From Marinobacter arenosus (GTDB lineage: Bacteria > Pseudomonadota > Gammaproteobacteria > Pseudomonadales > Oleiphilaceae), in contig NZ_JAHVAO010000001.1 in the NCBI RefSeq assembly GCF_019264345.1, positions 558,001 through 622,000 on the forward strand: 64,000 nucleotides of DNA, given 5' to 3'. The notes under the pieces were generated by a model, which saw only the letters and a program-made list of their open reading frames with translations, was not told where the DNA came from and made no database searches. Numbering within the stretch: position 1 is the first letter of the stretch; each line of letters opens with the position of its first letter. Shown one piece after another: positions 1 to 64,000 of this stretch. Made by a program: the position numbers and the translations under genes.

Positions 1-387
1 ACAAACGATGCCGCCGAGGGAGTGGCCCACAAGGTCCACTGTGGAATCTCCGGTCTCCGAGAAATGAACCTCAACCAGTTCCGCCAGATCAGCCACGTAA
101 TCCATGAGGAGATACCCCTGACCCTCCGGCCGGTGACCAGACTGACCATGTCCCGCCATATCAATGGCGTGCGCCGTCGCCACGCCAGTCAGCTCCGGCG
201 CAAGCTTGATGAACGTCAGGCTGTTGTCCAGCCAGCCATGGAGCATGAGCACCGCGCGCCCTGCGCCCGCTTCCGTTCGTGCGGGCCAGGTCAACCCTGC
301 AAGGGTCAGGGTCTGGAGACGCCAGCGAGCCTCTCTGAATCCAGCAGCAGATCCGATGGCTTCTGACGACATGGCGATATCATTCAT
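1..387 (-). CDS. Alpha/beta hydrolase, C-terminal part cut by window edge
   Basis: Reading the minus strand from the ATG at 387 gives 129 residues before the window ends. An HGWLDN stretch near residue 51 is the usual oxyanion-hole region, and GHSLGG close to the cut is a nucleophile elbow with the serine in place. The rest of the triad lies outside. This points to a cytoplasmic serine hydrolase of the alpha/beta fold; the substrate cannot be told. It starts 13 bp after the pilZ stop and is probably in the same transcript. The fold is clear, the exact activity is not. Confidence 0.8.
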   Translation of the reverse strand, partial: MNDIAMSSEAIGSAAGFREARWRLQTLTLAGLTWPARTEAGAGRAVLMLHGWLDNSLTFIKLAPELTGVATAHAIDMAGHGQSGHRPEGQGYLLMDYVADLAELVEVHFSETGDSTVDLVGHSLGGIVC

Positions 388-400
388 GGTGAAACCGGCC

Positions 401-760
401 TCACATCGTGTGAGTGGGACGATCGGAACTCAGTGAACCTGCCAGATACGATTCGATTTTGGTGCGGGCGGTTTCATCGTCGCCATTGAATTGCACGCCG
501 ATACCGGCTGCCCGGTTTCCCTGCGCGCCTTTCGGGGTTATCCAGATCACCTTTCCGGCCACGGGAATTTTTTCCGGCTCATCCATAAGGTTCAACAACA
601 GGAAAACCTCATCGCCCAACTGGTACTGCTTCTGGGTCGGGATAAAGAGTCCACCCTGACGGATGTACGGCATGTACGCGGCGTAAAGAACCGCCTTGTC
701 TTTAATGGTCAGGGTAAGAATGCCACTGCGTGCACCAAATCCGGGCCCCATAACTGACAC
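401..760 (-). CDS. pilZ: Type IV pilus assembly protein PilZ (PilZ domain)
   Basis: A 119-residue single PilZ-domain protein, the length of P. aeruginosa PilZ, which is needed for type IV pilus biogenesis. Its place next to holB is the same as in Pseudomonas. The N-terminal RxxxR motif that binds cyclic-di-GMP is absent and the D/NxSxxG motif is reduced to GNRAAGIG. This fits the known PilZ proper, which works by protein contact and does not bind cyclic-di-GMP. About 108 bp separate it from holB; that gap holds a small AGGGA/TCCCT hairpin near 794-809. Confidence 0.85.
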   Translation of the reverse strand: MSVMGPGFGARSGILTLTIKDKAVLYAAYMPYIRQGGLFIPTQKQYQLGDEVFLLLNLMDEPEKIPVAGKVIWITPKGAQGNRAAGIGVQFNGDDETARTKIESYLAGSLSSDRPTHTM

Positions 761-868
761 CTTTTATGTTTTCTCAATATTTCGTTGTTTCAGGGACAAA
801 AATCCCTGTCATTTCGCAATCATAGCAGTTGTACACGGCAAAGGCGCAATGCTTGGGCGTTGCGTTCC

Positions 869-1900
869 TCAGCCAACCCGCCGCTTAACCGGCATCAGCT
901 TTTGCCATGCTATCAGCAACCGACTGGCTTCAAGTTCCGGGTTGGCATTGTAGACACCCGCTTCCCGGGAGTCCTTTACCATATCCAACAATTCATGGGC
1001 CCGCCACGCCGGATTCGTTCGAGCAAGGTAACCGAGCATCTCTTCCGCCTCGCGATCGTGGGCACTGCCTCCGGAACTTAAGCGGGCCAAGTCGGCTGCC
1101 CAACCCTCAAACAGCCAGAGACTTCCCTCCAACCCCAGAGTCTTGAAGGCCTTGGCGGCCTCAGCCACGGGGATCTGCCCCTTCATGAACTGCTTGAAGC
1201 GGGCAAAAGCGTCATCACGCTGCGCAATAAAGTCACCGGTTGCGTACTCCAGTGCCAGCCTCGGAGCGTTACCTGAGAGCATGAGCGCCTTGGCCAGAAC
1301 ATCGGCAGGCGGGCGGTTCGCCTCATCCAGCCTCTGGACGCTTTCTGCCAGCCATGTCGTCGCTGCCTCCGGGTCCGGAGTCGGGATAGTCAGCGTCTGG
1401 CAGCGCGAGCGAATCGTTGGCAGAACCGGCCTGCCACTTTCCTGCAGTAGAAGCAGGGTCAAATCCGGGAGTGGCTCTTCCAATGTTTTCAGCAAGGCAT
1501 TGGCGGCATTGATATTCAATTGGTCGGCGCGATCAATGATTGCGATCTTTCTCCGGGCAACCTGGGGCGACGCCACTGCGAACGTCGACAAGGCCCGGAT
1601 CTGGTCGACTTTGACCATCCGGGATTTTTCAGGGGAATAGAAACGGGCATCCGGGTGGCTGGACGCAGCATAAAGCTCGCACTGTTTGCAGCGACCGCAG
1701 GCCACGGGTTTACCGGACTCCTGGCCTGTCGGATTATCACACAACAAAAGGCCCGCAACCGCCTCGGCCCACGCTCGTTTGCCCACTCCACGCTCGCCGA
1801 TAATGATCAGCGCATGCGGCAGCCTGCCCTCCGACAGTCGGTTCTGGACCGCCGACCAGGCCCGTCTGTGCCAGGGCATACTGTTTGCGATGTCGGTCAC
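869..1900 (-). CDS. holB: DNA polymerase III subunit delta' (HolB)
   Basis: The 343-residue clamp-loader subunit delta', part of the complex that loads the beta clamp with the DnaX product and delta. The P-loop is the degenerate GERGVGKR (residues 35-42), expected because delta' does not hydrolyse ATP. Four cysteines (54, 68, 71, 74) form the zinc module, and an SRC motif follows in TIRSRCQ. The start is GTG at 1900, inside a GTGA overlap with the stop of the upstream transglutaminase gene, so translation is probably coupled. In Pseudomonas tmk normally precedes holB; here a tgpA-type gene does. Confidence 0.93.
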   Translation of the reverse strand: MTDIANSMPWHRRAWSAVQNRLSEGRLPHALIIIGERGVGKRAWAEAVAGLLLCDNPTGQESGKPVACGRCKQCELYAASSHPDARFYSPEKSRMVKVDQIRALSTFAVASPQVARRKIAIIDRADQLNINAANALLKTLEEPLPDLTLLLLQESGRPVLPTIRSRCQTLTIPTPDPEAATTWLAESVQRLDEANRPPADVLAKALMLSGNAPRLALEYATGDFIAQRDDAFARFKQFMKGQIPVAEAAKAFKTLGLEGSLWLFEGWAADLARLSSGGSAHDREAEEMLGYLARTNPAWRAHELLDMVKDSREAGVYNANPELEASRLLIAWQKLMPVKRRVG

Positions 1901-3975
1901 GGGCGTTTTCCTGTTGCTGAGTGGGAACGGCGTATCTGTTTTTTCATGGTGGCCAGCAAACGGCGGAGCCGCTTCAGTTCGCCATTACGGCCGTGCAGTG
2001 AGTTGTCGCTATAGTAATGGCTGTTGACGGTTCGGGCAAAGAGACGGGCGGACTCCGCCACAGCCGGCTCCGCCCTCGCCAGGCGCGCAGCCAGCGCAGC
2101 GGGCGTCTCCCCGGTCCGCACGGGTACCCCGGCCCGAAAACAGAGCCGATGCCACGTATCGACCATTTTCCGGAAGGCGTCACGACGTTCGATCCGGCGA
2201 ACCTGCCAGGCGGACACGAGACCCGCCACCAACAGACCGACGCCGACAATGCCTGCCGTCAGATACCCCAATTCCTTGAGGCCGAAACCACCGGGCAGGC
2301 GCGACATCAGGTCCATCTGGCTTTGCCCCTGATACCCCACAACCCACCGTTGCCACTGATAGTTGATCCGGTCCAACTGGAGACTCGCCCACTGGATCAT
2401 GGGAATATCGCTGTACCGTTGCGGTGACGTCCAGTCATCCTCGAGAAATGACCCTTCCTCCGCCACCGCTTCGCGAAGACCTGACTCGATTCGGTCAGGG
2501 GTAATTGCGGCAGTCGGGTCAACGCGGATCCAGCCCCTGCCCTCTATCCGGGCCTCCACCCAGGCGTGAGCGTCGTACTGCCGAACGATCAGGTAATCTC
2601 CACCGGCACCTTGATCACCGCCCTGATAGCCGACCACAACCCGCGCCGGTATGCCGGCGGCTCTGAGAACAAATACGGTCGCACCGGCATAATGGGCGCA
2701 AAAACCCCGTTTGGCATCGAAAAGCAACGTATCGATGCCATTTTCCGGCATCTGCGGGGGCCTGAGCGTGTAGTAATAGGCTTGTTCCCGGAACCGCGTC
2801 AACAAAGCCCGTACGATCTCGCGGTCGGAGAATCGCCGACGCAGGTCTTCGGCAAGGTCCCGTGCCCTTGGATTCCCGGAGGCCGGCAGTTGAAGGTAGC
2901 GCCTGGTCTCGGCTGGTGACAGTGACGCCAGGCTTTCATTTTGCGGGGTTTCACGCTCCAGGCGATACCTGACGGAGGTGTCCGCAGGCCGTTTGAACCG
3001 GAACAAATCCTCCGATTCCTCGACCACATTGGCGGACACCGCCCGTGAATTTTCCAGGGCAAAGGCCCATCGCTGATCGGTGGGCTCCAGGAGGACATCG
3101 TATTGCCGGGGCCCGAGATTCCCCACGCCACCGTCCAGTGCAACGCGTCCAGGTCGCCGATACCCTTCCGCAGTGCCCTGTCGCCAGGTTTCGCCATCGA
3201 GGTAATCAAGCACCAGGCCGCGCCAATAGCGATCCCTGTAGGCGGGCATTTCGCCACCGAACGTCACCCGGAACGCCCGCTCACTGCTCTGGGCCAGGCT
3301 TGAGATGTCCCCGGGGCGCATGGTGTCACTGATCCCGGTTCTCGCTTCGCCGGAAACCAGGGGCACACTCCAAAGGGGCGCCATTCGCGGAAAAAAGACA
3401 AACAGCAGCAAGACAATGGGCAACGTTTTAACCAGTAGCAGCCCAAGTCTTCGCCAGCCCGCCTTCATTCCATCAGGGAGGTCCGGGGCATTGAGCACTT
3501 GCAGGCCGACGAGTAATGCCGCAATGGCCACCAGGTTGACCAGGGTCCAGTGAATTTCCTGATGAAACAGGAAGTTTACCGCGCTCAGATAGACGAGAAT
3601 AAAAAACAGGACGTAGAAATCACGGGCCGAACGGCTCTCAAGCCACTTAAGACCGACCGCAAGTACGAAAAACGATGCCGCCGTGTCGACTGAAAACCGG
3701 CCGTGAACGGTCGCGACATACACCGAGACCAGAACGAGCATGATTCCGGCCCTCAACCATCGGCCAGGCAATCGCACCCGGCCAAACTGAGCAAGCCAGC
3801 GCCAAACAGCCAGCACCGCGCAAGCGACAATCAACCAGACCGGTAACCGGTCGAGTTGCGGCGTCAGCAACAACGCGAAGCTACCGATGAGCCAAAGCAA
3901 CGCCTTTGAAGGCAGGCCGGTGAAGGAATCTTTTAACGGCACCACCGTGTTAATTCGCCCTTCAAGCACACTCAT
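1897..3975 (-). CDS. tgpA: TgpA-like membrane transglutaminase (DUF3488/transglutaminase/DUF4129)
   Basis: A protein of 692 residues from the ATG at 3975, which overlaps the DUF58 stop (ATGA); a longer frame up to 4071 would run into DUF58 and is not favoured. The N-terminal third holds five to six hydrophobic helices (DUF3488). A periplasmic transglutaminase-like core follows with a full Cys426-His470-Asp486 triad (GFCAHY, DAHAW, VDPT). Then come one more helix and a cytoplasmic tail rich in Arg and Ala. P. aeruginosa TgpA is an essential inner-membrane protein of unknown substrate. A MoxR ATPase usually heads this cluster but is not here. Confidence 0.88.
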   Translation of the reverse strand: MSVLEGRINTVVPLKDSFTGLPSKALLWLIGSFALLLTPQLDRLPVWLIVACAVLAVWRWLAQFGRVRLPGRWLRAGIMLVLVSVYVATVHGRFSVDTAASFFVLAVGLKWLESRSARDFYVLFFILVYLSAVNFLFHQEIHWTLVNLVAIAALLVGLQVLNAPDLPDGMKAGWRRLGLLLVKTLPIVLLLFVFFPRMAPLWSVPLVSGEARTGISDTMRPGDISSLAQSSERAFRVTFGGEMPAYRDRYWRGLVLDYLDGETWRQGTAEGYRRPGRVALDGGVGNLGPRQYDVLLEPTDQRWAFALENSRAVSANVVEESEDLFRFKRPADTSVRYRLERETPQNESLASLSPAETRRYLQLPASGNPRARDLAEDLRRRFSDREIVRALLTRFREQAYYYTLRPPQMPENGIDTLLFDAKRGFCAHYAGATVFVLRAAGIPARVVVGYQGGDQGAGGDYLIVRQYDAHAWVEARIEGRGWIRVDPTAAITPDRIESGLREAVAEEGSFLEDDWTSPQRYSDIPMIQWASLQLDRINYQWQRWVVGYQGQSQMDLMSRLPGGFGLKELGYLTAGIVGVGLLVAGLVSAWQVRRIERRDAFRKMVDTWHRLCFRAGVPVRTGETPAALAARLARAEPAVAESARLFARTVNSHYYSDNSLHGRNGELKRLRRLLATMKKQIRRSHSATGKRP

Positions 3976-5003
3976 GCACGATGCTCCGTCAGGCTGGAGC
4001 CGTCGCCGTTCTCGGCAATTCTGGTGCCGTGACGAGCCACCCCCATCTCGCGCGGACGTTCTTCCCCCCACACAGCCAGCGCCCGGAAGCAGCGATTGAC
4101 GTGAGATGCGCCGCTGTCCGGCTCAATGATCTGGCCGGGCAAACTGAGGCCAAAAGGTGCACCGGATCGATCCCGCTCTTCAACAAGCCAGGCCAGATAA
4201 CTCAGACGCAACTCGTGATCGGTTCCCGGGAAGGCGTTGAAGTCCAGCCAATGAGGACTCCCCTGCTCGCCCGCCCAATCGGCCACCACCATCTGGCCAC
4301 TGCGGGCATAACGTTTCCACATAACCCGTTGGCTCATGTCCCCTTCACGCCAGGGTCTCAGATCCGCGTGATCGTTGCCCTCGGCCAGGCTGGCGTTCTC
4401 GGAGTCCGTTCCGTCATCGACTGAGCTCGGGGAGTCCGGAGCCGGAACGGGCCTGGGAAAAACAATGCCGGGTGATACTGGTCGAATCCAGGACCACGCC
4501 TTGAGCAGACCAAACGGGAATCGGGTCTCGATCCGGATTCGATCTGGCCTCAGGTAGCCCCGATGCGCCGAAGGCACGGGTAACGTCAGGTCTTTGGCCT
4601 GGCCAGCGGCGATGTGAGCAGCACCGAGCCCGGATCCGTCGCACGACAGCCTGATTGCAATCGCATGATCCCGCCCCGCCGTCGCACGCATTCGAAACGG
4701 GACCTCTTCACCAGCGACCCCCTCCCCGGGCTGCACCAACGTTATTTCGAGCCCGGAAAGGTTTCGATGAGTCTGGTGCATCGCGCCAACGAACACCGCC
4801 CCCAGCAGGAAGGTTGTCAGGTAAATCAGGCTGTTCTGGTAATTGATGCCGGTAATCAGCATGACCAGCAACAGGACACCGAATACCACCCCCGCCCCCG
4901 TCGGCAGAATGAAGATATTTTTTTGATTCAGTAACTGGACATCCGTTCGGGGAATTCTTCGATTCACCCACCGCTTCCAGCGCTTATTGAAGACGTTTTT
5001 CAT
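3972..5003 (-). CDS. DUF58 domain protein, partner of TgpA
   Basis: This 343-residue protein has two adjacent membrane helices near residues 30-75 and then a cytoplasmic region with the DUF58 signature (DLRPWREGD, WKRYARSG, VADWAGE). DUF58 proteins commonly travel with a MoxR AAA+ ATPase and a TgpA-type transglutaminase and are related to von Willebrand A folds. The gene heads the minus-strand run and overlaps tgpA by four bases. The first minus-strand promoter should lie in the 5004-5226 gap, where I saw no clear motif. The biochemical role of the family is not established. Confidence 0.85.
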   Translation of the reverse strand: MKNVFNKRWKRWVNRRIPRTDVQLLNQKNIFILPTGAGVVFGVLLLVMLITGINYQNSLIYLTTFLLGAVFVGAMHQTHRNLSGLEITLVQPGEGVAGEEVPFRMRATAGRDHAIAIRLSCDGSGLGAAHIAAGQAKDLTLPVPSAHRGYLRPDRIRIETRFPFGLLKAWSWIRPVSPGIVFPRPVPAPDSPSSVDDGTDSENASLAEGNDHADLRPWREGDMSQRVMWKRYARSGQMVVADWAGEQGSPHWLDFNAFPGTDHELRLSYLAWLVEERDRSGAPFGLSLPGQIIEPDSGASHVNRCFRALAVWGEERPREMGVARHGTRIAENGDGSSLTEHRA

Positions 5004-5226
5004 GATGCCCTTCGGGCCGGTGACAGCATTAAAAGTTCCAGCAATATAACCCGTATGACCAAGGCTTTATAACAATACTGGAAATTCAACGATTCTGATC
5101 ACAAATGCAATCAATGCGGCTTGAATTCCTGTCCTACAAACCGAATACTTGAAATTAGGTGCATTCTGATCGAAACACGGTCAGACATGCCGTTCATCAG
5201 CGTTTATCTCTGCAAAAGGCCTGCTT

Positions 5227-5844
5227 ATGAAACGCCGAAATCTGCTTGCCGCTTCCCTCGCAGGAATGGCTGCATCCTTCCCGGCCCTGTCAGGTGTTCA
5301 GGCACTGACCTCCGATGAGATGGTCGAAACCTATGTGAAGGATTCGGCGGTTATCGTCGTACCCAAGGAACAACAGAAATCGGAAGCAGATCGTCGGCGA
5401 ATCATCCGCTCGCTCACGATTTCGCCCGGTGAGCCGGTGCTCAGCGAGGCCGAGGAAGAAGCTTACCGGGAAGCACTAAGGAGATACATTGAGGAAGGGA
5501 AAACGGATGCACTCGAAAGCGCTGAGGACGAATTCCTGAGGCGTGCCCTGCTCCTGCCCCAGGAGGAACTGGCGCGAGCTCAGCCTCCGGCGGAATTCAC
5601 ACCCACTATCCCGCCACTGGTCTTCGGACAGCAGGCCCAGATTCCGGATGAACCCTTCAGCCAAACCTTTTTGAACGATCAGCTTGGCATTGGATTTGAC
5701 GGCCAGAACCTGAACTTCTCGATTGGTAATCCACCGGGCATTGATCAGATTCAGGTACCACAGGCTATCAATGAGGGGCCAGTCACCCTGACGCCGCGGC
5801 CCGGCGGCGGGTTTGATCTTTCCATCGCGGTGCCGGACCAGTAA
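5227..5844 (+). CDS. Secreted hypothetical protein with possible Tat signal
   Basis: I do not recognise this 205-residue protein. It begins MKRRNLLAASLAG, a signal peptide with paired arginines that could be Tat-type, with cleavage near residue 26. An acidic, probably helical segment (residues 70-115) is followed by a Pro/Gln/Gly-rich, low-complexity tail with motifs such as FSIGNPPG and LTPRPGGG. No catalytic motif is visible. It is transcribed divergently from DUF58 and ends at its own terminator. It lies tail to tail with a DUF6160 protein gene, so the two may belong to one exported surface system, but this is only positional. Confidence 0.7.
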   Translation: MKRRNLLAASLAGMAASFPALSGVQALTSDEMVETYVKDSAVIVVPKEQQKSEADRRRIIRSLTISPGEPVLSEAEEEAYREALRRYIEEGKTDALESAEDEFLRRALLLPQEELARAQPPAEFTPTIPPLVFGQQAQIPDEPFSQTFLNDQLGIGFDGQNLNFSIGNPPGIDQIQVPQAINEGPVTLTPRPGGGFDLSIAVPDQ

Positions 5845-5868
5845 TCGATCCCTTTTATCAATGAAAAC

Positions 5869-5892
5869 GGCAACCTGCGGGTTGCCTTTTTT
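5869..5892 (+). terminator. Rho-independent terminator of the 5227-5844 gene
   Basis: GGCAACC (5869-5875) pairs with GGTTGCC (5880-5886) around a four-base loop, followed by six T. It lies 25 bp after the stop codon. Confidence 0.85.
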
Positions 5893-5913
5893 GTTGCTGA
5901 CTTTTCTCGGGGC

Positions 5914-5940
5914 AAAAAAAACGCCCCGCTGAGCGGGGCG
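5914..5940 (-). terminator. Rho-independent terminator of the DUF6160 gene
   Basis: CGCCCCGC (5922-5929) pairs with GCGGGGCG (5933-5940). Read on the minus strand it is followed by eight T (plus-strand A at 5914-5921). It lies 28 bp after the stop of the gene at 5968. A very strong signal, in keeping with a highly expressed exported protein. Confidence 0.9.
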
Positions 5941-5967
5941 TTTCACCAATTTTGGTATCAGGTCAGA

Positions 5968-6888
5968 TTAGTGACCGTAGATAGCCAGTTTGGTGTCGGT
6001 AACGGCCAGGTTGTCCAGGGCCACGGAACCGATGGAAGTGCCGCCAATTTCAACAGCACCGATAGCAACGTCCATGTAGACGTTGTTTACGTCAACGCGC
6101 AGAACGTCAACCGCGGTAGAGGCACCCAGGCCAGCACCTTTGTATACGTCCAGGTTAACGTTGGCGTACTTGCTCAGCTTACCGTAAGCCAGCTGACCCT
6201 CTGCAGTCGTCAGGTCAAAGCCACCTTCGTTGGCTTCAGTACCGTCTGCAACAGTAAGGCCGTCGCCGTCGTAGTCGAAGTTGTCGCCAGCACCAGTAAC
6301 GGTCAGGTCACGGATACCGATGGCCAGGAAGTCAACGTCGAAATCCATGTCGTCGATGTCAAAGGCAACAGCCACGTTCAGGTGGTCAGTTGCAGTATCA
6401 ACGGTCATGTCCAGAGCAGCGAGGTCACCGTGCATGCTCATGTTGGAGATCAGAGTAGTGCTGTCAGTGCCAGTAGAGCCTGCGAGAAGCTCCATGGAGT
6501 CAACAGTCATACCCCAATCGATGGGTACCGGAATTTCCGGAGTTGCAGGATCAGCGTCGTGATCAACGGTTTCCAGGGAACCAACGTGAATGATGGCATC
6601 GCCGTCGTCAGCAACGTCGATGTCGATCTTCAACTGGTCAAGGAGGTCGGTGCCAGTGCCGCCGGCAACACCAGAACCACCCAGCACGATGCCGTTAACC
6701 GCGAAGGAGCCTTCATCGGTGTACTTGAACTGGCCGATGCTTACTTTGGTTTCCAGCTCGATGGTCACACCGGCCTGACCGGTAACGTTACCCATGGCGC
6801 TGTCGTTCATGGCTTTCAGTTCAGCGTTGGCTGCAAACGGAGCCGCCGCGATAGCTGTTGCAAGAGCAATTTTATTCAGGCCTTTCAT
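5968..6888 (-). CDS. DUF6160 family exported protein
   Basis: A 306-residue protein with a clean Sec signal peptide ending in FAANA (residues 1-22). The mature N-terminus, LKAMNDSAMGNVTGQAGVT, is the typical start of the DUF6160 family. In Acinetobacter such proteins (FilA) are linked to a putative pilus system; I cite this from memory. The rest is rich in Asp, Gly, Thr and Val in short alternating strands, as in a secreted beta-rich surface or fibre protein, and has no Cys after the signal. A strong Shine-Dalgarno (AAGGAG, 7 bp before the ATG) and a strong terminator suggest high expression. The C39 peptidase partner seen in Acinetobacter is not here. Confidence 0.75.
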   Translation of the reverse strand: MKGLNKIALATAIAAAPFAANAELKAMNDSAMGNVTGQAGVTIELETKVSIGQFKYTDEGSFAVNGIVLGGSGVAGGTGTDLLDQLKIDIDVADDGDAIIHVGSLETVDHDADPATPEIPVPIDWGMTVDSMELLAGSTGTDSTTLISNMSMHGDLAALDMTVDTATDHLNVAVAFDIDDMDFDVDFLAIGIRDLTVTGAGDNFDYDGDGLTVADGTEANEGGFDLTTAEGQLAYGKLSKYANVNLDVYKGAGLGASTAVDVLRVDVNNVYMDVAIGAVEIGGTSIGSVALDNLAVTDTKLAIYGH

Positions 6889-6942
6889 TCTTATCTCCTT
6901 ATAAACTCATGTTGTTCTTATCTGAGCTTTTAGTTTTGGGTG

Positions 6943-6967
6943 TGGAATTCGTGACTCCACAATTCCA
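6943..6967. repeat. Inverted repeat in the leader of the DUF6160 gene
   Basis: TGGAATT (6943-6949) and AATTCCA (6961-6967) form perfect 7-bp arms around 11 bp. A second, overlapping pair GTGGA/TCCAC lies inside. It is 55-79 bp upstream of the start codon and could be an operator or a 5' UTR hairpin. Confidence 0.5.
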
Positions 6968-7064
6968 TTTAAGATTGTTTTACAGTCCTAGTCCGTGACT
7001 GCATTCACAGTTCTTAACCCATCAATTACAACCTGAAACAAACCACGACTGTTTCTCAAAGTTT

Positions 7065-7676
7065 CTAACTCGCGCTGGGTGCCTGCCCTTTGTCGTCATA
7101 AAACATCTGGAACGGCTTATCCTTAGTAACCGCCTGAGCATACTTAACTTTTCCACCTTCAACTTCGAACGGCACTATTTTCGTCGCAGAGATTCCCAGC
7201 CGATGCTCATGTTCAAGTACCAGAACCTCCTGCGGGTTATCCTCGCTTACCTTTCCGGCGTACAGGATGACAGCGGCGTTGATTTTCCCGCGACGGGCGA
7301 TGGACTTGAGGGCGGCACGGAACATAACAATTCGGATCTGGGGAGGCGCTCCTTCCGCTTCACCATCTAACGACAACTTCTTTACAGTCTCGCCATCAGA
7401 CATAAGCATCCAGGCTGACGGCATCGCCTGGCCGCTCCCCTGCAACTCCGGGGCATATTGTTCCGTGGCATTCTCAGCCAGGTAAGCCAACTGCTTGTTG
7501 CCAATGACCAGGTACTTGGCCATTTCTTTCTTGGAAATCACCCCATCTGAAAGGACGCTGTTTTCTGGAATTTTGACCTCAACGGTATCCTCCTGAGCCA
7601 GAGAGACGCCGGAACCCAGCGTAATGACACTTGTTAACAAGGCTGCAGTCATGTTTGCCCGAGAGAAAAGCTGCAT
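7065..7676 (-). CDS. Exported hypothetical protein
   Basis: Not recognised. It has 203 residues with a signal peptide (MQLFSRANMTAALL... cut after SLAQ, near residue 28). The mature part is of mixed alpha/beta character without cysteines or an evident active site; it contains KSIARRGKINAAVILYAG and LVLEHEHRLGIS. The gene lies upstream of, and in the same direction as, the DUF6160 gene with 176 bp between, so each probably has its own promoter. With the secreted protein at 5227-5844 it makes a small island of exported proteins of unknown role. Confidence 0.7.
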   Translation of the reverse strand: MQLFSRANMTAALLTSVITLGSGVSLAQEDTVEVKIPENSVLSDGVISKKEMAKYLVIGNKQLAYLAENATEQYAPELQGSGQAMPSAWMLMSDGETVKKLSLDGEAEGAPPQIRIVMFRAALKSIARRGKINAAVILYAGKVSEDNPQEVLVLEHEHRLGISATKIVPFEVEGGKVKYAQAVTKDKPFQMFYDDKGQAPSAS

Positions 7677-7701
7677 GGTTTTATTCCTGTTGTTGGTTCA
7701 T

Positions 7702-7729
7702 GAAACAGACGCGAAGTTCGGCCTGTTTC
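7702..7729. repeat. Inverted repeat upstream of the 7065-7676 gene
   Basis: GAAACAG (7702-7708) and CTGTTTC (7723-7729) are perfect 7-bp arms with a 14-bp spacer. It is 26-53 bp before the minus-strand start codon. Operator or leader hairpin. Confidence 0.45.
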
Positions 7730-7864
7730 GTTAGAATAGGCCGAGCCGCTGTAGCCACTTGAGTTGATTGTTTTTGAGTACATCATTAAATCAGCGCGAC
7801 TCAGCAGACGACAACGCTCGTTTTGTGGCCTGATTATCATTCTTCCGAATTTTCCGAGGGCAAA

Positions 7865-9211
7865 TTGACTCTTTCTGTGACGACTCCCATCAGTGAGCAG
7901 CAGTACACACGCCTGTTGGCGCGCGCGTCCATCGAGCGCGATTTCGTCTATGTGGGGAGTGTGGGAACAGGCGCTGCTCGGGGCTCGTTCAGTGGTTTTT
8001 CGGCGTGTTCTTCAGAATTCCGTACCCTCAATGTTCGGGACGCCTGCCCCGCCAGGATCGAGAGACTCATCGAGGACATGGAGTCACTGGTTTCCAACTT
8101 CGCTATTTATCACGAGGGCACCAGAGAATGCCTAAAGGGCGGATGGATCGGCTTTCTGAGCTACGAACTCGGCTATGCGAGGGAGAAGCATCTCGCAGCG
8201 CTCTGCCCGACCTCTCCTGTACCCCTGGTCTCTGCGGGGCTTTATCTCTGGGCCGCGAGCTATAATCGCCAGACCGATTCGCACTACCTTTGGACACACC
8301 CACGGTGCCCTGCCAGTCTTCTTGGCAAACTCGATACCTGGCTGAAAACCGCGCCCGCCGCCGATGAAAAACCTTGGGCCATGCCCTCTTCGTTCAGAGC
8401 CCGCCAATCCCCGGAGGCTTTCAAGGCGAGCGTGGAAGCGATCCGGCACTACATTGAAGCTGGAGACTGCTATCAGGCCAACCTGTCCCAGGAATTCACA
8501 GGCCAGTATCGGGGAGAACCCTGGACTGCATTTCAGGCGCTTGCCGAAGCCAATCCGACCCCCTACAGCGCCTTTATCCGAACTGGAGAGGATGCCGTCC
8601 TCTCCATTTCGCCCGAACGGTTTCTGGAAATTGACGGAAACACGGTGACAACCAGCCCGATCAAAGGGACAAGGCCCCGAGGCAACACTCCGGCAGAGGA
8701 CGCTGCTCTGGCCGAAGAGCTTGAGAGGTCAGACAAAGACCGGGCCGAGAACCTGATGATCGTTGATCTCCTCCGGAACGATCTGAGCCTGAACTCTGCC
8801 ACCGGCAGCGTGATTGTCGACAAGCTCTTTGCCCTGGAGTCCTATCGGAACGTTCACCATCTTGTCAGCCACATACACGCCAAACTGGCACCTGGCGTAA
8901 CGCCACTGAAGGCGTTGTTCGACGCCTTTCCAGGCGGGTCCATCACCGGCGCGCCGAAGATTCGAGCCATGGAGATTATCCGGGAGCTTGAACCCCATTG
9001 GCGAGGCCCCTATTGCGGCTCTGTTTTTTATCGCGGCCTGGACGGCACACTGGACAGCAACATCGCCATTCGGACCATGCTGTGCCAAGGCGACGGCACC
9101 ATACGGTGCTGGGGGGGCGGGGGTATTGTCTCGGATTCGGAGCCCGAGAGTGAATATCAGGAGACCCTGACCAAGGTCAGACCCTTGATGAAGTTCCTGG
9201 AAGAACTTTGA
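7865..9211 (+). CDS. pabB: Aminodeoxychorismate synthase component I (PabB)
   Basis: PabB converts chorismate to 4-amino-4-deoxychorismate, using ammonia from PabA, for folate synthesis. The C-terminal chorismate-binding domain is complete: PIKGTRPR with the lysine near residue 267 that marks PabB rather than anthranilate synthase, IVDLLRNDLS, FPGGSITGAPK and WGGGGIVSDSEPE. A GTG at 7823 would add 14 residues, but GAGGG sits just upstream of the TTG at 7865, which I prefer; the GTG at 7877 is another option. From TTG the product has 448 residues. A GGGAGGC/GCCTCCC hairpin without a T-run follows the stop, between pabB and the convergent thrH. Confidence 0.92.
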   Translation: MTLSVTTPISEQQYTRLLARASIERDFVYVGSVGTGAARGSFSGFSACSSEFRTLNVRDACPARIERLIEDMESLVSNFAIYHEGTRECLKGGWIGFLSYELGYAREKHLAALCPTSPVPLVSAGLYLWAASYNRQTDSHYLWTHPRCPASLLGKLDTWLKTAPAADEKPWAMPSSFRARQSPEAFKASVEAIRHYIEAGDCYQANLSQEFTGQYRGEPWTAFQALAEANPTPYSAFIRTGEDAVLSISPERFLEIDGNTVTTSPIKGTRPRGNTPAEDAALAEELERSDKDRAENLMIVDLLRNDLSLNSATGSVIVDKLFALESYRNVHHLVSHIHAKLAPGVTPLKALFDAFPGGSITGAPKIRAMEIIRELEPHWRGPYCGSVFYRGLDGTLDSNIAIRTMLCQGDGTIRCWGGGGIVSDSEPESEYQETLTKVRPLMKFLEEL

Positions 9212-9244
9212 GGGAGGCAAACGCCTCCCCCGAAAAAGGCTCGA

Positions 9245-9859
9245 TCAGGCGTTGTGAATGGCGCTGGCCTTGAGGAATTCCTGCCTTAGATCGTCAAAAT
9301 TGTGCACGGCCGGGAACTGCGGAAACTCGTCAATGACATTCTGGGGGGCATGGAAAAGAATGCCTGCCTCAGCCTGCCCCAGCATAGTTGTATCGTTGTA
9401 AGAGTCTCCCGCCGCAATCACGCGGTAATTGAGCAGCTGGAAAGCACGGACGGACTGACGCTTAGGGTCCCGCTGACGCAGGAGGTAATCCGTTATCTGC
9501 CCGTTTTCAGCTACTTCAAGCTTATGACAGAGCAAGGCCGGGAATCCCAACTTCGCCATCAGCGGCATGGCAAACTCGTAAAACGTATCGGACAGAATCA
9601 CCACCTGGAACCGTTCCCGCAGCCAGTCCAGAAATTCGCGGGCGCCCGGCAGCGGGTCCAGCTCTCCGATGACGTCCTGGATCTGCGGCAAGCCATAACC
9701 ATGTTGGTCCAGCAGTTTCAGGCGCTGGGTCATCAGTACATCGTAATCTGGAATGTCACGAGTGGTCGCCTTGAGCTCTTCAATACCGGTTTTTTCCGCG
9801 AATGCGATCCAGATTTCCGGGATCAGTACTCCCTCAAGGTCAAGGCATGCGAGTTCCAC
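9245..9859 (-). CDS. thrH: Phosphoserine phosphatase / homoserine phosphotransferase ThrH
   Basis: A 204-residue HAD-superfamily enzyme, the same length as Pseudomonas ThrH. It can hydrolyse phosphoserine and transfer the phosphate to homoserine, linking serine and threonine synthesis. Motif I is the ThrH-type DLEGVL near residue 7, with Asp nucleophile and Glu in place of the second Asp. Motif II is VILSDTF, and motif III/IV is AAGDSYNDTTML. It is convergent with pabB and divergent from cysH. Confidence 0.92.
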   Translation of the reverse strand: MELACLDLEGVLIPEIWIAFAEKTGIEELKATTRDIPDYDVLMTQRLKLLDQHGYGLPQIQDVIGELDPLPGAREFLDWLRERFQVVILSDTFYEFAMPLMAKLGFPALLCHKLEVAENGQITDYLLRQRDPKRQSVRAFQLLNYRVIAAGDSYNDTTMLGQAEAGILFHAPQNVIDEFPQFPAVHNFDDLRQEFLKASAIHNA

Positions 9860-9916
9860 AATGGTCTCCTGATAGTACAGTTAGGTGTGCCGGAGCGCCT
9901 GCTCCGCTCGGGTGTG

Positions 9917-9941
9917 CGCCGTATGATAAGAAAATACGGCG
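9917..9941. repeat. 8-bp inverted repeat between thrH and cysH
   Basis: CGCCGTAT (9917-9924) and ATACGGCG (9934-9941) are perfect arms with a 9-bp spacer. Just beside it CGGAGC and GCTCCG (around 9893-9908) form a second, short hairpin. The site lies between divergent genes, 58 bp upstream of thrH and about 100 bp upstream of cysH. It may be an operator. Confidence 0.45.
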
Positions 9942-10041
9942 AGGAATGCATCGGGCATAACCATATAGACTCTCATTCCTTCATGCTATGAGGCATTTAA
10001 TGGTAGCCTTTTCACTCATTTAGATCAGGTAGCATCAGGAA

Positions 10042-10764
10042 ATGACCGATATCGAAACGCTTCGGAACGAACTGGAGGGACAAAGCCCCCGCTCCATCCT
10101 CAAAGCCGCACTGAAAACGTATGACAACATTGCCATCTCGTTCAGCGGCGCCGAGGACGTCGTGCTGATTGAAATGGCGCATAAACTGACCGACAACCTT
10201 CAGGTGTTTACCCTGGACACCGGACGGCTGCACCCGGAAACCTACGAGTTTGTCGAGAAAGTCCGAAAGCACTACGGCATCGACATCGAAGTTCTGTTCC
10301 CGGATGCCGCCGAAGTACAGGACCTTGTGAACCGAAAGGGCCTGTTCAGCTTTTACGAAGATGGACACTCAGAGTGCTGCGGTATCCGGAAGGTCAACCC
10401 GCTGAGGCGCAAACTGGCCACCGTTGATGCGTGGATCACGGGACAACGCAAGGATCAGAGTCTAGGCACCCGCAATGACGTTCCGGTGGTTCAGCAAGAC
10501 ACAGCCTTTTCAACGGACGAGAAAACCCTGGTCAAATTCAATCCGCTTGCAGACTGGACGTCCAAGGAAGTCTGGGATTACATCCGGATGTCAGAAGCAC
10601 CCTACAACGCGTTGCACGAAAAGGGTTTCGTCAGCATCGGATGCCAGCCCTGCACCCGCCCTGTCCTGCCGGGCCAACACGAGCGCGAGGGGCGCTGGTG
10701 GTGGGAAGAGGCCACCAAGAAAGAATGTGGCCTGCATGCGGACAATCTGATTGCCAGGAATTAA
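10042..10764 (+). CDS. cysH: Adenylyl-sulfate (APS) reductase, CysH, iron-sulfur type
   Basis: CysH reduces activated sulfate to sulfite with thioredoxin in assimilatory sulfate reduction. Cys112-Cys113 and Cys201-Cys204 form the four-cysteine ligand set of a 4Fe-4S cluster. This marks the APS-using bacterial type, as opposed to the PAPS enzyme of E. coli. The catalytic cysteine is Cys229 in KKECGLH. SFSGAED near residue 33 and TLDTGRL are the nucleotide-binding PP-loop motifs. The 240 residues are normal. It lies 30 bp from the stop of the convergent cysB, whose product regulates this pathway. Confidence 0.95.
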
Positions 10765-10794
10765 CCCTGCGCCAACCTGAATACGCCCACCGGC

Positions 10795-11853
<1,059 letters not shown>

Positions 11854-12015
11854 TTATTTTTCATGCTTTTTTAGTATAGAAAAACCTTTTTCTTAAGTTT
11901 AGACCAAAAATGAATTAAAGCGGCCTACATACTGCCCAAATGTCTTTACTCCCCTTGACTTGGCTGTGACAAAGCACACAATCCGTTATCAACACTTTCC
12001 GCCTTCAGAGACACG

Positions 12016-14754
12016 ATGCTGCTGACCACCAAATTCCTTCGGCCCACCTCTGACCAACGGGCCGTCCGCCGAGAGCGATTGAGCTCGATGCTCGAACCGA
12101 ACAGCCCCAAAAGGCTGAATCTGGTTATTGCGCCGGCCGGTTTTGGAAAGACCACCCTTGTGGCCCAGTGGTGCGCTCGCACGTCGCTTCCCACCGCATG
12201 GCTTTCCCTGGATGAACACGACGATGACCGGCGCCGCTTTTGGCAGTACGTCATCGGTGCTTTCGAGTACTCGGGGCTCGCGGGACTGGAAGAATGCCGC
12301 AAGCAGCTCAACCAGGATTCAGCCGACGCAGTGACAGGCGCGATTACCGGGCTCCTGAACGTTCTGTCCTCAGATAAAAGTCCCTGGAACCTGGTCATCG
12401 ATGATTTTCACCTGGTTCGTAACGACCAGACTCTGCGGGACTTCGCCTACTTCGTAGACTATCTGCCCCCCGAAATTATGGTGACGCTGGCCTCAAGGTC
12501 CGAGCCGCATCTTCCCCTGGCCCGCTGGAGAGTCCGTCGGTGGGTTGAAGATGTGCATCCGAGCCTTCTGGCCTTTTCGGAGGATGAATGCCATCTGTTT
12601 TTCCGTGACACGATGGGAATCAATCTGTCCGACACCGAGGTCCAATCCATTTGCCGCAAAACCGAGGGTTGGGTCGCCGCCATGCAACTGACCGCCCTGT
12701 CCGGTGGTGGACAGATAGACGATGCCAAGACCGGTAACCCACAGGACAGCATTAGCCGTGGCCAACTGGATATTGATGAGCGCCACATCAGCGATTACGT
12801 GTTGGCTGAAGTGCTCGAACAGCAGCCCGCAGAGATCGCGGATTTCCTTCTGGATACCGCCTGCTGCCCGCGGCTCTGCGCCTCCCTCTGCGATTTCATC
12901 CGCGAGCAGCAGGACAGTCAGCAGAAGCTGGAGCAGTTGCTCAGTCAGAACCTGTTCCTCATCCCCCTGGACAATCATGACGAGTGGTTCCGTTACCACG
13001 ATCTTTTCAGAGATGCACTGCTGCAGCGGATCAAGCACTCGAATCCGGAGCGGGCCCTGAGATTGTGGCGGAAAACCGTGGAATGGCTTCTGGACCACGG
13101 ACATGTCCAGGAAGGTATTTCCCAGATTGTGCATCAGAAAGACTGGGACTGGTTGGCAACCGTGCTTTCCGAGCATGGCAACAACCTGATTCACGGAGGC
13201 TATCATTTACCGGTACTGGACTGGATCGAGTCGCTGCCGGAGCACCGGGTTGAGGACAGTCCTCAATTACAAATGCTCAGAATCTGGGGGCTCTTCTTCG
13301 CCAATCGGCTGGATGCCCTTGCCCCCCTGCTCACCTCTCTCGAGGATCTGCTGGACCGTCGGGTTGCCGATTCCCATCCGGACGCCGAAGGAGCCCTCGG
13401 CCTTCAAAGCGAAATCTCGCTCATTCGCTCCTACCTGGCACGAACGCGCAGCGACGACAAAAGCGCGAGCGATCTGACCCGGCAGGTACTGAAAGACATT
13501 GACCACACCAAAATTCCCCTCAAATCCGTAACCTATTATGGCCTTGGACTGGACTACCATGGCGAGGGACTGCTTGCCGACGCCGAAGACGCACTGCAGT
13601 CGGCCGTCCGATATGGTCAGGTTGAGCGTAAACCCAGCACCGTCCTGTCCAGTGGCGGATTACTGGCCTGGATTCAGTACAACAGAGGCGACATGGATCT
13701 TGCCCTGGAAACCTGTACGGAGATACGCCAGTGGGTCGATAAGCATTACTCGGATCCCAGCCAACCCCGACTCATTTCGTGCTGGCAGAACAGCGCCTTG
13801 ACCGAGATCTACCGGGAACGCAATGAGCCTCAATTGGCGGCAACCCACCTTGCGCCACTGCTGGAGCACGTAAACCGCGGCACCGAGGCTGGCCAGCACG
13901 TGATCATCCAGTATGTCCGCGGGCACCTGGCGTTCAGTGAGGGCCGGCTTCGGGAAGCTATCGAAGTGCTTGAGGATGCAGCCCTGGTGGGACGCAAACG
14001 CCGGGATCATATCGTTTTTGAACCACCAGCAAGTTCGGCTCTCCTCGCCAGGTGTTATCTGGCCGGCGGGTATCCAGACAAGGCACAGGCCTGCCTGGGA
14101 TCGCCGGAAGATCGCCAGTTCACCAACCCACTGAACCGGGAACAGAATCTGATCAGCAACGCCCGGGTTCTGGTGGCGCAAGGGTACCCGGAAAAAGCCC
14201 AGCGGATTCTGGAAGAGCTGCTCCCCTCGGCTGAGCGCAACGCCCACACCCGCCACCTCGTAGAGATACTCCTGGTGTATGGCGAGGCACTTGACCTGCA
14301 AGACCGCGAACAGGAAGCCACCCAGATGCTCAATCGGGCGGTAACGAAAGCATCGGAGGCCGGCTTCATGCGCCTGTTCGCCGAGGAGAGCCCACGCTTG
14401 AGACATCGTGTTCGTGAGCTGGCCATCGTACAAACGCCCGGTCGCTGGAATCAGGCGCTATTGGCCATGTTGGAGCAGCAGGCCTCCGAACTCTCGGATA
14501 ATGCCGGCATGAGTGCCCCGATACAAGGTCATAAGCCAACGCCCGCGCAGTTACCGGAGCCCTTGAGTAGTCGGGAAATGGAAGTACTTGCCCTGATCAA
14601 CGAGGGGCACGCGAACAAGGAGATTGCCACCAGGATGGAGGTCGCACCGGCAACGGTCAAAGCACACATCCGAAACCTGTATGGCAAGCTTGGCGTCGGC
14701 CGACGGACTGAGGCGCTGGCGAAAGCCCGGGACCTCGGGCTGCTGGATCTCTGA
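12016..14754 (+). CDS. MalT-like LuxR-family transcriptional regulator
   Basis: A 912-residue regulator of the LAL/MalT type (signal-transduction ATPase with repeats). An N-terminal NTPase domain has Walker A APAGFGKTT (39-47) and a Walker B-like LVIDDFH. A long middle region of helical TPR-like repeats follows. The C-terminus is a LuxR helix-turn-helix (LSSREMEVLALINEGHANKE and KAHIRNLYGKLG). These proteins typically bind a small ligand through the repeat region and activate catabolic operons, as do MalT and AlkS. No target operon lies next to it, so the inducer is unknown. A TTGACT at 11955 may be its -35 element. Confidence 0.88.
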   Translation: MLLTTKFLRPTSDQRAVRRERLSSMLEPNSPKRLNLVIAPAGFGKTTLVAQWCARTSLPTAWLSLDEHDDDRRRFWQYVIGAFEYSGLAGLEECRKQLNQDSADAVTGAITGLLNVLSSDKSPWNLVIDDFHLVRNDQTLRDFAYFVDYLPPEIMVTLASRSEPHLPLARWRVRRWVEDVHPSLLAFSEDECHLFFRDTMGINLSDTEVQSICRKTEGWVAAMQLTALSGGGQIDDAKTGNPQDSISRGQLDIDERHISDYVLAEVLEQQPAEIADFLLDTACCPRLCASLCDFIREQQDSQQKLEQLLSQNLFLIPLDNHDEWFRYHDLFRDALLQRIKHSNPERALRLWRKTVEWLLDHGHVQEGISQIVHQKDWDWLATVLSEHGNNLIHGGYHLPVLDWIESLPEHRVEDSPQLQMLRIWGLFFANRLDALAPLLTSLEDLLDRRVADSHPDAEGALGLQSEISLIRSYLARTRSDDKSASDLTRQVLKDIDHTKIPLKSVTYYGLGLDYHGEGLLADAEDALQSAVRYGQVERKPSTVLSSGGLLAWIQYNRGDMDLALETCTEIRQWVDKHYSDPSQPRLISCWQNSALTEIYRERNEPQLAATHLAPLLEHVNRGTEAGQHVIIQYVRGHLAFSEGRLREAIEVLEDAALVGRKRRDHIVFEPPASSALLARCYLAGGYPDKAQACLGSPEDRQFTNPLNREQNLISNARVLVAQGYPEKAQRILEELLPSAERNAHTRHLVEILLVYGEALDLQDREQEATQMLNRAVTKASEAGFMRLFAEESPRLRHRVRELAIVQTPGRWNQALLAMLEQQASELSDNAGMSAPIQGHKPTPAQLPEPLSSREMEVLALINEGHANKEIATRMEVAPATVKAHIRNLYGKLGVGRRTEALAKARDLGLLDL

Positions 14755-14772
14755 GGTCAAAAAGGATCGTTT

Positions 14773-14788
14773 TGTGATCGACATCACA
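14773..14788. promoter_or_regulatory. Consensus CRP/Vfr binding site
   Basis: TGTGA-N6-TCACA, with the palindrome extended to six bases per arm (TGTGAT/ATCACA). It matches the E. coli CRP and Pseudomonas Vfr consensus in every conserved base. It lies 19 bp after the stop of the regulator gene, not upstream of any protein gene on the plus strand. The next plus-strand signal is a -10-like TATTAT (14853-14858) and then a terminator at 15000. Confidence 0.7.
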
Positions 14789-14864
14789 TTTTTGGCTGGC
14801 GAATAGTCCTCACTACGCCCTTTGGACGATCCGGTTACGCCCTTTCATCCCCTATTATCTTTCC

Positions 14865-15000
14865 AACGGTGAGGCAAAATCCTCACCCCGAATTCTGAAA
14901 CTTCAGGCCTTCAGATTTCTTGTTCCGCGTTGTTTCGACGCCCCGGGTTCATTTGGACCCCTTGACGAGAGCCACCCCGCACCGGGCTGGCTCTTTTTTT
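14865..15000 (+). ncRNA. Candidate CRP-controlled small RNA
   Basis: Inferred unit of about 135 nt: CRP/Vfr-like box, TATTAT at 14853-14858, a stem GGTGAGG/CCTCACC (14868-14874 with 14881-14887) at the proposed 5' end, a GCGT/ACGC stem, and a terminator. No start codon with a plausible reading frame lies inside. It could instead be the 3' UTR of the regulator gene. The weak -35 region means it would depend on an activator. Confidence 0.4.
14968..15000 (+). terminator. Rho-independent terminator
   Basis: AGAGCCA (14968-14974) pairs with TGGCTCT (14988-14994), with extra CCC/GGG pairing inside, followed by seven T. There is no T-run on the minus strand, so it does not serve dinG, which converges on it. 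Confidence 0.88.
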
Positions 15001-15025
15001 ATGGAAACCGTGAGATTATCTACCG

Positions 15026-17230
15026 TCAGTACTCAATAACCCGACGGAACGGTGGTAACGCATCCAGAAGCAGTTGTCCGTAGCGCCTCGCTATGATGCG
15101 CCGGTCCAGAATGGTCACCCTGCCGGTATCCTGCTCCGTTCTGAGCAACCGGCCCACAGCCTGCACCAGCTTGATGGAGGCATCGGGCACCGTAATCTCC
15201 ATAAACGGATTGCCTCCACGCTGGGTCACCCACTCCGCAAGACTAGCCTCAATAGGGTCGTCCGGGACAGAAAACGGCAGCCGGGTGATGACCACGTGGT
15301 GCAGGTACTTCCCCGGTAGATCAATGCCCTCCGCGAAACTGGCAACGCCAAACAACACGCTGGGTCTCCCCTCATCAACCCGTTTGCAGTGCTGTCGTAA
15401 CACCTCTCCTTTGGCCATATCGTCCTGGGTAATTATCAGGTCCGGGTGCTCCGGTGCCAGCGCATCCCGCACCTGCTGCATCTGACGCCTGGAGGTAAAC
15501 AGCACCAGCGTTGCCTTTTCTCCCGCCCACAGATCCGGTAGTCGGGCCACCAGTTCGTCGGCAAAGGCATCATCCGTGGGCATCGTTGACATCGCCGGGA
15601 CTTCAACCGTCGCCATTTCGCCATACTTGAAGGAGCTCGGCACTACCAGGTACCGGCTCGATTCCGGAAGGCCTGCCCTCGCCCGCAATCGGTCAAAGCG
15701 ACCGAGAGCGGTCAACGTGGCGCTGGTCAGGACCGCCCCGTAAGCTCGCGACCATAATCGGGCATACAGGAGGTTATCGGCGAGCACCGGTGAGCTGTAC
15801 AGAGTGATGTCCTCGGCATGATCCCATCGCTGCTTGACCGCCCAGCGCGCCGGCGCCGGACTCTTGTAACCGGTGCGCTGAGGATCCGGCTGTTCGGAAT
15901 CGTCGGCCGAGTCGGACCCGCCATTGCTCTGCTGATGCCCGGTCTGCTCACACCAGGCCGTCCAAAGACGAAGCTGTTCCTCGGAACGGCTGTGAAAGGA
16001 GCCAATCACCGGGTACCACGCCTCGGCGGTATCCCGATCAATTTCATGATCCTTGCGTTCATCGAAGGCGGTCTGAAGTTCGTCCGCCAGGGCGCCCAGA
16101 TGGCGCACCAGGTTGGCGGTGGCGATTCGCGTTTCACCCGCCAGGTCCGAGAGCGCTTCCGGCAACTCGCCTTCCGGATAGCGCCATTGCGCGGTCCGCC
16201 GCTCTTCGTTGAACTCCCAACCGGTATTCTGCTCCGCCTCCTCATAGACACGGGCCAGGACAAGATCAACATCCCGTGACGCTGTACTGATGCGATCCAG
16301 CGTCTTCGCCGCTTGCGTTGCCGGCGCGAGGTACGGCTGCATTTTCGCAAGCGCCTGCGACAGCTGTTTTAGCCATTGCCGCGTAGAGTTCAGCGGAACT
16401 GAGGCCGCAAAATGATTGAGCGCCTTGTCAGGAAGGTGGTGGGCTTCGTCGAAAATAAACAGCGCATTTTCCGGTTCGGGCAGGATCGCACCGCCGCCGA
16501 GCGCCAGGTCGGCCAGCACAAGATCATGATTGGCCACAACGATGTCGGCGTCGTCGAGGTCTTTCCGTGCGTCAAAGAACGCACAACTGTCAAAGTAGCT
16601 GCAATGGCGGTTGGTGCACTGGCGGTGATCTGTAGTTACCTGGCGCCAGACATCGTCCGGAATCTGTTCGGGCCAGTGATCGCGGTCTCCATCCCAGTCC
16701 CGGGAGCCATAGCTGGCCAGCATCTCCTCGAAAAACGCCCGGGTTCCCGGTTCCTCACCCTGGGGGCCATCCAGAAGGAACAAGGGCATGGTATCGCTGT
16801 CACCGTTGCCTTCGTCATGGAGCCGAGCTTCCAGTCGCGACATGCACAGGTAACGGCCCCGGCCCTTGGCAAGGGTCCAGTTGAAATCCATCTTGCTGTG
16901 CTTGCGCAGATCCGGCAGGTCCTTCAGAACGATCTGATCCTGCAACGCAACGGTGGCGGTGGAAATGACCAGTGTTTTCCCCAACGCCCTGGCAACGGGT
17001 ATGGCGGCGATCAGATACGCCAGGGTCTTGCCCGTACCGGTTCCAGCCTCGACCACGCAGGTGGAAGGGGGCGAAGTCCGCTGACCATCGTTATCGGTGA
17101 TGTCCCCCATGTACCTGGCGATCTCGGCAATCATGAGACGCTGCCCGTAGCGGGCCCGGATGTCCTTGCCCGCCAGCACGTCTCGGTAACCCTGCTGAAT
17201 CTCCTGTTTGATCTCGTCGGTAAGCGCCAT
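15026..17230 (-). CDS. dinG: ATP-dependent DNA helicase DinG
   Basis: An XPD-type iron-sulfur helicase of 734 residues that unwinds DNA and R-loops 5'-3' and helps resolve replication-transcription conflicts. Walker A is EAGTGTGKT (61-69) and the Walker B box is DEAHHLPD. Cys129, Cys205, Cys210 and Cys216 match the spacing of the cluster ligands in E. coli DinG. Motif VI is VQAVGRLLRTEQD. Its start overlaps the gspB stop by one base (TGATG), so it ends a gspA-gspB-dinG run. That is an odd pairing of a DNA helicase with secretion helper genes. Confidence 0.94.
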   Translation of the reverse strand: MALTDEIKQEIQQGYRDVLAGKDIRARYGQRLMIAEIARYMGDITDNDGQRTSPPSTCVVEAGTGTGKTLAYLIAAIPVARALGKTLVISTATVALQDQIVLKDLPDLRKHSKMDFNWTLAKGRGRYLCMSRLEARLHDEGNGDSDTMPLFLLDGPQGEEPGTRAFFEEMLASYGSRDWDGDRDHWPEQIPDDVWRQVTTDHRQCTNRHCSYFDSCAFFDARKDLDDADIVVANHDLVLADLALGGGAILPEPENALFIFDEAHHLPDKALNHFAASVPLNSTRQWLKQLSQALAKMQPYLAPATQAAKTLDRISTASRDVDLVLARVYEEAEQNTGWEFNEERRTAQWRYPEGELPEALSDLAGETRIATANLVRHLGALADELQTAFDERKDHEIDRDTAEAWYPVIGSFHSRSEEQLRLWTAWCEQTGHQQSNGGSDSADDSEQPDPQRTGYKSPAPARWAVKQRWDHAEDITLYSSPVLADNLLYARLWSRAYGAVLTSATLTALGRFDRLRARAGLPESSRYLVVPSSFKYGEMATVEVPAMSTMPTDDAFADELVARLPDLWAGEKATLVLFTSRRQMQQVRDALAPEHPDLIITQDDMAKGEVLRQHCKRVDEGRPSVLFGVASFAEGIDLPGKYLHHVVITRLPFSVPDDPIEASLAEWVTQRGGNPFMEITVPDASIKLVQAVGRLLRTEQDTGRVTILDRRIIARRYGQLLLDALPPFRRVIEY

Positions 17231-17979
17231 CAGCGGGGGCTCACCCAGTCGCGCACGGTTCCAACCCGGAATCGCTGCCCCTGTTTACTGAGAATAACGC
17301 CGTCCTCGGTAATATTATCGACTCTCAGCCCGGAGAAGGTGTCTCCACGGCGGAGGTAGTTGTTGTTGATCATCACGCGGCTGGCGTAGGGATCAGACGA
17401 GTAAATATGGCTATTGAAGGTCAAATCCGGAATGCTCTTCTGAAAGGACAGGGGTAACTCTACTAGATGCGGTACCCTGCCAGCCGGCATCGGCTCTGGC
17501 AATACCGGATTCTCGCGTGCTGACTCCGAGGACGGCACGATGATCGTGGGGCGTTCGCGAACCGTTTCGTTACTATCGATACCCCCACTTTCAGCCACGG
17601 CGGTCTCCGACTCGGCCTCGGGCAGCGGAGATTCCTCGGCGACAGCAGGGATTCTGGATGCCTGCAGCCCAGCCTCATTCTGCCGGGAATTGGTCTCGTT
17701 TGTTTGCTCCGGTGGCATCACGTCCTGACTTTCCAAGGGGAGCTGAGCGCCAGCGGGCGCGGCAGAGGTCAGGCCCTCGGTTACGGGCGAAAGACGTGGC
17801 CAGAACACCACGGCCATCACGATCGCATTTAATACAAGGGCGACAGCAATCCAGACTACCGCCGATGGCCGCTTTTTCTTCGGACGGTGGATTAGCTGGA
17901 CCTGATGGCCAAGGTCCGGGACCTTGCCCTGCCGACGTTCGGTCTCCGATTTCCTGAGGGCATCCAGAATGTAGGACAT
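17230..17979 (-). CDS. gspB: General secretion pathway protein B (GspB/ExeB)
   Basis: A 249-residue inner-membrane protein that begins MSYILDALRKSETER, the typical GspB start. A short cytoplasmic segment is followed by one helix (residues 41-61), an acidic Pro/Glu-rich linker and a C-terminal periplasmic GspB domain. That domain contains LPLSFQKSIPDLTFNSHIYS and IKNNNYLRRGD-like sequence. GspB works with GspA to help the type II secretin pass and assemble in peptidoglycan. The gap to gspA is three bases. No gspC-N genes are in the window. Confidence 0.9.
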   Translation of the reverse strand: MSYILDALRKSETERRQGKVPDLGHQVQLIHRPKKKRPSAVVWIAVALVLNAIVMAVVFWPRLSPVTEGLTSAAPAGAQLPLESQDVMPPEQTNETNSRQNEAGLQASRIPAVAEESPLPEAESETAVAESGGIDSNETVRERPTIIVPSSESARENPVLPEPMPAGRVPHLVELPLSFQKSIPDLTFNSHIYSSDPYASRVMINNNYLRRGDTFSGLRVDNITEDGVILSKQGQRFRVGTVRDWVSPR

Positions 17980-17982
17980 CGT

Positions 17983-19692
17983 TTACTTGCCCTCCTGAGA
18001 TGCCGAATGGACGAGCCTGGGTACGTCCGCCCCCAGGTCATTGTTGATCTGGATAATGGTCATGGCGCCAGCAATACCGTCAACGGTCAGGCCCTTGACG
18101 TCCTGGTACCAACGAACCTGCTCATCGGTCGACATTCGCTTGATTCGACCGTTTTCGGTCACCGAAGAGCTGAACCTGTCCGCCAGCTCCATCATTCTGG
18201 CACCGATCCAGAGCTGCTCCGACCGGCTACCATTCTCGGTCCCTTCGGCCAGAAAATCCGGGCGACTCCAGAGTACCCGATACCCACCGAACCAGTAGGG
18301 CTCGATACTGGCGAAGGCAACTTCCTGGGTCCCGCGGGGCAATCGGATCTCGGCGATGTCCCCCTCCAGACGACTCAGGACCACATAGCCACGATGGCCG
18401 GAATCATCCTGCAACTCGAGGATGGCCGGACGATCAAGAAATTCCAGACTACGCCGAGAGCCCTGGCGCTCAAGGCAGCCCAATCCGTTGTCTCGGGCAA
18501 ACTGGCAAGCCACCGGGAATAACGCCGGACTGTAGTCGCGCCCCCAGATCCTGAACAACGACCGGAACGCATCCGGCAGACTTTGCGCTTGTTCCGTAAA
18601 GCTGAACACATCGAGCTCCGCCGGCCCCTCAGCCCCCTTCGTTTCAGCACCCGTGATGCCCGGATCGGACGCCGATGACGAGGACAGGTCCCCAACGTCG
18701 TCTCGCTCAACGATACCGGCCTGAATGGCTGACGCGGCCAACTCCGACCGGATGTCAGTCACCGTTACCGGCCAACGATCAACCAGCCAGGCAGTTCCGA
18801 TCACCGCCAACAGCAAAGATGCCGTTAACATCAGGTACCGGGTGGGCTGAACGGCGTTCCCCGAACTCCCGGACGTTGACGCGGGAAAGTCGCCCCGCAC
18901 CTCTCGTGCCGCGTGCCGTATGTGGGTGGCAGTAATCTCGTGCTCCCCTTCAGCGTAGGCACCAAGCAACGCCCGATCACTAATCAGGTTGATAAGACGC
19001 GGTATGCCCTCGCTTTCCCGGTAAAGCTTCTTGACCGCGCCTGACGTGAAAATATCACCGCGCATCCCTGCCACACTGAGCCGATACCGCAGATAGTTCG
19101 GAAGTTCGGACTTTCCGATGGCGTCCAGATGATAGCGCGCCGTCACGCGCTGATTGAGTTGCCGCAATTCGGGCAGGGCCAATATCTGCTGCAACTCTGG
19201 CTGCCCCAGCAAAACGATCTGCAGCAACTTCTTTTCTGCCGTTTCCAGATTGGTCAACAGCCGCAACTGCTCCAGCACATCCGCGGAGAGGTTCTGGGCC
19301 TCGTCAATCATAAGGACTTTGTGACGCCCCGCAGCATGCGCCTGGAGCAGATCCTCGTTGATAAGATCCACCATGTCCTTGATGCTGGCATTGCCCTTGT
19401 GAGGCACACCCATCTCACCGCAGATTGACGAGAGCAGCTCTCGGGCCGACAAGCGGGGATTGAGGATAAGGGCAATGTCCACGTTGTCTGGCGCGTTTTC
19501 GATGAAGCACCTTGAAACGGTGGTTTTACCCGTACCCACTTCCCCCGTGATCACGATGAAACCACCCTGCCCCTTTACACCGTACATCAGGTGCGCCAGT
19601 GCTTCCTTGTGGCGTTCACTCAGGTACAGGTAACGGGGGTCCGGGGCAATGGAAAATGGGGGTTCCCGAAAGCCGAAGAAGTCGTAGTACAT
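17983..19692 (-). CDS. gspA: General secretion pathway ATPase GspA/ExeA
   Basis: The 569 residues start MYYDFFGFREPPFS, a hallmark of ExeA. The N-terminal AAA ATPase has Walker A GEVGTGKTT (50-57) and Walker B VLMIDEAQNL. One membrane helix lies near residue 287-307. The periplasmic part ends in a peptidoglycan-binding domain (STDEQVRWYQDVKGLTVDG). ExeA/ExeB assist multimerisation of the type II secretin by engaging the cell wall. It heads the gspA-gspB-dinG unit, 100 bp from the next minus-strand gene. Confidence 0.92.
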   Translation of the reverse strand: MYYDFFGFREPPFSIAPDPRYLYLSERHKEALAHLMYGVKGQGGFIVITGEVGTGKTTVSRCFIENAPDNVDIALILNPRLSARELLSSICGEMGVPHKGNASIKDMVDLINEDLLQAHAAGRHKVLMIDEAQNLSADVLEQLRLLTNLETAEKKLLQIVLLGQPELQQILALPELRQLNQRVTARYHLDAIGKSELPNYLRYRLSVAGMRGDIFTSGAVKKLYRESEGIPRLINLISDRALLGAYAEGEHEITATHIRHAAREVRGDFPASTSGSSGNAVQPTRYLMLTASLLLAVIGTAWLVDRWPVTVTDIRSELAASAIQAGIVERDDVGDLSSSSASDPGITGAETKGAEGPAELDVFSFTEQAQSLPDAFRSLFRIWGRDYSPALFPVACQFARDNGLGCLERQGSRRSLEFLDRPAILELQDDSGHRGYVVLSRLEGDIAEIRLPRGTQEVAFASIEPYWFGGYRVLWSRPDFLAEGTENGSRSEQLWIGARMMELADRFSSSVTENGRIKRMSTDEQVRWYQDVKGLTVDGIAGAMTIIQINNDLGADVPRLVHSASQEGK

Positions 19693-19792
19693 GGGTATCC
19701 AGTCTGGTACTCAGGCGTCGGGACAGGCGGCGCACGTCCGGCCCCGGCTCTTTATCGCGGTATCATACCGCCCGCTTCGCTGAACTGTCATC

Positions 19793-21280
19793 TCAGGATT
19801 CGTCGTGAACAGAATTGCTGACGAGGCGAAGTTCCGTGGTACGTCGGTTCTGTTGCTTCAACCGTCTCACACAGCGTTCCAGCGTTTTGGAAATGCGTGC
19901 GTGGGAGCGGATCATCGATATCTTGGGCCAGGTGGCACGTTCGCCCGCCAGGATCATTTCTCTCACATACACCGAATCGGGGTTGGACAACATTCGCCGG
20001 TAATCTTTCAGAGAGTAGGAGGGTGCGATCGTAACGTCGCCGGAATACCGTTGGGCCATGATGGTGTGGAACTGCCCTGCCACCTGGCGCAACAGCTCGG
20101 GCTTGACGCGCTTGCGCAGATAATCAAAAACACCTTGTCCGTGGAACTGGATTTCCGACTTCACCAAATGCAGCGGCAACTTGGCAAGGGAGAGTTTTTC
20201 ATCGAGCCCGCGGTTGCTCAGGAACGGAACCACATGAGGGTTGGTCTGGCTCACAATGGTGTAATTTACGTCATACAGATGCATCAATCGTTCGATTGGC
20301 AGATCACTGACCACTGAGCCATCCACGAACTTGAGCCGGGGCATGTACGGCAGCGAATTTCCATTGATGTCTTTCTTCATCAGCGTGACAGGTGGGAAAA
20401 TACCGGGCACTGCAGCACTGGCAAGTGCGGCACTCCATACCAGCAGGTACGGCGAGGTATAGCCACACAACAACCTGGCCTTCTGGTGCGCCTGCACCGG
20501 CGAAACACTGACATTGATGGACCGCCCCGTTCTTTCGTAGGCCTCTTCGAAGGTGTACTCGCCGATATTGGCGCGCAAACACGCCTTCAGCTGCTCCTGG
20601 TCCATCAAGCCGTCGCCACGGACAGCACTCAGCAGGCCCCGCCATTTCCACGCCTTCAGATTATGATTTTCGGGGACCAGCATTTCCGGAATCTCCGCGT
20701 CCGTATGCACGCCGAGAATACTGGCAATAATGGCCCCGATACTTGACCCGGCAATCACCTGGGGTAACAGCCCCTTTTCCCAGAGCGCCTTGATGACTCC
20801 GAAATGGAACATGCCCAATGTTGCCCCGCCACTCAGCAGCAGGGTGGGACGACCATAGCTGGTGAGTGTGTCGCGGAAGAACTGGAGTTTGTCGGCTACC
20901 GAGAAACCCGGAACCGGATGGTCACAGAGAAAATCCAGTGCCTCGCAGACCTGGGTGATGTATTCCTCTATCAGGTGCTTGGTGCCGACTCGCGACTGTG
21001 TATAGAGGGCCGGATTGCCCATGTTGCCAAGATCATGGTGCAGGCCTTCCCGTAGCGCCCGTTTCAGGCGGTCGAAGTCGTTCTGCTGACGATACTGCTT
21101 GAGGTTGCTGAGGCGGTCGTAAATCAGTTCGTAATGGTAGAGGTCGGAGGCAAAGTCCTCCTTCCAGTCGGCTTTGCCCTCCAGAAAATCCAGTTCCAGA
21201 GCTGCCGCTTTCCACACTTCATAGTTAGGCGCTTCGGCAAGCATCTTGCGGAATTTTCGTATCCGTGGGTCCCTGACCAC
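19793..21280 (-). CDS. Patatin-like phospholipase with DUF3336 domain
   Basis: A 495-residue lipid hydrolase. An N-terminal DUF3336 region (about 1-135) is followed by a patatin core with a glycine-rich oxyanion loop (SGGATLGMFHFG), nucleophile Ser180 in GSSIG and catalytic Asp320 in VDGSVVSDLP. It has no signal peptide. DUF3336 patatins are related to yeast triacylglycerol lipases, so neutral-lipid or wax-ester turnover is possible in a Marinobacter-type host; that is inference. It shares its direction with mlaA, 34 bp upstream, which may hint at work on envelope phospholipids. Confidence 0.9.
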   Translation of the reverse strand: MVRDPRIRKFRKMLAEAPNYEVWKAAALELDFLEGKADWKEDFASDLYHYELIYDRLSNLKQYRQQNDFDRLKRALREGLHHDLGNMGNPALYTQSRVGTKHLIEEYITQVCEALDFLCDHPVPGFSVADKLQFFRDTLTSYGRPTLLLSGGATLGMFHFGVIKALWEKGLLPQVIAGSSIGAIIASILGVHTDAEIPEMLVPENHNLKAWKWRGLLSAVRGDGLMDQEQLKACLRANIGEYTFEEAYERTGRSINVSVSPVQAHQKARLLCGYTSPYLLVWSAALASAAVPGIFPPVTLMKKDINGNSLPYMPRLKFVDGSVVSDLPIERLMHLYDVNYTIVSQTNPHVVPFLSNRGLDEKLSLAKLPLHLVKSEIQFHGQGVFDYLRKRVKPELLRQVAGQFHTIMAQRYSGDVTIAPSYSLKDYRRMLSNPDSVYVREMILAGERATWPKISMIRSHARISKTLERCVRRLKQQNRRTTELRLVSNSVHDES

Positions 21281-21314
21281 CGGTCACCTCCTGTTGTGTG
21301 GAAACAGTGCAGCC

Positions 21315-22100
21315 TCAGAAATCCTCAAGCATCAGGTCTTCGTCATCGTCACTGGCGAACGGATCTTCAATCGTCCGACCGTCATTGATGAGAAATTCGC
21401 GGCGCTGAAGAAACGCGTTACGCACAAATATATAGCTATCACCAGAGATAAAGCCCTCTGCCGGGATCAGGTCTGCACGGGTATCAATAATCTGAACACC
21501 CCGAGCGTAGTAATTCTCCGGACTGTCGACGTTGTCCCACAGAGACGGTAGCACAAAAAGATCGGTGGCAAGACCGCCGAAATGACGGGGACTGGAAGGT
21601 CCCAGGAGGGGCAGCATCAGATAGGGCCCTGATCCTGCGCCCCAGTAACCCAGCGTCTGGCCAAAATCTTCCGGGCGCTCGGGCAGGTCAAAAGCCGTAG
21701 CCACGTCGAAAAAGCCGGCCAGCCCGAAAATGGTATTGTAGGTAAAACGCCCGGCAGCAACGACGGCGGACTCCCCTTTCAGCTGCAACAGGCTGTTGGC
21801 GAAGTTCCGGACCTCCTGCAGATTATTGAAGAAATTCGTGATGCCACGATCAACGACATTGGGCGTAAACGTCCGATACGTCTGTGCGACCGGTTTCAAA
21901 AACCACTGATCAATGGTTTCATTGAACCGGAATACTTTGCGGTTCCAGTTCTCGTAGGGATCCGTTGCATTGACAGGCGTCGAACCTTGGGGCGCAGGTT
22001 CCTGCATGACCTGCCCAAACGCATTGCCAATCGAGAATCCAGTCGCCAGTAACAGGACCAGGACGGGAAGAGGCCAGCGCCGAGTAAAAAGTTGTCTCAT
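21315..22100 (-). CDS. mlaA: MlaA/VacJ family outer-membrane lipid asymmetry protein, no lipobox
   Basis: A 261-residue MlaA family protein. MlaA removes misplaced phospholipids from the outer leaflet and hands them to MlaC. Family features are clear: DPYENWNRKVFRFNE, NNLQEVRNFANSLLQ, EDFGQTLGYWG and GPYLMLPLLGPSSPR. MlaA is normally a lipoprotein, but here the signal peptide (VLVLLLATGFSIGNAFGQ) has no cysteine and I see none in the whole protein, so it would be released by signal peptidase I. The embedded helices may still hold it in the membrane. The C-terminus is very acidic (DDDEDLMLEDF). Confidence 0.88.
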   Translation of the reverse strand: MRQLFTRRWPLPVLVLLLATGFSIGNAFGQVMQEPAPQGSTPVNATDPYENWNRKVFRFNETIDQWFLKPVAQTYRTFTPNVVDRGITNFFNNLQEVRNFANSLLQLKGESAVVAAGRFTYNTIFGLAGFFDVATAFDLPERPEDFGQTLGYWGAGSGPYLMLPLLGPSSPRHFGGLATDLFVLPSLWDNVDSPENYYARGVQIIDTRADLIPAEGFISGDSYIFVRNAFLQRREFLINDGRTIEDPFASDDDEDLMLEDF

Positions 22101-22193
22101 TATCTGCTCTTGGGTTGTTGAAGTCGTTTCGTTTCGTCGAAAATACCGGCGCTTTTCTTATCATTATTCAGATCATTGCTCTGGAGAGATTCA

Positions 22194-22601
22194 ATGTCAG
22201 TACCGGGTAATCCTGTCAGCACCCTCACAGTGCCGCTTCGCTGGGGCGACATGGACGCTTACGGCCATGCCAACAATACAGTGTATTTCCGTTTCTTCGA
22301 AGAAGCCCGGATTGTCTGGCTTACCTCACTGGATCTGGGTGGCCCCGAGGAGCCGACCGGACCGGTTATTATAAAGACCAGTGCAACATTTCTGAAGGAA
22401 CTGAATCATCCGGCTACAGTGGTGGTGGAAACATACGCTGACAAGGCGGGGAATACCAGCCTGGACACGTACCACGTGATCTCAGACGCTGATACCGGAG
22501 ACGTTTACGCGGAGGGTTACGCAAAGGTGGTCTGGTTCGATCGCCAGACCCGCACATCAACCCGCCTACCAGACACCCTAAGGGCGCTGGCAGCGGGTTA
22601 G
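22194..22601 (+). CDS. Acyl-CoA thioesterase, 4HBT hot-dog fold
   Basis: A 135-residue thioesterase of the 4-hydroxybenzoyl-CoA/YbgC type: RWGDMDAYGHANNTVYFRFF holds the catalytic Asp and the DxxGHxNN motif. It hydrolyses acyl-CoA thioesters in the cytoplasm; chain length cannot be told. The ATG at 22194 is preceded by GGAGAG and is preferred to a TTG at 22176. It converges on the FabH-like synthase, 7 bp from its stop, in a neighbourhood of acyl-chain genes. Confidence 0.9.
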   Translation: MSVPGNPVSTLTVPLRWGDMDAYGHANNTVYFRFFEEARIVWLTSLDLGGPEEPTGPVIIKTSATFLKELNHPATVVVETYADKAGNTSLDTYHVISDADTGDVYAEGYAKVVWFDRQTRTSTRLPDTLRALAAG

Positions 22602-22608
22602 AAGTGAA

Positions 22609-23730
22609 TTAACGACGACGAACAACCACACTGCCGATCGAGTAACCCGCACCAAACGAGCAGATGACACCGATCTCGCCGGAGTTAAAGTCGTCCTTGT
22701 GCTTGTGAAACGCAATGATCGAGCCAGCTGAACTGGTGTTGGCGTATTCGTCGAGAATCACCGGTGCCTCATCCTCCGAGGCATCGCGGCCCAGCACTTT
22801 CCGGGCAATGAGCTGGTTCATGTTCAGGTTCGCCTGATGAAGCCACATGCGACGGAGGTTCTCCGGTGCCAACGACAGGCTCTCAAGCTGATTCTGAATC
22901 GTCTCGGCGACCAGCGGAGACACTTCCTTGAACACCTTACGGCCCTGCTGAATAAAGAGCTTGTCCGGCTTGCCAATTCCCGATTCATCGGCCCGGTTAA
23001 GAAAACCGAAGTTATTACGGATGTTGTTCGAGAACTGCGTTTTCAGGCTGGTGCCCAGGATCTCAAAGCCCTGCCCACTGGCAGCGTCTTCTTCGCGCTC
23101 GACCAGGATGGCGGTGCAGGCGTCGCCAAAAATAAAGTGGCTGTCACGGTCGCGAAAGTTCAGGTGGCCTGAGCAGATCTCCGGACTGACCACAAGTACC
23201 GATCGTGCGGCTCCGTTTTCAACGGAGTTGACGGCGGCCTGAAGCCCAAAGGTGGCAGAGCTGCATGCGACGTTCATGTCGTAGGCAAATCCGTTAACGC
23301 CCAGTGCCTGCTGAACTTCGATGGAGATAGCCGGATATGCCCGCTGCAGGTTCGAGCAGGCAACAATGACGGCGTCGACGTCGCCCGCTGTCTTGCCGGC
23401 TTGTTCCAGCGCCTGCTTGCAGGCCGACAACGCCATCTCGCACTGGACCGAGGGCTCATCGTTACTGCGCTCAGGAATAAGTGGAGTCATCCGTTTTGGG
23501 TCGAGAATGCCGTCCTTGTTGATAACATGCCGGCGCTTGATGCCCGACGCCTTCTCGATGAAGGCTGAGGAAGAAGGCTGCAATGGGGCCACCTCACCTC
23601 GCGCAATGTCATCCGCATGCTCGGAATTGAAAAGTTCAACGTACTGATTAAACGCTTCGACCAGTTCGTCGTTATCGATGGTTTCCGGCGGTGTATAGAG
23701 ACCGGTCCCGCTAATGACGGCTTTAATCAC
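22609..23730 (-). CDS. Beta-ketoacyl-ACP synthase III-like protein (PA3286 type)
   Basis: At 373 residues it is longer than housekeeping FabH (about 320) and matches in size the P. aeruginosa protein PA3286, reported to feed C8-CoA from beta-oxidation into fatty-acid synthesis. The catalytic triad is complete: Cys156 in NVACSSATFG, His298 in WLHQANLNM and Asn331 in EYANTSSAG. The lengthened N-terminal region (residues 25-60) sets it apart from FabH. A priming condensation that links fatty-acid breakdown and synthesis is the likely role. It stands alone, with a GGGCC/GGCCC hairpin near 23832-23854 between it and hrpA. Confidence 0.85.
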   Translation of the reverse strand: MIKAVISGTGLYTPPETIDNDELVEAFNQYVELFNSEHADDIARGEVAPLQPSSSAFIEKASGIKRRHVINKDGILDPKRMTPLIPERSNDEPSVQCEMALSACKQALEQAGKTAGDVDAVIVACSNLQRAYPAISIEVQQALGVNGFAYDMNVACSSATFGLQAAVNSVENGAARSVLVVSPEICSGHLNFRDRDSHFIFGDACTAILVEREEDAASGQGFEILGTSLKTQFSNNIRNNFGFLNRADESGIGKPDKLFIQQGRKVFKEVSPLVAETIQNQLESLSLAPENLRRMWLHQANLNMNQLIARKVLGRDASEDEAPVILDEYANTSSAGSIIAFHKHKDDFNSGEIGVICSFGAGYSIGSVVVRRR

Positions 23731-23865
23731 ACTAACCCCACGTCATGGTTGTGAAAACTGAAGACTTGTAGATAACGCTGCCAGAAATACTAACACAGTC
23801 TTCGCCGTTTGCCCGCCAGCAAACCGTGCAATGGGCCCTGCATTAGTGCAAGGCCCTATGGACCA

Positions 23866-26800
23866 CTAAACGCGGGTCAGCGCCCACTGCTTATTCAGCC
23901 GTTTGACCGAAACGGTCATCGACGTGCCCAGTTGCTGTGCAAAGAAGGAAACCCGGAACTCCTCGAGCATCCATCGATAGGTGATCAGCTCCGGGTCCCG
24001 GATTCCCTGACGTTGCTGCTCATCCCGTTTGCTCGCGTAACGGGACCACAAGGGTTCAATGGTATGCAGGAACTCCCGCTCCCGACCAAGTTCACGGGGC
24101 ATTTTCTCCAATCGAATCAGCGCCGCTTCGAAGAACCGACCGAACTCCGCAAGCCAGGTGGCGGGCGTGGCCACAAGGAACCCCGGATAAACCAGGTTCT
24201 GCAACTGGAACTTTAAGTCGGCCATACTGTTGGCGAGGGTCAGGGGAATCTTTCCCTTCAATTGCCTGGCAATCTTTTGGTAGCCGGACATGGCCTGATA
24301 AAGGCGTTCATCCGCCTCCTCAAGGGCAGGAATGAAGTCACCTCGATGACGATCGAACAGCGTGTTGAATGCATCCGCGGTGCGCGGCAGGTTTTCGCTC
24401 AGGAAATGCTCGATGGCCGTGGCCAGCAGGAGATCGTCCAGCAGCACCCGGGCCTGCCCAACCGGCGCAAACATCAGGGCAGACTGTTTGAAACGAGGTA
24501 ACTTGCGCTCGAGGTCATCCAGGGTCTTGCCGAACCGATTCAATATTAGCCGTGCGACGGCTTTGCGGGTGGTGTCTTCTGCGGTCAGACGATCCAGACA
24601 CCGAATCTGGCGAACCGCTTTTCCGAGGTCCTCCAGTGCCGGATAAACCGTAACCTGCATGCCGCCTTTTTCAGTCTGAACCAGTTCGGGCAGCTCCCCG
24701 AATTGCCAATCCTGATACTCGCCGGCGGATTCGGTCGGTTCCGACTCGCTGGTTGCCGACGCCAGAGCTTCCTCGGCCTTGCCCTCCAATTGATCCTGAA
24801 GCTGCGAAGCCTCCCTGCCCTCGGCCATCACCTTGCCACCATCGCCCATCACCCGAAGGTTCATACGGAGATGGCGAGGCAGGTCCTCATTCGGCCAGGC
24901 ATCCGGATCAATCCGGACGCCGGTCATGCGCCGGAGCTGTTCTCCCAGTTGCAAAGCCAAGGGCTCATTGGAGGGTTGCAGGTTGGCAAGCGCTGCATCC
25001 ACGAAATCGGGGACCGGCACAAAGTTGCGCCGAAGCGATTTGGGCAAGCCCTTAACCAGCGCCACGCACTTCTCTCGAAGCAGCCCTGGCACAAGCCACT
25101 CGAGTCGTCGGGACGGAATCTGCTTCAGTGCCATAAGCGGCACCTGCAGGGTAACCCCGTCGCGGTCACTGGTGGGCTCAAACTCGTAACTCAGGGGGTA
25201 CCGTACCCCTTCCCACTCAAGATAATCTGGGTAGAGTTCTCCGGCGCGGGCGTCCACCGGGCGCTGGAGAATGTCTTCCTCGGTCAATTCAAGGCTCTTT
25301 AACTGGTCGGCAGAGAGGCCTTTCCACCAACTCTCGAAATGCCGACCACTGACGATGTCTTGGGGTAACCGCTCGTCATAGAAAGCGACCAGTGTTTCGT
25401 CGTCGACCAACAGATCCCTGCGCCGGGTCTTTTTCTCCAGGTTCTCGACGGTGTCCAGCATTTCCCGGTTGCGGGCGATAAACGGCGCCCTGGACTGGTA
25501 GTCCCCCTCCACAAGAGCTCGCCGAATGAACAGGTTCCGGCATTCCACTGGGTCCACTTTGCTGTAGGCAATGCGACGCTTCGGAACAACGTCTAGCCCA
25601 TAGAGTGTTACTTTCTCGTAGCCCATCACCTGGGCGCGCTTCTGCTCCCAGTGTGGTTCGAAGTAATGGTGCTTCACGACGTGTTCAGCCAGCGGTTCAA
25701 TCCATTCGGGCTGAATTGCCGCGACCATACGGGCAAAGACCCGGCTGGTCTCCACAATTTCGGTGGCGACAATCCATTTGGGCCCCGTTTTGGCCACTTT
25801 GGACCCCGGGAAAATCAGCACCTTCCGGTTTCGGGTCGCCAGGTACTCTTTCTTTTCAACTTTTACGGCAACTTGTCCCAGGAGCCCGGCAAGGATCGCC
25901 GTGTGAAGCGCCTCGTAACTTGCAGCGTCTTTATTGAAAGCCAGCTTTTGGTCACGGCAGATCAGTGTGAGCTGACGGTGAATGTCCCGCCATTCCCGCA
26001 TGCGCATCCAGCTAAGAAAATGCTTCTGACACACTTTCTTCATCTGATTCTGGGATAGTTCCTGGCGTTGTTCTTCGTAGAAGTTCCAGATATTCAGAAG
26101 GGTGACAAAGTCCGATTCCTTGTCGTTAAACGGGGCATGGGCCTGGTCTGCGGCCTGCTGTTTTTCCTGGGGGCGTTCGCGCGGGTCCTGAACACTCAGG
26201 CCGGCAATGATAATGAGCGTTTCCGCCAGACTGCCGTGCCCGGCTGCCGTCACCAGCATACGGGCCAGGCGTGGATCCAGCGGCAACCTGGCCATGGTCC
26301 GCCCCAGCTTGGTGACCCGACGCTTGTCATCAACCGCACTGAGTTCTTCGAGCAGCTTGTAGCCATCATTCACCTGCCGGCGATCCGGTGACTCGAGGAA
26401 CGGAAAGTGTCGTATTTCACCCAGTCCGGAGGTCGCCATCTGCAGGATGACGGAGGCAAGATTGGTCCGCAGGATTTCCGGGTCAGTGTACTCCGGCCGA
26501 TTGATGAAATCGGTCTCGTCATAGAGCCGGAAACAGATACCCGGGGCAACGCGCCCGCATCGCCCTGCCCGTTGATTGGCACTGGCCTGTGAAATCGGCT
26601 CAATCGGGAGCCGCTGAATCTTGGAGCGAACACTGTATCGACTGATACGGGCCACACCGGTATCAATGACATAGCGGATACCCGGCACGGTCAGCGACGT
26701 TTCGGCCACGTTGGTCGAGAGAACAAGTCTGCGCCCCTTGTGGGACTGGAAAACCCGATTCTGTTCCTGGTTGCTCAAGCGCGAATACAGCGGAAGCACT

Positions 26801-27801
26801 TCCGTGTGCTTCAGGTCCACGTGGCGAAGCACCTTGCTGAGCGAGCGTATTTCCCGCTCGCCCGGCAGGAAGACCAGAACATCACCCGGCGGCTGCTTCT
26901 GGGCACGCTCATGCTGTTCGATCTCATCCAGCGCGCCCAGGACACCATCCGTCCAGCCCTGGTCGCGGTCGTCCTCGTCGCCAGTCAAAGGTCGGTAACG
27001 AATATCCACCGGGTAGGTCCGGCCGCTTACTTCAATGACGGGCGCCTGATCAAAAAACTCACTGAACCGTTCCACTTCGATGGTGGCGGAGGTGATGATG
27101 ACTTTAAGGTCTGGACGCTTGGGCAGGAGCTGACGCAGATACCCCAGCAGGAAATCGATGTTCAGGCTTCGTTCGTGAGCTTCGTCGATGATAATCGTGT
27201 CGTAGCGATCAAGAAATCGGTCATGCTGGACCTCGGCCAATAGTATGCCGTCGGTCATGACCTTGACCCGGGACTGCTCCGAGGTAGTGTCGGTGAATCG
27301 AACCTGGTAACCGATCTGCTGGCCGGTCTGCTCTCCCAGTTCTTCCGCAATTCTGGCTGCAACGCTCCGGGCGGCAATCCTTCGGGGCTGGGTATGGCCA
27401 ATCAGACCGCGAATGCCCCGGCCGCTGTTCATGCAGATTTTGGGAATCTGCGTGGTCTTACCCGAACCGGTCTCCCCGGCAATGATGACCACCTGATGCT
27501 GTTCGATGGCTTCCCGAATGTCATCGACCCGTTCCGAAACCGGGAGTCCTTCCGGAAATGAGGCGGGCTTGTGCAGCGCGCGGCGTCGCTGCGCTGTCTC
27601 AAGCCCCTGACTCAGCCACCGTTCCATCTTCTCCAGATCCTTCGGGCCGGGATTTCCCTTACAGCGCGCGACGGCCTTCAAAATTCGGGCCGCCTCCTGC
27701 TGGTTGCAGGCGTCCAATTGGCCCATAAAGGCTTTGACTGCTGACTGCCCGTCGGATTTTCGGTTTGAAGCGCTGGCGTTATCGGCGGAGGTGTTTGTCA
27801 T
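23866..27801 (-). CDS. hrpA: ATP-dependent RNA helicase HrpA
   Basis: A DEAH-box RNA helicase of 1311 residues that in E. coli rescues stalled, collided ribosomes. GETGSGKTTQ (Walker A), DEAHERS, SATI and QRAGRCGR are present, followed by the HA2, OB and long DUF3418 C-terminal regions typical of HrpA. I place the start at the ATG at 27801 (MTNTSADN). The frame stays open to 27927, but that part overlaps the fadD terminator and lacks helicase similarity. No other gene in the run overlaps it. Confidence 0.93.
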   Translation of the reverse strand: MTNTSADNASASNRKSDGQSAVKAFMGQLDACNQQEAARILKAVARCKGNPGPKDLEKMERWLSQGLETAQRRRALHKPASFPEGLPVSERVDDIREAIEQHQVVIIAGETGSGKTTQIPKICMNSGRGIRGLIGHTQPRRIAARSVAARIAEELGEQTGQQIGYQVRFTDTTSEQSRVKVMTDGILLAEVQHDRFLDRYDTIIIDEAHERSLNIDFLLGYLRQLLPKRPDLKVIITSATIEVERFSEFFDQAPVIEVSGRTYPVDIRYRPLTGDEDDRDQGWTDGVLGALDEIEQHERAQKQPPGDVLVFLPGEREIRSLSKVLRHVDLKHTEVLPLYSRLSNQEQNRVFQSHKGRRLVLSTNVAETSLTVPGIRYVIDTGVARISRYSVRSKIQRLPIEPISQASANQRAGRCGRVAPGICFRLYDETDFINRPEYTDPEILRTNLASVILQMATSGLGEIRHFPFLESPDRRQVNDGYKLLEELSAVDDKRRVTKLGRTMARLPLDPRLARMLVTAAGHGSLAETLIIIAGLSVQDPRERPQEKQQAADQAHAPFNDKESDFVTLLNIWNFYEEQRQELSQNQMKKVCQKHFLSWMRMREWRDIHRQLTLICRDQKLAFNKDAASYEALHTAILAGLLGQVAVKVEKKEYLATRNRKVLIFPGSKVAKTGPKWIVATEIVETSRVFARMVAAIQPEWIEPLAEHVVKHHYFEPHWEQKRAQVMGYEKVTLYGLDVVPKRRIAYSKVDPVECRNLFIRRALVEGDYQSRAPFIARNREMLDTVENLEKKTRRRDLLVDDETLVAFYDERLPQDIVSGRHFESWWKGLSADQLKSLELTEEDILQRPVDARAGELYPDYLEWEGVRYPLSYEFEPTSDRDGVTLQVPLMALKQIPSRRLEWLVPGLLREKCVALVKGLPKSLRRNFVPVPDFVDAALANLQPSNEPLALQLGEQLRRMTGVRIDPDAWPNEDLPRHLRMNLRVMGDGGKVMAEGREASQLQDQLEGKAEEALASATSESEPTESAGEYQDWQFGELPELVQTEKGGMQVTVYPALEDLGKAVRQIRCLDRLTAEDTTRKAVARLILNRFGKTLDDLERKLPRFKQSALMFAPVGQARVLLDDLLLATAIEHFLSENLPRTADAFNTLFDRHRGDFIPALEEADERLYQAMSGYQKIARQLKGKIPLTLANSMADLKFQLQNLVYPGFLVATPATWLAEFGRFFEAALIRLEKMPRELGREREFLHTIEPLWSRYASKRDEQQRQGIRDPELITYRWMLEEFRVSFFAQQLGTSMTVSVKRLNKQWALTRV

Positions 27802-27884
27802 CAAAATGCGGGATTGCTCTCGTTCAAGGTCGGTTTTCCGGGATTGGCGATAGTCTAGCGGGAAAGCCCCTCGCTTAAAAACGG

Positions 27885-27905
27885 AAAAACCCCGCCGAGG
27901 CGGGG
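27885..27905 (-). terminator. Rho-independent terminator of fadD
   Basis: CCCCGCC (27890-27896) pairs with GGCGGGG (27899-27905), with five T on the minus strand. Two more tight hairpins lie between it and the fadD stop: CGGTCCC/GGGACCG (27919-27938) and GGGCACC/GGTGCCC (27938-27954). Confidence 0.85.
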
Positions 27906-27962
27906 TCATCCTTTCCAACGGTCCCAACCGAGGGACCGGGCACCGCTGGTGCCCGACCGATA

Positions 27963-29639
27963 CTACTTGGCGCTGGCTTCGTCGCGCAATTCACGGCGCA
28001 GGATCTTACCAACGTTGGTCTTTGGCAGCTCCTCACGGAACTCATAATGCTTCGGAACCTTGTAGGCAGTGAGGCGTTCCCGACAGAATTCCTTCAACTC
28101 GTTTTCAGTGACGCCTTCCGCTGTCGGAACCAGGAATACCTTGACGGCTTCCCCGCTCTTGTCGTCCGGAATACCTACGGCCGCGCACTCAACAACCTTG
28201 GGATGGCTGCTCACCACATCCTCAATTTCGTTGGGGTACACGTTGAAGCCGGACACAATGATCATATCCTTCTTACGGTCAACGATCCGGATGTAGCCAT
28301 CTTCCTGGATCAGCGCCACGTCACCGGTCTTGAGGTATCCGTCCTCTGTAAAGGACTTCTGCGTGTCCTCGGGCCGCTGCCAGTAACCGCGCATGACCTG
28401 GGGACCTTTGACACACAGCTCGCCCGGTTCACCCAGCGGAGTCTCGTTACCCTCATCATCAATGGTCTTGATCATGGTGGACGGAATCGGAAGACCGATG
28501 GTGCCCAACTGGATGGCCACGTGCGGGTTGAAGGTCACGACCGGTGAAGTCTCGGTCATGCCGTAGCCCTCGGAGATCTCACAGCCCGTCACCCGTTCCC
28601 ACATTTTTGCGGTATCGCTGGTCAGCGCCATACCGCCAGACGAAGTCAGCTTCAGACTGCTAAAGTCGAGGTTTCGGAACTCTTCATTGTTGCAGAGCGC
28701 CACGAACAGGGTATTGAGGCCCAGAAACGCAGTGAACTTGTGGTTCTTGAGTTCTTTGACGAACCCCGGGATGTCACGGGGATTCGGGATGAGCACATTA
28801 TGGGCCCCGGCTTCCAGCATGATGCCGCAGTTCAGGGTGAAGGAATAAATATGGTAGAGCGGCAGAGGTGCGACCACGACTTCCTGCCCTTCAACCACAA
28901 TGTCGCCCATCATTGGGCGGGTCTGGAGCAGGTTGGCCACCAGGTTACCGTGGGTCAGCATGGCACCCTTGGCAACACCGGTGGTGCCACCGGTGTACTG
29001 GAGCACGGCAATGTCGTCTTTCTTGCACTCAACCGGCGTGAATTTTTCACGGGCACCGGCACTGAGCACGGCTGGCAGTTTGTGGGCACCGGGGATGTTG
29101 AACGGCGGCACCATCTTTTTCACGTGCTTGATCACGGCGTTCATCAAGGTACGCTTGATCGGCGAGTGCATATCCGCGATCTCAGTGACGATCACGTGCT
29201 CAACACCAGTGTGAGGCAAAACTTTCTCGGCGTTCTCGGCCATGTTGGCCAGAACCACCAGGGCCTTGGCGCCGGAATCGTTAAACTGGTGTTCCATCTC
29301 GCGGGTGGTGTAAAGCGGGTTGGTATTCACCACAATCAGCCCCGCCCGCATGGCGCCGAAAACAACCACAGGATACTGGCTCACGTTGGGCATCTGAACA
29401 GCGATCCGATCACCGGGCTTCAGGTCGGTCTTGTTCTGCAACCAGGCGGCGAAGTTACGGCTCTGGGTGTCCAGGTCACGGTAGGTGAGAGTTGCGCCAA
29501 CCGCACTGAATGCTGGACGGTCCGCATATTTTTTAACGGCCTGTTCGAACACTTCAACCATGCTGTTGTACTTGTTCAGGTCGACCTCGCGGGGGACGCC
29601 GGCGGGGTATTTGTCCTGATAGAACTGCTCAAAATCCAT
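27963..29639 (-). CDS. fadD: Long-chain fatty-acid--CoA ligase FadD
   Basis: An AMP-forming acyl-CoA ligase of 558 residues that activates imported long-chain fatty acids for beta-oxidation. The P-loop is YTGGTTGVAKGAMLTHGN, followed by the adenylate motif GYGMTETSP and the hinge RIVDRKKDMIIVSGFNVYP. I place the start at the ATG at 29639 (MDFEQFYQ), six bases after AGGAG. An ATG two codons earlier overlaps the Shine-Dalgarno, and the GTG at 29681 has none. It ends in a chain of hairpins and a terminator, so it is its own unit, divergent from the PhaJ-like gene. Confidence 0.94.
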   Translation of the reverse strand: MDFEQFYQDKYPAGVPREVDLNKYNSMVEVFEQAVKKYADRPAFSAVGATLTYRDLDTQSRNFAAWLQNKTDLKPGDRIAVQMPNVSQYPVVVFGAMRAGLIVVNTNPLYTTREMEHQFNDSGAKALVVLANMAENAEKVLPHTGVEHVIVTEIADMHSPIKRTLMNAVIKHVKKMVPPFNIPGAHKLPAVLSAGAREKFTPVECKKDDIAVLQYTGGTTGVAKGAMLTHGNLVANLLQTRPMMGDIVVEGQEVVVAPLPLYHIYSFTLNCGIMLEAGAHNVLIPNPRDIPGFVKELKNHKFTAFLGLNTLFVALCNNEEFRNLDFSSLKLTSSGGMALTSDTAKMWERVTGCEISEGYGMTETSPVVTFNPHVAIQLGTIGLPIPSTMIKTIDDEGNETPLGEPGELCVKGPQVMRGYWQRPEDTQKSFTEDGYLKTGDVALIQEDGYIRIVDRKKDMIIVSGFNVYPNEIEDVVSSHPKVVECAAVGIPDDKSGEAVKVFLVPTAEGVTENELKEFCRERLTAYKVPKHYEFREELPKTNVGKILRRELRDEASAK

Positions 29640-29825
29640 CACCATCTCCTGTTTGGCGCTTCTGATTATAATATTCACCAATGCAAGGCTGGTTAAAAAT
29701 CAACCCTACAAAAGTCTCAGCCTCAAAAAAGAGGGGAGAGAATAGCAGTTTTGTTAACGATGAGGTAGTTTTCGAAAAACAACTCTGAACACCTGTACTC
29801 AAATGATATTCGTGCGGAGCACACC

Positions 29826-30311
29826 ATGAGCGATACCCTTGATACTCTTGAGAATATTACCTACGACGAGCTGAACGAGGGCGACACCGCCACCTTCACA
29901 CGCACCCTGTCTGAAGAGGAGCTGGTGCTGTTCGCGGCGGTTTCCGGCGATGTCAATCCGGTCCATCTGGACTCCGAGTTCGCGGCCGAGTCGATGTTCA
30001 AGGAGCGGATTGCGCATGGCATGTGGAGTGGCTCTCTCATCTCTGCGGCACTCGCAACGGTGATGCCGGGGCCAGGCACCATCTACCTGGAGCAGAGCCT
30101 TGCGTTCAAGCGGCCGGTAAAGCTGGATGACACGCTGACCGTCACGCTCACAGTTCTCAGCAAGGAGCCCAAGAACCGGGTGGTTTTCCAGTGCGACGTT
30201 CAGAATCAGAAAGGTCAGAAAGTGGTGTCTGGCGAAGCAAAGGTCATTGCGCCCACGGAAAAAGTCTCCCTGCGGAAACCTCGTTTGCCCAAGATCACCA
30301 TCGAAGGCTGA
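29826..30311 (+). CDS. (R)-specific enoyl-CoA hydratase, PhaJ/MaoC-like
   Basis: A 161-residue hot-dog protein with the MaoC/PhaJ hydratase motif SGDVNPVHLD (Asp42 and His47 catalytic), then HGMWSGSLISA and YLEQSLAFKRPV. PhaJ enzymes hydrate trans-2-enoyl-CoA to (R)-3-hydroxyacyl-CoA and can feed polyhydroxyalkanoate or other lipid synthesis. The gene is divergent from fadD across 186 bp, which supports a role in fatty-acid flux. A GGAG Shine-Dalgarno is present. A strong GC hairpin without T-run (30327-30353) separates it from the convergent TonB-like gene. Confidence 0.87.
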   Translation: MSDTLDTLENITYDELNEGDTATFTRTLSEEELVLFAAVSGDVNPVHLDSEFAAESMFKERIAHGMWSGSLISAALATVMPGPGTIYLEQSLAFKRPVKLDDTLTVTLTVLSKEPKNRVVFQCDVQNQKGQKVVSGEAKVIAPTEKVSLRKPRLPKITIEG

Positions 30312-30359
30312 GGCCTCCAAAGCAACGGGCGAACCGGCGCAAGCCGGTTGCCCATTTGG

Positions 30360-31337
30360 TCAGCCCGGGAGGAAGTCGATGGGAAACCGGACCTTTCGGG
30401 TTTCCACGTTATCTGAACCAAAGTTGAACAGGCGTACTCTCATGGCTATGCGCTGCTCCAGGGTCGGATTCTCAAGCTCGGAACTGACCACCTGGCAGGC
30501 GGACACGGACCCGTCCGGTTCAATCACCAACTCAAGCAACACCTTCCCTTCCAGGGTCGGATCCTGACGCAACTCCCGTCGATACAGCGAATACAACGCC
30601 GTCTTCTGAGCATCGAATACCTGCCGGATATTGCTCATCGCGCGCTCCCCCGTTGCCGGCTCGGCTGGTTCAGCCTTGGCCACACGCCGCTCACTCACCT
30701 CAGGGGACGCCTTCACCTCCTTGACCCGGTGCCCCTCGACAGCCACCTGAGTCTCCGGAGCGGCCGTATCCTCGACGCCACCGCTACCTTTCAACACCCT
30801 GTCGGCATCCGCAATGTCGGACCCGGCAGGAACGCCCCCCGCCCCTGTGTTTGCCTGTAACTGCTCAACCGCCTCATTCTCCGGTGCCCTTAACGAGGCC
30901 AGTCGGTCTTTCATCGCCAGCAGGCCCGAGCGAGACGCCTTTTCACGAGCCTGCTCAACACTCTGGGTGGCTGGAGTCGGCGTTACCGGTTCCGGATCTG
31001 CAACCGCCGGTACCGGTTTGTCTGCAGATTCCACCGGTTCATCAGCCTCGGATGAATTTTCCCGCGTCGGTTGGGGTTCGGGCTGAGGCTCCGGGCGGAC
31101 CGGTTCCGGCGGTTCGACCGGTTCCGGCCGATCAACCAGACGCGCCAATTGGGGAGGCACTTTCTCAGCTTGGGACCGTTCGATTTGCGGCACGTCAATC
31201 GTCGGGATCAGCACAGCCAGTGGAAGAAAAACAGCCGCGACCAAAAGGGAAATCACGACAAACCGACGGTTTTCCCCTTTCGCGGTTCGCCACGGCAAGC
31301 CCATTTCCTGACCAAGATTCTCCCTGGCTTCAGCCAT
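30360..31337 (-). CDS. TonB/AgmX-like energy transducer
   Basis: A protein of 325 residues from the ATG at 31337, which overlaps the upstream exbD-like gene by 8 bp. A cytoplasmic N-terminus, one membrane helix (FVVISLLVAAVFLPLAVL) and a long Pro/Glu-rich periplasmic spacer (PEPVEPPEPVRPEPQPEPQP) lead to a C-terminal domain. That domain has FDAQKTALYSLYRREL, GKVLLELVIEPDGSV and LFNFGSDNV. This resembles the AgmX/PglI C-terminal domain of gliding-type machines more than classic TonB. It would carry energy from the ExbB/ExbD-like channel across the periplasm. Last gene of the nine-gene run. Confidence 0.8.
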   Translation of the reverse strand: MAEARENLGQEMGLPWRTAKGENRRFVVISLLVAAVFLPLAVLIPTIDVPQIERSQAEKVPPQLARLVDRPEPVEPPEPVRPEPQPEPQPTRENSSEADEPVESADKPVPAVADPEPVTPTPATQSVEQAREKASRSGLLAMKDRLASLRAPENEAVEQLQANTGAGGVPAGSDIADADRVLKGSGGVEDTAAPETQVAVEGHRVKEVKASPEVSERRVAKAEPAEPATGERAMSNIRQVFDAQKTALYSLYRRELRQDPTLEGKVLLELVIEPDGSVSACQVVSSELENPTLEQRIAMRVRLFNFGSDNVETRKVRFPIDFLPG

Positions 31338-31818
31338 TCTGCACCCCCGCCTCGACGGCCAGACGTACCTGGCGGAACTGCTCGTCAACACAGGTCTGCA
31401 TTATCTTTCGCAACAGGCGGTAATCGGTGTCCCTGCCGGCCATGATGGTGATTTCCAGGCCTTGTTCCGGAATTTCCGGCCAACGGTCCCGTCGATACGC
31501 GAGCTCTTCCGACAGGCCGGCGATGTGCGTGTCGTTGGCTTCAATGGCACTCAAGCGGGCCACTTCACGGCCCTGGACCAGAATAGACCCGCCGCTGACC
31601 TGGACCGTCAGATTCTCGGCCGCCGCTTGTTTGGCCGACGATTCCGGGAGAGGCACGTCCGCGGTATTCTGCATGACTTTCACATCGGACGAATTAACCA
31701 TCAGGAAAAACACCAGAATGGTAAAAATGTCCATGAGTGATACCAGGTTCAGGCCTCCGGCCTTATGCATCCGGCCGTAATGCCGCTGAATCCTGCGAGC
31801 TTTGCGAGAGGCTTTCAT
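31330..31818 (-). CDS. ExbD/TolR-like stator protein with membrane aspartate
   Basis: A 162-residue ExbD/TolR family protein: short basic cytoplasmic tail, one helix and a periplasmic domain. The helix reads NLVSLMDIFTILVFFLMV and keeps the protonatable Asp (in LMD) that in TolR and ExbD carries the proton path. The periplasmic part (DVPLPESSAKQ..., GGSILVQGREV) fits the family. Its ATG overlaps the stop of the second exbD-like gene (ATGA), so the two are translated together, probably at near-equal amounts. Confidence 0.85.
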   Translation of the reverse strand: MKASRKARRIQRHYGRMHKAGGLNLVSLMDIFTILVFFLMVNSSDVKVMQNTADVPLPESSAKQAAAENLTVQVSGGSILVQGREVARLSAIEANDTHIAGLSEELAYRRDRWPEIPEQGLEITIMAGRDTDYRLLRKIMQTCVDEQFRQVRLAVEAGVQNG

Positions 31819-32345
31819 GCACCCTCCCCGTCGTCCACGCCCTTTCGGCCCGCCAATTGCCGATCTTCTGGCGCATCCATCAGCGCGACATCCGGAAAGA
31901 GCTCACCTTCAACAACACTGGCCGCAACGACCGCGGGGTACGAACGGACCGTATCCATGGCGGTTACCAGTGTCTGATAGTCAATGTCAGGACCCACTTC
32001 TAGAACGATGTCGGTCTTTTCCGGAACCCGGCGCTTTATCCGCTGCAACACGTCCCTCAACCCACTGAAATCCTGCTGGCCTCCGGTCACCGGTAAGGCC
32101 CTGATAACGCCCCGGTTGCTGTCAGAAACCTCCATCCCTGCCGGAATCAGGGTGACCACCAGTTTGAGTTGCTCCGGCGCAGGGGCTTGGCCACTGTCCC
32201 CGCCTGGAAAATTCAATTCGATCATTCGTACCTGGCTGAACACCATGCCCAATAACAGAACCGGAACGAGCACGATCATCAGGTTCATGAACGGTGTAAT
32301 GTCCAGATCGGGTGAACTGGCGAATTTGCGATGTCGGCGTCTCAT
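31815..32345 (-). CDS. ExbD/TolR-like protein lacking the membrane aspartate
   Basis: This 176-residue ExbD/TolR family protein is paired with the next gene. Its helix reads DLDITPFMNLMIVLVPVLLL: the ITP motif is standard, but where TolR has an Asp (as in PLLDV) there is Asn. So the key proton-carrying residue seems lost, while the other ExbD keeps it. The periplasmic domain looks intact (LPVTGGQQDFSGLRD, TDIVLEVGPDIDYQ). It may form a mixed dimer with its neighbour, one active and one structural subunit. It starts 46 bp after the ExbB-like stop. Confidence 0.83.
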   Translation of the reverse strand: MRRRHRKFASSPDLDITPFMNLMIVLVPVLLLGMVFSQVRMIELNFPGGDSGQAPAPEQLKLVVTLIPAGMEVSDSNRGVIRALPVTGGQQDFSGLRDVLQRIKRRVPEKTDIVLEVGPDIDYQTLVTAMDTVRSYPAVVAASVVEGELFPDVALMDAPEDRQLAGRKGVDDGEGA

Positions 32346-32391
32346 ACAGACTCATCCATGCTGTTTTCGACCCAAAACCCGTTTCCAATCA

Positions 32392-33039
32392 TCAGGCAAC
32401 GGCGCCCGTCGTTTTCGAATCAGAAATGATATTGAGCAGCTTGACGCCAGCCATCTCGAAGCTGTCCACGATTTCATTGGTCCGGGTTTGGAGCAGTGCG
32501 TGGAACATCAGAAGTGGAATGGCGGACATCAAACCGAAAGCGGTGGTATTCATGGCAACGGAGATACTCTCCGACAGCAGGCTCGCCTTTTGTGACGGGT
32601 CTGCTGCAGCAACCGCGGTAAACGCCGAGATGAGACCAATGATTGTCCCCAGCAATCCGAGCAGGGTCGCGATATTGGCCAGAGTCGCCAGGTATTGGGT
32701 CCGCTTTTCGAGCCGGGGAAGAACTTCCATCAGCCCCTCTTCCATAGCGTACTCAATGTCTTCACGGCGACTGTTGTTCAGAAGGCGGCCAATGCCCGCC
32801 CCCATGATGGACGCGATCGCACTATCTGAGCTGCTGGCGGCCTTCATGGCGCGCTGGTAATCCCGTTTCTGGAGAAGAGGCAGAATTCCCTTCTCAAACG
32901 CCATCCGGTTCCGGCGTCGAACGGAAGCCAGATAGAAAAATCGTTCCAGGGTAATCGCAAGCCCCACGGCGAGGACCACCGCAATGGGGTACATGAAAGG
33001 GCCACCATCCTGAAAAAACCGAAGTACTGTATCCAGCAT
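32392..33039 (-). CDS. ExbB/TolQ/MotA-type proton channel protein
   Basis: A 215-residue inner-membrane channel subunit with three helices: near residues 14-36, a pair-forming helix LATLLGLLGTIIGLISAF, and a third with ISVAMNTTAFGLMSAIPLL. The glycine/threonine-rich second and third helices are the ExbB/TolQ hallmark. With ExbD-like partners it turns proton motive force into mechanical work. It is the only ExbB here against two ExbD genes. A small exported protein gene lies just upstream with a 15-bp gap. Confidence 0.88.
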   Translation of the reverse strand: MLDTVLRFFQDGGPFMYPIAVVLAVGLAITLERFFYLASVRRRNRMAFEKGILPLLQKRDYQRAMKAASSSDSAIASIMGAGIGRLLNNSRREDIEYAMEEGLMEVLPRLEKRTQYLATLANIATLLGLLGTIIGLISAFTAVAAADPSQKASLLSESISVAMNTTAFGLMSAIPLLMFHALLQTRTNEIVDSFEMAGVKLLNIISDSKTTGAVA

Positions 33040-33054
33040 GTTTGTTCTCCGTTG

Positions 33055-33423
33055 TTACTGCATCGTCACGGTTGAATCCCGACCGGGATTCAGAACCAGG
33101 GGGTTAAGGGTTTGTCGAAATACCCGGTGTTGTTCCATTGCAACCGGGTTGACCGGTTGCAGGAGCACCGGGGCCGTGCTGTCGAGTTCTTGTCTTGGCC
33201 TGCGAGGAAGGCTCGGCGCCTGCCAGGGAAGGATGTAGAGAACTCTCGGGTTATCCTCGCCAATCCGCGCCGAAATACCCTCAACCGTCAGAGGGTTTCC
33301 CTCGGGAGTGGCATCGTCCGACAACTCCGACGCCAGAAGGCCAGCGGGACCGGCTGCAAGCAATGCCACGACGGTCGCCTTCAAAGCCAGGCGGGGTTTG
33401 CCAAACGTCATCCGGTATCCCAT
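33055..33423 (-). CDS. Small exported hypothetical protein of the motor locus
   Basis: Not recognised. It has 122 residues with a signal peptide (ALKATVVALLAAGPAGLLAS) and then a short mature chain rich in Pro, Arg and Leu with no cysteine or catalytic motif (RVLYILPWQAPSLPRRPRQE). A start at either 33423 or 33411 is possible. It lies 3 bp after the TPR lipoprotein gene and 15 bp before the ExbB-like gene, so it is firmly inside the operon. It is probably a periplasmic accessory part of the machine. Confidence 0.7.
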   Translation of the reverse strand: MGYRMTFGKPRLALKATVVALLAAGPAGLLASELSDDATPEGNPLTVEGISARIGEDNPRVLYILPWQAPSLPRRPRQELDSTAPVLLQPVNPVAMEQHRVFRQTLNPLVLNPGRDSTVTMQ

Positions 33424-33426
33424 GAT

Positions 33427-33900
33427 TCAGTCCAGCCTCCGCTGCAGGTCTGCGATCCATCCGGCCACCGTCTTGTCCTCCTCACCAGAAATCTCCCGGT
33501 ACTTCTGGTAATGGGCCAATGCCGTCTCAAGATCGATCAGATAGAGCTCGGAAATGACGGCAAGGTTGTAATGCAGCTCAGCCACTTCCGGCGAATGTTG
33601 TATTCCTTGCTCCAGAAGGGAAGCGGCTTCGGTGAAACGCTTCTCTTCCTGGAGCAACAACGCGAGGTTGTTGACGACAACCGGGTCCTCAGGGTTGAGC
33701 TCCACCGCCTTTTGCCAGGCCTGCTCCGCTTCCCGCTTTCGGCCCTGCTCGTAGGCCTGCTTGCCCTCCCGGGCATATTCCATTGCCAGTTCAGGGCTGA
33801 CGCGCTCCGGTTCCTTCACAGCTGGCGCTGAACAGCCCGCAAGAAACACGAACCCCAGTATCAGAACGGCAAGGCGCACCGGGCTCTTATCCAGCATCAT
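33427..33900 (-). CDS. TPR lipoprotein of the motor locus
   Basis: A 157-residue lipoprotein. The signal ends in the lipobox LAGC (Cys23), and the residue after Cys is Ser, so outer-membrane sorting is expected. At least two TPR motifs follow (AWQKAVELNPEDPVVVNNLA and ELHYNLAVISELYLIDLETA). TPR arrays bind partner proteins, so this may anchor the trans-envelope machine at the outer membrane. The ATG at 33900 overlaps the last codons of the large TPR gene by 14 bp, showing translational coupling. Confidence 0.85.
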   Translation of the reverse strand: MMLDKSPVRLAVLILGFVFLAGCSAPAVKEPERVSPELAMEYAREGKQAYEQGRKREAEQAWQKAVELNPEDPVVVNNLALLLQEEKRFTEAASLLEQGIQHSPEVAELHYNLAVISELYLIDLETALAHYQKYREISGEEDKTVAGWIADLQRRLD

Positions 33901-36703
33901 CTTTGACCTCCAATCTCCATGTCATCCAGCGGACCGACCGGTCGTAACGACCGGGATTCAGCTTCGCAAGCACACCGAGGCTCTTCCCTATCCACGCGTC
34001 GTAACCGCGGGCGGCAACACGTTGGTGGTTTTCCGAATGCAGACGGATAGCTTTCTCTTCGAAGGGAAACGCCTCTTCTTCCAGAAGCATTTGGTACTGC
34101 ATCGTTTCGAGTTCATTCAAGTCAGAGGGAACCGACGATGCCATCAGATCCTTCGCCAATACGCGATATAACTCAGCGCGGCGATACAGCGATTCCGACC
34201 GAACCGCCTCGCCCCCAAGCCTTTCCGCATCAACAAAACGTTGGCGGGCGATCTCCAGCGCCCGCTGTTTCTGATCGAGAGATGCCGGTAACGGATGACT
34301 CAGCTCAATACCGGCAAACGTCGCAGCTGCCCTTGCGCCAAGGGCCAGAGAGGCTCGGGCCGCCCAGGCGAGCGTGTCGTCGGAGTGCCATTGGCTTGCC
34401 AGCTCTTGGTCAACCAGATCTTGCTGCAGATCAACCGATTCGTCGCCACTTTGAATCAGGCGATAACGCATGGTCTGCATTTCAAGGTGCTGGTCAGCGG
34501 TATTGGCGCTTTTATGCGCAACCAGGTATTCCCGGTACAATCGATTGCGGTTGGCGGTATCCTCGGCCTGGTGAAAAAGCGATGCCGCTCTCAGCTTCAT
34601 TGGCCAGGGGTTCTCCACCACTTCCGCCGCGTCCATCAGTTCCCGGGCCGCAGAGACTGGCTGACCAGAGGCCACGTAGGCATGAACCAGCTTGGCACTG
34701 ACTTCTTCGGTCAACCGATGCTGCGGGAAATCCTGGCGAAAAAGGCGGAGTTCGTTAATGGCGGTCGACCATTCCGAAGCCTTCAACAGGGTATTGGCCG
34801 CGTCGTAACGCCCCCTGATGGCAATATCCGAGTTCGGTAGCGCGTTCCCCACCCTTTTGAAATGGTCCACGGCGATGGCAACGTCGCCCCGCGTCGCAGC
34901 CTGCTCACCTTGACGATAGATAGCCGTCGCCAGTTGCTTCCGGATCGATGCGCGTTCATCCGCCTCCACGCCATCAAACGTGCTTTCCTCCGACACGTCC
35001 AGAACACGATTCCAGGCGCGCTCGGCAAGGGCATACTCGCCTCCCTGCTGCCTGACGTTGGCGATGGCGAGCCAGCCCGCGTACCGTTCGGTCGCCGAGG
35101 CACGCTCATTCTTGACCGTTTTTTCGCCATAATTGAGAGCGCGCTCCGGATCACCCGCCGCCAACCATCGTGATGCCAGATCCGCCGTTAAACCGGGCAG
35201 ACGGTGATCCCCGGCGAAATACTCCTCAAACCGGTCGGCTTCCTCGGAAAGCTGGGCCAGGTCCGGCTGGAATTCCGGCGTCCGACTTGAGCCGTCGACG
35301 CCCTCCCTGACCAACACCACGGCCGCCCAACCTGCGTCGTCGGCTTCCTCGTAGTTCTTGTTCCCATAGGCGGCTTGCTGAAAATCGGACAGCGCTGCTG
35401 CGTATTCACCGGATTGCAGCCGGGCATCGCCGGCCAGCCTGAGAAGGGCGTTGTCGGATTCGCTGCGTTCCGCGAGCTCCTCGTAGTACTGGGCGGAAGT
35501 GGAAAATGCAGCGCGCCCGCTTTCAAGGGAACCATTTTGGAAGGCCGTCGCCCCCCGCTCATAGTAAAAATCAGCCAGCCGGCGACTGAACTGCTGCCAG
35601 CGTTGCTGATCAGAAGTGGAAAGCGTCGCGTAGCGATCGGCCGCCCCAAACATGGCCACGTAATCCGCCCGGGCTTCCCGGACCCGGGAGGGTTCGCCGG
35701 CGCGCTCCCACACCTCAGCTATCTGTGCCATGAAGAGAGGGGTCATCGGGTGATCCGGGGAATGCCGAACGAATGCCCGATTGGCTCGCACGCTTGCCTC
35801 GAATTCACCGCGAATTGCATAGTAATCCGCGAGGCGGTCGAACAGCAGGTACGCCCAATGCCTTTTCGGTGCGCCCTCAAGCTCAAGCCATGCCAGGAGA
35901 CTCTCGGGACCCTGCTTTCGTGCTGCCATCAACGCCAGAACCCGGAAGGTATCGTCAATTGTGTCCACACTGGACGGCTCGACGTTCTGAATACTGTCCG
36001 GCGTTGGCAAAAACTCATCAAGTACCGACAGGAAAGTCTCGGCTGAGCGTTCCCAGGCCGACGGCCCCTGCTTGAACTGACTCCAGCCCAACATGTACCC
36101 GGCCTTTGTCTTCAGCGGGCCCGGCTCTATAGACTCGATCAAGGTGAGATAGACCGATTCTGCCTCGGCATAATCCCCCGCAGAAAACGCTGACTCTGCG
36201 ATCCGGAACCGCGCTTCGGGCACCAGGTCGGACTTGGGGTAAAGGCCTACCAGCTGTTTCAGCCGATCAATGGACTGGCCGGCCTGTCCGGTTAAAGCAT
36301 GCGCCTTGGCCATCTGGTAAAGCAGCTCATCCAATCGACCACTGTAGGACCCGCGGGAGAGGATGGACTCGTAACTGTCGATCACCTCGCGGTAAACACG
36401 CGCCTCTTCCTCCGGAGAAAACCCGACATCCTGTCCGGATCGGTCCCGAATGTTAGTGAGGCGGTTCAGGGCATCAATCCGAACTTCCGGTTCATCAGAG
36501 GAGTCAAACAGCCGCTGGTAGCGGCGTGCGACTTCGGCGGGAGAGATCGCAGGCAGGGGCCGGGACTCAAACTTGAGAAATACCGGGCGCATATCCCCGA
36601 TGGTCTCGCCATCCCGTCCGAGCTCGACCCGGAACGATTCCTGCGCCAACGCCGGAGCAGTCAGCTGTACCAGGCAAAGAAACGCGAAGGTCGGACGTTT
36701 CAC
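33887..36703 (-). CDS. Large exported TPR-repeat protein of the motor locus
   Basis: A 938-residue protein with a signal peptide (FAFLCLVQLTAPALAQ, cut near residue 21). Almost the whole mature chain consists of helical tetratricopeptide-like repeats, for example RFRIAESAFSAGDYAEAESV and LRLAGDARLQSGEYAAALSD. No enzyme motif is visible. Such a long periplasmic solenoid could be the scaffold of a trans-envelope complex, comparable in kind to the large TPR proteins of the Myxococcus Glt machine. The ATG overlaps the upstream stop (ATGA). Confidence 0.82.
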   Translation of the reverse strand: MKRPTFAFLCLVQLTAPALAQESFRVELGRDGETIGDMRPVFLKFESRPLPAISPAEVARRYQRLFDSSDEPEVRIDALNRLTNIRDRSGQDVGFSPEEEARVYREVIDSYESILSRGSYSGRLDELLYQMAKAHALTGQAGQSIDRLKQLVGLYPKSDLVPEARFRIAESAFSAGDYAEAESVYLTLIESIEPGPLKTKAGYMLGWSQFKQGPSAWERSAETFLSVLDEFLPTPDSIQNVEPSSVDTIDDTFRVLALMAARKQGPESLLAWLELEGAPKRHWAYLLFDRLADYYAIRGEFEASVRANRAFVRHSPDHPMTPLFMAQIAEVWERAGEPSRVREARADYVAMFGAADRYATLSTSDQQRWQQFSRRLADFYYERGATAFQNGSLESGRAAFSTSAQYYEELAERSESDNALLRLAGDARLQSGEYAAALSDFQQAAYGNKNYEEADDAGWAAVVLVREGVDGSSRTPEFQPDLAQLSEEADRFEEYFAGDHRLPGLTADLASRWLAAGDPERALNYGEKTVKNERASATERYAGWLAIANVRQQGGEYALAERAWNRVLDVSEESTFDGVEADERASIRKQLATAIYRQGEQAATRGDVAIAVDHFKRVGNALPNSDIAIRGRYDAANTLLKASEWSTAINELRLFRQDFPQHRLTEEVSAKLVHAYVASGQPVSAARELMDAAEVVENPWPMKLRAASLFHQAEDTANRNRLYREYLVAHKSANTADQHLEMQTMRYRLIQSGDESVDLQQDLVDQELASQWHSDDTLAWAARASLALGARAAATFAGIELSHPLPASLDQKQRALEIARQRFVDAERLGGEAVRSESLYRRAELYRVLAKDLMASSVPSDLNELETMQYQMLLEEEAFPFEEKAIRLHSENHQRVAARGYDAWIGKSLGVLAKLNPGRYDRSVRWMTWRLEVKDDAG

Positions 36704-38352
36704 CGCTTGCCCTCCTGAAGATTCTCCAGAGCAAGGTACTCATACAAATGGGCGATTTGCTGCTCGGTCTTATCCAGCGAAAAAGCCATTCGACGGTCCT
36801 GTTCTTCCACGAAATCCAGGGCTCGCTCGTCCAGAAGTTCCTCGGATCGACGGATCAGGCGGGCAACCCGTTCCTGGAACTCCCCGGTCTTTGCTTTCAA
36901 CCCCCGCGCCTGACGAAGTTGTTCCCTGAGCGCTGATGGGCGAGTCTTGATTCGAGCTGCGAAGGCTTCCAGGCTGCTTCCAGACGCAGACAGCGTTTCC
37001 GCCATACTACGAACCCGCTGTTTCTGTTCCGCGCTCAGGTTTGCACCCTCCAGCCGCTTGAGGGCACTTCTGAGCGATTCTTGTTGGCTATTCAGGTTGG
37101 CAGCCGCCCTGCCGCCTTCCGCCTCCAGCGTTGCGATCTGGTCTTCCAGCGCCTGGACGAAAATGGTCAGATCGCTTCTTTGTCGTTCCAGAGTCCGCGA
37201 CAGATCTTTCAGATCAGCGACCCGCCTTACGCTTTGCTGTGCCTCGGGATTCTCAACGAACTCAAGAAGGTAGGCCATTCGCGGCTGGGTCAACGTCCGG
37301 CTATCCGCCAAAAACCATTCAAGGTCGGAGTCCCGGGCGTCCTCCACCAGGGCTTTATAGGCACCCTGCTGACGAATACGGTCGGCCAGCTTTCGAAGTG
37401 TGACGCGCTCGCTCTCATAGGCGGCATTGGCCGCCAGGTAGGCCTCACCGGCCTGCCCTAGGTAGCCGGACAGGTCGAAACCGCGGCCCATGCCGATCCA
37501 CGCATCGGCCACGCCCGGGAAGGCAAGCGGGTATTTCTTCGCTCGATGCCAGCTTTGCATGGAGGCGCGATGGTTTCCCTTGGCAGCCAGGGCCAACCCA
37601 TGAAGGTAGAGCGCCTGTGGAGTGCTGTAACTTTCCAGCGGTATCTTTTCAAGGAAACCGATGGCTTTCTCGTACTCGTCGTTCTGAAACGCCAGATAGC
37701 CCGCGCGAACCAACAGACGGCTTTTCAGATGACGACTGCGATCGCCCACACTGTCTTTCTCGGCCATGGCCAATGCCACCCTGAGCGCTACCAGTGCACG
37801 GGTCGGGTTCAGATCCTCCCTGGCATAATCGGAAGAAAGGTTCAGGTACCCCACCGCCGCCCAGTAGCCTTCCTCCATTCCTGCCAGGATCTGACCTGCC
37901 CTGTCCGCTCGCCCGGCCTTTCTCGCGATCTCCGCCAGTTCGTAGGACGCCTGTTGCCGCGTCTCGCCAAACCCGAAACGAACCGCCTTTTCGAGCCAGT
38001 TCTCTGCCTCCAGGAACTGCTCCTGTGCTAACAGACTCCGGCCCAGAAGCAATGCTGCCTCCCCACGGTGATGGTGCTCTTTCGCAACCTGCCGGAGTGC
38101 TGCCAAACCCGCCTCCGTGCGACCACTTTCCAGCAGCAAGCGGGCCCTGAGAAAGGCGGCGGAATCGCCCTCCAGACTGTCGACGAACCCGAGAACCGGA
38201 TAAATCCGGTCGGTTGCCAACGCATACTTCGCCAACCCCGTCTGAAGCTCGGGCGGCACTTGGCCAGCCCCGGCCAGGCTGGGAGAAGCCCACGCCCACA
38301 GTAGGAGCGTGCATGTTGCGCATAAGGAGGATTTGAGAATCTGGCGCATCAT
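36700..38352 (-). CDS. Exported TPR and coiled-coil protein of the motor locus
   Basis: A protein of 550 residues from ATG 38352 (MMRQ); a GTG at 38367 is less likely. A signal peptide (CATCTLLLWAWASPSLAGA) leads into TPR-like repeats up to about residue 330 (ALLLGRSLLAQEQFLEAENW, LNLSSDYAREDLNPTRALVA). Then comes a long charged coiled coil (ALEDQIATLEAEGGRAAANL, LKRLEGANLSAEQKQRVRSM). The layout of a helical solenoid plus rod suits a periplasmic linker between membranes. The start lies 5 bp after the upstream stop. Family not named with confidence. Confidence 0.78.
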   Translation of the reverse strand: MMRQILKSSLCATCTLLLWAWASPSLAGAGQVPPELQTGLAKYALATDRIYPVLGFVDSLEGDSAAFLRARLLLESGRTEAGLAALRQVAKEHHHRGEAALLLGRSLLAQEQFLEAENWLEKAVRFGFGETRQQASYELAEIARKAGRADRAGQILAGMEEGYWAAVGYLNLSSDYAREDLNPTRALVALRVALAMAEKDSVGDRSRHLKSRLLVRAGYLAFQNDEYEKAIGFLEKIPLESYSTPQALYLHGLALAAKGNHRASMQSWHRAKKYPLAFPGVADAWIGMGRGFDLSGYLGQAGEAYLAANAAYESERVTLRKLADRIRQQGAYKALVEDARDSDLEWFLADSRTLTQPRMAYLLEFVENPEAQQSVRRVADLKDLSRTLERQRSDLTIFVQALEDQIATLEAEGGRAAANLNSQQESLRSALKRLEGANLSAEQKQRVRSMAETLSASGSSLEAFAARIKTRPSALREQLRQARGLKAKTGEFQERVARLIRRSEELLDERALDFVEEQDRRMAFSLDKTEQQIAHLYEYLALENLQEGKR

Positions 38353-38357
38353 GGCGG

Positions 38358-38903
38358 TTACTTCCACTCGACAAACGATACTCGGGGTTCGTAACTGGGT
38401 GCCTGCGCCTCCAGACTCATCTGAAGCCGCAAGGTGCCAGGACGTTTCAGGAATCGGTGGATGGTTTCGCGACGAACAAAATGATCCTTCGCCGAACGTG
38501 CGGTAACGACCGCCTTCAGCTCATGTTCGCCGTTCGAGAGGTTGCCCACGAACAACTGCTGAATGCCGCCAGCCTCCAGGGAGCCCCTCTCCCTGTCGGA
38601 GTAGAGGTGGGAAACAACGGGTTGGCCGTCAACAAACAACTCGATGGAATCCAGGTCCAGAGCCTCTCGGCTGCCGAGTGTCAGGAAAACTGCCATCCGC
38701 GTGTCCGCCGGGTGGAGGAGCTTCTGCTCAAGAGCAAACACCTGAGCGGAATGCTCCGAAACCTGTGCCCGCAGTTGTTCTATGTCCTGGTCGACGGCTG
38801 CTGCGAACGCCCACTGGGATACTGCGCCCAGGCTCACTATGCCGGTAAGCAACGCGCTCCAGGCGCTTACCCGGCGCTTTGGTGTTGATTTTTTGCCGAA
38901 CAT
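38358..38903 (-). CDS. First gene of the motor locus: small exported protein
   Basis: A protein of 181 residues from ATG 38903. A basic start (MFGKKSTPKRR) and hydrophobic stretch (SALLTGIVSLGAVSQWAFA) form a signal peptide or anchor. A short coiled coil (DIEQLRAQVSEHSAQVFALE) and a beta-rich domain follow, with LDLDSIELFVDGQPV and GEHELKAVVTARS. AGGAGG stands 13 bp upstream of the ATG, rather far. An open frame to 38975 is not favoured. I see no DNA-binding motif. It leads nine genes that share one direction and mostly overlap or abut. Confidence 0.75.
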   Translation of the reverse strand: MFGKKSTPKRRVSAWSALLTGIVSLGAVSQWAFAAAVDQDIEQLRAQVSEHSAQVFALEQKLLHPADTRMAVFLTLGSREALDLDSIELFVDGQPVVSHLYSDRERGSLEAGGIQQLFVGNLSNGEHELKAVVTARSAKDHFVRRETIHRFLKRPGTLRLQMSLEAQAPSYEPRVSFVEWK

Positions 38904-38948
38904 AATGCCGTGTCTGCCTCCTGCCATCCTGGTGACGGGCATTGTTAT

Positions 38949-38983
38949 GTAACAAGCTGGCAGAAATCGTAACACTTGGTAAC
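38949..38983. promoter_or_regulatory. Phased GTAAC direct repeats upstream of the motor locus
   Basis: GTAAC occurs at 38949, 38969 and 38979, i.e. at 20 and 10 bp steps. The last two form GTAAC-N5-GTAAC, the tandem layout of OmpR/CpxR-family response regulator sites. The repeats lie 46-80 bp before the first gene of the locus. The outermost also sits in a TTGTTA/TAACAA inverted repeat (38942-38955). Confidence 0.4.
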
Positions 38984-39000
38984 GCGCAAGAACGGTATCC

Positions 39001-39243
39001 AGATCACCAAATGCAAATTCGCAGAAGGAACTTCAAGGAGTGTCGGTTTTTTTGACAGGTATAGGAAGGGAAATGTGACAGTGTTTTATTGTTTGGAAAT
39101 CGGAACTGTCAGTGCATTGTTTTTTAGGCGCTTTTTATTCATGGCCCTGGAATTGCCTAACAGTGATTGCGGGGAACCCATATGGGAAACCCCGTTTGAT
39201 ATGCCGAGCTTGGCCGATGCCCTCAACCGCATCGGCTTTTTTT
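39001..39243 (+). ncRNA. Candidate plus-strand small RNA, GGA-rich
   Basis: This gap lies between minus-strand genes yet ends in a clear plus-strand terminator. It has nine GGA triplets in about 190 nt, and stems such as TGACAGT/ACTGTCA (39076-39111) and CGGGG/CCCCG enclosing CCCAT/ATGGG near 39169-39193. A perfect TTGACA lies at 39052-39057, but the matching -10 is poor, so the 5' end is unsure. Repeated GGA in loops would fit a CsrA/RsmA-binding RNA. No GacA box was seen. Confidence 0.33.
39213..39243 (+). terminator. Orphan Rho-independent terminator
   Basis: GCCGATGC (39213-39220) and GCATCGGC (39229-39236) around an 8-base loop, then seven T. It faces plus-strand transcription although no plus-strand protein gene precedes it. 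On the minus strand there is no T-run. Confidence 0.85.
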
Positions 39244-40420
39244 ATTTGCTCAGATGCTTCATGGCCGATTCGAGGCCGTCGATGGTCAGCGGGTACATAT
39301 GATCCTCGACCAATTGGCGCGTCATACCCAGTGAGCCCCCATTCCCCCAATAACTCTCGGGCAACGGGTTAAGCCATACCACCTTGCGGAAATGATCCGA
39401 GATCCGCTGAAACCAGGTTGCACCAGCTTCCTCGTTCCAGTGTTCGATCGAACCACCCGGGTGGGAAATCTCATAGGGCGCCATGGTGGCATCCCCCACG
39501 AAAATGACTTTGTAGTCCGGTGAGTATTTGTGAAGGATGTCGTAAGTGCTGGTGGTCTCGTTCATCCGCCGAATGTTGTTGGTCCAGACACTCTCGTAAA
39601 TGAAGTTGTGGAAGTAAAAGTACTCCATGTGTTTGAACTCAAGACGCGCCGCCGAGAATAACTCCTCGCACACCCGGATATGCGGATCCATCGAGCCACC
39701 AACATCGAAGAAAATAAGCACTTTCACGGCATTATGCCGCTCCGGCACCATTTTCAGATCGAGGTACCCCGCATTTCGGGCAGTCGACCGGATGGTGTCA
39801 TCCATATCAAGCTGATCGGCCGCGCCCTGGCGGGCGAACTTCCGAAGCCGACGCAGGGCAACTTTGATGTTCCGGATACCCAGGGTGATGCTGTCATCCA
39901 GATCCTTGAAGGCACGCTTCTCCCAGACTTTGACAGCTCGTCCGTGACGACCGTTCTTCTGGCCGATACGAAAGCCTTCGGGATTGTAGCCATCCGCACC
40001 AAATGGCGAGGTTCCACCCGTGCCAATCCATTTGTTGCCACCGGCGTGCCGCTCGTTCTGCTCTTCCATGCGCTTCTTGAAGGTCTCAATGAGTTCCTCA
40101 AGTCCGCCCAAAGAATCGATTTTGGCTTTATCTTCCTCAGACAGATGCTTTTCGAACTCGGCGCGCAGCCAGTCATCCGGGATCAGCATCTCCATCAGAT
40201 CTTCAAGATTCTCGATGCCTTCAAAGTAGGCCTTGAACGCACGGTCGAACTTGTCGAAATGACGCTCATCCTTTACCAGACACAAACGCGCCAGGTAATA
40301 AAAATCTTCCATGTCGGCAAACGCCAGACGATTCTGAAGAGCCTCCAGAAGGTCCAGGAACTCGCGTAGACTGGCGGGCACCTTCGCCCGCCGCACTTCG
40401 AGAAAAAAATCAATCAACAT
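39242..40420 (-). CDS. CoxE-like von Willebrand A protein, partner of MoxR
   Basis: A protein of 392 residues from the ATG at 40420 (MLIDFFLEVRRAK). The N-terminal helical part is followed by a C-terminal VWA-like domain with a modified metal site (FFDVGGSMDPHI in place of DxSxS) and FVGDATMAPYE. It resembles the CoxE/YehP-type proteins that act with MoxR AAA+ ATPases to remodel or insert metal into target complexes. The start lies 22 bp after the moxR-type gene. The usual client, such as a nitric oxide reductase or CO dehydrogenase, is absent. Confidence 0.85.
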   Translation of the reverse strand: MLIDFFLEVRRAKVPASLREFLDLLEALQNRLAFADMEDFYYLARLCLVKDERHFDKFDRAFKAYFEGIENLEDLMEMLIPDDWLRAEFEKHLSEEDKAKIDSLGGLEELIETFKKRMEEQNERHAGGNKWIGTGGTSPFGADGYNPEGFRIGQKNGRHGRAVKVWEKRAFKDLDDSITLGIRNIKVALRRLRKFARQGAADQLDMDDTIRSTARNAGYLDLKMVPERHNAVKVLIFFDVGGSMDPHIRVCEELFSAARLEFKHMEYFYFHNFIYESVWTNNIRRMNETTSTYDILHKYSPDYKVIFVGDATMAPYEISHPGGSIEHWNEEAGATWFQRISDHFRKVVWLNPLPESYWGNGGSLGMTRQLVEDHMYPLTIDGLESAMKHLSK

Positions 40421-40442
40421 AAAACGAGACTCTTGCTGAATA

Positions 40443-41285
40443 TCAGCTGCGACGACGGGCCATGAAAGCCAGTTTTTGCAGCAGGTGAACATCCTGCTCG
40501 TTTTTCACCAGTGCGCCATACAAAGGCGGCAGTGCCGAACTCGTGTCTTTCTCCTGAAGCATTTTCGCAGACAATTCGTCCGCCATCAGCAACTTCAGCC
40601 AATCAATCAATTCAGAGGTGGACGGTTTTTTCTTCAGACCGGGAACCTTGCGCACGTCAAAGAAGACTTCCAGGGCATCCCGAACAATTTCCTGCTGCAG
40701 TCCCGGAAAGTGAACATCGACAATGTCTTTCATTGTGTCGTGGTCGGGGAAGCTGATGTAGTGGAAGAAGCAGCGGCGAAGGAATGCGTCCGGCAGTTCC
40801 TTCTCGTTATTGCTGGTAATGACCACGATGGGGCGCTGTCGGGCCTTCACGGTTTGCTGGGTTTCGTAGACGAAGAACTCCATGCGATCCAGCTCGAGCA
40901 GGAGGTCGTTGGGGAACTCGATGTCAGCCTTGTCAATTTCATCGATCAACAGCACGACCTGCTCCTCGGCTTCAAACGCCTCCCAGAGCTTGCCCTTCAC
41001 GATGTAGTTGCTGATGTCCTTGACCTTCTCATCGCCAAGCTGGGAATCCCGCAGACGGGAAACGGCATCGTACTCATACAGTCCCTGCTGGGCCTTGGTG
41101 GTCGACTTGATGTGCCAGGGAATCAACCGCATACCCAGTGCGGCAGCCATTTCCTCGGCCAGCAGTGTCTTGCCGGTTCCGGGCTCGCCTTTGATCAGCA
41201 GCGGGCGCTGAAGAGAAATTGCCGCGTTGACGGCCATCTGCAGGTCATCGGTGGCTACATAATTCTCGGTACCGGTAAACTTCAT
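40443..41285 (-). CDS. MoxR-family AAA+ ATPase
   Basis: The 280-residue AAA+ chaperone-like ATPase has Walker A GEPGTGKTLLAEE, Walker B VVLLIDEIDKAD, sensor VITSNNEKELPDAFLRRC with the arginine finger pair. It belongs to the MoxR group that pairs with VWA proteins, here the CoxE-like gene just downstream and the membrane VWA protein 17 bp upstream. The three could act as one unit on an envelope or metal-enzyme client. The substrate is unknown. Confidence 0.92.
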   Translation of the reverse strand: MKFTGTENYVATDDLQMAVNAAISLQRPLLIKGEPGTGKTLLAEEMAAALGMRLIPWHIKSTTKAQQGLYEYDAVSRLRDSQLGDEKVKDISNYIVKGKLWEAFEAEEQVVLLIDEIDKADIEFPNDLLLELDRMEFFVYETQQTVKARQRPIVVITSNNEKELPDAFLRRCFFHYISFPDHDTMKDIVDVHFPGLQQEIVRDALEVFFDVRKVPGLKKKPSTSELIDWLKLLMADELSAKMLQEKDTSSALPPLYGALVKNEQDVHLLQKLAFMARRRS

Positions 41286-41302
41286 GTTAAATATCCTGTT
41301 GG

Positions 41303-43201
41303 TTACTTTTTCTGATCTGAATCTTCGGGTTTCGGTTGGAGCTCGTCGCGCTTGCGTTCGGAATCCTTCTCATCGTACTCGGGGAGGTCATCGAATTCCG
41401 AAAGATCGAAATCATCCAGCCCGAACTCTTCTTCATCGGCCTGCCTGCCTTCTTCCACCGTGTTGTCGAGTTCAGGGATGGCCTCCTCCCCGTCATCCGC
41501 AGGCGCTTCAATAGGCTGTTCTGCTTCGCTCGCTTCAGGTTCCGACACTTCTTCGTCGAGATCCGCCACGGTCTCCCGCTCTGCCGCCGCCCTTGCCTGT
41601 TCCGACCGCTGGGCCTGACGCCTTTTCATCGCCAGCCCAACAAGCGCCATCAGTCCCACGCCCCCCATACCTGCTCCGATCGCCCAGAAAGGCACCGGCA
41701 AGCCACTCACAGCATCGTCTTCCAGTCCGGCAGGTCGAGCTGCCACGGTCTCGGGCTCCTCAACGTCACTGATGTCGATCGGACTGGTGATCGCCGACGC
41801 TACTGGGGCCTCGGGTTCGGGGATGGAGTCCGACTCTCCGCCCGGCTCCTCCTGCTCGACGGACGCTCCAGGGTCGGGCTCGCCAGCCATAGCCGTCTGA
41901 TGAGGCTCTGCATCGGCCTGCCCTTCTGCCGTCGAGTCCTCGGAGACGAACCCGGCACGGGTGCTGAACTTCCGGCCGAATGTCTGGCCGTCGGCGATTA
42001 TCTCCAGTTGGTAAAGACCGGGTGCCGGCAACTTTCCGATTGTGTCTGAAAAAACACCATTCTTCGGTGGCTGGTCAGCAGAGAGCACCTTGGTGCCGCT
42101 CAGGCCGTCCTCGGACGTAATACTGAGCCTGACCTCGAGAACCTGCAGGAAATCGGGATCGGTGATTCTCTCCCCACCCTCAAAGAACGCGATGTCCAGT
42201 TTGATGGGTTCCGCTTCAGAAAACGTCGGGGGTACCGGACTCACCGCCATCCTCAGATCACTGACAACGGTCACCCGGCTACCCTCGCCCAGTTCGCCAT
42301 TGATACGCCAATCACCCGACATTGGTTCGCTGACCGTCATCAGATCGTAACCTGCTTCCCGCGCCCACCGGATGTTATCAGGCAATTCCTGGAGGTTAAT
42401 CGTTCTTCCATCCGGCCGAATCAGCTCTAACTGGCGCGTTTCGCGGGTTTCCCGCTCGCCCCAAAACACAAGGGCTGTGTATTCGGTCACCCCCTCATCG
42501 ACAGAGAAGGCATTACCGACAATGGGTATCTGCTCCTGCGGTACGGCCGTATTCAACGCTTCCAGAAACACCCGATTCAGCGCGTCTGCCGTATCGGCAA
42601 TCTGAAATCGCCCCCCGGACTTGCGGGCGAGCTTTCTCAGAAATTCCGCGTCCGCCTGCGCTGATAACGCGATGGGGTGAAAGGTGGCACCCTGCTCCGC
42701 CAGATCCACCACCAGAGATTCCAGTATCCGGTTCTCTTCTCGCAGATTAACCTGCGCGTCGTCTGAAATATCGACGTTGCCATCGGTCAGCAAAATGAAA
42801 TGGGTGTTCTCAAGGCCATCGGTGGAATAATAGCTGTCGCTGGCCACTTCAATGGCTTCGCCCAGATTGGTTCTGAGCGCAACGGAATTGATTTGGCGAG
42901 ACCGTTCAACGGCCTGTTCACGCCAGTCTGCACCAACGGAGCGGTGTGGAACCAGCATGTTCACATATTGGCCAAAGGTCCAGAGACCGGCCGTTGTGCC
43001 ATCAGGAATCATACGGGCCAGCAGCCTGACTGCCGGTTGCCGCAGGTTATCCGGATCGTTTTCCTTCATCGATCCGGATATGTCGACGATGATTCTGACA
43101 TCGGACGACGCAGACAGGGCCGGCGCTGGCATTTCCTGAGCGTGAACAGTGGCCGGAAACACGGTGACGGTAAAGATTAACAGCGTCAGGAGTTTTGGCA
43201 T
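41303..43201 (-). CDS. Exported membrane-anchored VWA domain protein
   Basis: A 632-residue protein with a signal peptide (LLTLLIFTVTVFPATVHAQ), a periplasmic VWA domain with an intact metal site (DISGSM, then TNLG and LLTDGNVD), a beta-rich middle region and a linker rich in Glu and Pro. One C-terminal helix (FWAIGAGMGGVGLMALVGLA) is followed by a very acidic cytoplasmic tail (FGLDDFDLSEFDDLPEYDEK). The tail could contact the MoxR ATPase encoded next. Function is not established; the VWA and MoxR pairing suggests protein-complex assembly in the envelope. Confidence 0.85.
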   Translation of the reverse strand: MPKLLTLLIFTVTVFPATVHAQEMPAPALSASSDVRIIVDISGSMKENDPDNLRQPAVRLLARMIPDGTTAGLWTFGQYVNMLVPHRSVGADWREQAVERSRQINSVALRTNLGEAIEVASDSYYSTDGLENTHFILLTDGNVDISDDAQVNLREENRILESLVVDLAEQGATFHPIALSAQADAEFLRKLARKSGGRFQIADTADALNRVFLEALNTAVPQEQIPIVGNAFSVDEGVTEYTALVFWGERETRETRQLELIRPDGRTINLQELPDNIRWAREAGYDLMTVSEPMSGDWRINGELGEGSRVTVVSDLRMAVSPVPPTFSEAEPIKLDIAFFEGGERITDPDFLQVLEVRLSITSEDGLSGTKVLSADQPPKNGVFSDTIGKLPAPGLYQLEIIADGQTFGRKFSTRAGFVSEDSTAEGQADAEPHQTAMAGEPDPGASVEQEEPGGESDSIPEPEAPVASAITSPIDISDVEEPETVAARPAGLEDDAVSGLPVPFWAIGAGMGGVGLMALVGLAMKRRQAQRSEQARAAAERETVADLDEEVSEPEASEAEQPIEAPADDGEEAIPELDNTVEEGRQADEEEFGLDDFDLSEFDDLPEYDEKDSERKRDELQPKPEDSDQKK

Positions 43202-43247
43202 CGTTGCTCTCGAGAATGAGCCCCTTCAATGGTACCGAATGGCCACA

Positions 43248-43592
43248 TTAGCGCCTTTTCAGGCGATAACGCACGAGATCCAGAACCCAGACCAGAAGCA
43301 TGACAAGGGCCGCGATTCCGAGATTGAAGAGCGCTCTACCCGCCGCCTCTGCTTCTCCAAGAATCAACTCATAGCCCCCATACAGCCAGGCGGGTATCCA
43401 CCAGTCCGTGAATTCGGGCGATTCGACCGGCGTGAGCAACAACGCCACCAAGGCAGCGAGTAAAAGGGTTCGCACCCCATAGAAGGGCAGATATCGGAAC
43501 AAACGCTTCATCATGTAAAAGAACACAACGAAAGCAATGGCGTAGGCGGCCCAGAAAATCCCGTAGGCCAATTGTGCGTCAGTATCGATCAT
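43248..43592 (-). CDS. Small membrane protein, function unknown
   Basis: A 114-residue protein with about three hydrophobic helices (AYGIFWAAYAIAFVVFFYMM, TLLLAALVALLLTPV, NLGIAALVMLLVWVLDL) and a basic C-terminus. I do not recognise a named family. Its ATG overlaps the ycgN stop by one or two bases (TAATG), so it is translated with the rnd-ycgL-ycgN group. It lies 46 bp before the VWA gene and could link the two groups. Confidence 0.75.
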   Translation of the reverse strand: MIDTDAQLAYGIFWAAYAIAFVVFFYMMKRLFRYLPFYGVRTLLLAALVALLLTPVESPEFTDWWIPAWLYGGYELILGEAEAAGRALFNLGIAALVMLLVWVLDLVRYRLKRR

Positions 43593-44038
43593 TAAATAAT
43601 CCAGTGAATGATGTGTTCTTCCCAGTCCTCTTCAGGCACCTGATCCTCCGGAACGACCTTGCCCCGGATGGACACACCCGCCTCATGGACCGTGGCAGGG
43701 TCTCCGCTACGCAAGGGATGCCAGTCCGCCAGCGGCCTGCCTTCGGCCAATGTGCGGTAAGCACAGGTGTATGGAAGCCAATGGTAGTCGGTGACGGTAT
43801 CGGCTGTCAGCACTGTACAACCGGGCACCTTCTTCAGCCGCTCGGAGTATACGGTGCACCGACAGGTTGCTTCATCCATGTACCGGCAGACCAGATCGGT
43901 GTGATAGACCTCGCCCGTGTCCTCGTCTTCAAGCTTGTTCAGGCAGCATTTGCCGCACCCGTCGCACAGGGATTCCCATTCAGCCGCACTCATTTCTTCG
44001 AGGCGTTTTCGCTGCCAGAAGGGAATCTGGGCTATCAT
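43592..44038 (-). CDS. ycgN: YcgN family cysteine-cluster protein (UPF0260)
   Basis: A 148-residue protein with many cysteines in a CxxCxxCC-type cluster (CDGCGKCCLNKL) followed by CRYMDEATCRCTVY and KKVPGC. This is a probable zinc or iron-sulfur site of the YcgN/YkgJ type. The biochemical role is unknown. Overlaps ycgL by four bases (ATGA). The rnd-ycgL-ycgN order is found in Pseudomonas as well. Confidence 0.9.
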   Translation of the reverse strand: MIAQIPFWQRKRLEEMSAAEWESLCDGCGKCCLNKLEDEDTGEVYHTDLVCRYMDEATCRCTVYSERLKKVPGCTVLTADTVTDYHWLPYTCAYRTLAEGRPLADWHPLRSGDPATVHEAGVSIRGKVVPEDQVPEEDWEEHIIHWII

Positions 44039-44328
44039 CGGTCGCGACGCTCCAGCTTTTTCCGAAAATCAACCACGTAACTGTCCTGCTCCTCGGGCAT
44101 TTGCAGGTAGAAATCCTTCTCTGCCAGCGCGTCCAGTACCTGTTTGCCTGTGGTCCGCGCCAATTTTCGATCCGGCGTCATGACCAGGTCCATCGAGTGT
44201 ACCGGCTGGCCGAAAATCCCCCGGAGACTCTCCGGTAGATCCTCCCAGACCTGCCCACGACGCACAAAGAGATAGGTGTTGTTTTTCTTGCTGCTGCGGA
44301 AAACAGAAACAAATTCCCGTTCTTTCAT
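44035..44328 (-). CDS. ycgL: YcgL domain protein
   Basis: A 97-residue YcgL family protein (FRSSKKNNTYLFVRRGQVWE, LPESLRGIFGQP, QMPEEQDSYVVDF). The family is small, cytoplasmic and of unknown exact function, and is often next to ribonuclease D, which suggests a link to RNA turnover. It overlaps both neighbours by four bases, so the three are translationally coupled. Confidence 0.92.
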   Translation of the reverse strand: MKEREFVSVFRSSKKNNTYLFVRRGQVWEDLPESLRGIFGQPVHSMDLVMTPDRKLARTTGKQVLDALAEKDFYLQMPEEQDSYVVDFRKKLERRDR

Positions 44329-45473
44329 GATGCCAGTAATTCCTCGATGTCGGCCCTCGCGGGTGCCAGAATTTCCTCACGCCAGCCCTGAAAAAACGGC
44401 TGATCAGCCAGATTACGTTCCTGGACGACTTTCTCCAGGCGCTTTCGCGGCGCCAGCAATTCCACCGGTATGTCCGCGTCTTCGGCAGACTTTACAAACA
44501 GGCGCTTCAGCAACTTGAAGTACGCTTGCTGATCACGGGTTAACGGGGGCGCTATACGCTGGAGGCCGGAATTATCCGCGGTCCGGCCTTTTTCGACAAG
44601 TTGCAGCAGGGTGTCGCCGTACCGTCGCACCGCCCCCGAAGGAACGCCCTGAATGTTGGAGATTGCTCCGATCGACTGAGGCATTTTCTCCGCAATGGCA
44701 ATCAGGAGGGGATCGGCCAGTACCCGGTTACGGGGACGGTCACGGCGCTGGCACTCCTGCTCGCGCCAATGCACGAGTTCCCGCAAGACACCTTGCTGCT
44801 GCGGCGTCAGCGTCCATCCCCCGCGTAGCTTCAGGTAATGATTACGGGGATCATCCTGCTGGCCGAGCTCGGTGGCAAACCGCTCAGATTCCTCGGTAAA
44901 CGCCGATACGAGACCCCGCTCCTGCAAACGCTCCAAGAGCCACCGATACATCGGTTCAAGGAACCGAATATCATCGACAGCGTATCGTTCCTGGGCCGCA
45001 GACAATGGCCTTGCCAGCCAATCGGACCGGGTAGCGGATTTGTCCAGCGTTGCTCCGAACAGGGATTCGACCAGGCGCGCATACCCCAGAGAAAAGCCAG
45101 CTCCCGCCATAGCCGCGCCAATTTGAAGATCCAGAACGCCTTGGGGCTGTATGCCCAGCCACTGACGGAACAGTTCCAGATCTTCACTCATGGCGTAAAG
45201 CAATTTTGGCGTTTCCGGATCCTCAAGCACTTCCCGGAAACGGGCCGAGGCCTCTGCCACCTCAGGATCAACGAGGCGAAAGTCCCCCTGGAAGCCGAGC
45301 TGGACCAGGCCGGGTATGGGGTAGAAAGTGTTCACACGCTCAAATTCGGTGTCCAGCGCCAAGGGCTCACCCCTGACATTTTCAAGCCACTGGTCCAGCG
45401 CCGCGGGTTCCCGAAGCCAGTGAATGGTGTCTGGCGACGGGGGAACGTCAACAGCCGGATTCGAACCTGTCAT
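44325..45473 (-). CDS. rnd: Ribonuclease D
   Basis: A 382-residue 3'-5' exoribonuclease that trims tRNA 3' ends. The DEDD exonuclease motifs are visible (LALDTEFERVNTFYP, MSEDLELFRQW, YAVDDIRFLEPMY), followed by a C-terminal HRDC domain (RELVHWREQECQRRDRPRNR). It heads the rnd-ycgL-ycgN run and lies 19 bp downstream of the recR stop, so it may also be reached by recR transcription. Confidence 0.94.
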   Translation of the reverse strand: MTGSNPAVDVPPSPDTIHWLREPAALDQWLENVRGEPLALDTEFERVNTFYPIPGLVQLGFQGDFRLVDPEVAEASARFREVLEDPETPKLLYAMSEDLELFRQWLGIQPQGVLDLQIGAAMAGAGFSLGYARLVESLFGATLDKSATRSDWLARPLSAAQERYAVDDIRFLEPMYRWLLERLQERGLVSAFTEESERFATELGQQDDPRNHYLKLRGGWTLTPQQQGVLRELVHWREQECQRRDRPRNRVLADPLLIAIAEKMPQSIGAISNIQGVPSGAVRRYGDTLLQLVEKGRTADNSGLQRIAPPLTRDQQAYFKLLKRLFVKSAEDADIPVELLAPRKRLEKVVQERNLADQPFFQGWREEILAPARADIEELLAS

Positions 45474-45492
45474 AAAAGAGCCTGGTGTTGTT

Positions 45493-46095
45493 TTATTCGG
45501 AGAGTGGTTTGCGTCCGCGGAAAGCGTGCGTCAGGGTAAAGCCGTCTACATAACCCAGCTCGCCTCCCACTGGAATGCCGTGGGCAAGGCGAGTGATGAG
45601 GATATCGCGACCATCGAGCCGATCGGCAATGTAATGGGCGGTAGCTTCGCCCTCTACCGTCGGGTTGGTCGCCAGTATAAGCTCGGTGATGCCCTCCGCG
45701 TTCACACGATTAATCAAGCGCTCGATGCCGATTTCTTCCGGGCCCACCCCATCAATGGGCGAAAGATGGCCCATCAGGACGAAATAGCCACCGCGGTAGT
45801 CGCCAGCTTGTTCAATGGCCAGCAGGTCAGAGGGGCTCTCAACCACGCAAAGTGTACCGGTGCGTCGGGCGGTATTGTCACAGATTCCGCAGATCTCGGT
45901 ATCCGCGAAATTCTGGCAACTGTCACATCGCCTCACGCCAGTCATGGCATTACTCAGAGCATCCGAAAGCCGGCTGCCACCTGTGCGCCCCCGTTCCAGC
46001 AAGTGAAACGCCATGCGCTGAGCGGTCTTTTGCCCTACTCCAGGCAAGCACCGAAGCGATTCCACCAGTTCATCTACGAGCGGGCTGAAGGCCAT
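45493..46095 (-). CDS. recR: Recombination protein RecR
   Basis: A 200-residue RecFOR-pathway protein for gap repair. A helix-hairpin-helix ([20 protein letters not shown]), a four-cysteine zinc finger ([16 protein letters not shown]) and a Toprim domain ([17 protein letters not shown]) are in the normal order. It lies 40 bp after ybaB in the conserved dnaX-ybaB-recR group. Confidence 0.96.
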
Positions 46096-46135
46096 TAGAC
46101 ATCCTCAAACTTCCAGACAACGAAACGCACAGGGT

Positions 46136-46459
46136 TCAGAACGGCATCTTGAAGCCAGGGGGCATGCCCATGCCGGACATCATTCCGGACATCTTGTCCT
46201 TCTGGTTCGCTTCGACCCGTCGTACGGCGTCATTGACAGCCGCCGCCAGCAGGTCCTCCAGTATTTCTTTCTCTTCCGACAAGAGCGAGGGATCAATTTC
46301 GACCTTGCGCACATCGTGACGACCGTTCATGGTCACTTTGACCAATCCGGCACCCGCTTCGCCGGTGACCTCGGCCCTGGCAATCTCTTCCTGGGCCTTC
46401 TGCATCTCTTCCTGCATCTGCTGGGCTTTTTTCATCAGGTCGCCCATGTTGTTCATCAT
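46136..46459 (-). CDS. ybaB: YbaB/EbfC nucleoid-associated protein
   Basis: A 107-residue DNA-binding protein that starts [19 protein letters not shown], typical of YbaB, with a helical hairpin and a beta sheet ([20 protein letters not shown]). Met- and Gly-rich at the C-terminus ([15 protein letters not shown]). It lies 4 bp after dnaX in the conserved order. Confidence 0.95.
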
Positions 46460-46463
46460 GCTG

Positions 46464-48413
46464 TTACCTCCTGCTTGTCTCGATTGGCCGGATACTGTCT
46501 TCGACTACCCGCGCCTCAAAACGTTCAACGATCGACTGGACGGCCGGATCCTTGCGGATTGCCTCTTCCGCCGCCTGTTGGCGGGCTTTCCGCTGACGTT
46601 CCTCGTAAGCCGCTGGCGTATGAGGCCCGGGGTCACCGGGCTCCACACGTAATTCAGTGGTAGCACCAAAACGATTTCTCAAGCCAGCCAGAATCTTTTC
46701 TTCGTGCCTTTCGTTCAGAAGACGCGCATGCCCGTCATCGATAGTCAGGACAACGGTATCACCTTGCCAGGACAGCGCTCCATGGCTGGCCAAATTTCCC
46801 GGCATGCCCACAATACCGAGCGATCTGAAATCACGCTCCCAGACAAACTCGCCTTCCAACTGAGGCAAAGACACCTCCTTTGGAGCTGCCGGGGCTTCGG
46901 GTTGATCCGGAAGCGGCGCGTCAACCTCGTCCCGCTCGTCGGCCAGCGAGGGTCCGGAATCAGGCACGGGCTCGGAGGTATCGTCCGGGAGGCGGGACTC
47001 CGACGGGACACTGGCAACGTTCGGTTCCGGTTCGGTTACCGACTCAGCGGCCGCTTGGGCATCGAGACTGGCAAGCCAGGATTCGTCGTGCGATTCGTCG
47101 ATACTGTGTGCTGGTGTGGGCTGTGGGGGTTCACCCGCACGCTTCGGCGCCTCCTCAACAGCCTGATGAACAGGAGCGCTATCTTCTGGCTCCGGTTCAG
47201 GAGCAGGTTTGGCCGCAACGTGTACTGACGACTCAGCCGTTGAGGCGGGCGCAGGGTCGGGTTCATCGAGGGACGACCGCCCCCCGGATTGCCCACCAGA
47301 ACTCACAGCGGGCGGTCCCCGTCGATCGGCACCCGGCCGGAAGGCCAACATTCGCAGCAGAGTCATCTCAAAACCCATGCGCGCGTCCGGCGTCACAGCC
47401 AGATCCTTGCGTCCCATGAGCGCAGCCTGGTAGAAAAGTTGGGCGTCTTCGGCACTCAGCTTTCGGGCCAGCGTCTGGACCTGGGCGGCATCCCCCAGGG
47501 CATTGTCTGCACTGCCGGGCACGACCTGTTCCATGGTTACCCGATGGAACAGAGACAAGAGGTCGGCAAGAATGACACTGTAATCGGGTGCGAAGTCGGA
47601 GATGCGATTGATCTCCGAGAGCAAACCAGGGCCATCCCGGTCCACCAGGGCATTAACCAGCCGTTCTATATCACGCTGATCGATGGTACCGAGCATATTG
47701 CTGACGTCGCTTGCCGCCAGTTTCTGGTTACCAAAGGCAATGGCCTGATCGGTCAGACTGAGAGCGTCACGCATGCTGCCATCGGCCGCTCGGGCCAACA
47801 GCCATAGCGCAGGTTCTTCAAACGGGACCTGCTCTTCGGTCAATACGTGCTGGAGATGACCCGCAATGTGTTCCGGGGTCATTCGCTTCAGATTGAATTG
47901 CAGGCAGCGGGACAGCACCGTCACCGGGAGTTTCTGGGGATCGGTGGTAGCGAGCAGGAACTTGACGTGTTCCGGGGGCTCTTCCAGGGTTTTCAGGAAC
48001 GCGTTAAAGGACTGGTTGGTCAGCATGTGGACCTCGTCAATGAGGTACACCTTATACCGACCGCGGGTGGGCGCATACTGAACGTTGTCAGTGAGTTCCC
48101 GCATGTCGTCCACGCCGGTTCGCGATGCGGCGTCGATCTCAATCAGGTCAACGAACCGCCCCTCCTGGATCTCCATGCAGCTTGAGCACTCGCCACATGG
48201 CCTGGGGGTTATTCCCGTCTCGCAGTTCAGGCACCGTGCCAGCAGCCGGCCAATGGTGGTTTTACCGACACCCCGGGTACCGGTAAACAGGTATGCATGG
48301 TGCAGGCGCTGATTCTCCAGGGCATGAATCAGTGCCTGGAGAACATGTTCCTGGCCCACCATGTCTTCAAACGTGCGGGGGCGCCATTTGCGGGCAAGTA
48401 CCTGGTAGCTCAT
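46464..48413 (-). CDS. dnaX: DNA polymerase III subunits tau/gamma (DnaX)
   Basis: A 649-residue clamp-loader ATPase. Walker A is [10 protein letters not shown], four zinc cysteines lie in [19 protein letters not shown], Walker B is [10 protein letters not shown], and the SRC arginine finger is in [10 protein letters not shown] Pro/Glu-rich linker (about 380-510) leads to the tau-specific C-terminal domain that binds the polymerase and DnaB. I saw no A-AAA-AAG slippery site as used in E. coli to make gamma. The SRP RNA gene lies just upstream on the same strand. Confidence 0.95.
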
Positions 48414-48554
48414 GATCCGTCAACTGCAGTGAAAAACGGGCTTAACCTTAGCATGGACCCGACTTGAGAAGAAGCAAAGATCGACCGAGAACGTGCACTG
48501 AAAAAGCGTTCAGACCGTAGAAAATCAGAGAAGTAGAAAAAAGACGGGGAAACT

Positions 48555-48667
48555 GGGGGTGACCCCACCAGCGACACTCCGGCACACAATTCCACCGCTG
48601 CGGCTGCTCCCTTCCGGGCCTGACCGGGTTCACGGTTTCATGTTGCGGAGGCACCAATGGGGCCACC
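48555..48667 (-). ncRNA. ffs: Signal recognition particle RNA, 4.5S (ffs)
   Basis: Minus-strand sequence holds the conserved apical domain GGTCAGGCCCGGAAGGGAGC and AGC of the Ffh-binding loop, plus CCGCAAC and GTGTGCCGG as in E. coli 4.5S RNA. The ends pair (GGTGGCCCCA with TGGGGTCACC). About 113 nt. Placed just upstream of dnaX. This 356-bp gap between protein genes (48414-48769) holds ffs and its promoter. Confidence 0.93.
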
Positions 48668-48706
48668 ATAACGGCGTTTCAGGACAATTCCCTGAAAGCG
48701 GCGCGC

Positions 48707-48735
48707 ATAGTAGCAAAAGGGTTTGCTGACTACAA
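48707..48735 (-). promoter_or_regulatory. Promoter of ffs
   Basis: On the minus strand TTGTAG (48730-48735), a 17-bp spacer and TACTAT (48707-48712) form a good sigma-70 promoter. The start would be near 48700. A TTTCAGG/CCTGAAA stem in the 5' leader (48678-48697) would be removed from mature RNA. Confidence 0.6.
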
Positions 48736-48769
48736 CGACATTTCCGAAAGTCGGCAATAGGACGCTTCG

Positions 48770-49522
48770 TTAAAGCGGCAGGGGCACTTCATCCTGTCGG
48801 AACCAGCACGCCAGACTGTACCGCGTGCGATGGGCGGGCAGAACCTCGTGAGGAATCTCTTCGCTCAGAAACAACGCCATTCGACCCGCTTCCGGCAAAA
48901 CCTGGCCACAGATTTCGTTCTCGCTGTCCCGGTTGAATACGCGCAGCTCCCCGCCGTCCTCGGCTCGCCAATCGTCATTCAGATAAAGTACCAGGCTGAC
49001 GACACGGGAGGCGCGCCCCCGGAAGCTGTCCAGGTGCTTTTTGTAGAAGTCACCCGGATGATAGGTCGCATAATGGCTCTCGAAGCGTTTCAGACCCAGG
49101 AACAACCTTTGATTGAGCCCGGAGCGTATCTCTTCAAAGAACTCAAAAAGAGAGGCCTGGGGCACTGTGGCACCCTGGAGCCAGGCAATTCGATCCCGGC
49201 GAACGGAACGGTCTCGCACGAGCTCGCTGCCTCGACCGACCCCGGCACTTTTCATGGCATCCGACCGATCCAGCACTGCCACCTCTGAAGCCAGGGCTGC
49301 CAATAAGGCCGGACCAAGCCGTTCGCGGACATCCAGCGTCATCCAGCCGTGTTCACTAAGTCCATCGGCAACGTCCTCCAGCCATTGATGATCGATAGGC
49401 CTGCGGTTGGCTGCTTCCGACTCCACAGCACAGTCGCCATTAGCGACGACACCCATCGCCGTATCAGAATTCTTCTGGTCGAGTCGCGGGGCGGTGATGG
49501 GAATAACAACTGACTGATCCAT
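48770..49522 (-). CDS. 2-oxoglutarate/Fe(II)-dependent oxygenase
   Basis: A protein of 250 residues from the ATG at 49522 (MDQSVV), preceded by GGGAG; the frame is open further to 49672 but that part has no support. The iron ligands are His163 and Asp165 (KKHLDSF) and His225 (EEIPHEVL), with an Arg in HRTRY as oxoglutarate ligand. GGELRVF is the usual strand. It resembles prolyl-hydroxylase-like bacterial proteins (SM-20/PHD type), possibly acting on a protein such as elongation factor Tu. The substrate is inference. Divergent from the mutarotase gene. Confidence 0.85.
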   Translation of the reverse strand: MDQSVVIPITAPRLDQKNSDTAMGVVANGDCAVESEAANRRPIDHQWLEDVADGLSEHGWMTLDVRERLGPALLAALASEVAVLDRSDAMKSAGVGRGSELVRDRSVRRDRIAWLQGATVPQASLFEFFEEIRSGLNQRLFLGLKRFESHYATYHPGDFYKKHLDSFRGRASRVVSLVLYLNDDWRAEDGGELRVFNRDSENEICGQVLPEAGRMALFLSEEIPHEVLPAHRTRYSLACWFRQDEVPLPL

Positions 49523-49638
49523 TGAGTGCTCCCTGTGTACCTGGTCGTATTTTATTCGCAGTTCTCGCCGGGGAGGGAGTTTTAATTTACTCTCTGTGTA
49601 AGCAAATACCGTTAACCCAGAAGATCTAGATCCGAACC

Positions 49639-50559
49639 ATGTCTGAAAGCAGTAACCGACCGCCACTCTCACTCTCTCCCGGCCAGTGGTCCTTTACGCG
49701 CTGGAAAACCATCGGGCAACTCGAAGCGTTGGATGTTCACCACCCCCTATTCCGGGCGACCATTTTTCTGCAAGGGGCTCACCTGACCCACTTTGCACCC
49801 CGGGGTGAAGCCGACTGGCTGTTTCTCAGTGACACCGCACGCCTGGAGCCGGGGCGAGCCATTCGGGGCGGAATTCCGGTGTGCTGGCCCTGGTTCGGAG
49901 ATCCTGCCAGAAATGCGCCGGAAGTCCGGAAAAGGATTCACACGGACAGCGCCCACGGTTTCGCCCGAACGGCCCTCTGGAAGCTGGAGGACGTTCGGGA
50001 AAGTGCTCACGAGGTTGAAATCAGTCTGTCACTTGACGCCAACGAAGATTTCGCGGAAGTGTGGACCGGCCACGCGATTGCCCTCATTACCTTCAGCTTT
50101 TCCATTCGCGGCTGCCAGGTGGCGCTGACGACGACCAACCTCGGTAGTGATCCATTGGCGTTCAGCCAGGCCCTGCACAGCTACTTCCCCACATCCGACA
50201 TTTCCAGGAGCCGCGTCCTGGGCCTGGGGAGCAGCAACTATATTGATACCCTCAGAAACTGGGAGTATTTCAGCCAGGAAGGCCCTGTGTATTTTGAAGG
50301 GGAAACCGACAGGATTTACGAGAGCGGAGAACCTTTGACCATTGTCACACCCGCTGGCAGCCGCAAGCTCAAGTCCGTGGGGAGCGACTCCACCGTCGTC
50401 TGGAATCCCGGTCCTGACAAAGCTGCTCGACTGTCGGATTTTCCGGACCATGCCTGGAAGAACATGCTCTGCGTCGAGACAGCCAATGCCATTGGTGATT
50501 ATCGGGTGCTCTATGAGGGCCAGAGCCACACACTCGGCGTTCTGATCGGACGCTCCTGA
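49639..50559 (+). CDS. yeaD: D-hexose-6-phosphate mutarotase (YeaD-like)
   Basis: A 306-residue aldose-1-epimerase family protein that interconverts alpha and beta hexose-6-phosphates. GGIPVCWPWFG and DSAHGFARTALWKL carry the family motifs with catalytic His, and EGETDRIY and WNPGPDKAARLSDF complete the barrel-like fold. It starts a plus-strand run with the acyltransferase 37 bp downstream. Confidence 0.92.
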   Translation: MSESSNRPPLSLSPGQWSFTRWKTIGQLEALDVHHPLFRATIFLQGAHLTHFAPRGEADWLFLSDTARLEPGRAIRGGIPVCWPWFGDPARNAPEVRKRIHTDSAHGFARTALWKLEDVRESAHEVEISLSLDANEDFAEVWTGHAIALITFSFSIRGCQVALTTTNLGSDPLAFSQALHSYFPTSDISRSRVLGLGSSNYIDTLRNWEYFSQEGPVYFEGETDRIYESGEPLTIVTPAGSRKLKSVGSDSTVVWNPGPDKAARLSDFPDHAWKNMLCVETANAIGDYRVLYEGQSHTLGVLIGRS

Positions 50560-50596
50560 ATTTACGATAACATCCGAAAGCCAACAGGGAGTCAGC

Positions 50597-51412
50597 ATGA
50601 GTCTGGCATCGTTTTTGAAATCCAGGCTAATTCCTGAAGATCTGGAGCAACACGTTAATCGCATTCGAAAACCCATCGGAACATTGGGTTACGATCCCTG
50701 GGGTTACAACAACGAAGCGATCAAGTATGGGCTTGCTCTAACCAGGCAGATCTATGAGAAATACTTTCGCGTCCAGGCCCACGGCGTCGAGAAGATCCCG
50801 TCGGAGGGCCCTGTGCTCATCATCGCCAACCACAGCGGCCAGCTTCCGATCGATGGCCTTCTGATTGGCTACGCCCTGGCATCACGCAAGGAAAATCCAC
50901 GCATGCCAAGGGCTATGATTGAGCGGTTCTTCCCAACTGTGCCTTGGCTTGGGAACCTGCTCAATGAGGTAGGCGCCGTGCTCGGAGATCCGGTGAACTG
51001 CGCCAAAATGCTGGCCAACGATGAAGCCGTCATTGTTTTCCCCGAGGGCATTCGGGGTTCCGGCAAACTGTACCGCGACCGGTATGAGCTAAAGCGTTTT
51101 GGCAATGGTTTCATGCACCTGGCCATGAAGTACAAGGCACCAATCGTTCCGGTAGGCGTAGTGGGCTGCGAAGAAACCATTCCAGCCATCGCCAACATCA
51201 AGCCACTGGCCAGGACGTTGGGCATTCCCTATGCGCCGGTCGCCCTCCCCGTTGTCCTGCCGGCCAAGGTGCACCTTAACTTTGGTGATCCCATGTACTT
51301 CGATGACCTGGAAATCCCGGAAGAACAGGTCACCGAGCGGGTTGAAAAGGTGAAAGCCGAGATAAGCCGGCTGATTGACAAAGGATTGAGTGAACGGAAA
51401 AGGCTTTTCTGA
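50597..51412 (+). CDS. PlsC-type lysophospholipid acyltransferase family protein
   Basis: A 271-residue glycerolipid acyltransferase. The first motif is IANHSGQLPIDGLLIG, with His and Asp six residues apart in place of the usual four. FPEGIRGSGK is the glycerol-phosphate-binding motif and APIVPVGVVG the fourth block. The unusual first motif suggests a subgroup distinct from PlsC proper. It overlaps the next gene by one base (TGATG), so the two are translated together and may act on one lipid or glycolipid. Confidence 0.85.
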   Translation: MSLASFLKSRLIPEDLEQHVNRIRKPIGTLGYDPWGYNNEAIKYGLALTRQIYEKYFRVQAHGVEKIPSEGPVLIIANHSGQLPIDGLLIGYALASRKENPRMPRAMIERFFPTVPWLGNLLNEVGAVLGDPVNCAKMLANDEAVIVFPEGIRGSGKLYRDRYELKRFGNGFMHLAMKYKAPIVPVGVVGCEETIPAIANIKPLARTLGIPYAPVALPVVLPAKVHLNFGDPMYFDDLEIPEEQVTERVEKVKAEISRLIDKGLSERKRLF

Positions 51413-52359
51413 TGACACAGCATCGCAGACCTCACATTCTTGTCACCGGCGCCGCCGGTGCGTTGGCCCAGCAGGTCATCAACCAACTTCGCGACCACTG
51501 CGACCTCGTCGCTGTCGACTTTCGGGAGCAGGTATACCTGGGTGACGATATCCCCAGCTACTGCATTGATTTCAACAAACGGGTATTCGAAGATCTGTTT
51601 CGCCGCTATGAGTTTGATGGTGTCATTCACCTCGGCAGGATCATGTCCAGCCAACTCACCCGCATGCGTCGATACAACGCCAATGTGCTGGGGACCCAGA
51701 AATTGCTGGACCTGAGCCACAAATACGGCATTAAACGGGTTGTCGTACTGTCCACGTTCCACGTGTACGGCGCCGTCGCCTACAACCCCGCGCTGATTGA
51801 TGAATCGGCGCCATTGAAAAGCGCCGGTCTGAGTGCCGACCTGGTGGATTCCGTGGAACTGGAGAACCTCGCCAACATCTACCTGTGGCGCTATCCGGAG
51901 CTCAACATCACCATTCTGAGGCCGTGTAACATTGTCGGTCCCGGTGTGCGGAACACCATCAGCACCCTGCTCGCCAGTGAACGAGCTCCCGTATTGGCGG
52001 GTTTCTCACCCATGATGCAGTTCATCCACATAGACGATATGGCAGACGCCATCGTGCTGGCCTACAAACGACCTGTCCGGGGCGTTTTCAACGTTGCGCC
52101 GCAAGACTGGGTTGCCTACCAGCACGCCTTGAAACTGTGCAATTGCAAACGCATCCCGATACCCTCGGTGCCGCCCGCGCTCCCCTCACTGATCCTGCGT
52201 ACCTTGAAGCTGAGAAGTTTTCCTTCTTACCTGATGGCGTTTTTCAAGTATCCTGTCGTAATAGACGGCAGAGCATTCGCCAAAGAGTTCGGGTTCAGCC
52301 CCAAGCGACCGCTCAAGGAAATCTTCCGTTTCTATCGGGACAACAAGAAACCGGTTTAG
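51412..52359 (+). CDS. Extended SDR (NAD-dependent epimerase)-like protein, catalytic Tyr/Lys missing
   Basis: A 315-residue Rossmann protein. GAAGALA near residue 13 is the NAD-binding glycine motif, and LSTFHVYG and TILRPCNIVGPG are the usual strands. Where active members have YxxxK this one reads LVDSVELENLANIY, with neither Tyr nor Lys in place. So the epimerase reaction may be lost and the protein may act as a sensor or binding protein. It is coupled to the acyltransferase gene and lies 47 bp before prsK. Confidence 0.82.
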   Translation: MTQHRRPHILVTGAAGALAQQVINQLRDHCDLVAVDFREQVYLGDDIPSYCIDFNKRVFEDLFRRYEFDGVIHLGRIMSSQLTRMRRYNANVLGTQKLLDLSHKYGIKRVVVLSTFHVYGAVAYNPALIDESAPLKSAGLSADLVDSVELENLANIYLWRYPELNITILRPCNIVGPGVRNTISTLLASERAPVLAGFSPMMQFIHIDDMADAIVLAYKRPVRGVFNVAPQDWVAYQHALKLCNCKRIPIPSVPPALPSLILRTLKLRSFPSYLMAFFKYPVVIDGRAFAKEFGFSPKRPLKEIFRFYRDNKKPV

Positions 52360-52406
52360 TGTCCCGGCCGTCAGGGATCAGATGACATTCACGCAGGATG
52401 CGAGGG

Positions 52407-54542
52407 ATGGTAAGCGACTTTAGCGTTATCAGCCATGTGGCAGCGGCCCTGACCTTTGGTCTGCTGGCAATTCTTGTCGCCACCCGATATGTCAGGCGTG
52501 ACGTCGATCGCGCCCTGTTTTTGGCGGCCATTGTCACGACTGTCTGGTCGTCAGCTCTGGTTATGCAGAGCCTGCTGGGGTACCCCGGCTTTTTTATCCG
52601 GTACCTGCTGGAGCTTCTTCGCTACGCAGCCTGGATCCTTCTGCTGTTCGCAATGCTACGGAATGCCTTTCGTCAGGGCAGCCTGACCGGGCAGCTCAAG
52701 CAGGTCCTTGGGGTATCCACCACGATCCTTCTGTTTCTCCTGCTCGGCTTCGGAATCCTGGAGTACGTTTTCGGCCTTTCCATTCTGAATGGCAAGACAC
52801 GCCTTCTCGGGCAGATTGCGCTGTCCCTGCTCGGCCTGTCACTGGTCGAACAAATCTGGCGAAACTCCCCGGGATTCGGCCGCTCAAGCATGAAATACCT
52901 ATGCATCGGCGTAGCTACCCTGTTTGCGTTCGATTTCTTCATGTACGCGGATGCCTTGCTGTTTGGCCAGGTGGCGGATTCGTTCTGGAACGCCCGCGGC
53001 TTTGTGAATGCCCTCCTCGTGCCGCTGTTCGCCATCAACGTGATCAATACCCGGAAACAGCCCGTTGATTTTCAGTTGTCCCATGCAGCCGTCTTTCACG
53101 CCGGCACACTGATCTTTGCCGGCGCCTACCTTCTTTGCCTTGCGATCGGTGGCTATTATGTCCGGGTTCTGGGCGGAGATTGGGGGGATGCTCTTCAGGT
53201 CCTGTTCTTCACCATTTCCCTTGCCTTCCTGGCAACGCTGATTCTGTCTCGCCGAATTCGCGCCAAGCTGATGGTGCTGATCAGCCGGAACTTCTTCGAC
53301 TACAAGTACGACTACCGGGACGAATGGCTGAAAATGACTCGGGAGCTTGCCAATCTGGGCGACGAACCGCCTCTTCCCGAACGGGTAACTCGAATTCTCG
53401 CCGGCCTGGTCGAAAGCAATGCGGGTGCCATCTGGCTCAAGGGAGAGCACGAGAGTTATGTCCTGAAAGCTTCCGTCAATCTCTCACCGCCCCGGTACAC
53501 CGTCATAGACAAGGATTCTGAGCTGGTCCGGTTTTTCAAGCACCGGGAATGGGTGGTCGACCTCAGGGAATACCGGAACGACCCGGTAAGCTACGACTTG
53601 CTGGAGATTCCCGATGCCATTGCCAAGATGCCCGATGCCTGGCTGATCATCCCTCTCTATTTGGGCAATGAACTCTATGGCATCGCCATGGTTGGGAACC
53701 CTTACGCCAAAGTAGAGCTGAACTGGGAGAATTTTGACCTCGTCAAAGTGGTTGCCAGGCAGACCTGCAACCTTCTGGCTCAAGCGGATGCCCAGCACCG
53801 GCTGTCACGCGCTATGCAGTTCGAGGCGGTGAGCAAGGCATCAGCCTTCATGATCCATGACCTGAAGACGGTCATTGCGCAACTGTCATTGCTGGTCAAG
53901 AACGCCTCCAAGCACCGGACGAATCCGGCGTTCATCGATGACATGATCAACACCACCGATCACGCGGTCCGTAAGATGTCGAACCTGGTGGATCACATGC
54001 GAAGGCCGTCAAGTGATACCGGTGGCGAACTCACGGAGCTGGATTTGACCGGCCTCGTCAGGGACCTTCTTGAGGATTTCCGTAGGCAGCGCCCGGTTCC
54101 GCACCTCGAAGGTGATCCGCCAAAAGCCATCATTCTCGCAGACAGTGAACAGTTACGGAGCATTCTCGGACACCTGATTCAGAACGCACAGGACGCGACT
54201 CCTCCAGATGGAGAGATCACCCTGACTCAGAAGATTTCAAAGGGTAACGTTGTGCTGTTCATTCAGGATTCGGGTTGCGGGATGACCGAAGAATTCATCA
54301 ACTACCAGCTGTTCAAGCCCTTCGAAAGTACGAAAGGCCTGGCCGGAATGGGAATCGGGGCGTTCCAGGCCCAGGAGTACATGCAGAAGTTGGGCGGACA
54401 TATTGACGTCACCAGCGAGCCCGGTGTCGGCTCCTGCTTTTCTCTCCGGTTCCCCCTTGCCGAAACCGCCCTTGATGTCGAGGAAGAGGCGCCCGAACAA
54501 TCACTTCCGGGAGAAGGGCAGCCCAGAGAGAGCGCCAATTAA
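52407..54542 (+). CDS. prsK: PEP-CTERM system sensor histidine kinase PrsK
   Basis: A protein of 711 residues from ATG 52407, which has AGGA eight bases upstream; an ATG at 52398 is less well placed. Eight or more N-terminal membrane helices (to about residue 300) are followed by a GAF-like domain, the phosphoacceptor box MIHDLKT, and an ATPase domain with IQNAQDATPPDG, IQDSGCGM and KGLAGMGIG. This is the layout of PrsK, the kinase found in exosortase A loci. It should phosphorylate PrsR, encoded 136 bp downstream. Confidence 0.9.
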   Translation: MVSDFSVISHVAAALTFGLLAILVATRYVRRDVDRALFLAAIVTTVWSSALVMQSLLGYPGFFIRYLLELLRYAAWILLLFAMLRNAFRQGSLTGQLKQVLGVSTTILLFLLLGFGILEYVFGLSILNGKTRLLGQIALSLLGLSLVEQIWRNSPGFGRSSMKYLCIGVATLFAFDFFMYADALLFGQVADSFWNARGFVNALLVPLFAINVINTRKQPVDFQLSHAAVFHAGTLIFAGAYLLCLAIGGYYVRVLGGDWGDALQVLFFTISLAFLATLILSRRIRAKLMVLISRNFFDYKYDYRDEWLKMTRELANLGDEPPLPERVTRILAGLVESNAGAIWLKGEHESYVLKASVNLSPPRYTVIDKDSELVRFFKHREWVVDLREYRNDPVSYDLLEIPDAIAKMPDAWLIIPLYLGNELYGIAMVGNPYAKVELNWENFDLVKVVARQTCNLLAQADAQHRLSRAMQFEAVSKASAFMIHDLKTVIAQLSLLVKNASKHRTNPAFIDDMINTTDHAVRKMSNLVDHMRRPSSDTGGELTELDLTGLVRDLLEDFRRQRPVPHLEGDPPKAIILADSEQLRSILGHLIQNAQDATPPDGEITLTQKISKGNVVLFIQDSGCGMTEEFINYQLFKPFESTKGLAGMGIGAFQAQEYMQKLGGHIDVTSEPGVGSCFSLRFPLAETALDVEEEAPEQSLPGEGQPRESAN

Positions 54543-54579
54543 TCGTCGTTTTTCATTAACAGTCGACTGAATCATTGCA

Positions 54580-54634
54580 AAGTGTCAATCTTAAGTCGAA
54601 AATCAGGTATAGGACACTTCGGGAAGACAGTGTC
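54580..54634. promoter_or_regulatory. GTGTC repeats upstream of prsR
   Basis: AAGTGTC (54580-54586) and GACACTT (54613-54619) form an inverted pair with a 26-bp spacer, and a third copy lies in the palindrome GACAGTGTC (54626-54634). They are 45-99 bp upstream of the prsR start codon and could be sites for PrsR itself. I found no clear -24/-12 sigma-54 promoter here. Confidence 0.4.
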
Positions 54635-54678
54635 TCGATTGTTAAACAGGGTATACGAACAAGGGAATTGTTGCTGTC

Positions 54679-56052
54679 GTGACTAGACGACTATTGATTG
54701 TAGAGGACGATCCAGGCCTTCAGAGCCAGATGCGCTGGTGTTTCAGTGATGACCTGGATATTACCGTTGCTTCTGACCGGGAATCCGCCCTCGCCGCGCT
54801 CAGGCGAGTGGAACCCGACGTAGTGACACTTGACCTCGGCCTTCCACCAGACCCGGGAGGCGCAAGTGAGGGCTTTGGCTTACTTGAAGATATTCTCCGA
54901 CTGGCAAACACGACGAAAGTCATTGTCGTGACCGGTCGTGAAGACAAGGAGAATGCCGTCAAGGCCATAGGCATGGGCGCCTGTGACTTTTACCAGAAGC
55001 CCCTGGACGCCGAGATACTCACGTTCGTCGTCAACCGGGCGTTCAGACTTGCCGAGCTTGAGCGCGAAAACCAGGATCTGTCCAGGCAACGAAACGGCAC
55101 CAACATCAAGGGTATTGTTGCCGCAAGCCCCCAAATGCTCAGCATCTGCCGCACCCTGGAAAAAGTGGCCCCCACCGACGTCACCACATTGATCACTGGC
55201 GAAACCGGTACCGGCAAGGAATTGCTGGCCCGTGCGCTCCACGATCTTAGCCACCGTGCCAGAAAACCTTTCGCTGCCATCAACTGTGCCGCGATTCCGG
55301 AAAACCTTCTGGAAAGCGAACTCTTCGGGTTCGAAAAAGGCTCCTTCACCGGGGCGACCCACACCAAGAAAGGCAAAATTGAGAGCGCCAATGGCGGGAC
55401 GCTGTTTCTGGACGAAATTGGCGACATGCCTATGGCTCTCCAGGCGAAACTGCTCAGATTCCTGCAGGAGCGGGTCGTCGATCGAGTCGGCTCTATTCAG
55501 CCGATTCCGGTCGATGTGAGGGTGGTGTGTGCTACCCACCGCAATGTTAAGACACTGATTGAAAGTGGGGATTTCCGCGAAGATCTCTACTACAGGATCA
55601 GCGAGATAACCCTTGATGTACCCGCCGTGAGGGAGCGGGACGGGGACGCATTGGTGATAGCCCAATCGCTGCTCAAAGCCCTGAGTAAAGACATGGACCG
55701 CCCCAACCTCAATTTCACCGAGGATGCCATTGATGCCATCAATAGCTATGCGTGGCCGGGCAACGTCCGAGAGATGATCAACAAACTAAAACGGGCCACG
55801 ATCATGGCCGACGGTAAACGAGTCACCGCCGAGGATCTCGAGCTCCCGACTGAAAATCCGACGAGGGACCACCAACTGAACCTGCGACAGGTTCGTGAGA
55901 ATGCAGAACGCCAGGCCATCATGCAGGCGTTGAGGACGTGCAACTTCAATATTGCCCAGACGTCGAGATTGCTTGGTGTGACCCGACCGACGCTCTACAA
56001 CCTGACGGATAAATACCGGATCGGGACATCGACCGAGACGTCAAAGACCTGA
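54679..56052 (+). CDS. prsR: PEP-CTERM system sigma-54 response regulator PrsR
   Basis: A 457-residue NtrC-type activator. The start is GTG at 54679. The receiver domain has Asp52 as phosphorylation site, the AAA+ domain has Walker A GETGTGKE (174-181) and the sigma-54 contact loop GSFTGA (221-226, a GAFTGA variant). The C-terminal Fis-type helix-turn-helix contains NIAQTSRLLGVTRPTLYNL. PrsR with RpoN turns on PEP-CTERM genes in Zoogloea-type floc formers (from memory). A GAACAT-CAGG-ATGTTC hairpin follows at the stop (56051-56066). Confidence 0.93.
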   Translation: MTRRLLIVEDDPGLQSQMRWCFSDDLDITVASDRESALAALRRVEPDVVTLDLGLPPDPGGASEGFGLLEDILRLANTTKVIVVTGREDKENAVKAIGMGACDFYQKPLDAEILTFVVNRAFRLAELERENQDLSRQRNGTNIKGIVAASPQMLSICRTLEKVAPTDVTTLITGETGTGKELLARALHDLSHRARKPFAAINCAAIPENLLESELFGFEKGSFTGATHTKKGKIESANGGTLFLDEIGDMPMALQAKLLRFLQERVVDRVGSIQPIPVDVRVVCATHRNVKTLIESGDFREDLYYRISEITLDVPAVRERDGDALVIAQSLLKALSKDMDRPNLNFTEDAIDAINSYAWPGNVREMINKLKRATIMADGKRVTAEDLELPTENPTRDHQLNLRQVRENAERQAIMQALRTCNFNIAQTSRLLGVTRPTLYNLTDKYRIGTSTETSKT

Positions 56053-56099
56053 ACATCAGGATGTTCATAATAGGACCCGAAAGGAAAAGGACCAGGGCC

Positions 56100-58799
56100 A
56101 TGAAATCAGTTTTAGCAGTACGTGCCACCTTCCTCTCCCTCTTTATTGCCTTGTCACTCGCAGGCTGTGGGAGTGACGACAGTGACATGTCCCAGACAGA
56201 CATTCAGTTTCTCAGCCACCTGGACCAGTCCCGGTTCTTTCAGCGCCAGGGAGAACTCAAAGCCAGCACCCAGGAGGCACGAAGCGCCATCGAGCTGAAG
56301 CCGAACAATCTCGAGCCTTACTTCCTGATCATCGACAACCTCCTGACGGCCGGAGACGCAGTGAATGCAGAGCGCCAGTTGACGCGATTGATGGAGCGTA
56401 TTTCCGAGAAAGACGTCAGCGACGCAATCCGGAACCGAACCAGCCTCATTTTGGCAGAAGCCAAACTGAAACAGGGTAAATTAGACGACGCGCTGCAAGC
56501 CCTGGGCAAACTCTCCTCGCCTGATACCGACACCAAGATCAAAGGCCTTCTGCTTAAAGGCCAGATCCTTCTGGCGTCCGGTCAAACTGACCTTGCGCAA
56601 CAGGCCTATGAGGAGGCCCGTTCAATCGATCCTGCCTCTGTTGAAGCATTGATTGGCCTTTCCAAAGTTGCACTCGCCTCGGGGGACAAGGAGAAGGCCC
56701 AAACGTGGGTGGCGGAAGCCGAAGAAATAAACAAGGAAAATGCCGAGTTGTGGCTGTGGAAGGCACAATTTGCCCACCTCGAAGAAAACTGGCAGCAAGC
56801 CGAAGACGCCTACATCCGGGCACTGGAAGATATCGGTCAGTTTGACGTGATGACCGCCCGGAAGTACGCCACCATTTCCGCATTGATTCGTGTGCTCCGG
56901 GCCCAAAGCAAGTTCTCCGAGGCTTATGTCTATGAAGAGATTCTGGCCAAATCGCCGCCGGGTAAAATTCGTAGCAACCTGATTGCGGCAGACGATGCGC
57001 TTCGGGAGGGCGATCTCACGAAAGCCGAACAGTATCTTGAAGAGATTCTGGCGCAGGCACCGAACCATGAACAATCCGTTCTGATGCTCGGTCTCGTTCG
57101 TTTCAGGCAAGGCCGTGCCGAAGAAGCGCAGGAACTGCTGGCCCCGATCGCAAGCATGGGGAACTCCGAAATCGCCAGCAAAATGCTGGCAGCCACGATG
57201 CTGCAAATGGGTAACCCGGAGGGAGCGCAAACGACACTGGCAGAGCTGAAAAATGGAGACTCCGACCCCGAAATCCTTACGCTGGTGGCCATTGCGGCGC
57301 TGGAAAATGGAGACGTGAAAACGGGCGAAGCGCTGATGGAGAAGGCGCTGAGTATCAACCCTGACAACCATGAACTCAGGTTGCGTTATGCCAGCTATCT
57401 CAATCAACGGGGCGAGCATGAGCGGGCAATCATGCAGGCGGAACAGGTCAGCAAAGAGGCGTCGGACCTGGACAGGGCCCGTGGCATTATTGTTCAGGCC
57501 CATCTGGGAGCCGGCGACAAGAACGCGGCTATCCAAACGGCCGACAACTGGATTAAAGCCAAGCCTGAAAGTATTTCTGCGTTGATTACCCGGGGCAACC
57601 TTGCAATCAATGAAGGCGACCCAGAGGCTGCGCGCACGTACTTTATGAGCGCACGGGAGAGAGCACCGCAGTCCGTCGCCCCCGTGGTTTCCCTTGGTAA
57701 GCTGGCCCTGATTCAGAATGACCGAACAGAGGCCCAGAAACAGTTCGAGATGGCCGCCCAGATGGCTCCGGACAGCGCTCAGGCGCTGCAGGGATTAATT
57801 GCTGTTCAGGACAGGACCGAAACCCAGCAGTTCATGCGAGACATCCTGGACCAGCACCCGGATGCCACCGGCCCTCGCTTGATACTCCTGGAAATCGCTC
57901 TGCTCGACAACGACAGCGAAAGCTCGAATAACCTCACTGCCTCGCTGCTTGAGCGGTCCGACGAAGATACGCCGGCTCCTGCAGAGCATCTGGTCGCAGA
58001 CATCTACAGTAACGTCGTGTCGAATCTGAAGAGCTCTGGAAATAGTGAACGGGCAGATTCGGTACTTGAACGCGCACGCATTCTGTTTCCGGACAATGAG
58101 CAGATTACACTTCAGGCAGCCCAGCAGGCTTTCGAGAATAACCGCTCCGACGACGCCATGACCATTCTCAATGAAGCCAGGGAACAGCATCCTAACTCGC
58201 CCCACCCTTACCTGACGGAAGCCAGGTTCCGTGAACGCGAAGCCGAGTACCAAAAGGCCGCCGAACTATACCGGGAAGCACTTGGAAAGGTATCGAATGC
58301 AGACACGGTCACCGGCTACGTCAGGAACCTGCAGCGGTCCGGGCGGACCAACGACGCGCTCGCCTATCTGGAGTCTGAGTTGGGTGGCTCCCCGAATAAT
58401 ACCCAACTGCGCCTCAACCTCGCGATACTGCAGCAATCCACCGGTAAGGAGAGCAGTGCCAGGTCCAATTACGAGGTGTTACTGGAATCAATGCCGGACA
58501 ACACCGTGGTTCTTAACAACCTGGCATGGCTTTACCACAAGACCGGCGACGACAGAGCCATCGTGCTGGCCGAACGCGCGTACGAGCTCAGCCCGGACAA
58601 TGCGGCCATTGCGGATACGTACGGCTGGATCATGTTGAAATCCGGGAATCATCGCGAAAGTGTGCCCGTTCTCGAGAAAGCTCACGAACTTCAGCCGGAC
58701 TCCGAAGAAATCGCCCGACACCTCGCCGAAGCTTACCGTGTCGTCGGCATGGACTCCGCCGCCCAGAGGATCCTTAAGAAGTTCGGCGAACAGGGGTAA
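56100..58799 (+). CDS. prsT: PEP-CTERM system TPR lipoprotein PrsT
   Basis: A protein of 899 residues from the ATG at 56100, preceded by AAGGAAAAGGA. The signal ends in the lipobox LAGC, so it is a lipoprotein. The mature part is made of about 20 tetratricopeptide repeats (ALQALGKLSSPDTDTKIKGL, AYEEARSIDPASVEALIGLS, NLAILQQSTGKESSARSNYE). PrsT is a regular member of exosortase A loci and is thought to help export or polymerise the associated polysaccharide; the exact role is not known. It lies between prsR and xrtA on the same strand. Confidence 0.9.
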   Translation: MKSVLAVRATFLSLFIALSLAGCGSDDSDMSQTDIQFLSHLDQSRFFQRQGELKASTQEARSAIELKPNNLEPYFLIIDNLLTAGDAVNAERQLTRLMERISEKDVSDAIRNRTSLILAEAKLKQGKLDDALQALGKLSSPDTDTKIKGLLLKGQILLASGQTDLAQQAYEEARSIDPASVEALIGLSKVALASGDKEKAQTWVAEAEEINKENAELWLWKAQFAHLEENWQQAEDAYIRALEDIGQFDVMTARKYATISALIRVLRAQSKFSEAYVYEEILAKSPPGKIRSNLIAADDALREGDLTKAEQYLEEILAQAPNHEQSVLMLGLVRFRQGRAEEAQELLAPIASMGNSEIASKMLAATMLQMGNPEGAQTTLAELKNGDSDPEILTLVAIAALENGDVKTGEALMEKALSINPDNHELRLRYASYLNQRGEHERAIMQAEQVSKEASDLDRARGIIVQAHLGAGDKNAAIQTADNWIKAKPESISALITRGNLAINEGDPEAARTYFMSARERAPQSVAPVVSLGKLALIQNDRTEAQKQFEMAAQMAPDSAQALQGLIAVQDRTETQQFMRDILDQHPDATGPRLILLEIALLDNDSESSNNLTASLLERSDEDTPAPAEHLVADIYSNVVSNLKSSGNSERADSVLERARILFPDNEQITLQAAQQAFENNRSDDAMTILNEAREQHPNSPHPYLTEARFREREAEYQKAAELYREALGKVSNADTVTGYVRNLQRSGRTNDALAYLESELGGSPNNTQLRLNLAILQQSTGKESSARSNYEVLLESMPDNTVVLNNLAWLYHKTGDDRAIVLAERAYELSPDNAAIADTYGWIMLKSGNHRESVPVLEKAHELQPDSEEIARHLAEAYRVVGMDSAAQRILKKFGEQG

Positions 58800-58901
58800 A
58801 CGCCGACATAATACCGGGACTCGCAAAGCCTGTGATAAGGTGCCATTTTGGGGTATCTTTAGGGTGCTTTTGCCAGAAGACGGTCTAAGTAAAAGGAACT
58901 T

Positions 58902-60410
58902 ATGAGCGCCAGTCCCGGTTTTTCCCGCCATTACCTCTGGGTACTTGCTTTCCCATTGCTCGCCCTCGCCCTGTGGTCGGAGTGGCAGGATTTTTTCCAT
59001 CTCTGGTATGACTCCATTATCTATAATCATGGGTATCTGGTCCTTGCCGGTACGGTGTATTTGCTGTTCGTCCGACGACATGCCCTTCAAACGCTAACCA
59101 TCAATGGCTCACCCACAGCGATTATTCTCCTGGCAGGCGCCAGCGCCGGCCTGCTGCTCTCCCAGGCTGCAGATATACAAGTCCTCCGCCTCCTGCTAAC
59201 GCCCATACTGATTCTGCTATGGGGCTGGTCGATCTGGGGGCGAGCTTTCCTGACCGTGGCCGGCGGTCCGATCATGCTCCTGTGTTTCGCCGCCCCTATC
59301 TGGGACGACTTCTCTCCCTTACTGCAGCACATCACGGTTTTCTTCAACGATATCTTCCTGCAGATCGCCGATATCGACGCAACAATCAATGAATTCCTGA
59401 TCACGCTCGAGGTGGGTGCGTTTCTGGTTGAAGGCGGTTGCAGCGGCGTGCGCTACCTCATGGTCGCGCTTTTTCTTGGCGCCTTCTATGGGCAGCTCTA
59501 CTACCGTTCATTCAGGTCAAAGGCCATCCTGGTCATTACCGCCGGTCTGTTTTCTCTGCTGGCAAACTGGATACGGGTCTTCGGGATCATCGCTGCAGGC
59601 CATTACACCAACATGGAGACCTCACTGGTCAAAGATCACGAGTTGTTTGGCTGGGTGATATTCGTCATCTTTACCCTTATTCCGGTCTTATTCGTGTCGT
59701 CCAGGCTGGAAGACTCATCAGGAGCAAAGCCGACGAGCGCGGGCCCCAAGCAAGTCCCCTCACCTATTTCCGGGAAACACACATCCGCGCTCTGGCCCAT
59801 CGGTGCATCCGTTCTCATCATTTGGCCGGCTATCGTTCCCATCGCGCTTCAAGCAAAAACCGAAAAGGTCGCGCAATCCTGGAATCCGACGCTGGCGGAA
59901 GGCACTTCAGACTGGCGGGGGCCCCTGAAACACGCCAATGTCTGGCAGCCCGAATTCTCGGATCCAGACATCGATCTCAGCGGCGTGTACGTGTCCGATG
60001 ATCTCAAGCAGGTCCAGTTACAGATTACCGGTTACCGCAATCAAACCCAGAACAAAGAATTGATCTTTTACAAGAACCAACTGTTTGACAGCTCTGACTG
60101 GCAGCTTGTTTCATCGGCAAAGCGTGAACTCGGGAATTCCTACAGCCGGAGCCCGGAACGGATCAACGAGACCGTTATCCGCAACAAACAAGACCGGTCA
60201 CAGGTGATCGTGTGGTCCTGGTACGATGTGGGGGGATTCCTCACCGATTCCAAACTTGAGGCCAAGGTGGCAGGCGCCTTGAAGAAGATAACGGGGGACA
60301 GTCGCGGAGCACTCTGGGCCCTCGCTGGCCGCTGCGAAGTATCACACCAATCCGGGTGTGAACAGCAGCGACAGGCGTTCACACAGTTTCTGGATGGCAT
60401 TCTGCAGTAA
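58902..60410 (+). CDS. xrtA: Exosortase A (XrtA) fused to EpsI-like domain
   Basis: A 502-residue membrane protease/transpeptidase that sorts PEP-CTERM proteins. About eight helices carry the catalytic residues Cys180 (EGGCSGVRYL), Arg225 (ANWIRVFGI) and His246 (VKDHELFGW). The C-terminal 200 residues form an EpsI-like periplasmic domain (YKNQLFDSSDWQLVSS, VIVWSWYDVGG), as in the XrtA subtype linked to exopolysaccharide. AAAGGAA stands well before the ATG. Its substrates, proteins with a Pro-Glu-Pro and a helix and basic tail at the C-terminus, are not encoded in the window. Confidence 0.94.
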   Translation: MSASPGFSRHYLWVLAFPLLALALWSEWQDFFHLWYDSIIYNHGYLVLAGTVYLLFVRRHALQTLTINGSPTAIILLAGASAGLLLSQAADIQVLRLLLTPILILLWGWSIWGRAFLTVAGGPIMLLCFAAPIWDDFSPLLQHITVFFNDIFLQIADIDATINEFLITLEVGAFLVEGGCSGVRYLMVALFLGAFYGQLYYRSFRSKAILVITAGLFSLLANWIRVFGIIAAGHYTNMETSLVKDHELFGWVIFVIFTLIPVLFVSSRLEDSSGAKPTSAGPKQVPSPISGKHTSALWPIGASVLIIWPAIVPIALQAKTEKVAQSWNPTLAEGTSDWRGPLKHANVWQPEFSDPDIDLSGVYVSDDLKQVQLQITGYRNQTQNKELIFYKNQLFDSSDWQLVSSAKRELGNSYSRSPERINETVIRNKQDRSQVIVWSWYDVGGFLTDSKLEAKVAGALKKITGDSRGALWALAGRCEVSHQSGCEQQRQAFTQFLDGILQ

Positions 60411-60417
60411 GGAGGTC

Positions 60418-61329
60418 TCAGCTCGCGCTGGGAATCCGGCTGGTCTCAGACGTTTCCTCAAGTTGGAACTCGTTGATCAGCGCGGCCAACACCGGCTTGT
60501 CCCGCTCCGACTTGTTCTCAAGGTAGTCGGTGATGATGCCCTCTCGAATCCGACGCCAGGTAGCGCGTTTGGCCTGAGTGGTGAACCTGTCATGGAGATA
60601 GAGCTGCCCTTTTGACGTTAGCTTGGTGGGTCGACATCGCGAATGCTCGAGGTCCGAAATAGCACCTATCATCATCTCGACGCCCAACCTCACCACTTTT
60701 TCGTAGAGGCTGTTCGGGTTGTCGTCTGCGGTAATAGCCGGCCTTCCCTGGTACACCACGTCACCATCGTCCACGCCCTCTGACACGAAGTGAACCGTCG
60801 CCCCTACACGCTCAGGTTCCCGATTGTGAATAGCCCAGTCCGTCGTGAACAGCCCCCGATAGAACTGGGATAACCCACCATGCAGATTCAGGACGCCATG
60901 GGTGGGTACGGCCAGGAGCTCCGCTTTCATAATTGAGGCACCACAGACAGCGATCACATCGGGCCTCAAAGAACGGATCCAGTCACGATATTCTGGAGCA
61001 TTTATGGCGTTCACCCCCTGGGTACGCAGCACCGCCACATCGTCAACCGGGCTTAGAAAATGCCCCTCCTCGCCGAAGTCGAGGGCATTCTCCGCCCGGT
61101 TGTAATCCTGCTTACCCTCGACCAGTTTTCGGTCCAGCACCTCCCATACTTTCCGGGAGAAAATGGCGGGATTGCCTGCGTACTTGATTGCCTTGTTGAG
61201 AAGCGGGGATTGGTCCCTCTCAGGAATCTGGTTCTCAATAACAACCCCAACAACGTTGAGGGATTTCATCAGCTGATTCGCGAAAAAAATATCGGATTTA
61301 TCCTGACTGACCACGACCACTGTACGCAT
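60418..61329 (-). CDS. Formyltransferase family protein
   Basis: A 303-residue protein with a methionyl-tRNA formyltransferase-like core: VIAVCGASIM, GVLNLHGGLSQFYRG with Asn and His of the catalytic set, and GVDDGDVVYQ with the Asp. It lacks the C-terminal tRNA-binding domain, so the target is probably an amino sugar nucleotide or another small amine. Sugar N-formylation is known for surface polysaccharides, which suits the exosortase A setting. It converges on xrtA with 7 bp between stops and lies 24 bp downstream of the acyltransferase-like gene. Confidence 0.82.
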   Translation of the reverse strand: MRTVVVVSQDKSDIFFANQLMKSLNVVGVVIENQIPERDQSPLLNKAIKYAGNPAIFSRKVWEVLDRKLVEGKQDYNRAENALDFGEEGHFLSPVDDVAVLRTQGVNAINAPEYRDWIRSLRPDVIAVCGASIMKAELLAVPTHGVLNLHGGLSQFYRGLFTTDWAIHNREPERVGATVHFVSEGVDDGDVVYQGRPAITADDNPNSLYEKVVRLGVEMMIGAISDLEHSRCRPTKLTSKGQLYLHDRFTTQAKRATWRRIREGIITDYLENKSERDKPVLAALINEFQLEETSETSRIPSAS

Positions 61330-61353
61330 TGTTCCAATCTCCTTTTGGTGAAC

Positions 61354-62472
61354 TCAGGCAGTGCGAAGCCTGGTTTTGGTCGATCTGATGGCCCGTTTGA
61401 TGACAGGAATCACACGACATTCCACAAAGTAGAGAGTCCTCAGTTTCAGGCTGTCCCCAAACAATTCCACCGAACAGAAATTTCGATAATCACTGGTCCA
61501 TTTACTCAAATACCAGTAGTCATCGGCACAGGTGTAGTACTGTCGGTAAAGGCCATTCTCGAAGAGATTTTTCAGTGCGGCATACTCAAGAACTGATCCA
61601 GGTGAATACGCTTTGAACCGTTCGTCGTAATCGGCCCGAATCGGGTAAACAACATCGTCGAGCGTCAAATGAAGTTCAAAGGCCACCGGTGTCGTTTTAT
61701 GACGAACGATCCAGGCACTCAAATCACCCGACTTTCCGAATGATCCCACGAGATTGAGCAGAAAATGCCGGCTTCGCTGATTCGACCTGAGATCGTTACC
61801 AATCGAGGACTTCCAGCTGTTCGCCGAAATCTCGATGAGTTCGTCAATGATGGGTTGATCGGCGCCGGTTATTTTCTCGTGGTCAATGGTAAAGTCGCCC
61901 TCGCTCCTGAATCGGTTCAGTTTGTGATTCAGGCTTTTCTTCAGGCTTCGCGACTTCGATTGGTAAAACTCCTCCCAACTGCCTTCAATGTCGACGACCG
62001 GGGTCTTTAAACTGGGTTTTTCCAGCACCCTTTCATGGCCCGGCTTTGTCCTGTCCGTGAGAAAACGCCTGAGCTCGCTCGCCTGATCTATTTTGAAGAA
62101 CAGCCCCAGCTCTCGGGAACCGATGCGTGTCAGCGCGGAATAGACGGCTTCAGAATCGGAAGGTGTTAACGAGGCGTCAACAATGATGGATGAATAGGGG
62201 CTGTGACCATTTGCTGCCAACTTCAACAGTGTGATGGGAATACCGCGATAGCGCTCTCGCGTACGAACGAGTGGCGCTATCCCAACCAACTCCCCATTGC
62301 TGTAGGCACACCTGAACTCCATCTCCATATCGACGGCGAAGGCTTTCCACCAAGCAAGTAACCAGCCATGAGTCAGTGGCAGAGGAGCGGGAGCCAGTTT
62401 CGCGACAAATGCATCCCATTCTGGCTGTATGCGACTGAATTCCTCCTCCCCCCGGATGATTTTTAACTCCAC
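61354..62472 (-). CDS. FemAB/CelD-like GNAT acyltransferase
   Basis: A 372-residue protein with the double-GNAT fold of the Acetyltransf_6/CelD-BcsL group (THGWLLAWWKAF, LVGIAPLVRTRERYRGIPIT, SRSLKKSLNHKLNRF, AFELHLTLDDVVYP, YSPGSVLEYAALKNLF). Such enzymes acylate sugars or attach amino acids in cell-surface polymers and occur often in exosortase A/exopolysaccharide loci. It lies in a minus-strand pair with the formyltransferase. The acyl donor cannot be read from sequence. Confidence 0.8.
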   Translation of the reverse strand: MELKIIRGEEEFSRIQPEWDAFVAKLAPAPLPLTHGWLLAWWKAFAVDMEMEFRCAYSNGELVGIAPLVRTRERYRGIPITLLKLAANGHSPYSSIIVDASLTPSDSEAVYSALTRIGSRELGLFFKIDQASELRRFLTDRTKPGHERVLEKPSLKTPVVDIEGSWEEFYQSKSRSLKKSLNHKLNRFRSEGDFTIDHEKITGADQPIIDELIEISANSWKSSIGNDLRSNQRSRHFLLNLVGSFGKSGDLSAWIVRHKTTPVAFELHLTLDDVVYPIRADYDERFKAYSPGSVLEYAALKNLFENGLYRQYYTCADDYWYLSKWTSDYRNFCSVELFGDSLKLRTLYFVECRVIPVIKRAIRSTKTRLRTA

Positions 62473-62606
62473 AGTGTCAGGTTTTCCCGCCGATAGATGA
62501 GTAGTTAGTGACAGTCATGAGAAACTCTCCTATCCAGAAAACCGCCATCGTTTGTTCTCGCGGGGAGAATGAATCATTCCTGTCATTGGCTAGCGCTGTT
62601 CCCGGA

Positions 62607-63464
62607 CTAAGCCGCCGATAGCCGGTGCTTAACCTTCCGAAGCTGGTCCAGTACATCGATAGCCCGGCGCTTGATCCAGAAGTCCAGTAATGGCTGATTC
62701 AGCCAATCTTTGAGGCTGTTCTGGAGCCAGAAGTAGTTGACCGACACGTTCCGCCCCTCGGCCTCAATGAAGTGCCAGGTTCCGGCCGGAATGAAAAGGG
62801 CCTGACCTTCTTCCAGCCAGCCGGACAGGCCTTTTGCCTGGCTCAGTTTCGGGAATCGACTGAAGTCGGGACTCTGACAATCGACCTTGCTGTCCACCAC
62901 CCGATTTTCCAGGAGAGCTTTCAAACTGAAAGGGCTGTATGGATACATGCAGTCGCTTTGATCAGGCGAAAACAGAATGAATCGCTTCCGTCCTTCCAAC
63001 ATCATTAAAAGGCTATGGGTTTCATCGTAGTGCAGGAGGGACTTGTTTTGTCCCGGTCCGATGTAGAGGTTCGAAACCCGGAATCCCGACTCTGGAACGA
63101 AAGCCGGTAACGATACATCGATTTCGGACGGCAGATCGTCCGATACGCCTTGACCTCTCAATGGTTCAAGCGCGTACCCATTGTGTGTTGTCTCCATGAC
63201 CTGATTGAAATCAGGCATCGGGATACGTTCGAAGCCAAGGTAATGATAAATCCCATCTTCAGACTTACGCTGAATCCGGATGGATTTCAGCGAATTCCTG
63301 AAGAACTCATAGTCCCAGTTTCGCGTAAAAGGCAGCGCCTCCCTGACCCCATCCAACAACACAGGCTGACGTTTCTGGATATATCGGATCAAGCCATCCT
63401 GTTCAGAAGGAAAAGGAATCGTTTCAACAGGTTTTGGCGTAGCTAGATCAAATAAGTTCATCAT
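62607..63464 (-). CDS. Cupin-like (JmjC/FIH type) Fe(II) oxygenase
   Basis: A protein of 285 residues from ATG 63464 (MMNLF; the next codon is also ATG), with AAGGG upstream; a longer frame to 63581 lacks support. The iron-binding His-x-Asp is in LHYDETHSLL and the distal His in PAGTWHFIEAEG. MMLEGRKRFILFSPDQ is the typical cupin_8 strand. It resembles factor-inhibiting-HIF-like hydroxylases acting on proteins or peptides. It lies 134 bp upstream of the acyltransferase gene and may share its transcript. Confidence 0.83.
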   Translation of the reverse strand: MMNLFDLATPKPVETIPFPSEQDGLIRYIQKRQPVLLDGVREALPFTRNWDYEFFRNSLKSIRIQRKSEDGIYHYLGFERIPMPDFNQVMETTHNGYALEPLRGQGVSDDLPSEIDVSLPAFVPESGFRVSNLYIGPGQNKSLLHYDETHSLLMMLEGRKRFILFSPDQSDCMYPYSPFSLKALLENRVVDSKVDCQSPDFSRFPKLSQAKGLSGWLEEGQALFIPAGTWHFIEAEGRNVSVNYFWLQNSLKDWLNQPLLDFWIKRRAIDVLDQLRKVKHRLSAA

Positions 63465-63791
63465 GACATCCCTTTTCAACGAACTGTGACTGTCCTGATT
63501 CCCCTCAAAGCCAAGCCCTGCTTTGCAAATGGGGAAGGACAATTTAACGATATGCCATGGCCCTGAAAGCTGCAAGCTCAACCAGCGCCTTCATGACTAG
63601 CCGCTTCTGATCCGGTCATTTCCGTTCATCTTACCCGATCCGACAGGGTTCAGATTGGTCCACGATCAATTATTTATCGACCAGCCCAGTCAAGCGATGC
63701 CGGACACACTTGGAAAGTATCCGCGTCTCAACTTGATTGGTCATAACCAACGTCTTAATGTTCTTAATACCGTTATATCGCGAGGTATTGC
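63465..63791. other. Intergenic region between cupin-like gene and PPTase gene
   Basis: This 327-bp divergent gap holds no gene that I can support. It contains a TTGGT/ACCAA repeat (63737-63750) and AATACC (63766-63771) with GGTATT (63784-63789), a stem that covers part of the Shine-Dalgarno (GAGG) of the next gene. Confidence 0.5.
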
Positions 63792-64000
63792 ATGGATGAA
63801 GCTCTTGAACGATGCCTGAGGGAGTTCTGTCAGGTGGACCTCTACCTGTGTGCGGGCGAACTCAGCCAGGATGACTCAAGCTACCTCATCGAACGACAAT
63901 GGATGCAGCGAGCGGTGACGAGTCGAAAGCGGGAGTTTTATTCCGGCCGGTGGCTCGCTCGTCAAGCGCTGGAACGCGCAGGCGTGCCGGCCCAGGCCCT
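63792..64000 (+). CDS. 4'-phosphopantetheinyl transferase, N-terminal part
   Basis: The ATG at 63792 opens 69 residues before the window ends. TSRKREFYSGRWLARQALER matches the RRREFxxGRxxAR motif of EntD/Sfp-type phosphopantetheinyl transferases, which activate acyl or peptidyl carrier proteins. Exosortase A loci often contain an acyl carrier protein and an acyl-CoA ligase, so a carrier-protein pathway may follow beyond the window. Catalytic Asp/Glu residues lie outside. Confidence 0.8.
   Translation, partial: MDEALERCLREFCQVDLYLCAGELSQDDSSYLIERQWMQRAVTSRKREFYSGRWLARQALERAGVPAQA

Follow-up and report, generated by a model that had tools for sequence, protein, structure and literature searches.

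The window, a stretch of 64,000 nucleotides of Marinobacter arenosus DNA, contains a block of nine adjacent minus-strand genes, P1 to P9 (Table 1). The block runs from 30360 to 38903 if P9 is read from an inner ATG, or to 38975 where the longest P9 frame starts. The order of transcription is P9-P8-P7-P6-P5-P4-P3-P2-P1, with spacings of -10, -4, -14, +3, +15, +46, -4 and -62 bp. The last overlap stems from the longest P1 start, a GTG; an ATG 18 codons further in would leave P2 and P1 overlapping by only about 8 bp. An earlier note on this DNA had claimed nine minus-strand genes with a largest gap of 46 bp. It listed their products as a TonB-like protein, an ExbB-like protein, two of ExbD type, three with TPR repeats and two further small exported proteins. 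All nine frames are present on that strand, the measured spacings agree (+46 bp between P4 and P3) and the list of parts is borne out.

Table 1 Genes and codons of the P1-P9 block (positions within the window)
Feature	Position	Strand	Description
P9	38358..38975	minus	exported; coiled-coil helix and transthyretin-like beta sandwich; inner start 38903
P8	36700..38367	minus	large exported TPR and coiled-coil protein; position of GltC
P7	33887..36703	minus	large exported TPR protein, BamD/YfiO-like repeats; position of GltD
P6	33427..33900	minus	TPR lipoprotein; position of GltE
P5	33055..33423	minus	small exported protein, P-x-V-L-Y-I-x-P-W motif; position of GltF
P4	32392..33039	minus	ExbB/TolQ/AglR-like motor ring protein; PF01618
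P3	31815..32345	minus	ExbD/TolR-like, Asn at proton-binding position; PF02472
P3 N21 codon (Asp in ExbD)	32283..32285	minus	
P2	31330..31818	minus	ExbD/TolR-like, Asp kept; PF02472
P2 D30 codon (proton-binding Asp)	31729..31731	minus	
P1	30360..31391	minus	TonB/TolA/GltG-like arm with a single membrane helix and a Pro-rich linker; C-terminal domain of TonB type

In gene content and gene order the locus reproduces the Agl-Glt "core complex" already described for gammaproteobacteria, and it is in itself no discovery. The main-text account of Luciano et al. (2011, PMC3169522) describes this complex as a cluster that unites aglRQS with gltC, D, E and G, that two Marinobacter carry in duplicate and whose function is unknown. 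The earlier note's link to the Myxococcus Agl-Glt motor, with a core reported in gammaproteobacteria, was right and already published; the complex has been in print since 2011 without an assigned function.

Motor, arm and envelope proteins

Pfam searches matched P4 to MotA_ExbB (PF01618, 102.7 bits) and both P2 and P3 to ExbD (PF02472, 59.9 and 46.5 bits respectively). Thr-132 and Thr-166 of P4 are invariant wherever a letter is present (118 and 116 of 119 alignment rows, the rest being gaps). The proton-binding residue of P2, Asp-30, is Asp in 115 of 115 aligned copies. The P3 residue that aligns with the ExbD Asp of solved structures, Asn-21, is conserved as Asn in 113 of the 115 copies and in all of 17 further ones. 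A 2022 review (PMC9389320) predicts that AglQ and AglS both bear the Asp; the present pair departs from that prediction in having one Asn, the comparison being with the review's statement. As far as our literature searches reach, the Asp/Asn difference appears new. P3 and P2 probably form a mixed pair, since an all-Asn pair would have no proton site; the split would make the motor lopsided. The same review leaves open whether AglQ and AglS each pair with themselves or with one another, a question that the Asp/Asn split makes testable. Should the near-strict split mark an obligate mixed pair, a second proton site would not be a necessity for rotary stators.

P1 scores 20.3 bits against TonB_C of Pfam, under the cut-off of 24.6, and 61.5 bits against the NCBIfam AgmX/PglI C-terminal model NF033768, above the cut-off of 40; an AgmX/PglI-type C-terminal cut-off is also exceeded by the second copy in the same genome. 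Structure modelling followed by structure search predicts a C-terminal domain (residues 252 to 340) with a TonB-type fold that matches TonB and TolA domains. P1 therefore appears to have the C-terminal domain of a TonB or TolA arm, but the conserved His of the SHLS motif reported for the membrane helix of these arms (PMC12204202) is not conserved: at P1 positions 30 to 69 in 125 sequences, His is everywhere outside the four commonest residues. The P1-P4 contact may thus differ from that in TonB/TolA.

Among the nine proteins Pfam finds TPR matches in three. The glt models score far below their cut-offs: GltG 45 of 650 bits, GltJ 46 of 450 and GltE 17 of 225 (for P6, 16.6 bits, E 0.0031); P7 and P8 matched no glt model in NCBIfam. 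The probable common descent with the M. xanthus proteins rests on Luciano et al. and the family models. P5, which occupies the position of gltF in Myxococcus, belongs to an unnamed family: it has no Pfam or NCBIfam match at E ≤ 0.1, yet 6468 database proteins score at E ≤ 10 (among 7998 scored), with no Pfam domain in the 120 relatives listed. For P9 Pfam gives only a chance-level row (0.068) and NCBIfam no family at E ≤ 0.1. Its AlphaFold2 model (mean pLDDT 86.5; helix 38 to 87, strands 93 to 204) matches generic beta-sandwich structures. P8 and P7 are fused in seven loci. By a simple pattern, the window P7 has no lipobox, which is found in 49 of 76 other loci and in one of 65 within the window copy's clade.

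Conservation, second copies and motor-less sets

Relatives of P7 occur in 88 of 369 gammaproteobacterial genomes. We took 141 loci on the presence of P7, of which 19 were cut by contig ends under our own rule, leaving 122. In 81 of these uncut loci all nine genes share the strand of P7 and lie no more than 9 kb from it, an association far beyond chance; P5 is detected in 118 and P9 in 106. The TPR and motor genes are co-conserved across loci; the earlier note had named a lack of such co-conservation as grounds for abandoning its proposal.

A second nine-gene set is found in the same genome (C1:1812552-1821709), the best protein pairs being 19-56% identical. Of 50 Marinobacter genomes, half (25) carry at least two P4 genes and 14 a single one, while 11 combine a motor-less set of the window type with one P4 elsewhere. 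An outer-membrane barrel family exceeds its cut-off in 56 of the 369 genomes, all of which carry this machine. Within Marinobacter the family tracks the second copy rather than the one in the window. None of the 14 Marinobacter genomes whose only set is of the window type has a TIGR04565 barrel above 100 bits; when the official cut-off of 60 is applied, some of them (G370, G382, G393) do show a weaker match, a protein of about 400 aa. Beside the window set no GltA/B/H/I/K-like gene was recognised. Within the window copy's clade, P9 is not detected in 10 and the motor is missing in 11 of 60 uncut loci. Given these losses, the missing P7 lipobox and the lack of a recognised barrel partner, the window copy may be a specialised or fading one. 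In relatives the co-occurring barrel is a likely outer-membrane partner, so the output can be tagged and watched.

Eighteen sets have no motor genes, and 16 of them share their genome with a motor-bearing set. Seven are in other genera, each genome having a second, motor-bearing set. Each of the 11 Marinobacter genomes has exactly one P4-type gene elsewhere, located in nine cases in a second set; eight of these sets have all nine genes, and in the case of L206 there is no separate P8 and the P7 frame measures 1585 aa. Two genomes (L196 and L205) have only the motor-less set and a free-standing motor operon, P4-P3-P2; their one P7 and one AgmX/PglI-type arm are both within the motor-less set. 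These two are a metagenome bin and a draft, in which a second set may have been missed. The occurrence of motor-less sets in motor-bearing genomes makes it likely that the motor acts on envelope parts in trans. This is so in Myxococcus, where AglRQS is reported to serve both Glt and Nfs (PMC3858216); the motor-less sets would then borrow the other motor. Such sets offer natural experiments on motor sharing, most of all the two that accompany a free-standing motor. The motor-less sets, the barrel association and the presence of P5 in the gltF position appear new as far as literature searches reach.

Proposed function and alternatives

In our proposal, to which we give about an even chance, the core-complex machine would be driven by proton flow through a P4 ExbB-like ring around the likely mixed P3/P2 ExbD-like pair. 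The ring would work the TonB-like arm P1, and P1 would couple the ring to P5-P9. By pulling or pushing the periplasmic TPR scaffold, the arm would act on outer-membrane or surface material. By analogy with Glt and Nfs in Myxococcus, the output is most likely gripping or sideways transport of such material at the outer membrane. The suggestion in the earlier note that the machine moves a surface polymer or outer-membrane cargo thus stays the best reading. In Marinobacter the machine might serve to attach cells to insoluble substrates or surface polymer, or to move them along these, a guess drawn from relatives. A fuller reading, which we put forward tentatively, is of a widespread gammaproteobacterial surface-transport machine with a 5:2-type motor. 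Its axle would be asymmetric (an Asp partner and a permanently "protonated-like" Asn partner), with half the usual proton sites per turn. One motor would serve, in trans, envelope sets that can replace each other. The ancestral kind would have barrels (GltA/GltB counterparts) and P5 in the role of GltF. The other kind, divergent and barrel-free, would be the one present with all nine genes in the window and in motor-less form beside a free-standing motor in two other Marinobacter.

The same motor-arm logic could instead serve Tol-like maintenance, tying the outer membrane to the cell wall or remodelling it with no cargo moved. The arm domain matches TolA structures as well as TonB, and the motor-less loci L158 and L168 adjoin a gene run that, judged by eye, resembles tol-pal. 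The patchy spread and repeated loss of parts are however unfit for a housekeeping role, and both documented relatives, Glt and Nfs, shift surface material (PMC3858216); we regard this alternative as rather unlikely.

The flanks bear on two further alternatives. Eleven flanking families are shared by at least 6 of 76 loci; one representative was annotated for ten of them. ApbE (21 loci), TlpA (20), DUF3570 (17), a propeller lipoprotein (17) and DUF4266 (7) are among them, and DUF3570 is reported to be flavinylated by ApbE (PMC8238504). The motor might therefore power an outer-membrane redox or secretion assembly built from this often adjacent module. Against this, DUF3570 was not found in the genome of the window, all five families are absent from the six annotated flank proteins of the window, and of the 94 genomes (among 369) that have DUF3570 some lack P7 (for example G003 and G010); such a role seems improbable.

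The earlier note had also raised a private TonB system, and held that proof of a known TonB-dependent uptake system with a fixed receptor gene would overturn its proposal. In such a reading, TonB-ExbBD would drive the uptake of a large substrate and the TPR proteins would be accessory to it. A TonB-type arm and ExbB/ExbD homologues are present, and a similar Fibrobacter cluster was taken by its authors for cellodextrin import (PMC6851124). No TonB-dependent receptor is found among the ten annotated flanking families of the 76 loci, the P1 membrane helix has no conserved His and the two ExbD types differ (Asp versus Asn); uptake is not supported and we consider it very unlikely. True gliding in Marinobacter and relatives is just as doubtful: Luciano et al. 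speculated that AglRQS with GltA-G marks potential gliders (PMC3169522), and the second copy has a counterpart for each (P5 as GltF, a barrel pair as GltB-GltA), but these equivalences are positional and no barrel is recognised with the window copy.

Relation to known systems

Like the core complex of Luciano et al. (2011), the locus is a single cluster that joins genes for a TolQ-like, a TonB-like and two TolR-like proteins with genes for three exported TPR proteins, and it too is duplicated in its Marinobacter genome. The paper has one gene beyond the seven, and there are two here (P9 and P5). The Asp/Asn pair, the motor-less sets and the barrel association are seen here but not in its main-text account. 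The core complex also covers Geobacter and Fibrobacter, and F. succinogenes is named among its bearers (PMC3169522). Fibrobacter TPR, ExbB, ExbD, ExbD and TonB proteins (FSU_2397, 2398, 2400-2403) are reported to be more abundant on cellulose, FSU_2401-2403 being listed as cellulose-only finds (PMC6851124, PMC4619616). From the gene order and this naming, we infer that the FSU cluster is a core complex.

The Agl-Glt machine of Myxococcus xanthus is alike in motor, arm and TPR part types, and its gltD-gltE-gltF-gltG order parallels P7-P6-P5-(motor)-P1; its motor is encoded away from the envelope parts, which is also the case in L196 and L205. In the Agl-Nfs spore-coat machine of the same organism, an envelope set uses AglRQS encoded elsewhere, a parallel to the 18 motor-less sets, although Nfs is sporulation-specific and the motor-less sets only presumably borrow their motor. 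TonB-ExbB-ExbD and Tol-Pal belong to the same motor family and share the fold predicted for the C-terminal domain of the arm; the present machine differs in its two unequal ExbD-like proteins and in having no receptor or TolB/Pal among the nine.

Conservation of the nine-gene set

The window's nine genes run from the exported P9 through the TPR proteins P8, P7 and P6 (GltC, GltD and GltE positions) and the small exported P5 to the motor genes P4 (ring), P3 and P2 (ExbD-like) and the TonB-like arm P1. In content and order they fit the Agl-Glt core complex of Luciano et al. 2011 (PMC3169522), in which aglR, Q and S stand with gltC, D, E and G in a single cluster. That paper found the complex, accompanied by one extra gene, in gammaproteobacteria as well as in Geobacter and Fibrobacter, noted a duplication in two Marinobacter, and termed the function of the complex unknown; these are published gammaproteobacterial relatives of the kind mentioned in the earlier note. 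P5 (about 100 residues, exported) lies between the GltE-like gene and the motor genes, and in the genome's second set a barrel pair lies upstream of the GltC-like gene. The M. xanthus orders gltD-gltE-gltF-gltG (GltF 89 aa, exported) and gltK-gltB-gltA-gltC (PMC3169522, Table 1) make these, by position only, putative counterparts of GltF and of GltB/GltA.

Of 369 gammaproteobacterial genomes searched at E <= 1e-10, 88 contain a relative of P7. We compared 141 loci selected for P7: the window, a second set in the same genome and 79 + 60 further loci, 19 of them cut by contig ends under our rule. The ORFs classified were also those on which the gene profiles had been iterated; as the TPR profiles cross-match, each ORF was assigned to its best profile. 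The earlier note had taken the nine genes for one machine, and the survey of gammaproteobacterial neighbourhoods supports this, with all nine together in 81 of the 122 uncut, P7-selected loci; P5 is present in 118. P8 and P7 form one protein in seven loci (L121, L122, L140, L141, L150, L152, L153), which supports contact between them. Two copies look broken, through either decay or sequencing error: L039 (P4, P3 and P1 split) and L098 (P7 split), in whose genome, G418, a barrel is also interrupted by a stop.

The second set of the window's genome is complete, its best pairs being 19-56% identical gene by gene to the window set; the weak pairs are P8 (19%, E 0.2) and P5 (21%, E 0.008). In midpoint-rooted trees, Marinobacter sets of the window type group as a single clade for P7 (62/62, support 1.0), P4 (50/50, 0.91) and P1 (61/61, 0.91). 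A simple lipobox pattern is found in P7 of 1 of 65 loci in this clade versus 49 of 76 others. The VWA/MoxR/CoxE genes beside the window set are kept in 54-63 of the 65 window-type loci and in none of the 76 others.

Coordinates of the features discussed
Feature	Location	Strand
Nine-gene set P1-P9	window 30360-38975	minus
Immediate upstream neighbours of the set: genes for an exported VWA protein, a MoxR-type AAA and a CoxE-type VWA protein	window 39242-43201	
Second nine-gene set, same genome	C1:1812552-1821709	
Third two-ExbD locus, with ExbB and TonB-like protein	L183:6909-9235 (C1:2674908-2677234)	

Outer-membrane barrel and neighbouring families

For the 76 loci that fall outside the clade of window-type sets, flanks were covered to at most about 10-13 kb, so counts are lower bounds. 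Beside the set stand ApbE (at least 21 loci), TlpA-like (at least 20), a propeller (PD40) lipoprotein and DUF3570 (at least 17 each), SH3-plus-barrel (at least 13), a barrel (at least 12) and DUF4266 (at least 7). One representative of each was annotated, that of the barrel matching TIGR04565 at 140 bits (cut-off 60). ApbE-TlpA-DUF4266-DUF3570 is a flavinylation module (PMC8238504); it often adjoins the motor machine, as in L159 and L115, a link that the consulted parts of that paper do not mention. A second kind of neighbour set (L112, L117, L126, L128, L138, L146, L147, L154, L174; families in 7-9 of 76 loci) comprises a LamG-domain protein with CxxCH motifs, a protein with a twin-arginine-like start (both features seen by eye) and a third family, the latter two without any family match.

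TIGR04565 exceeds its cut-off in 56 of 369 genomes, all within the 88 with P7, and in none of 281 gammaproteobacterial genomes without P7; at a looser E <= 0.001 it is found in 111, many without P7. Same-contig positions of barrel and set were compared for 41 of the 56 genomes; the two lie within 12 kb of each other in 29 and within 26 kb in all 41. Within Marinobacter, a barrel above 100 bits (a line set post hoc, as no score fell between 67 and 112 bits) occurs in 34 of the 36 genomes that have either two motors or a motor-less set, but in none of the 14 whose only set is of the window type; 39 of 50 pass the official cut-off, some via another protein, about 400 residues long. In the window's own genome, divergent SH3-barrel and barrel genes adjoin P9 of the second set, and a propeller lipoprotein follows its P1. 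From this distribution and these positions, we assign the barrel to the second set; among the families surveyed, no outer-membrane partner was recognised for the window copy.

Sets without motor genes

P4, P3 and P2 are absent from 11 of 60 uncut window-type loci. These 11 form one clade (support 1.0) and therefore count as a single loss. Where the gap was read, P5 directly abuts P1 (L046, L054, L058) or lies about 55 bp from it (L085). Elsewhere in each of these 11 genomes there is a single P4-type gene: among all nine genes in eight, among eight genes in L206 (P7 frame 1585 aa), and in a free-standing P4-P3-P2 with unrelated neighbours in L196 and L205. The genomes of L196 and L205 are a metagenome bin and the Marinobacter sp. 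AC-23 draft. Each yielded a single P7 and a single AgmX/PglI-type arm, versus two of each in three control genomes, and neither has a strong TIGR04565 barrel. Their sole envelope set is motor-less and their sole such motor unlinked, the same arrangement as in Myxococcus, where aglRQS stands apart from the glt clusters (PMC3169522, Table 1).

A second motor is present in 25 of 39 genomes with a motor-bearing window-type set versus 11 of 11 with a motor-less one (50 genomes; Fisher p 0.022), an excess that is only a hint because the genomes are related. Seven loci of other genera also lack the motor genes (L125, L127, L134, L158, L165, L168, L171), and every one of these genomes also carries another set that does bear the motor (L194, L172, L195, L137, L193, L119 and L192). 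A run of genes resembling tol-pal faces the motor-less P9-P8-P7 copies of L158 and L168 on the opposite side. By analogy with Myxococcus, where a single AglRQS motor drives both Glt and Nfs (PMC3858216), the simplest reading is that the motor would work in trans.

Probable motor pairing and likeness to known machines

The proton-binding Asp (D30) is present in 115 of 115 P2 sequences. At the equivalent position of P3, set by alignment to solved ExbD, 113 of 115 carry Asn, while L112 has Ser and the split copy L039 a gap; Asn also occurs in all 17 further P3 copies (G006, G025, L192-L195, L196-L206). The split is not general, since four of six twin ExbD pairs outside the machine are Asp/Asp and two Asp/Asn. 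The third two-ExbD locus of the window's genome, likewise outside the machine, has one Asp and one Asn ExbD. From these residues we infer a lopsided motor, in which P3 and P2 would form an obligate pair. In M. xanthus, AglQ D28N stops the motor (PMC3858216); according to a review (PMC9389320), the Asp is predicted for AglQ as well as AglS, unlike in P3 and P2, and the pairing of AglQ and AglS is not known.

In Fibrobacter, the run FSU_2397-2403 (TPR, TPR, the unmentioned FSU_2399, ExbB, ExbD, ExbD, TonB) is more abundant on cellulose, with FSU_2401, 2402 and 2403 listed as exclusive to it (PMC6851124, PMC4619616). The authors of PMC6851124 read the run as cellodextrin import; from gene order, we read it as the core complex. 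Since it is more abundant on cellulose, we give an even chance that the P1-P9 machine serves in gripping or moving along insoluble substrates. In Glt and Nfs, a proton-driven motor moves surface material (PMC3858216).
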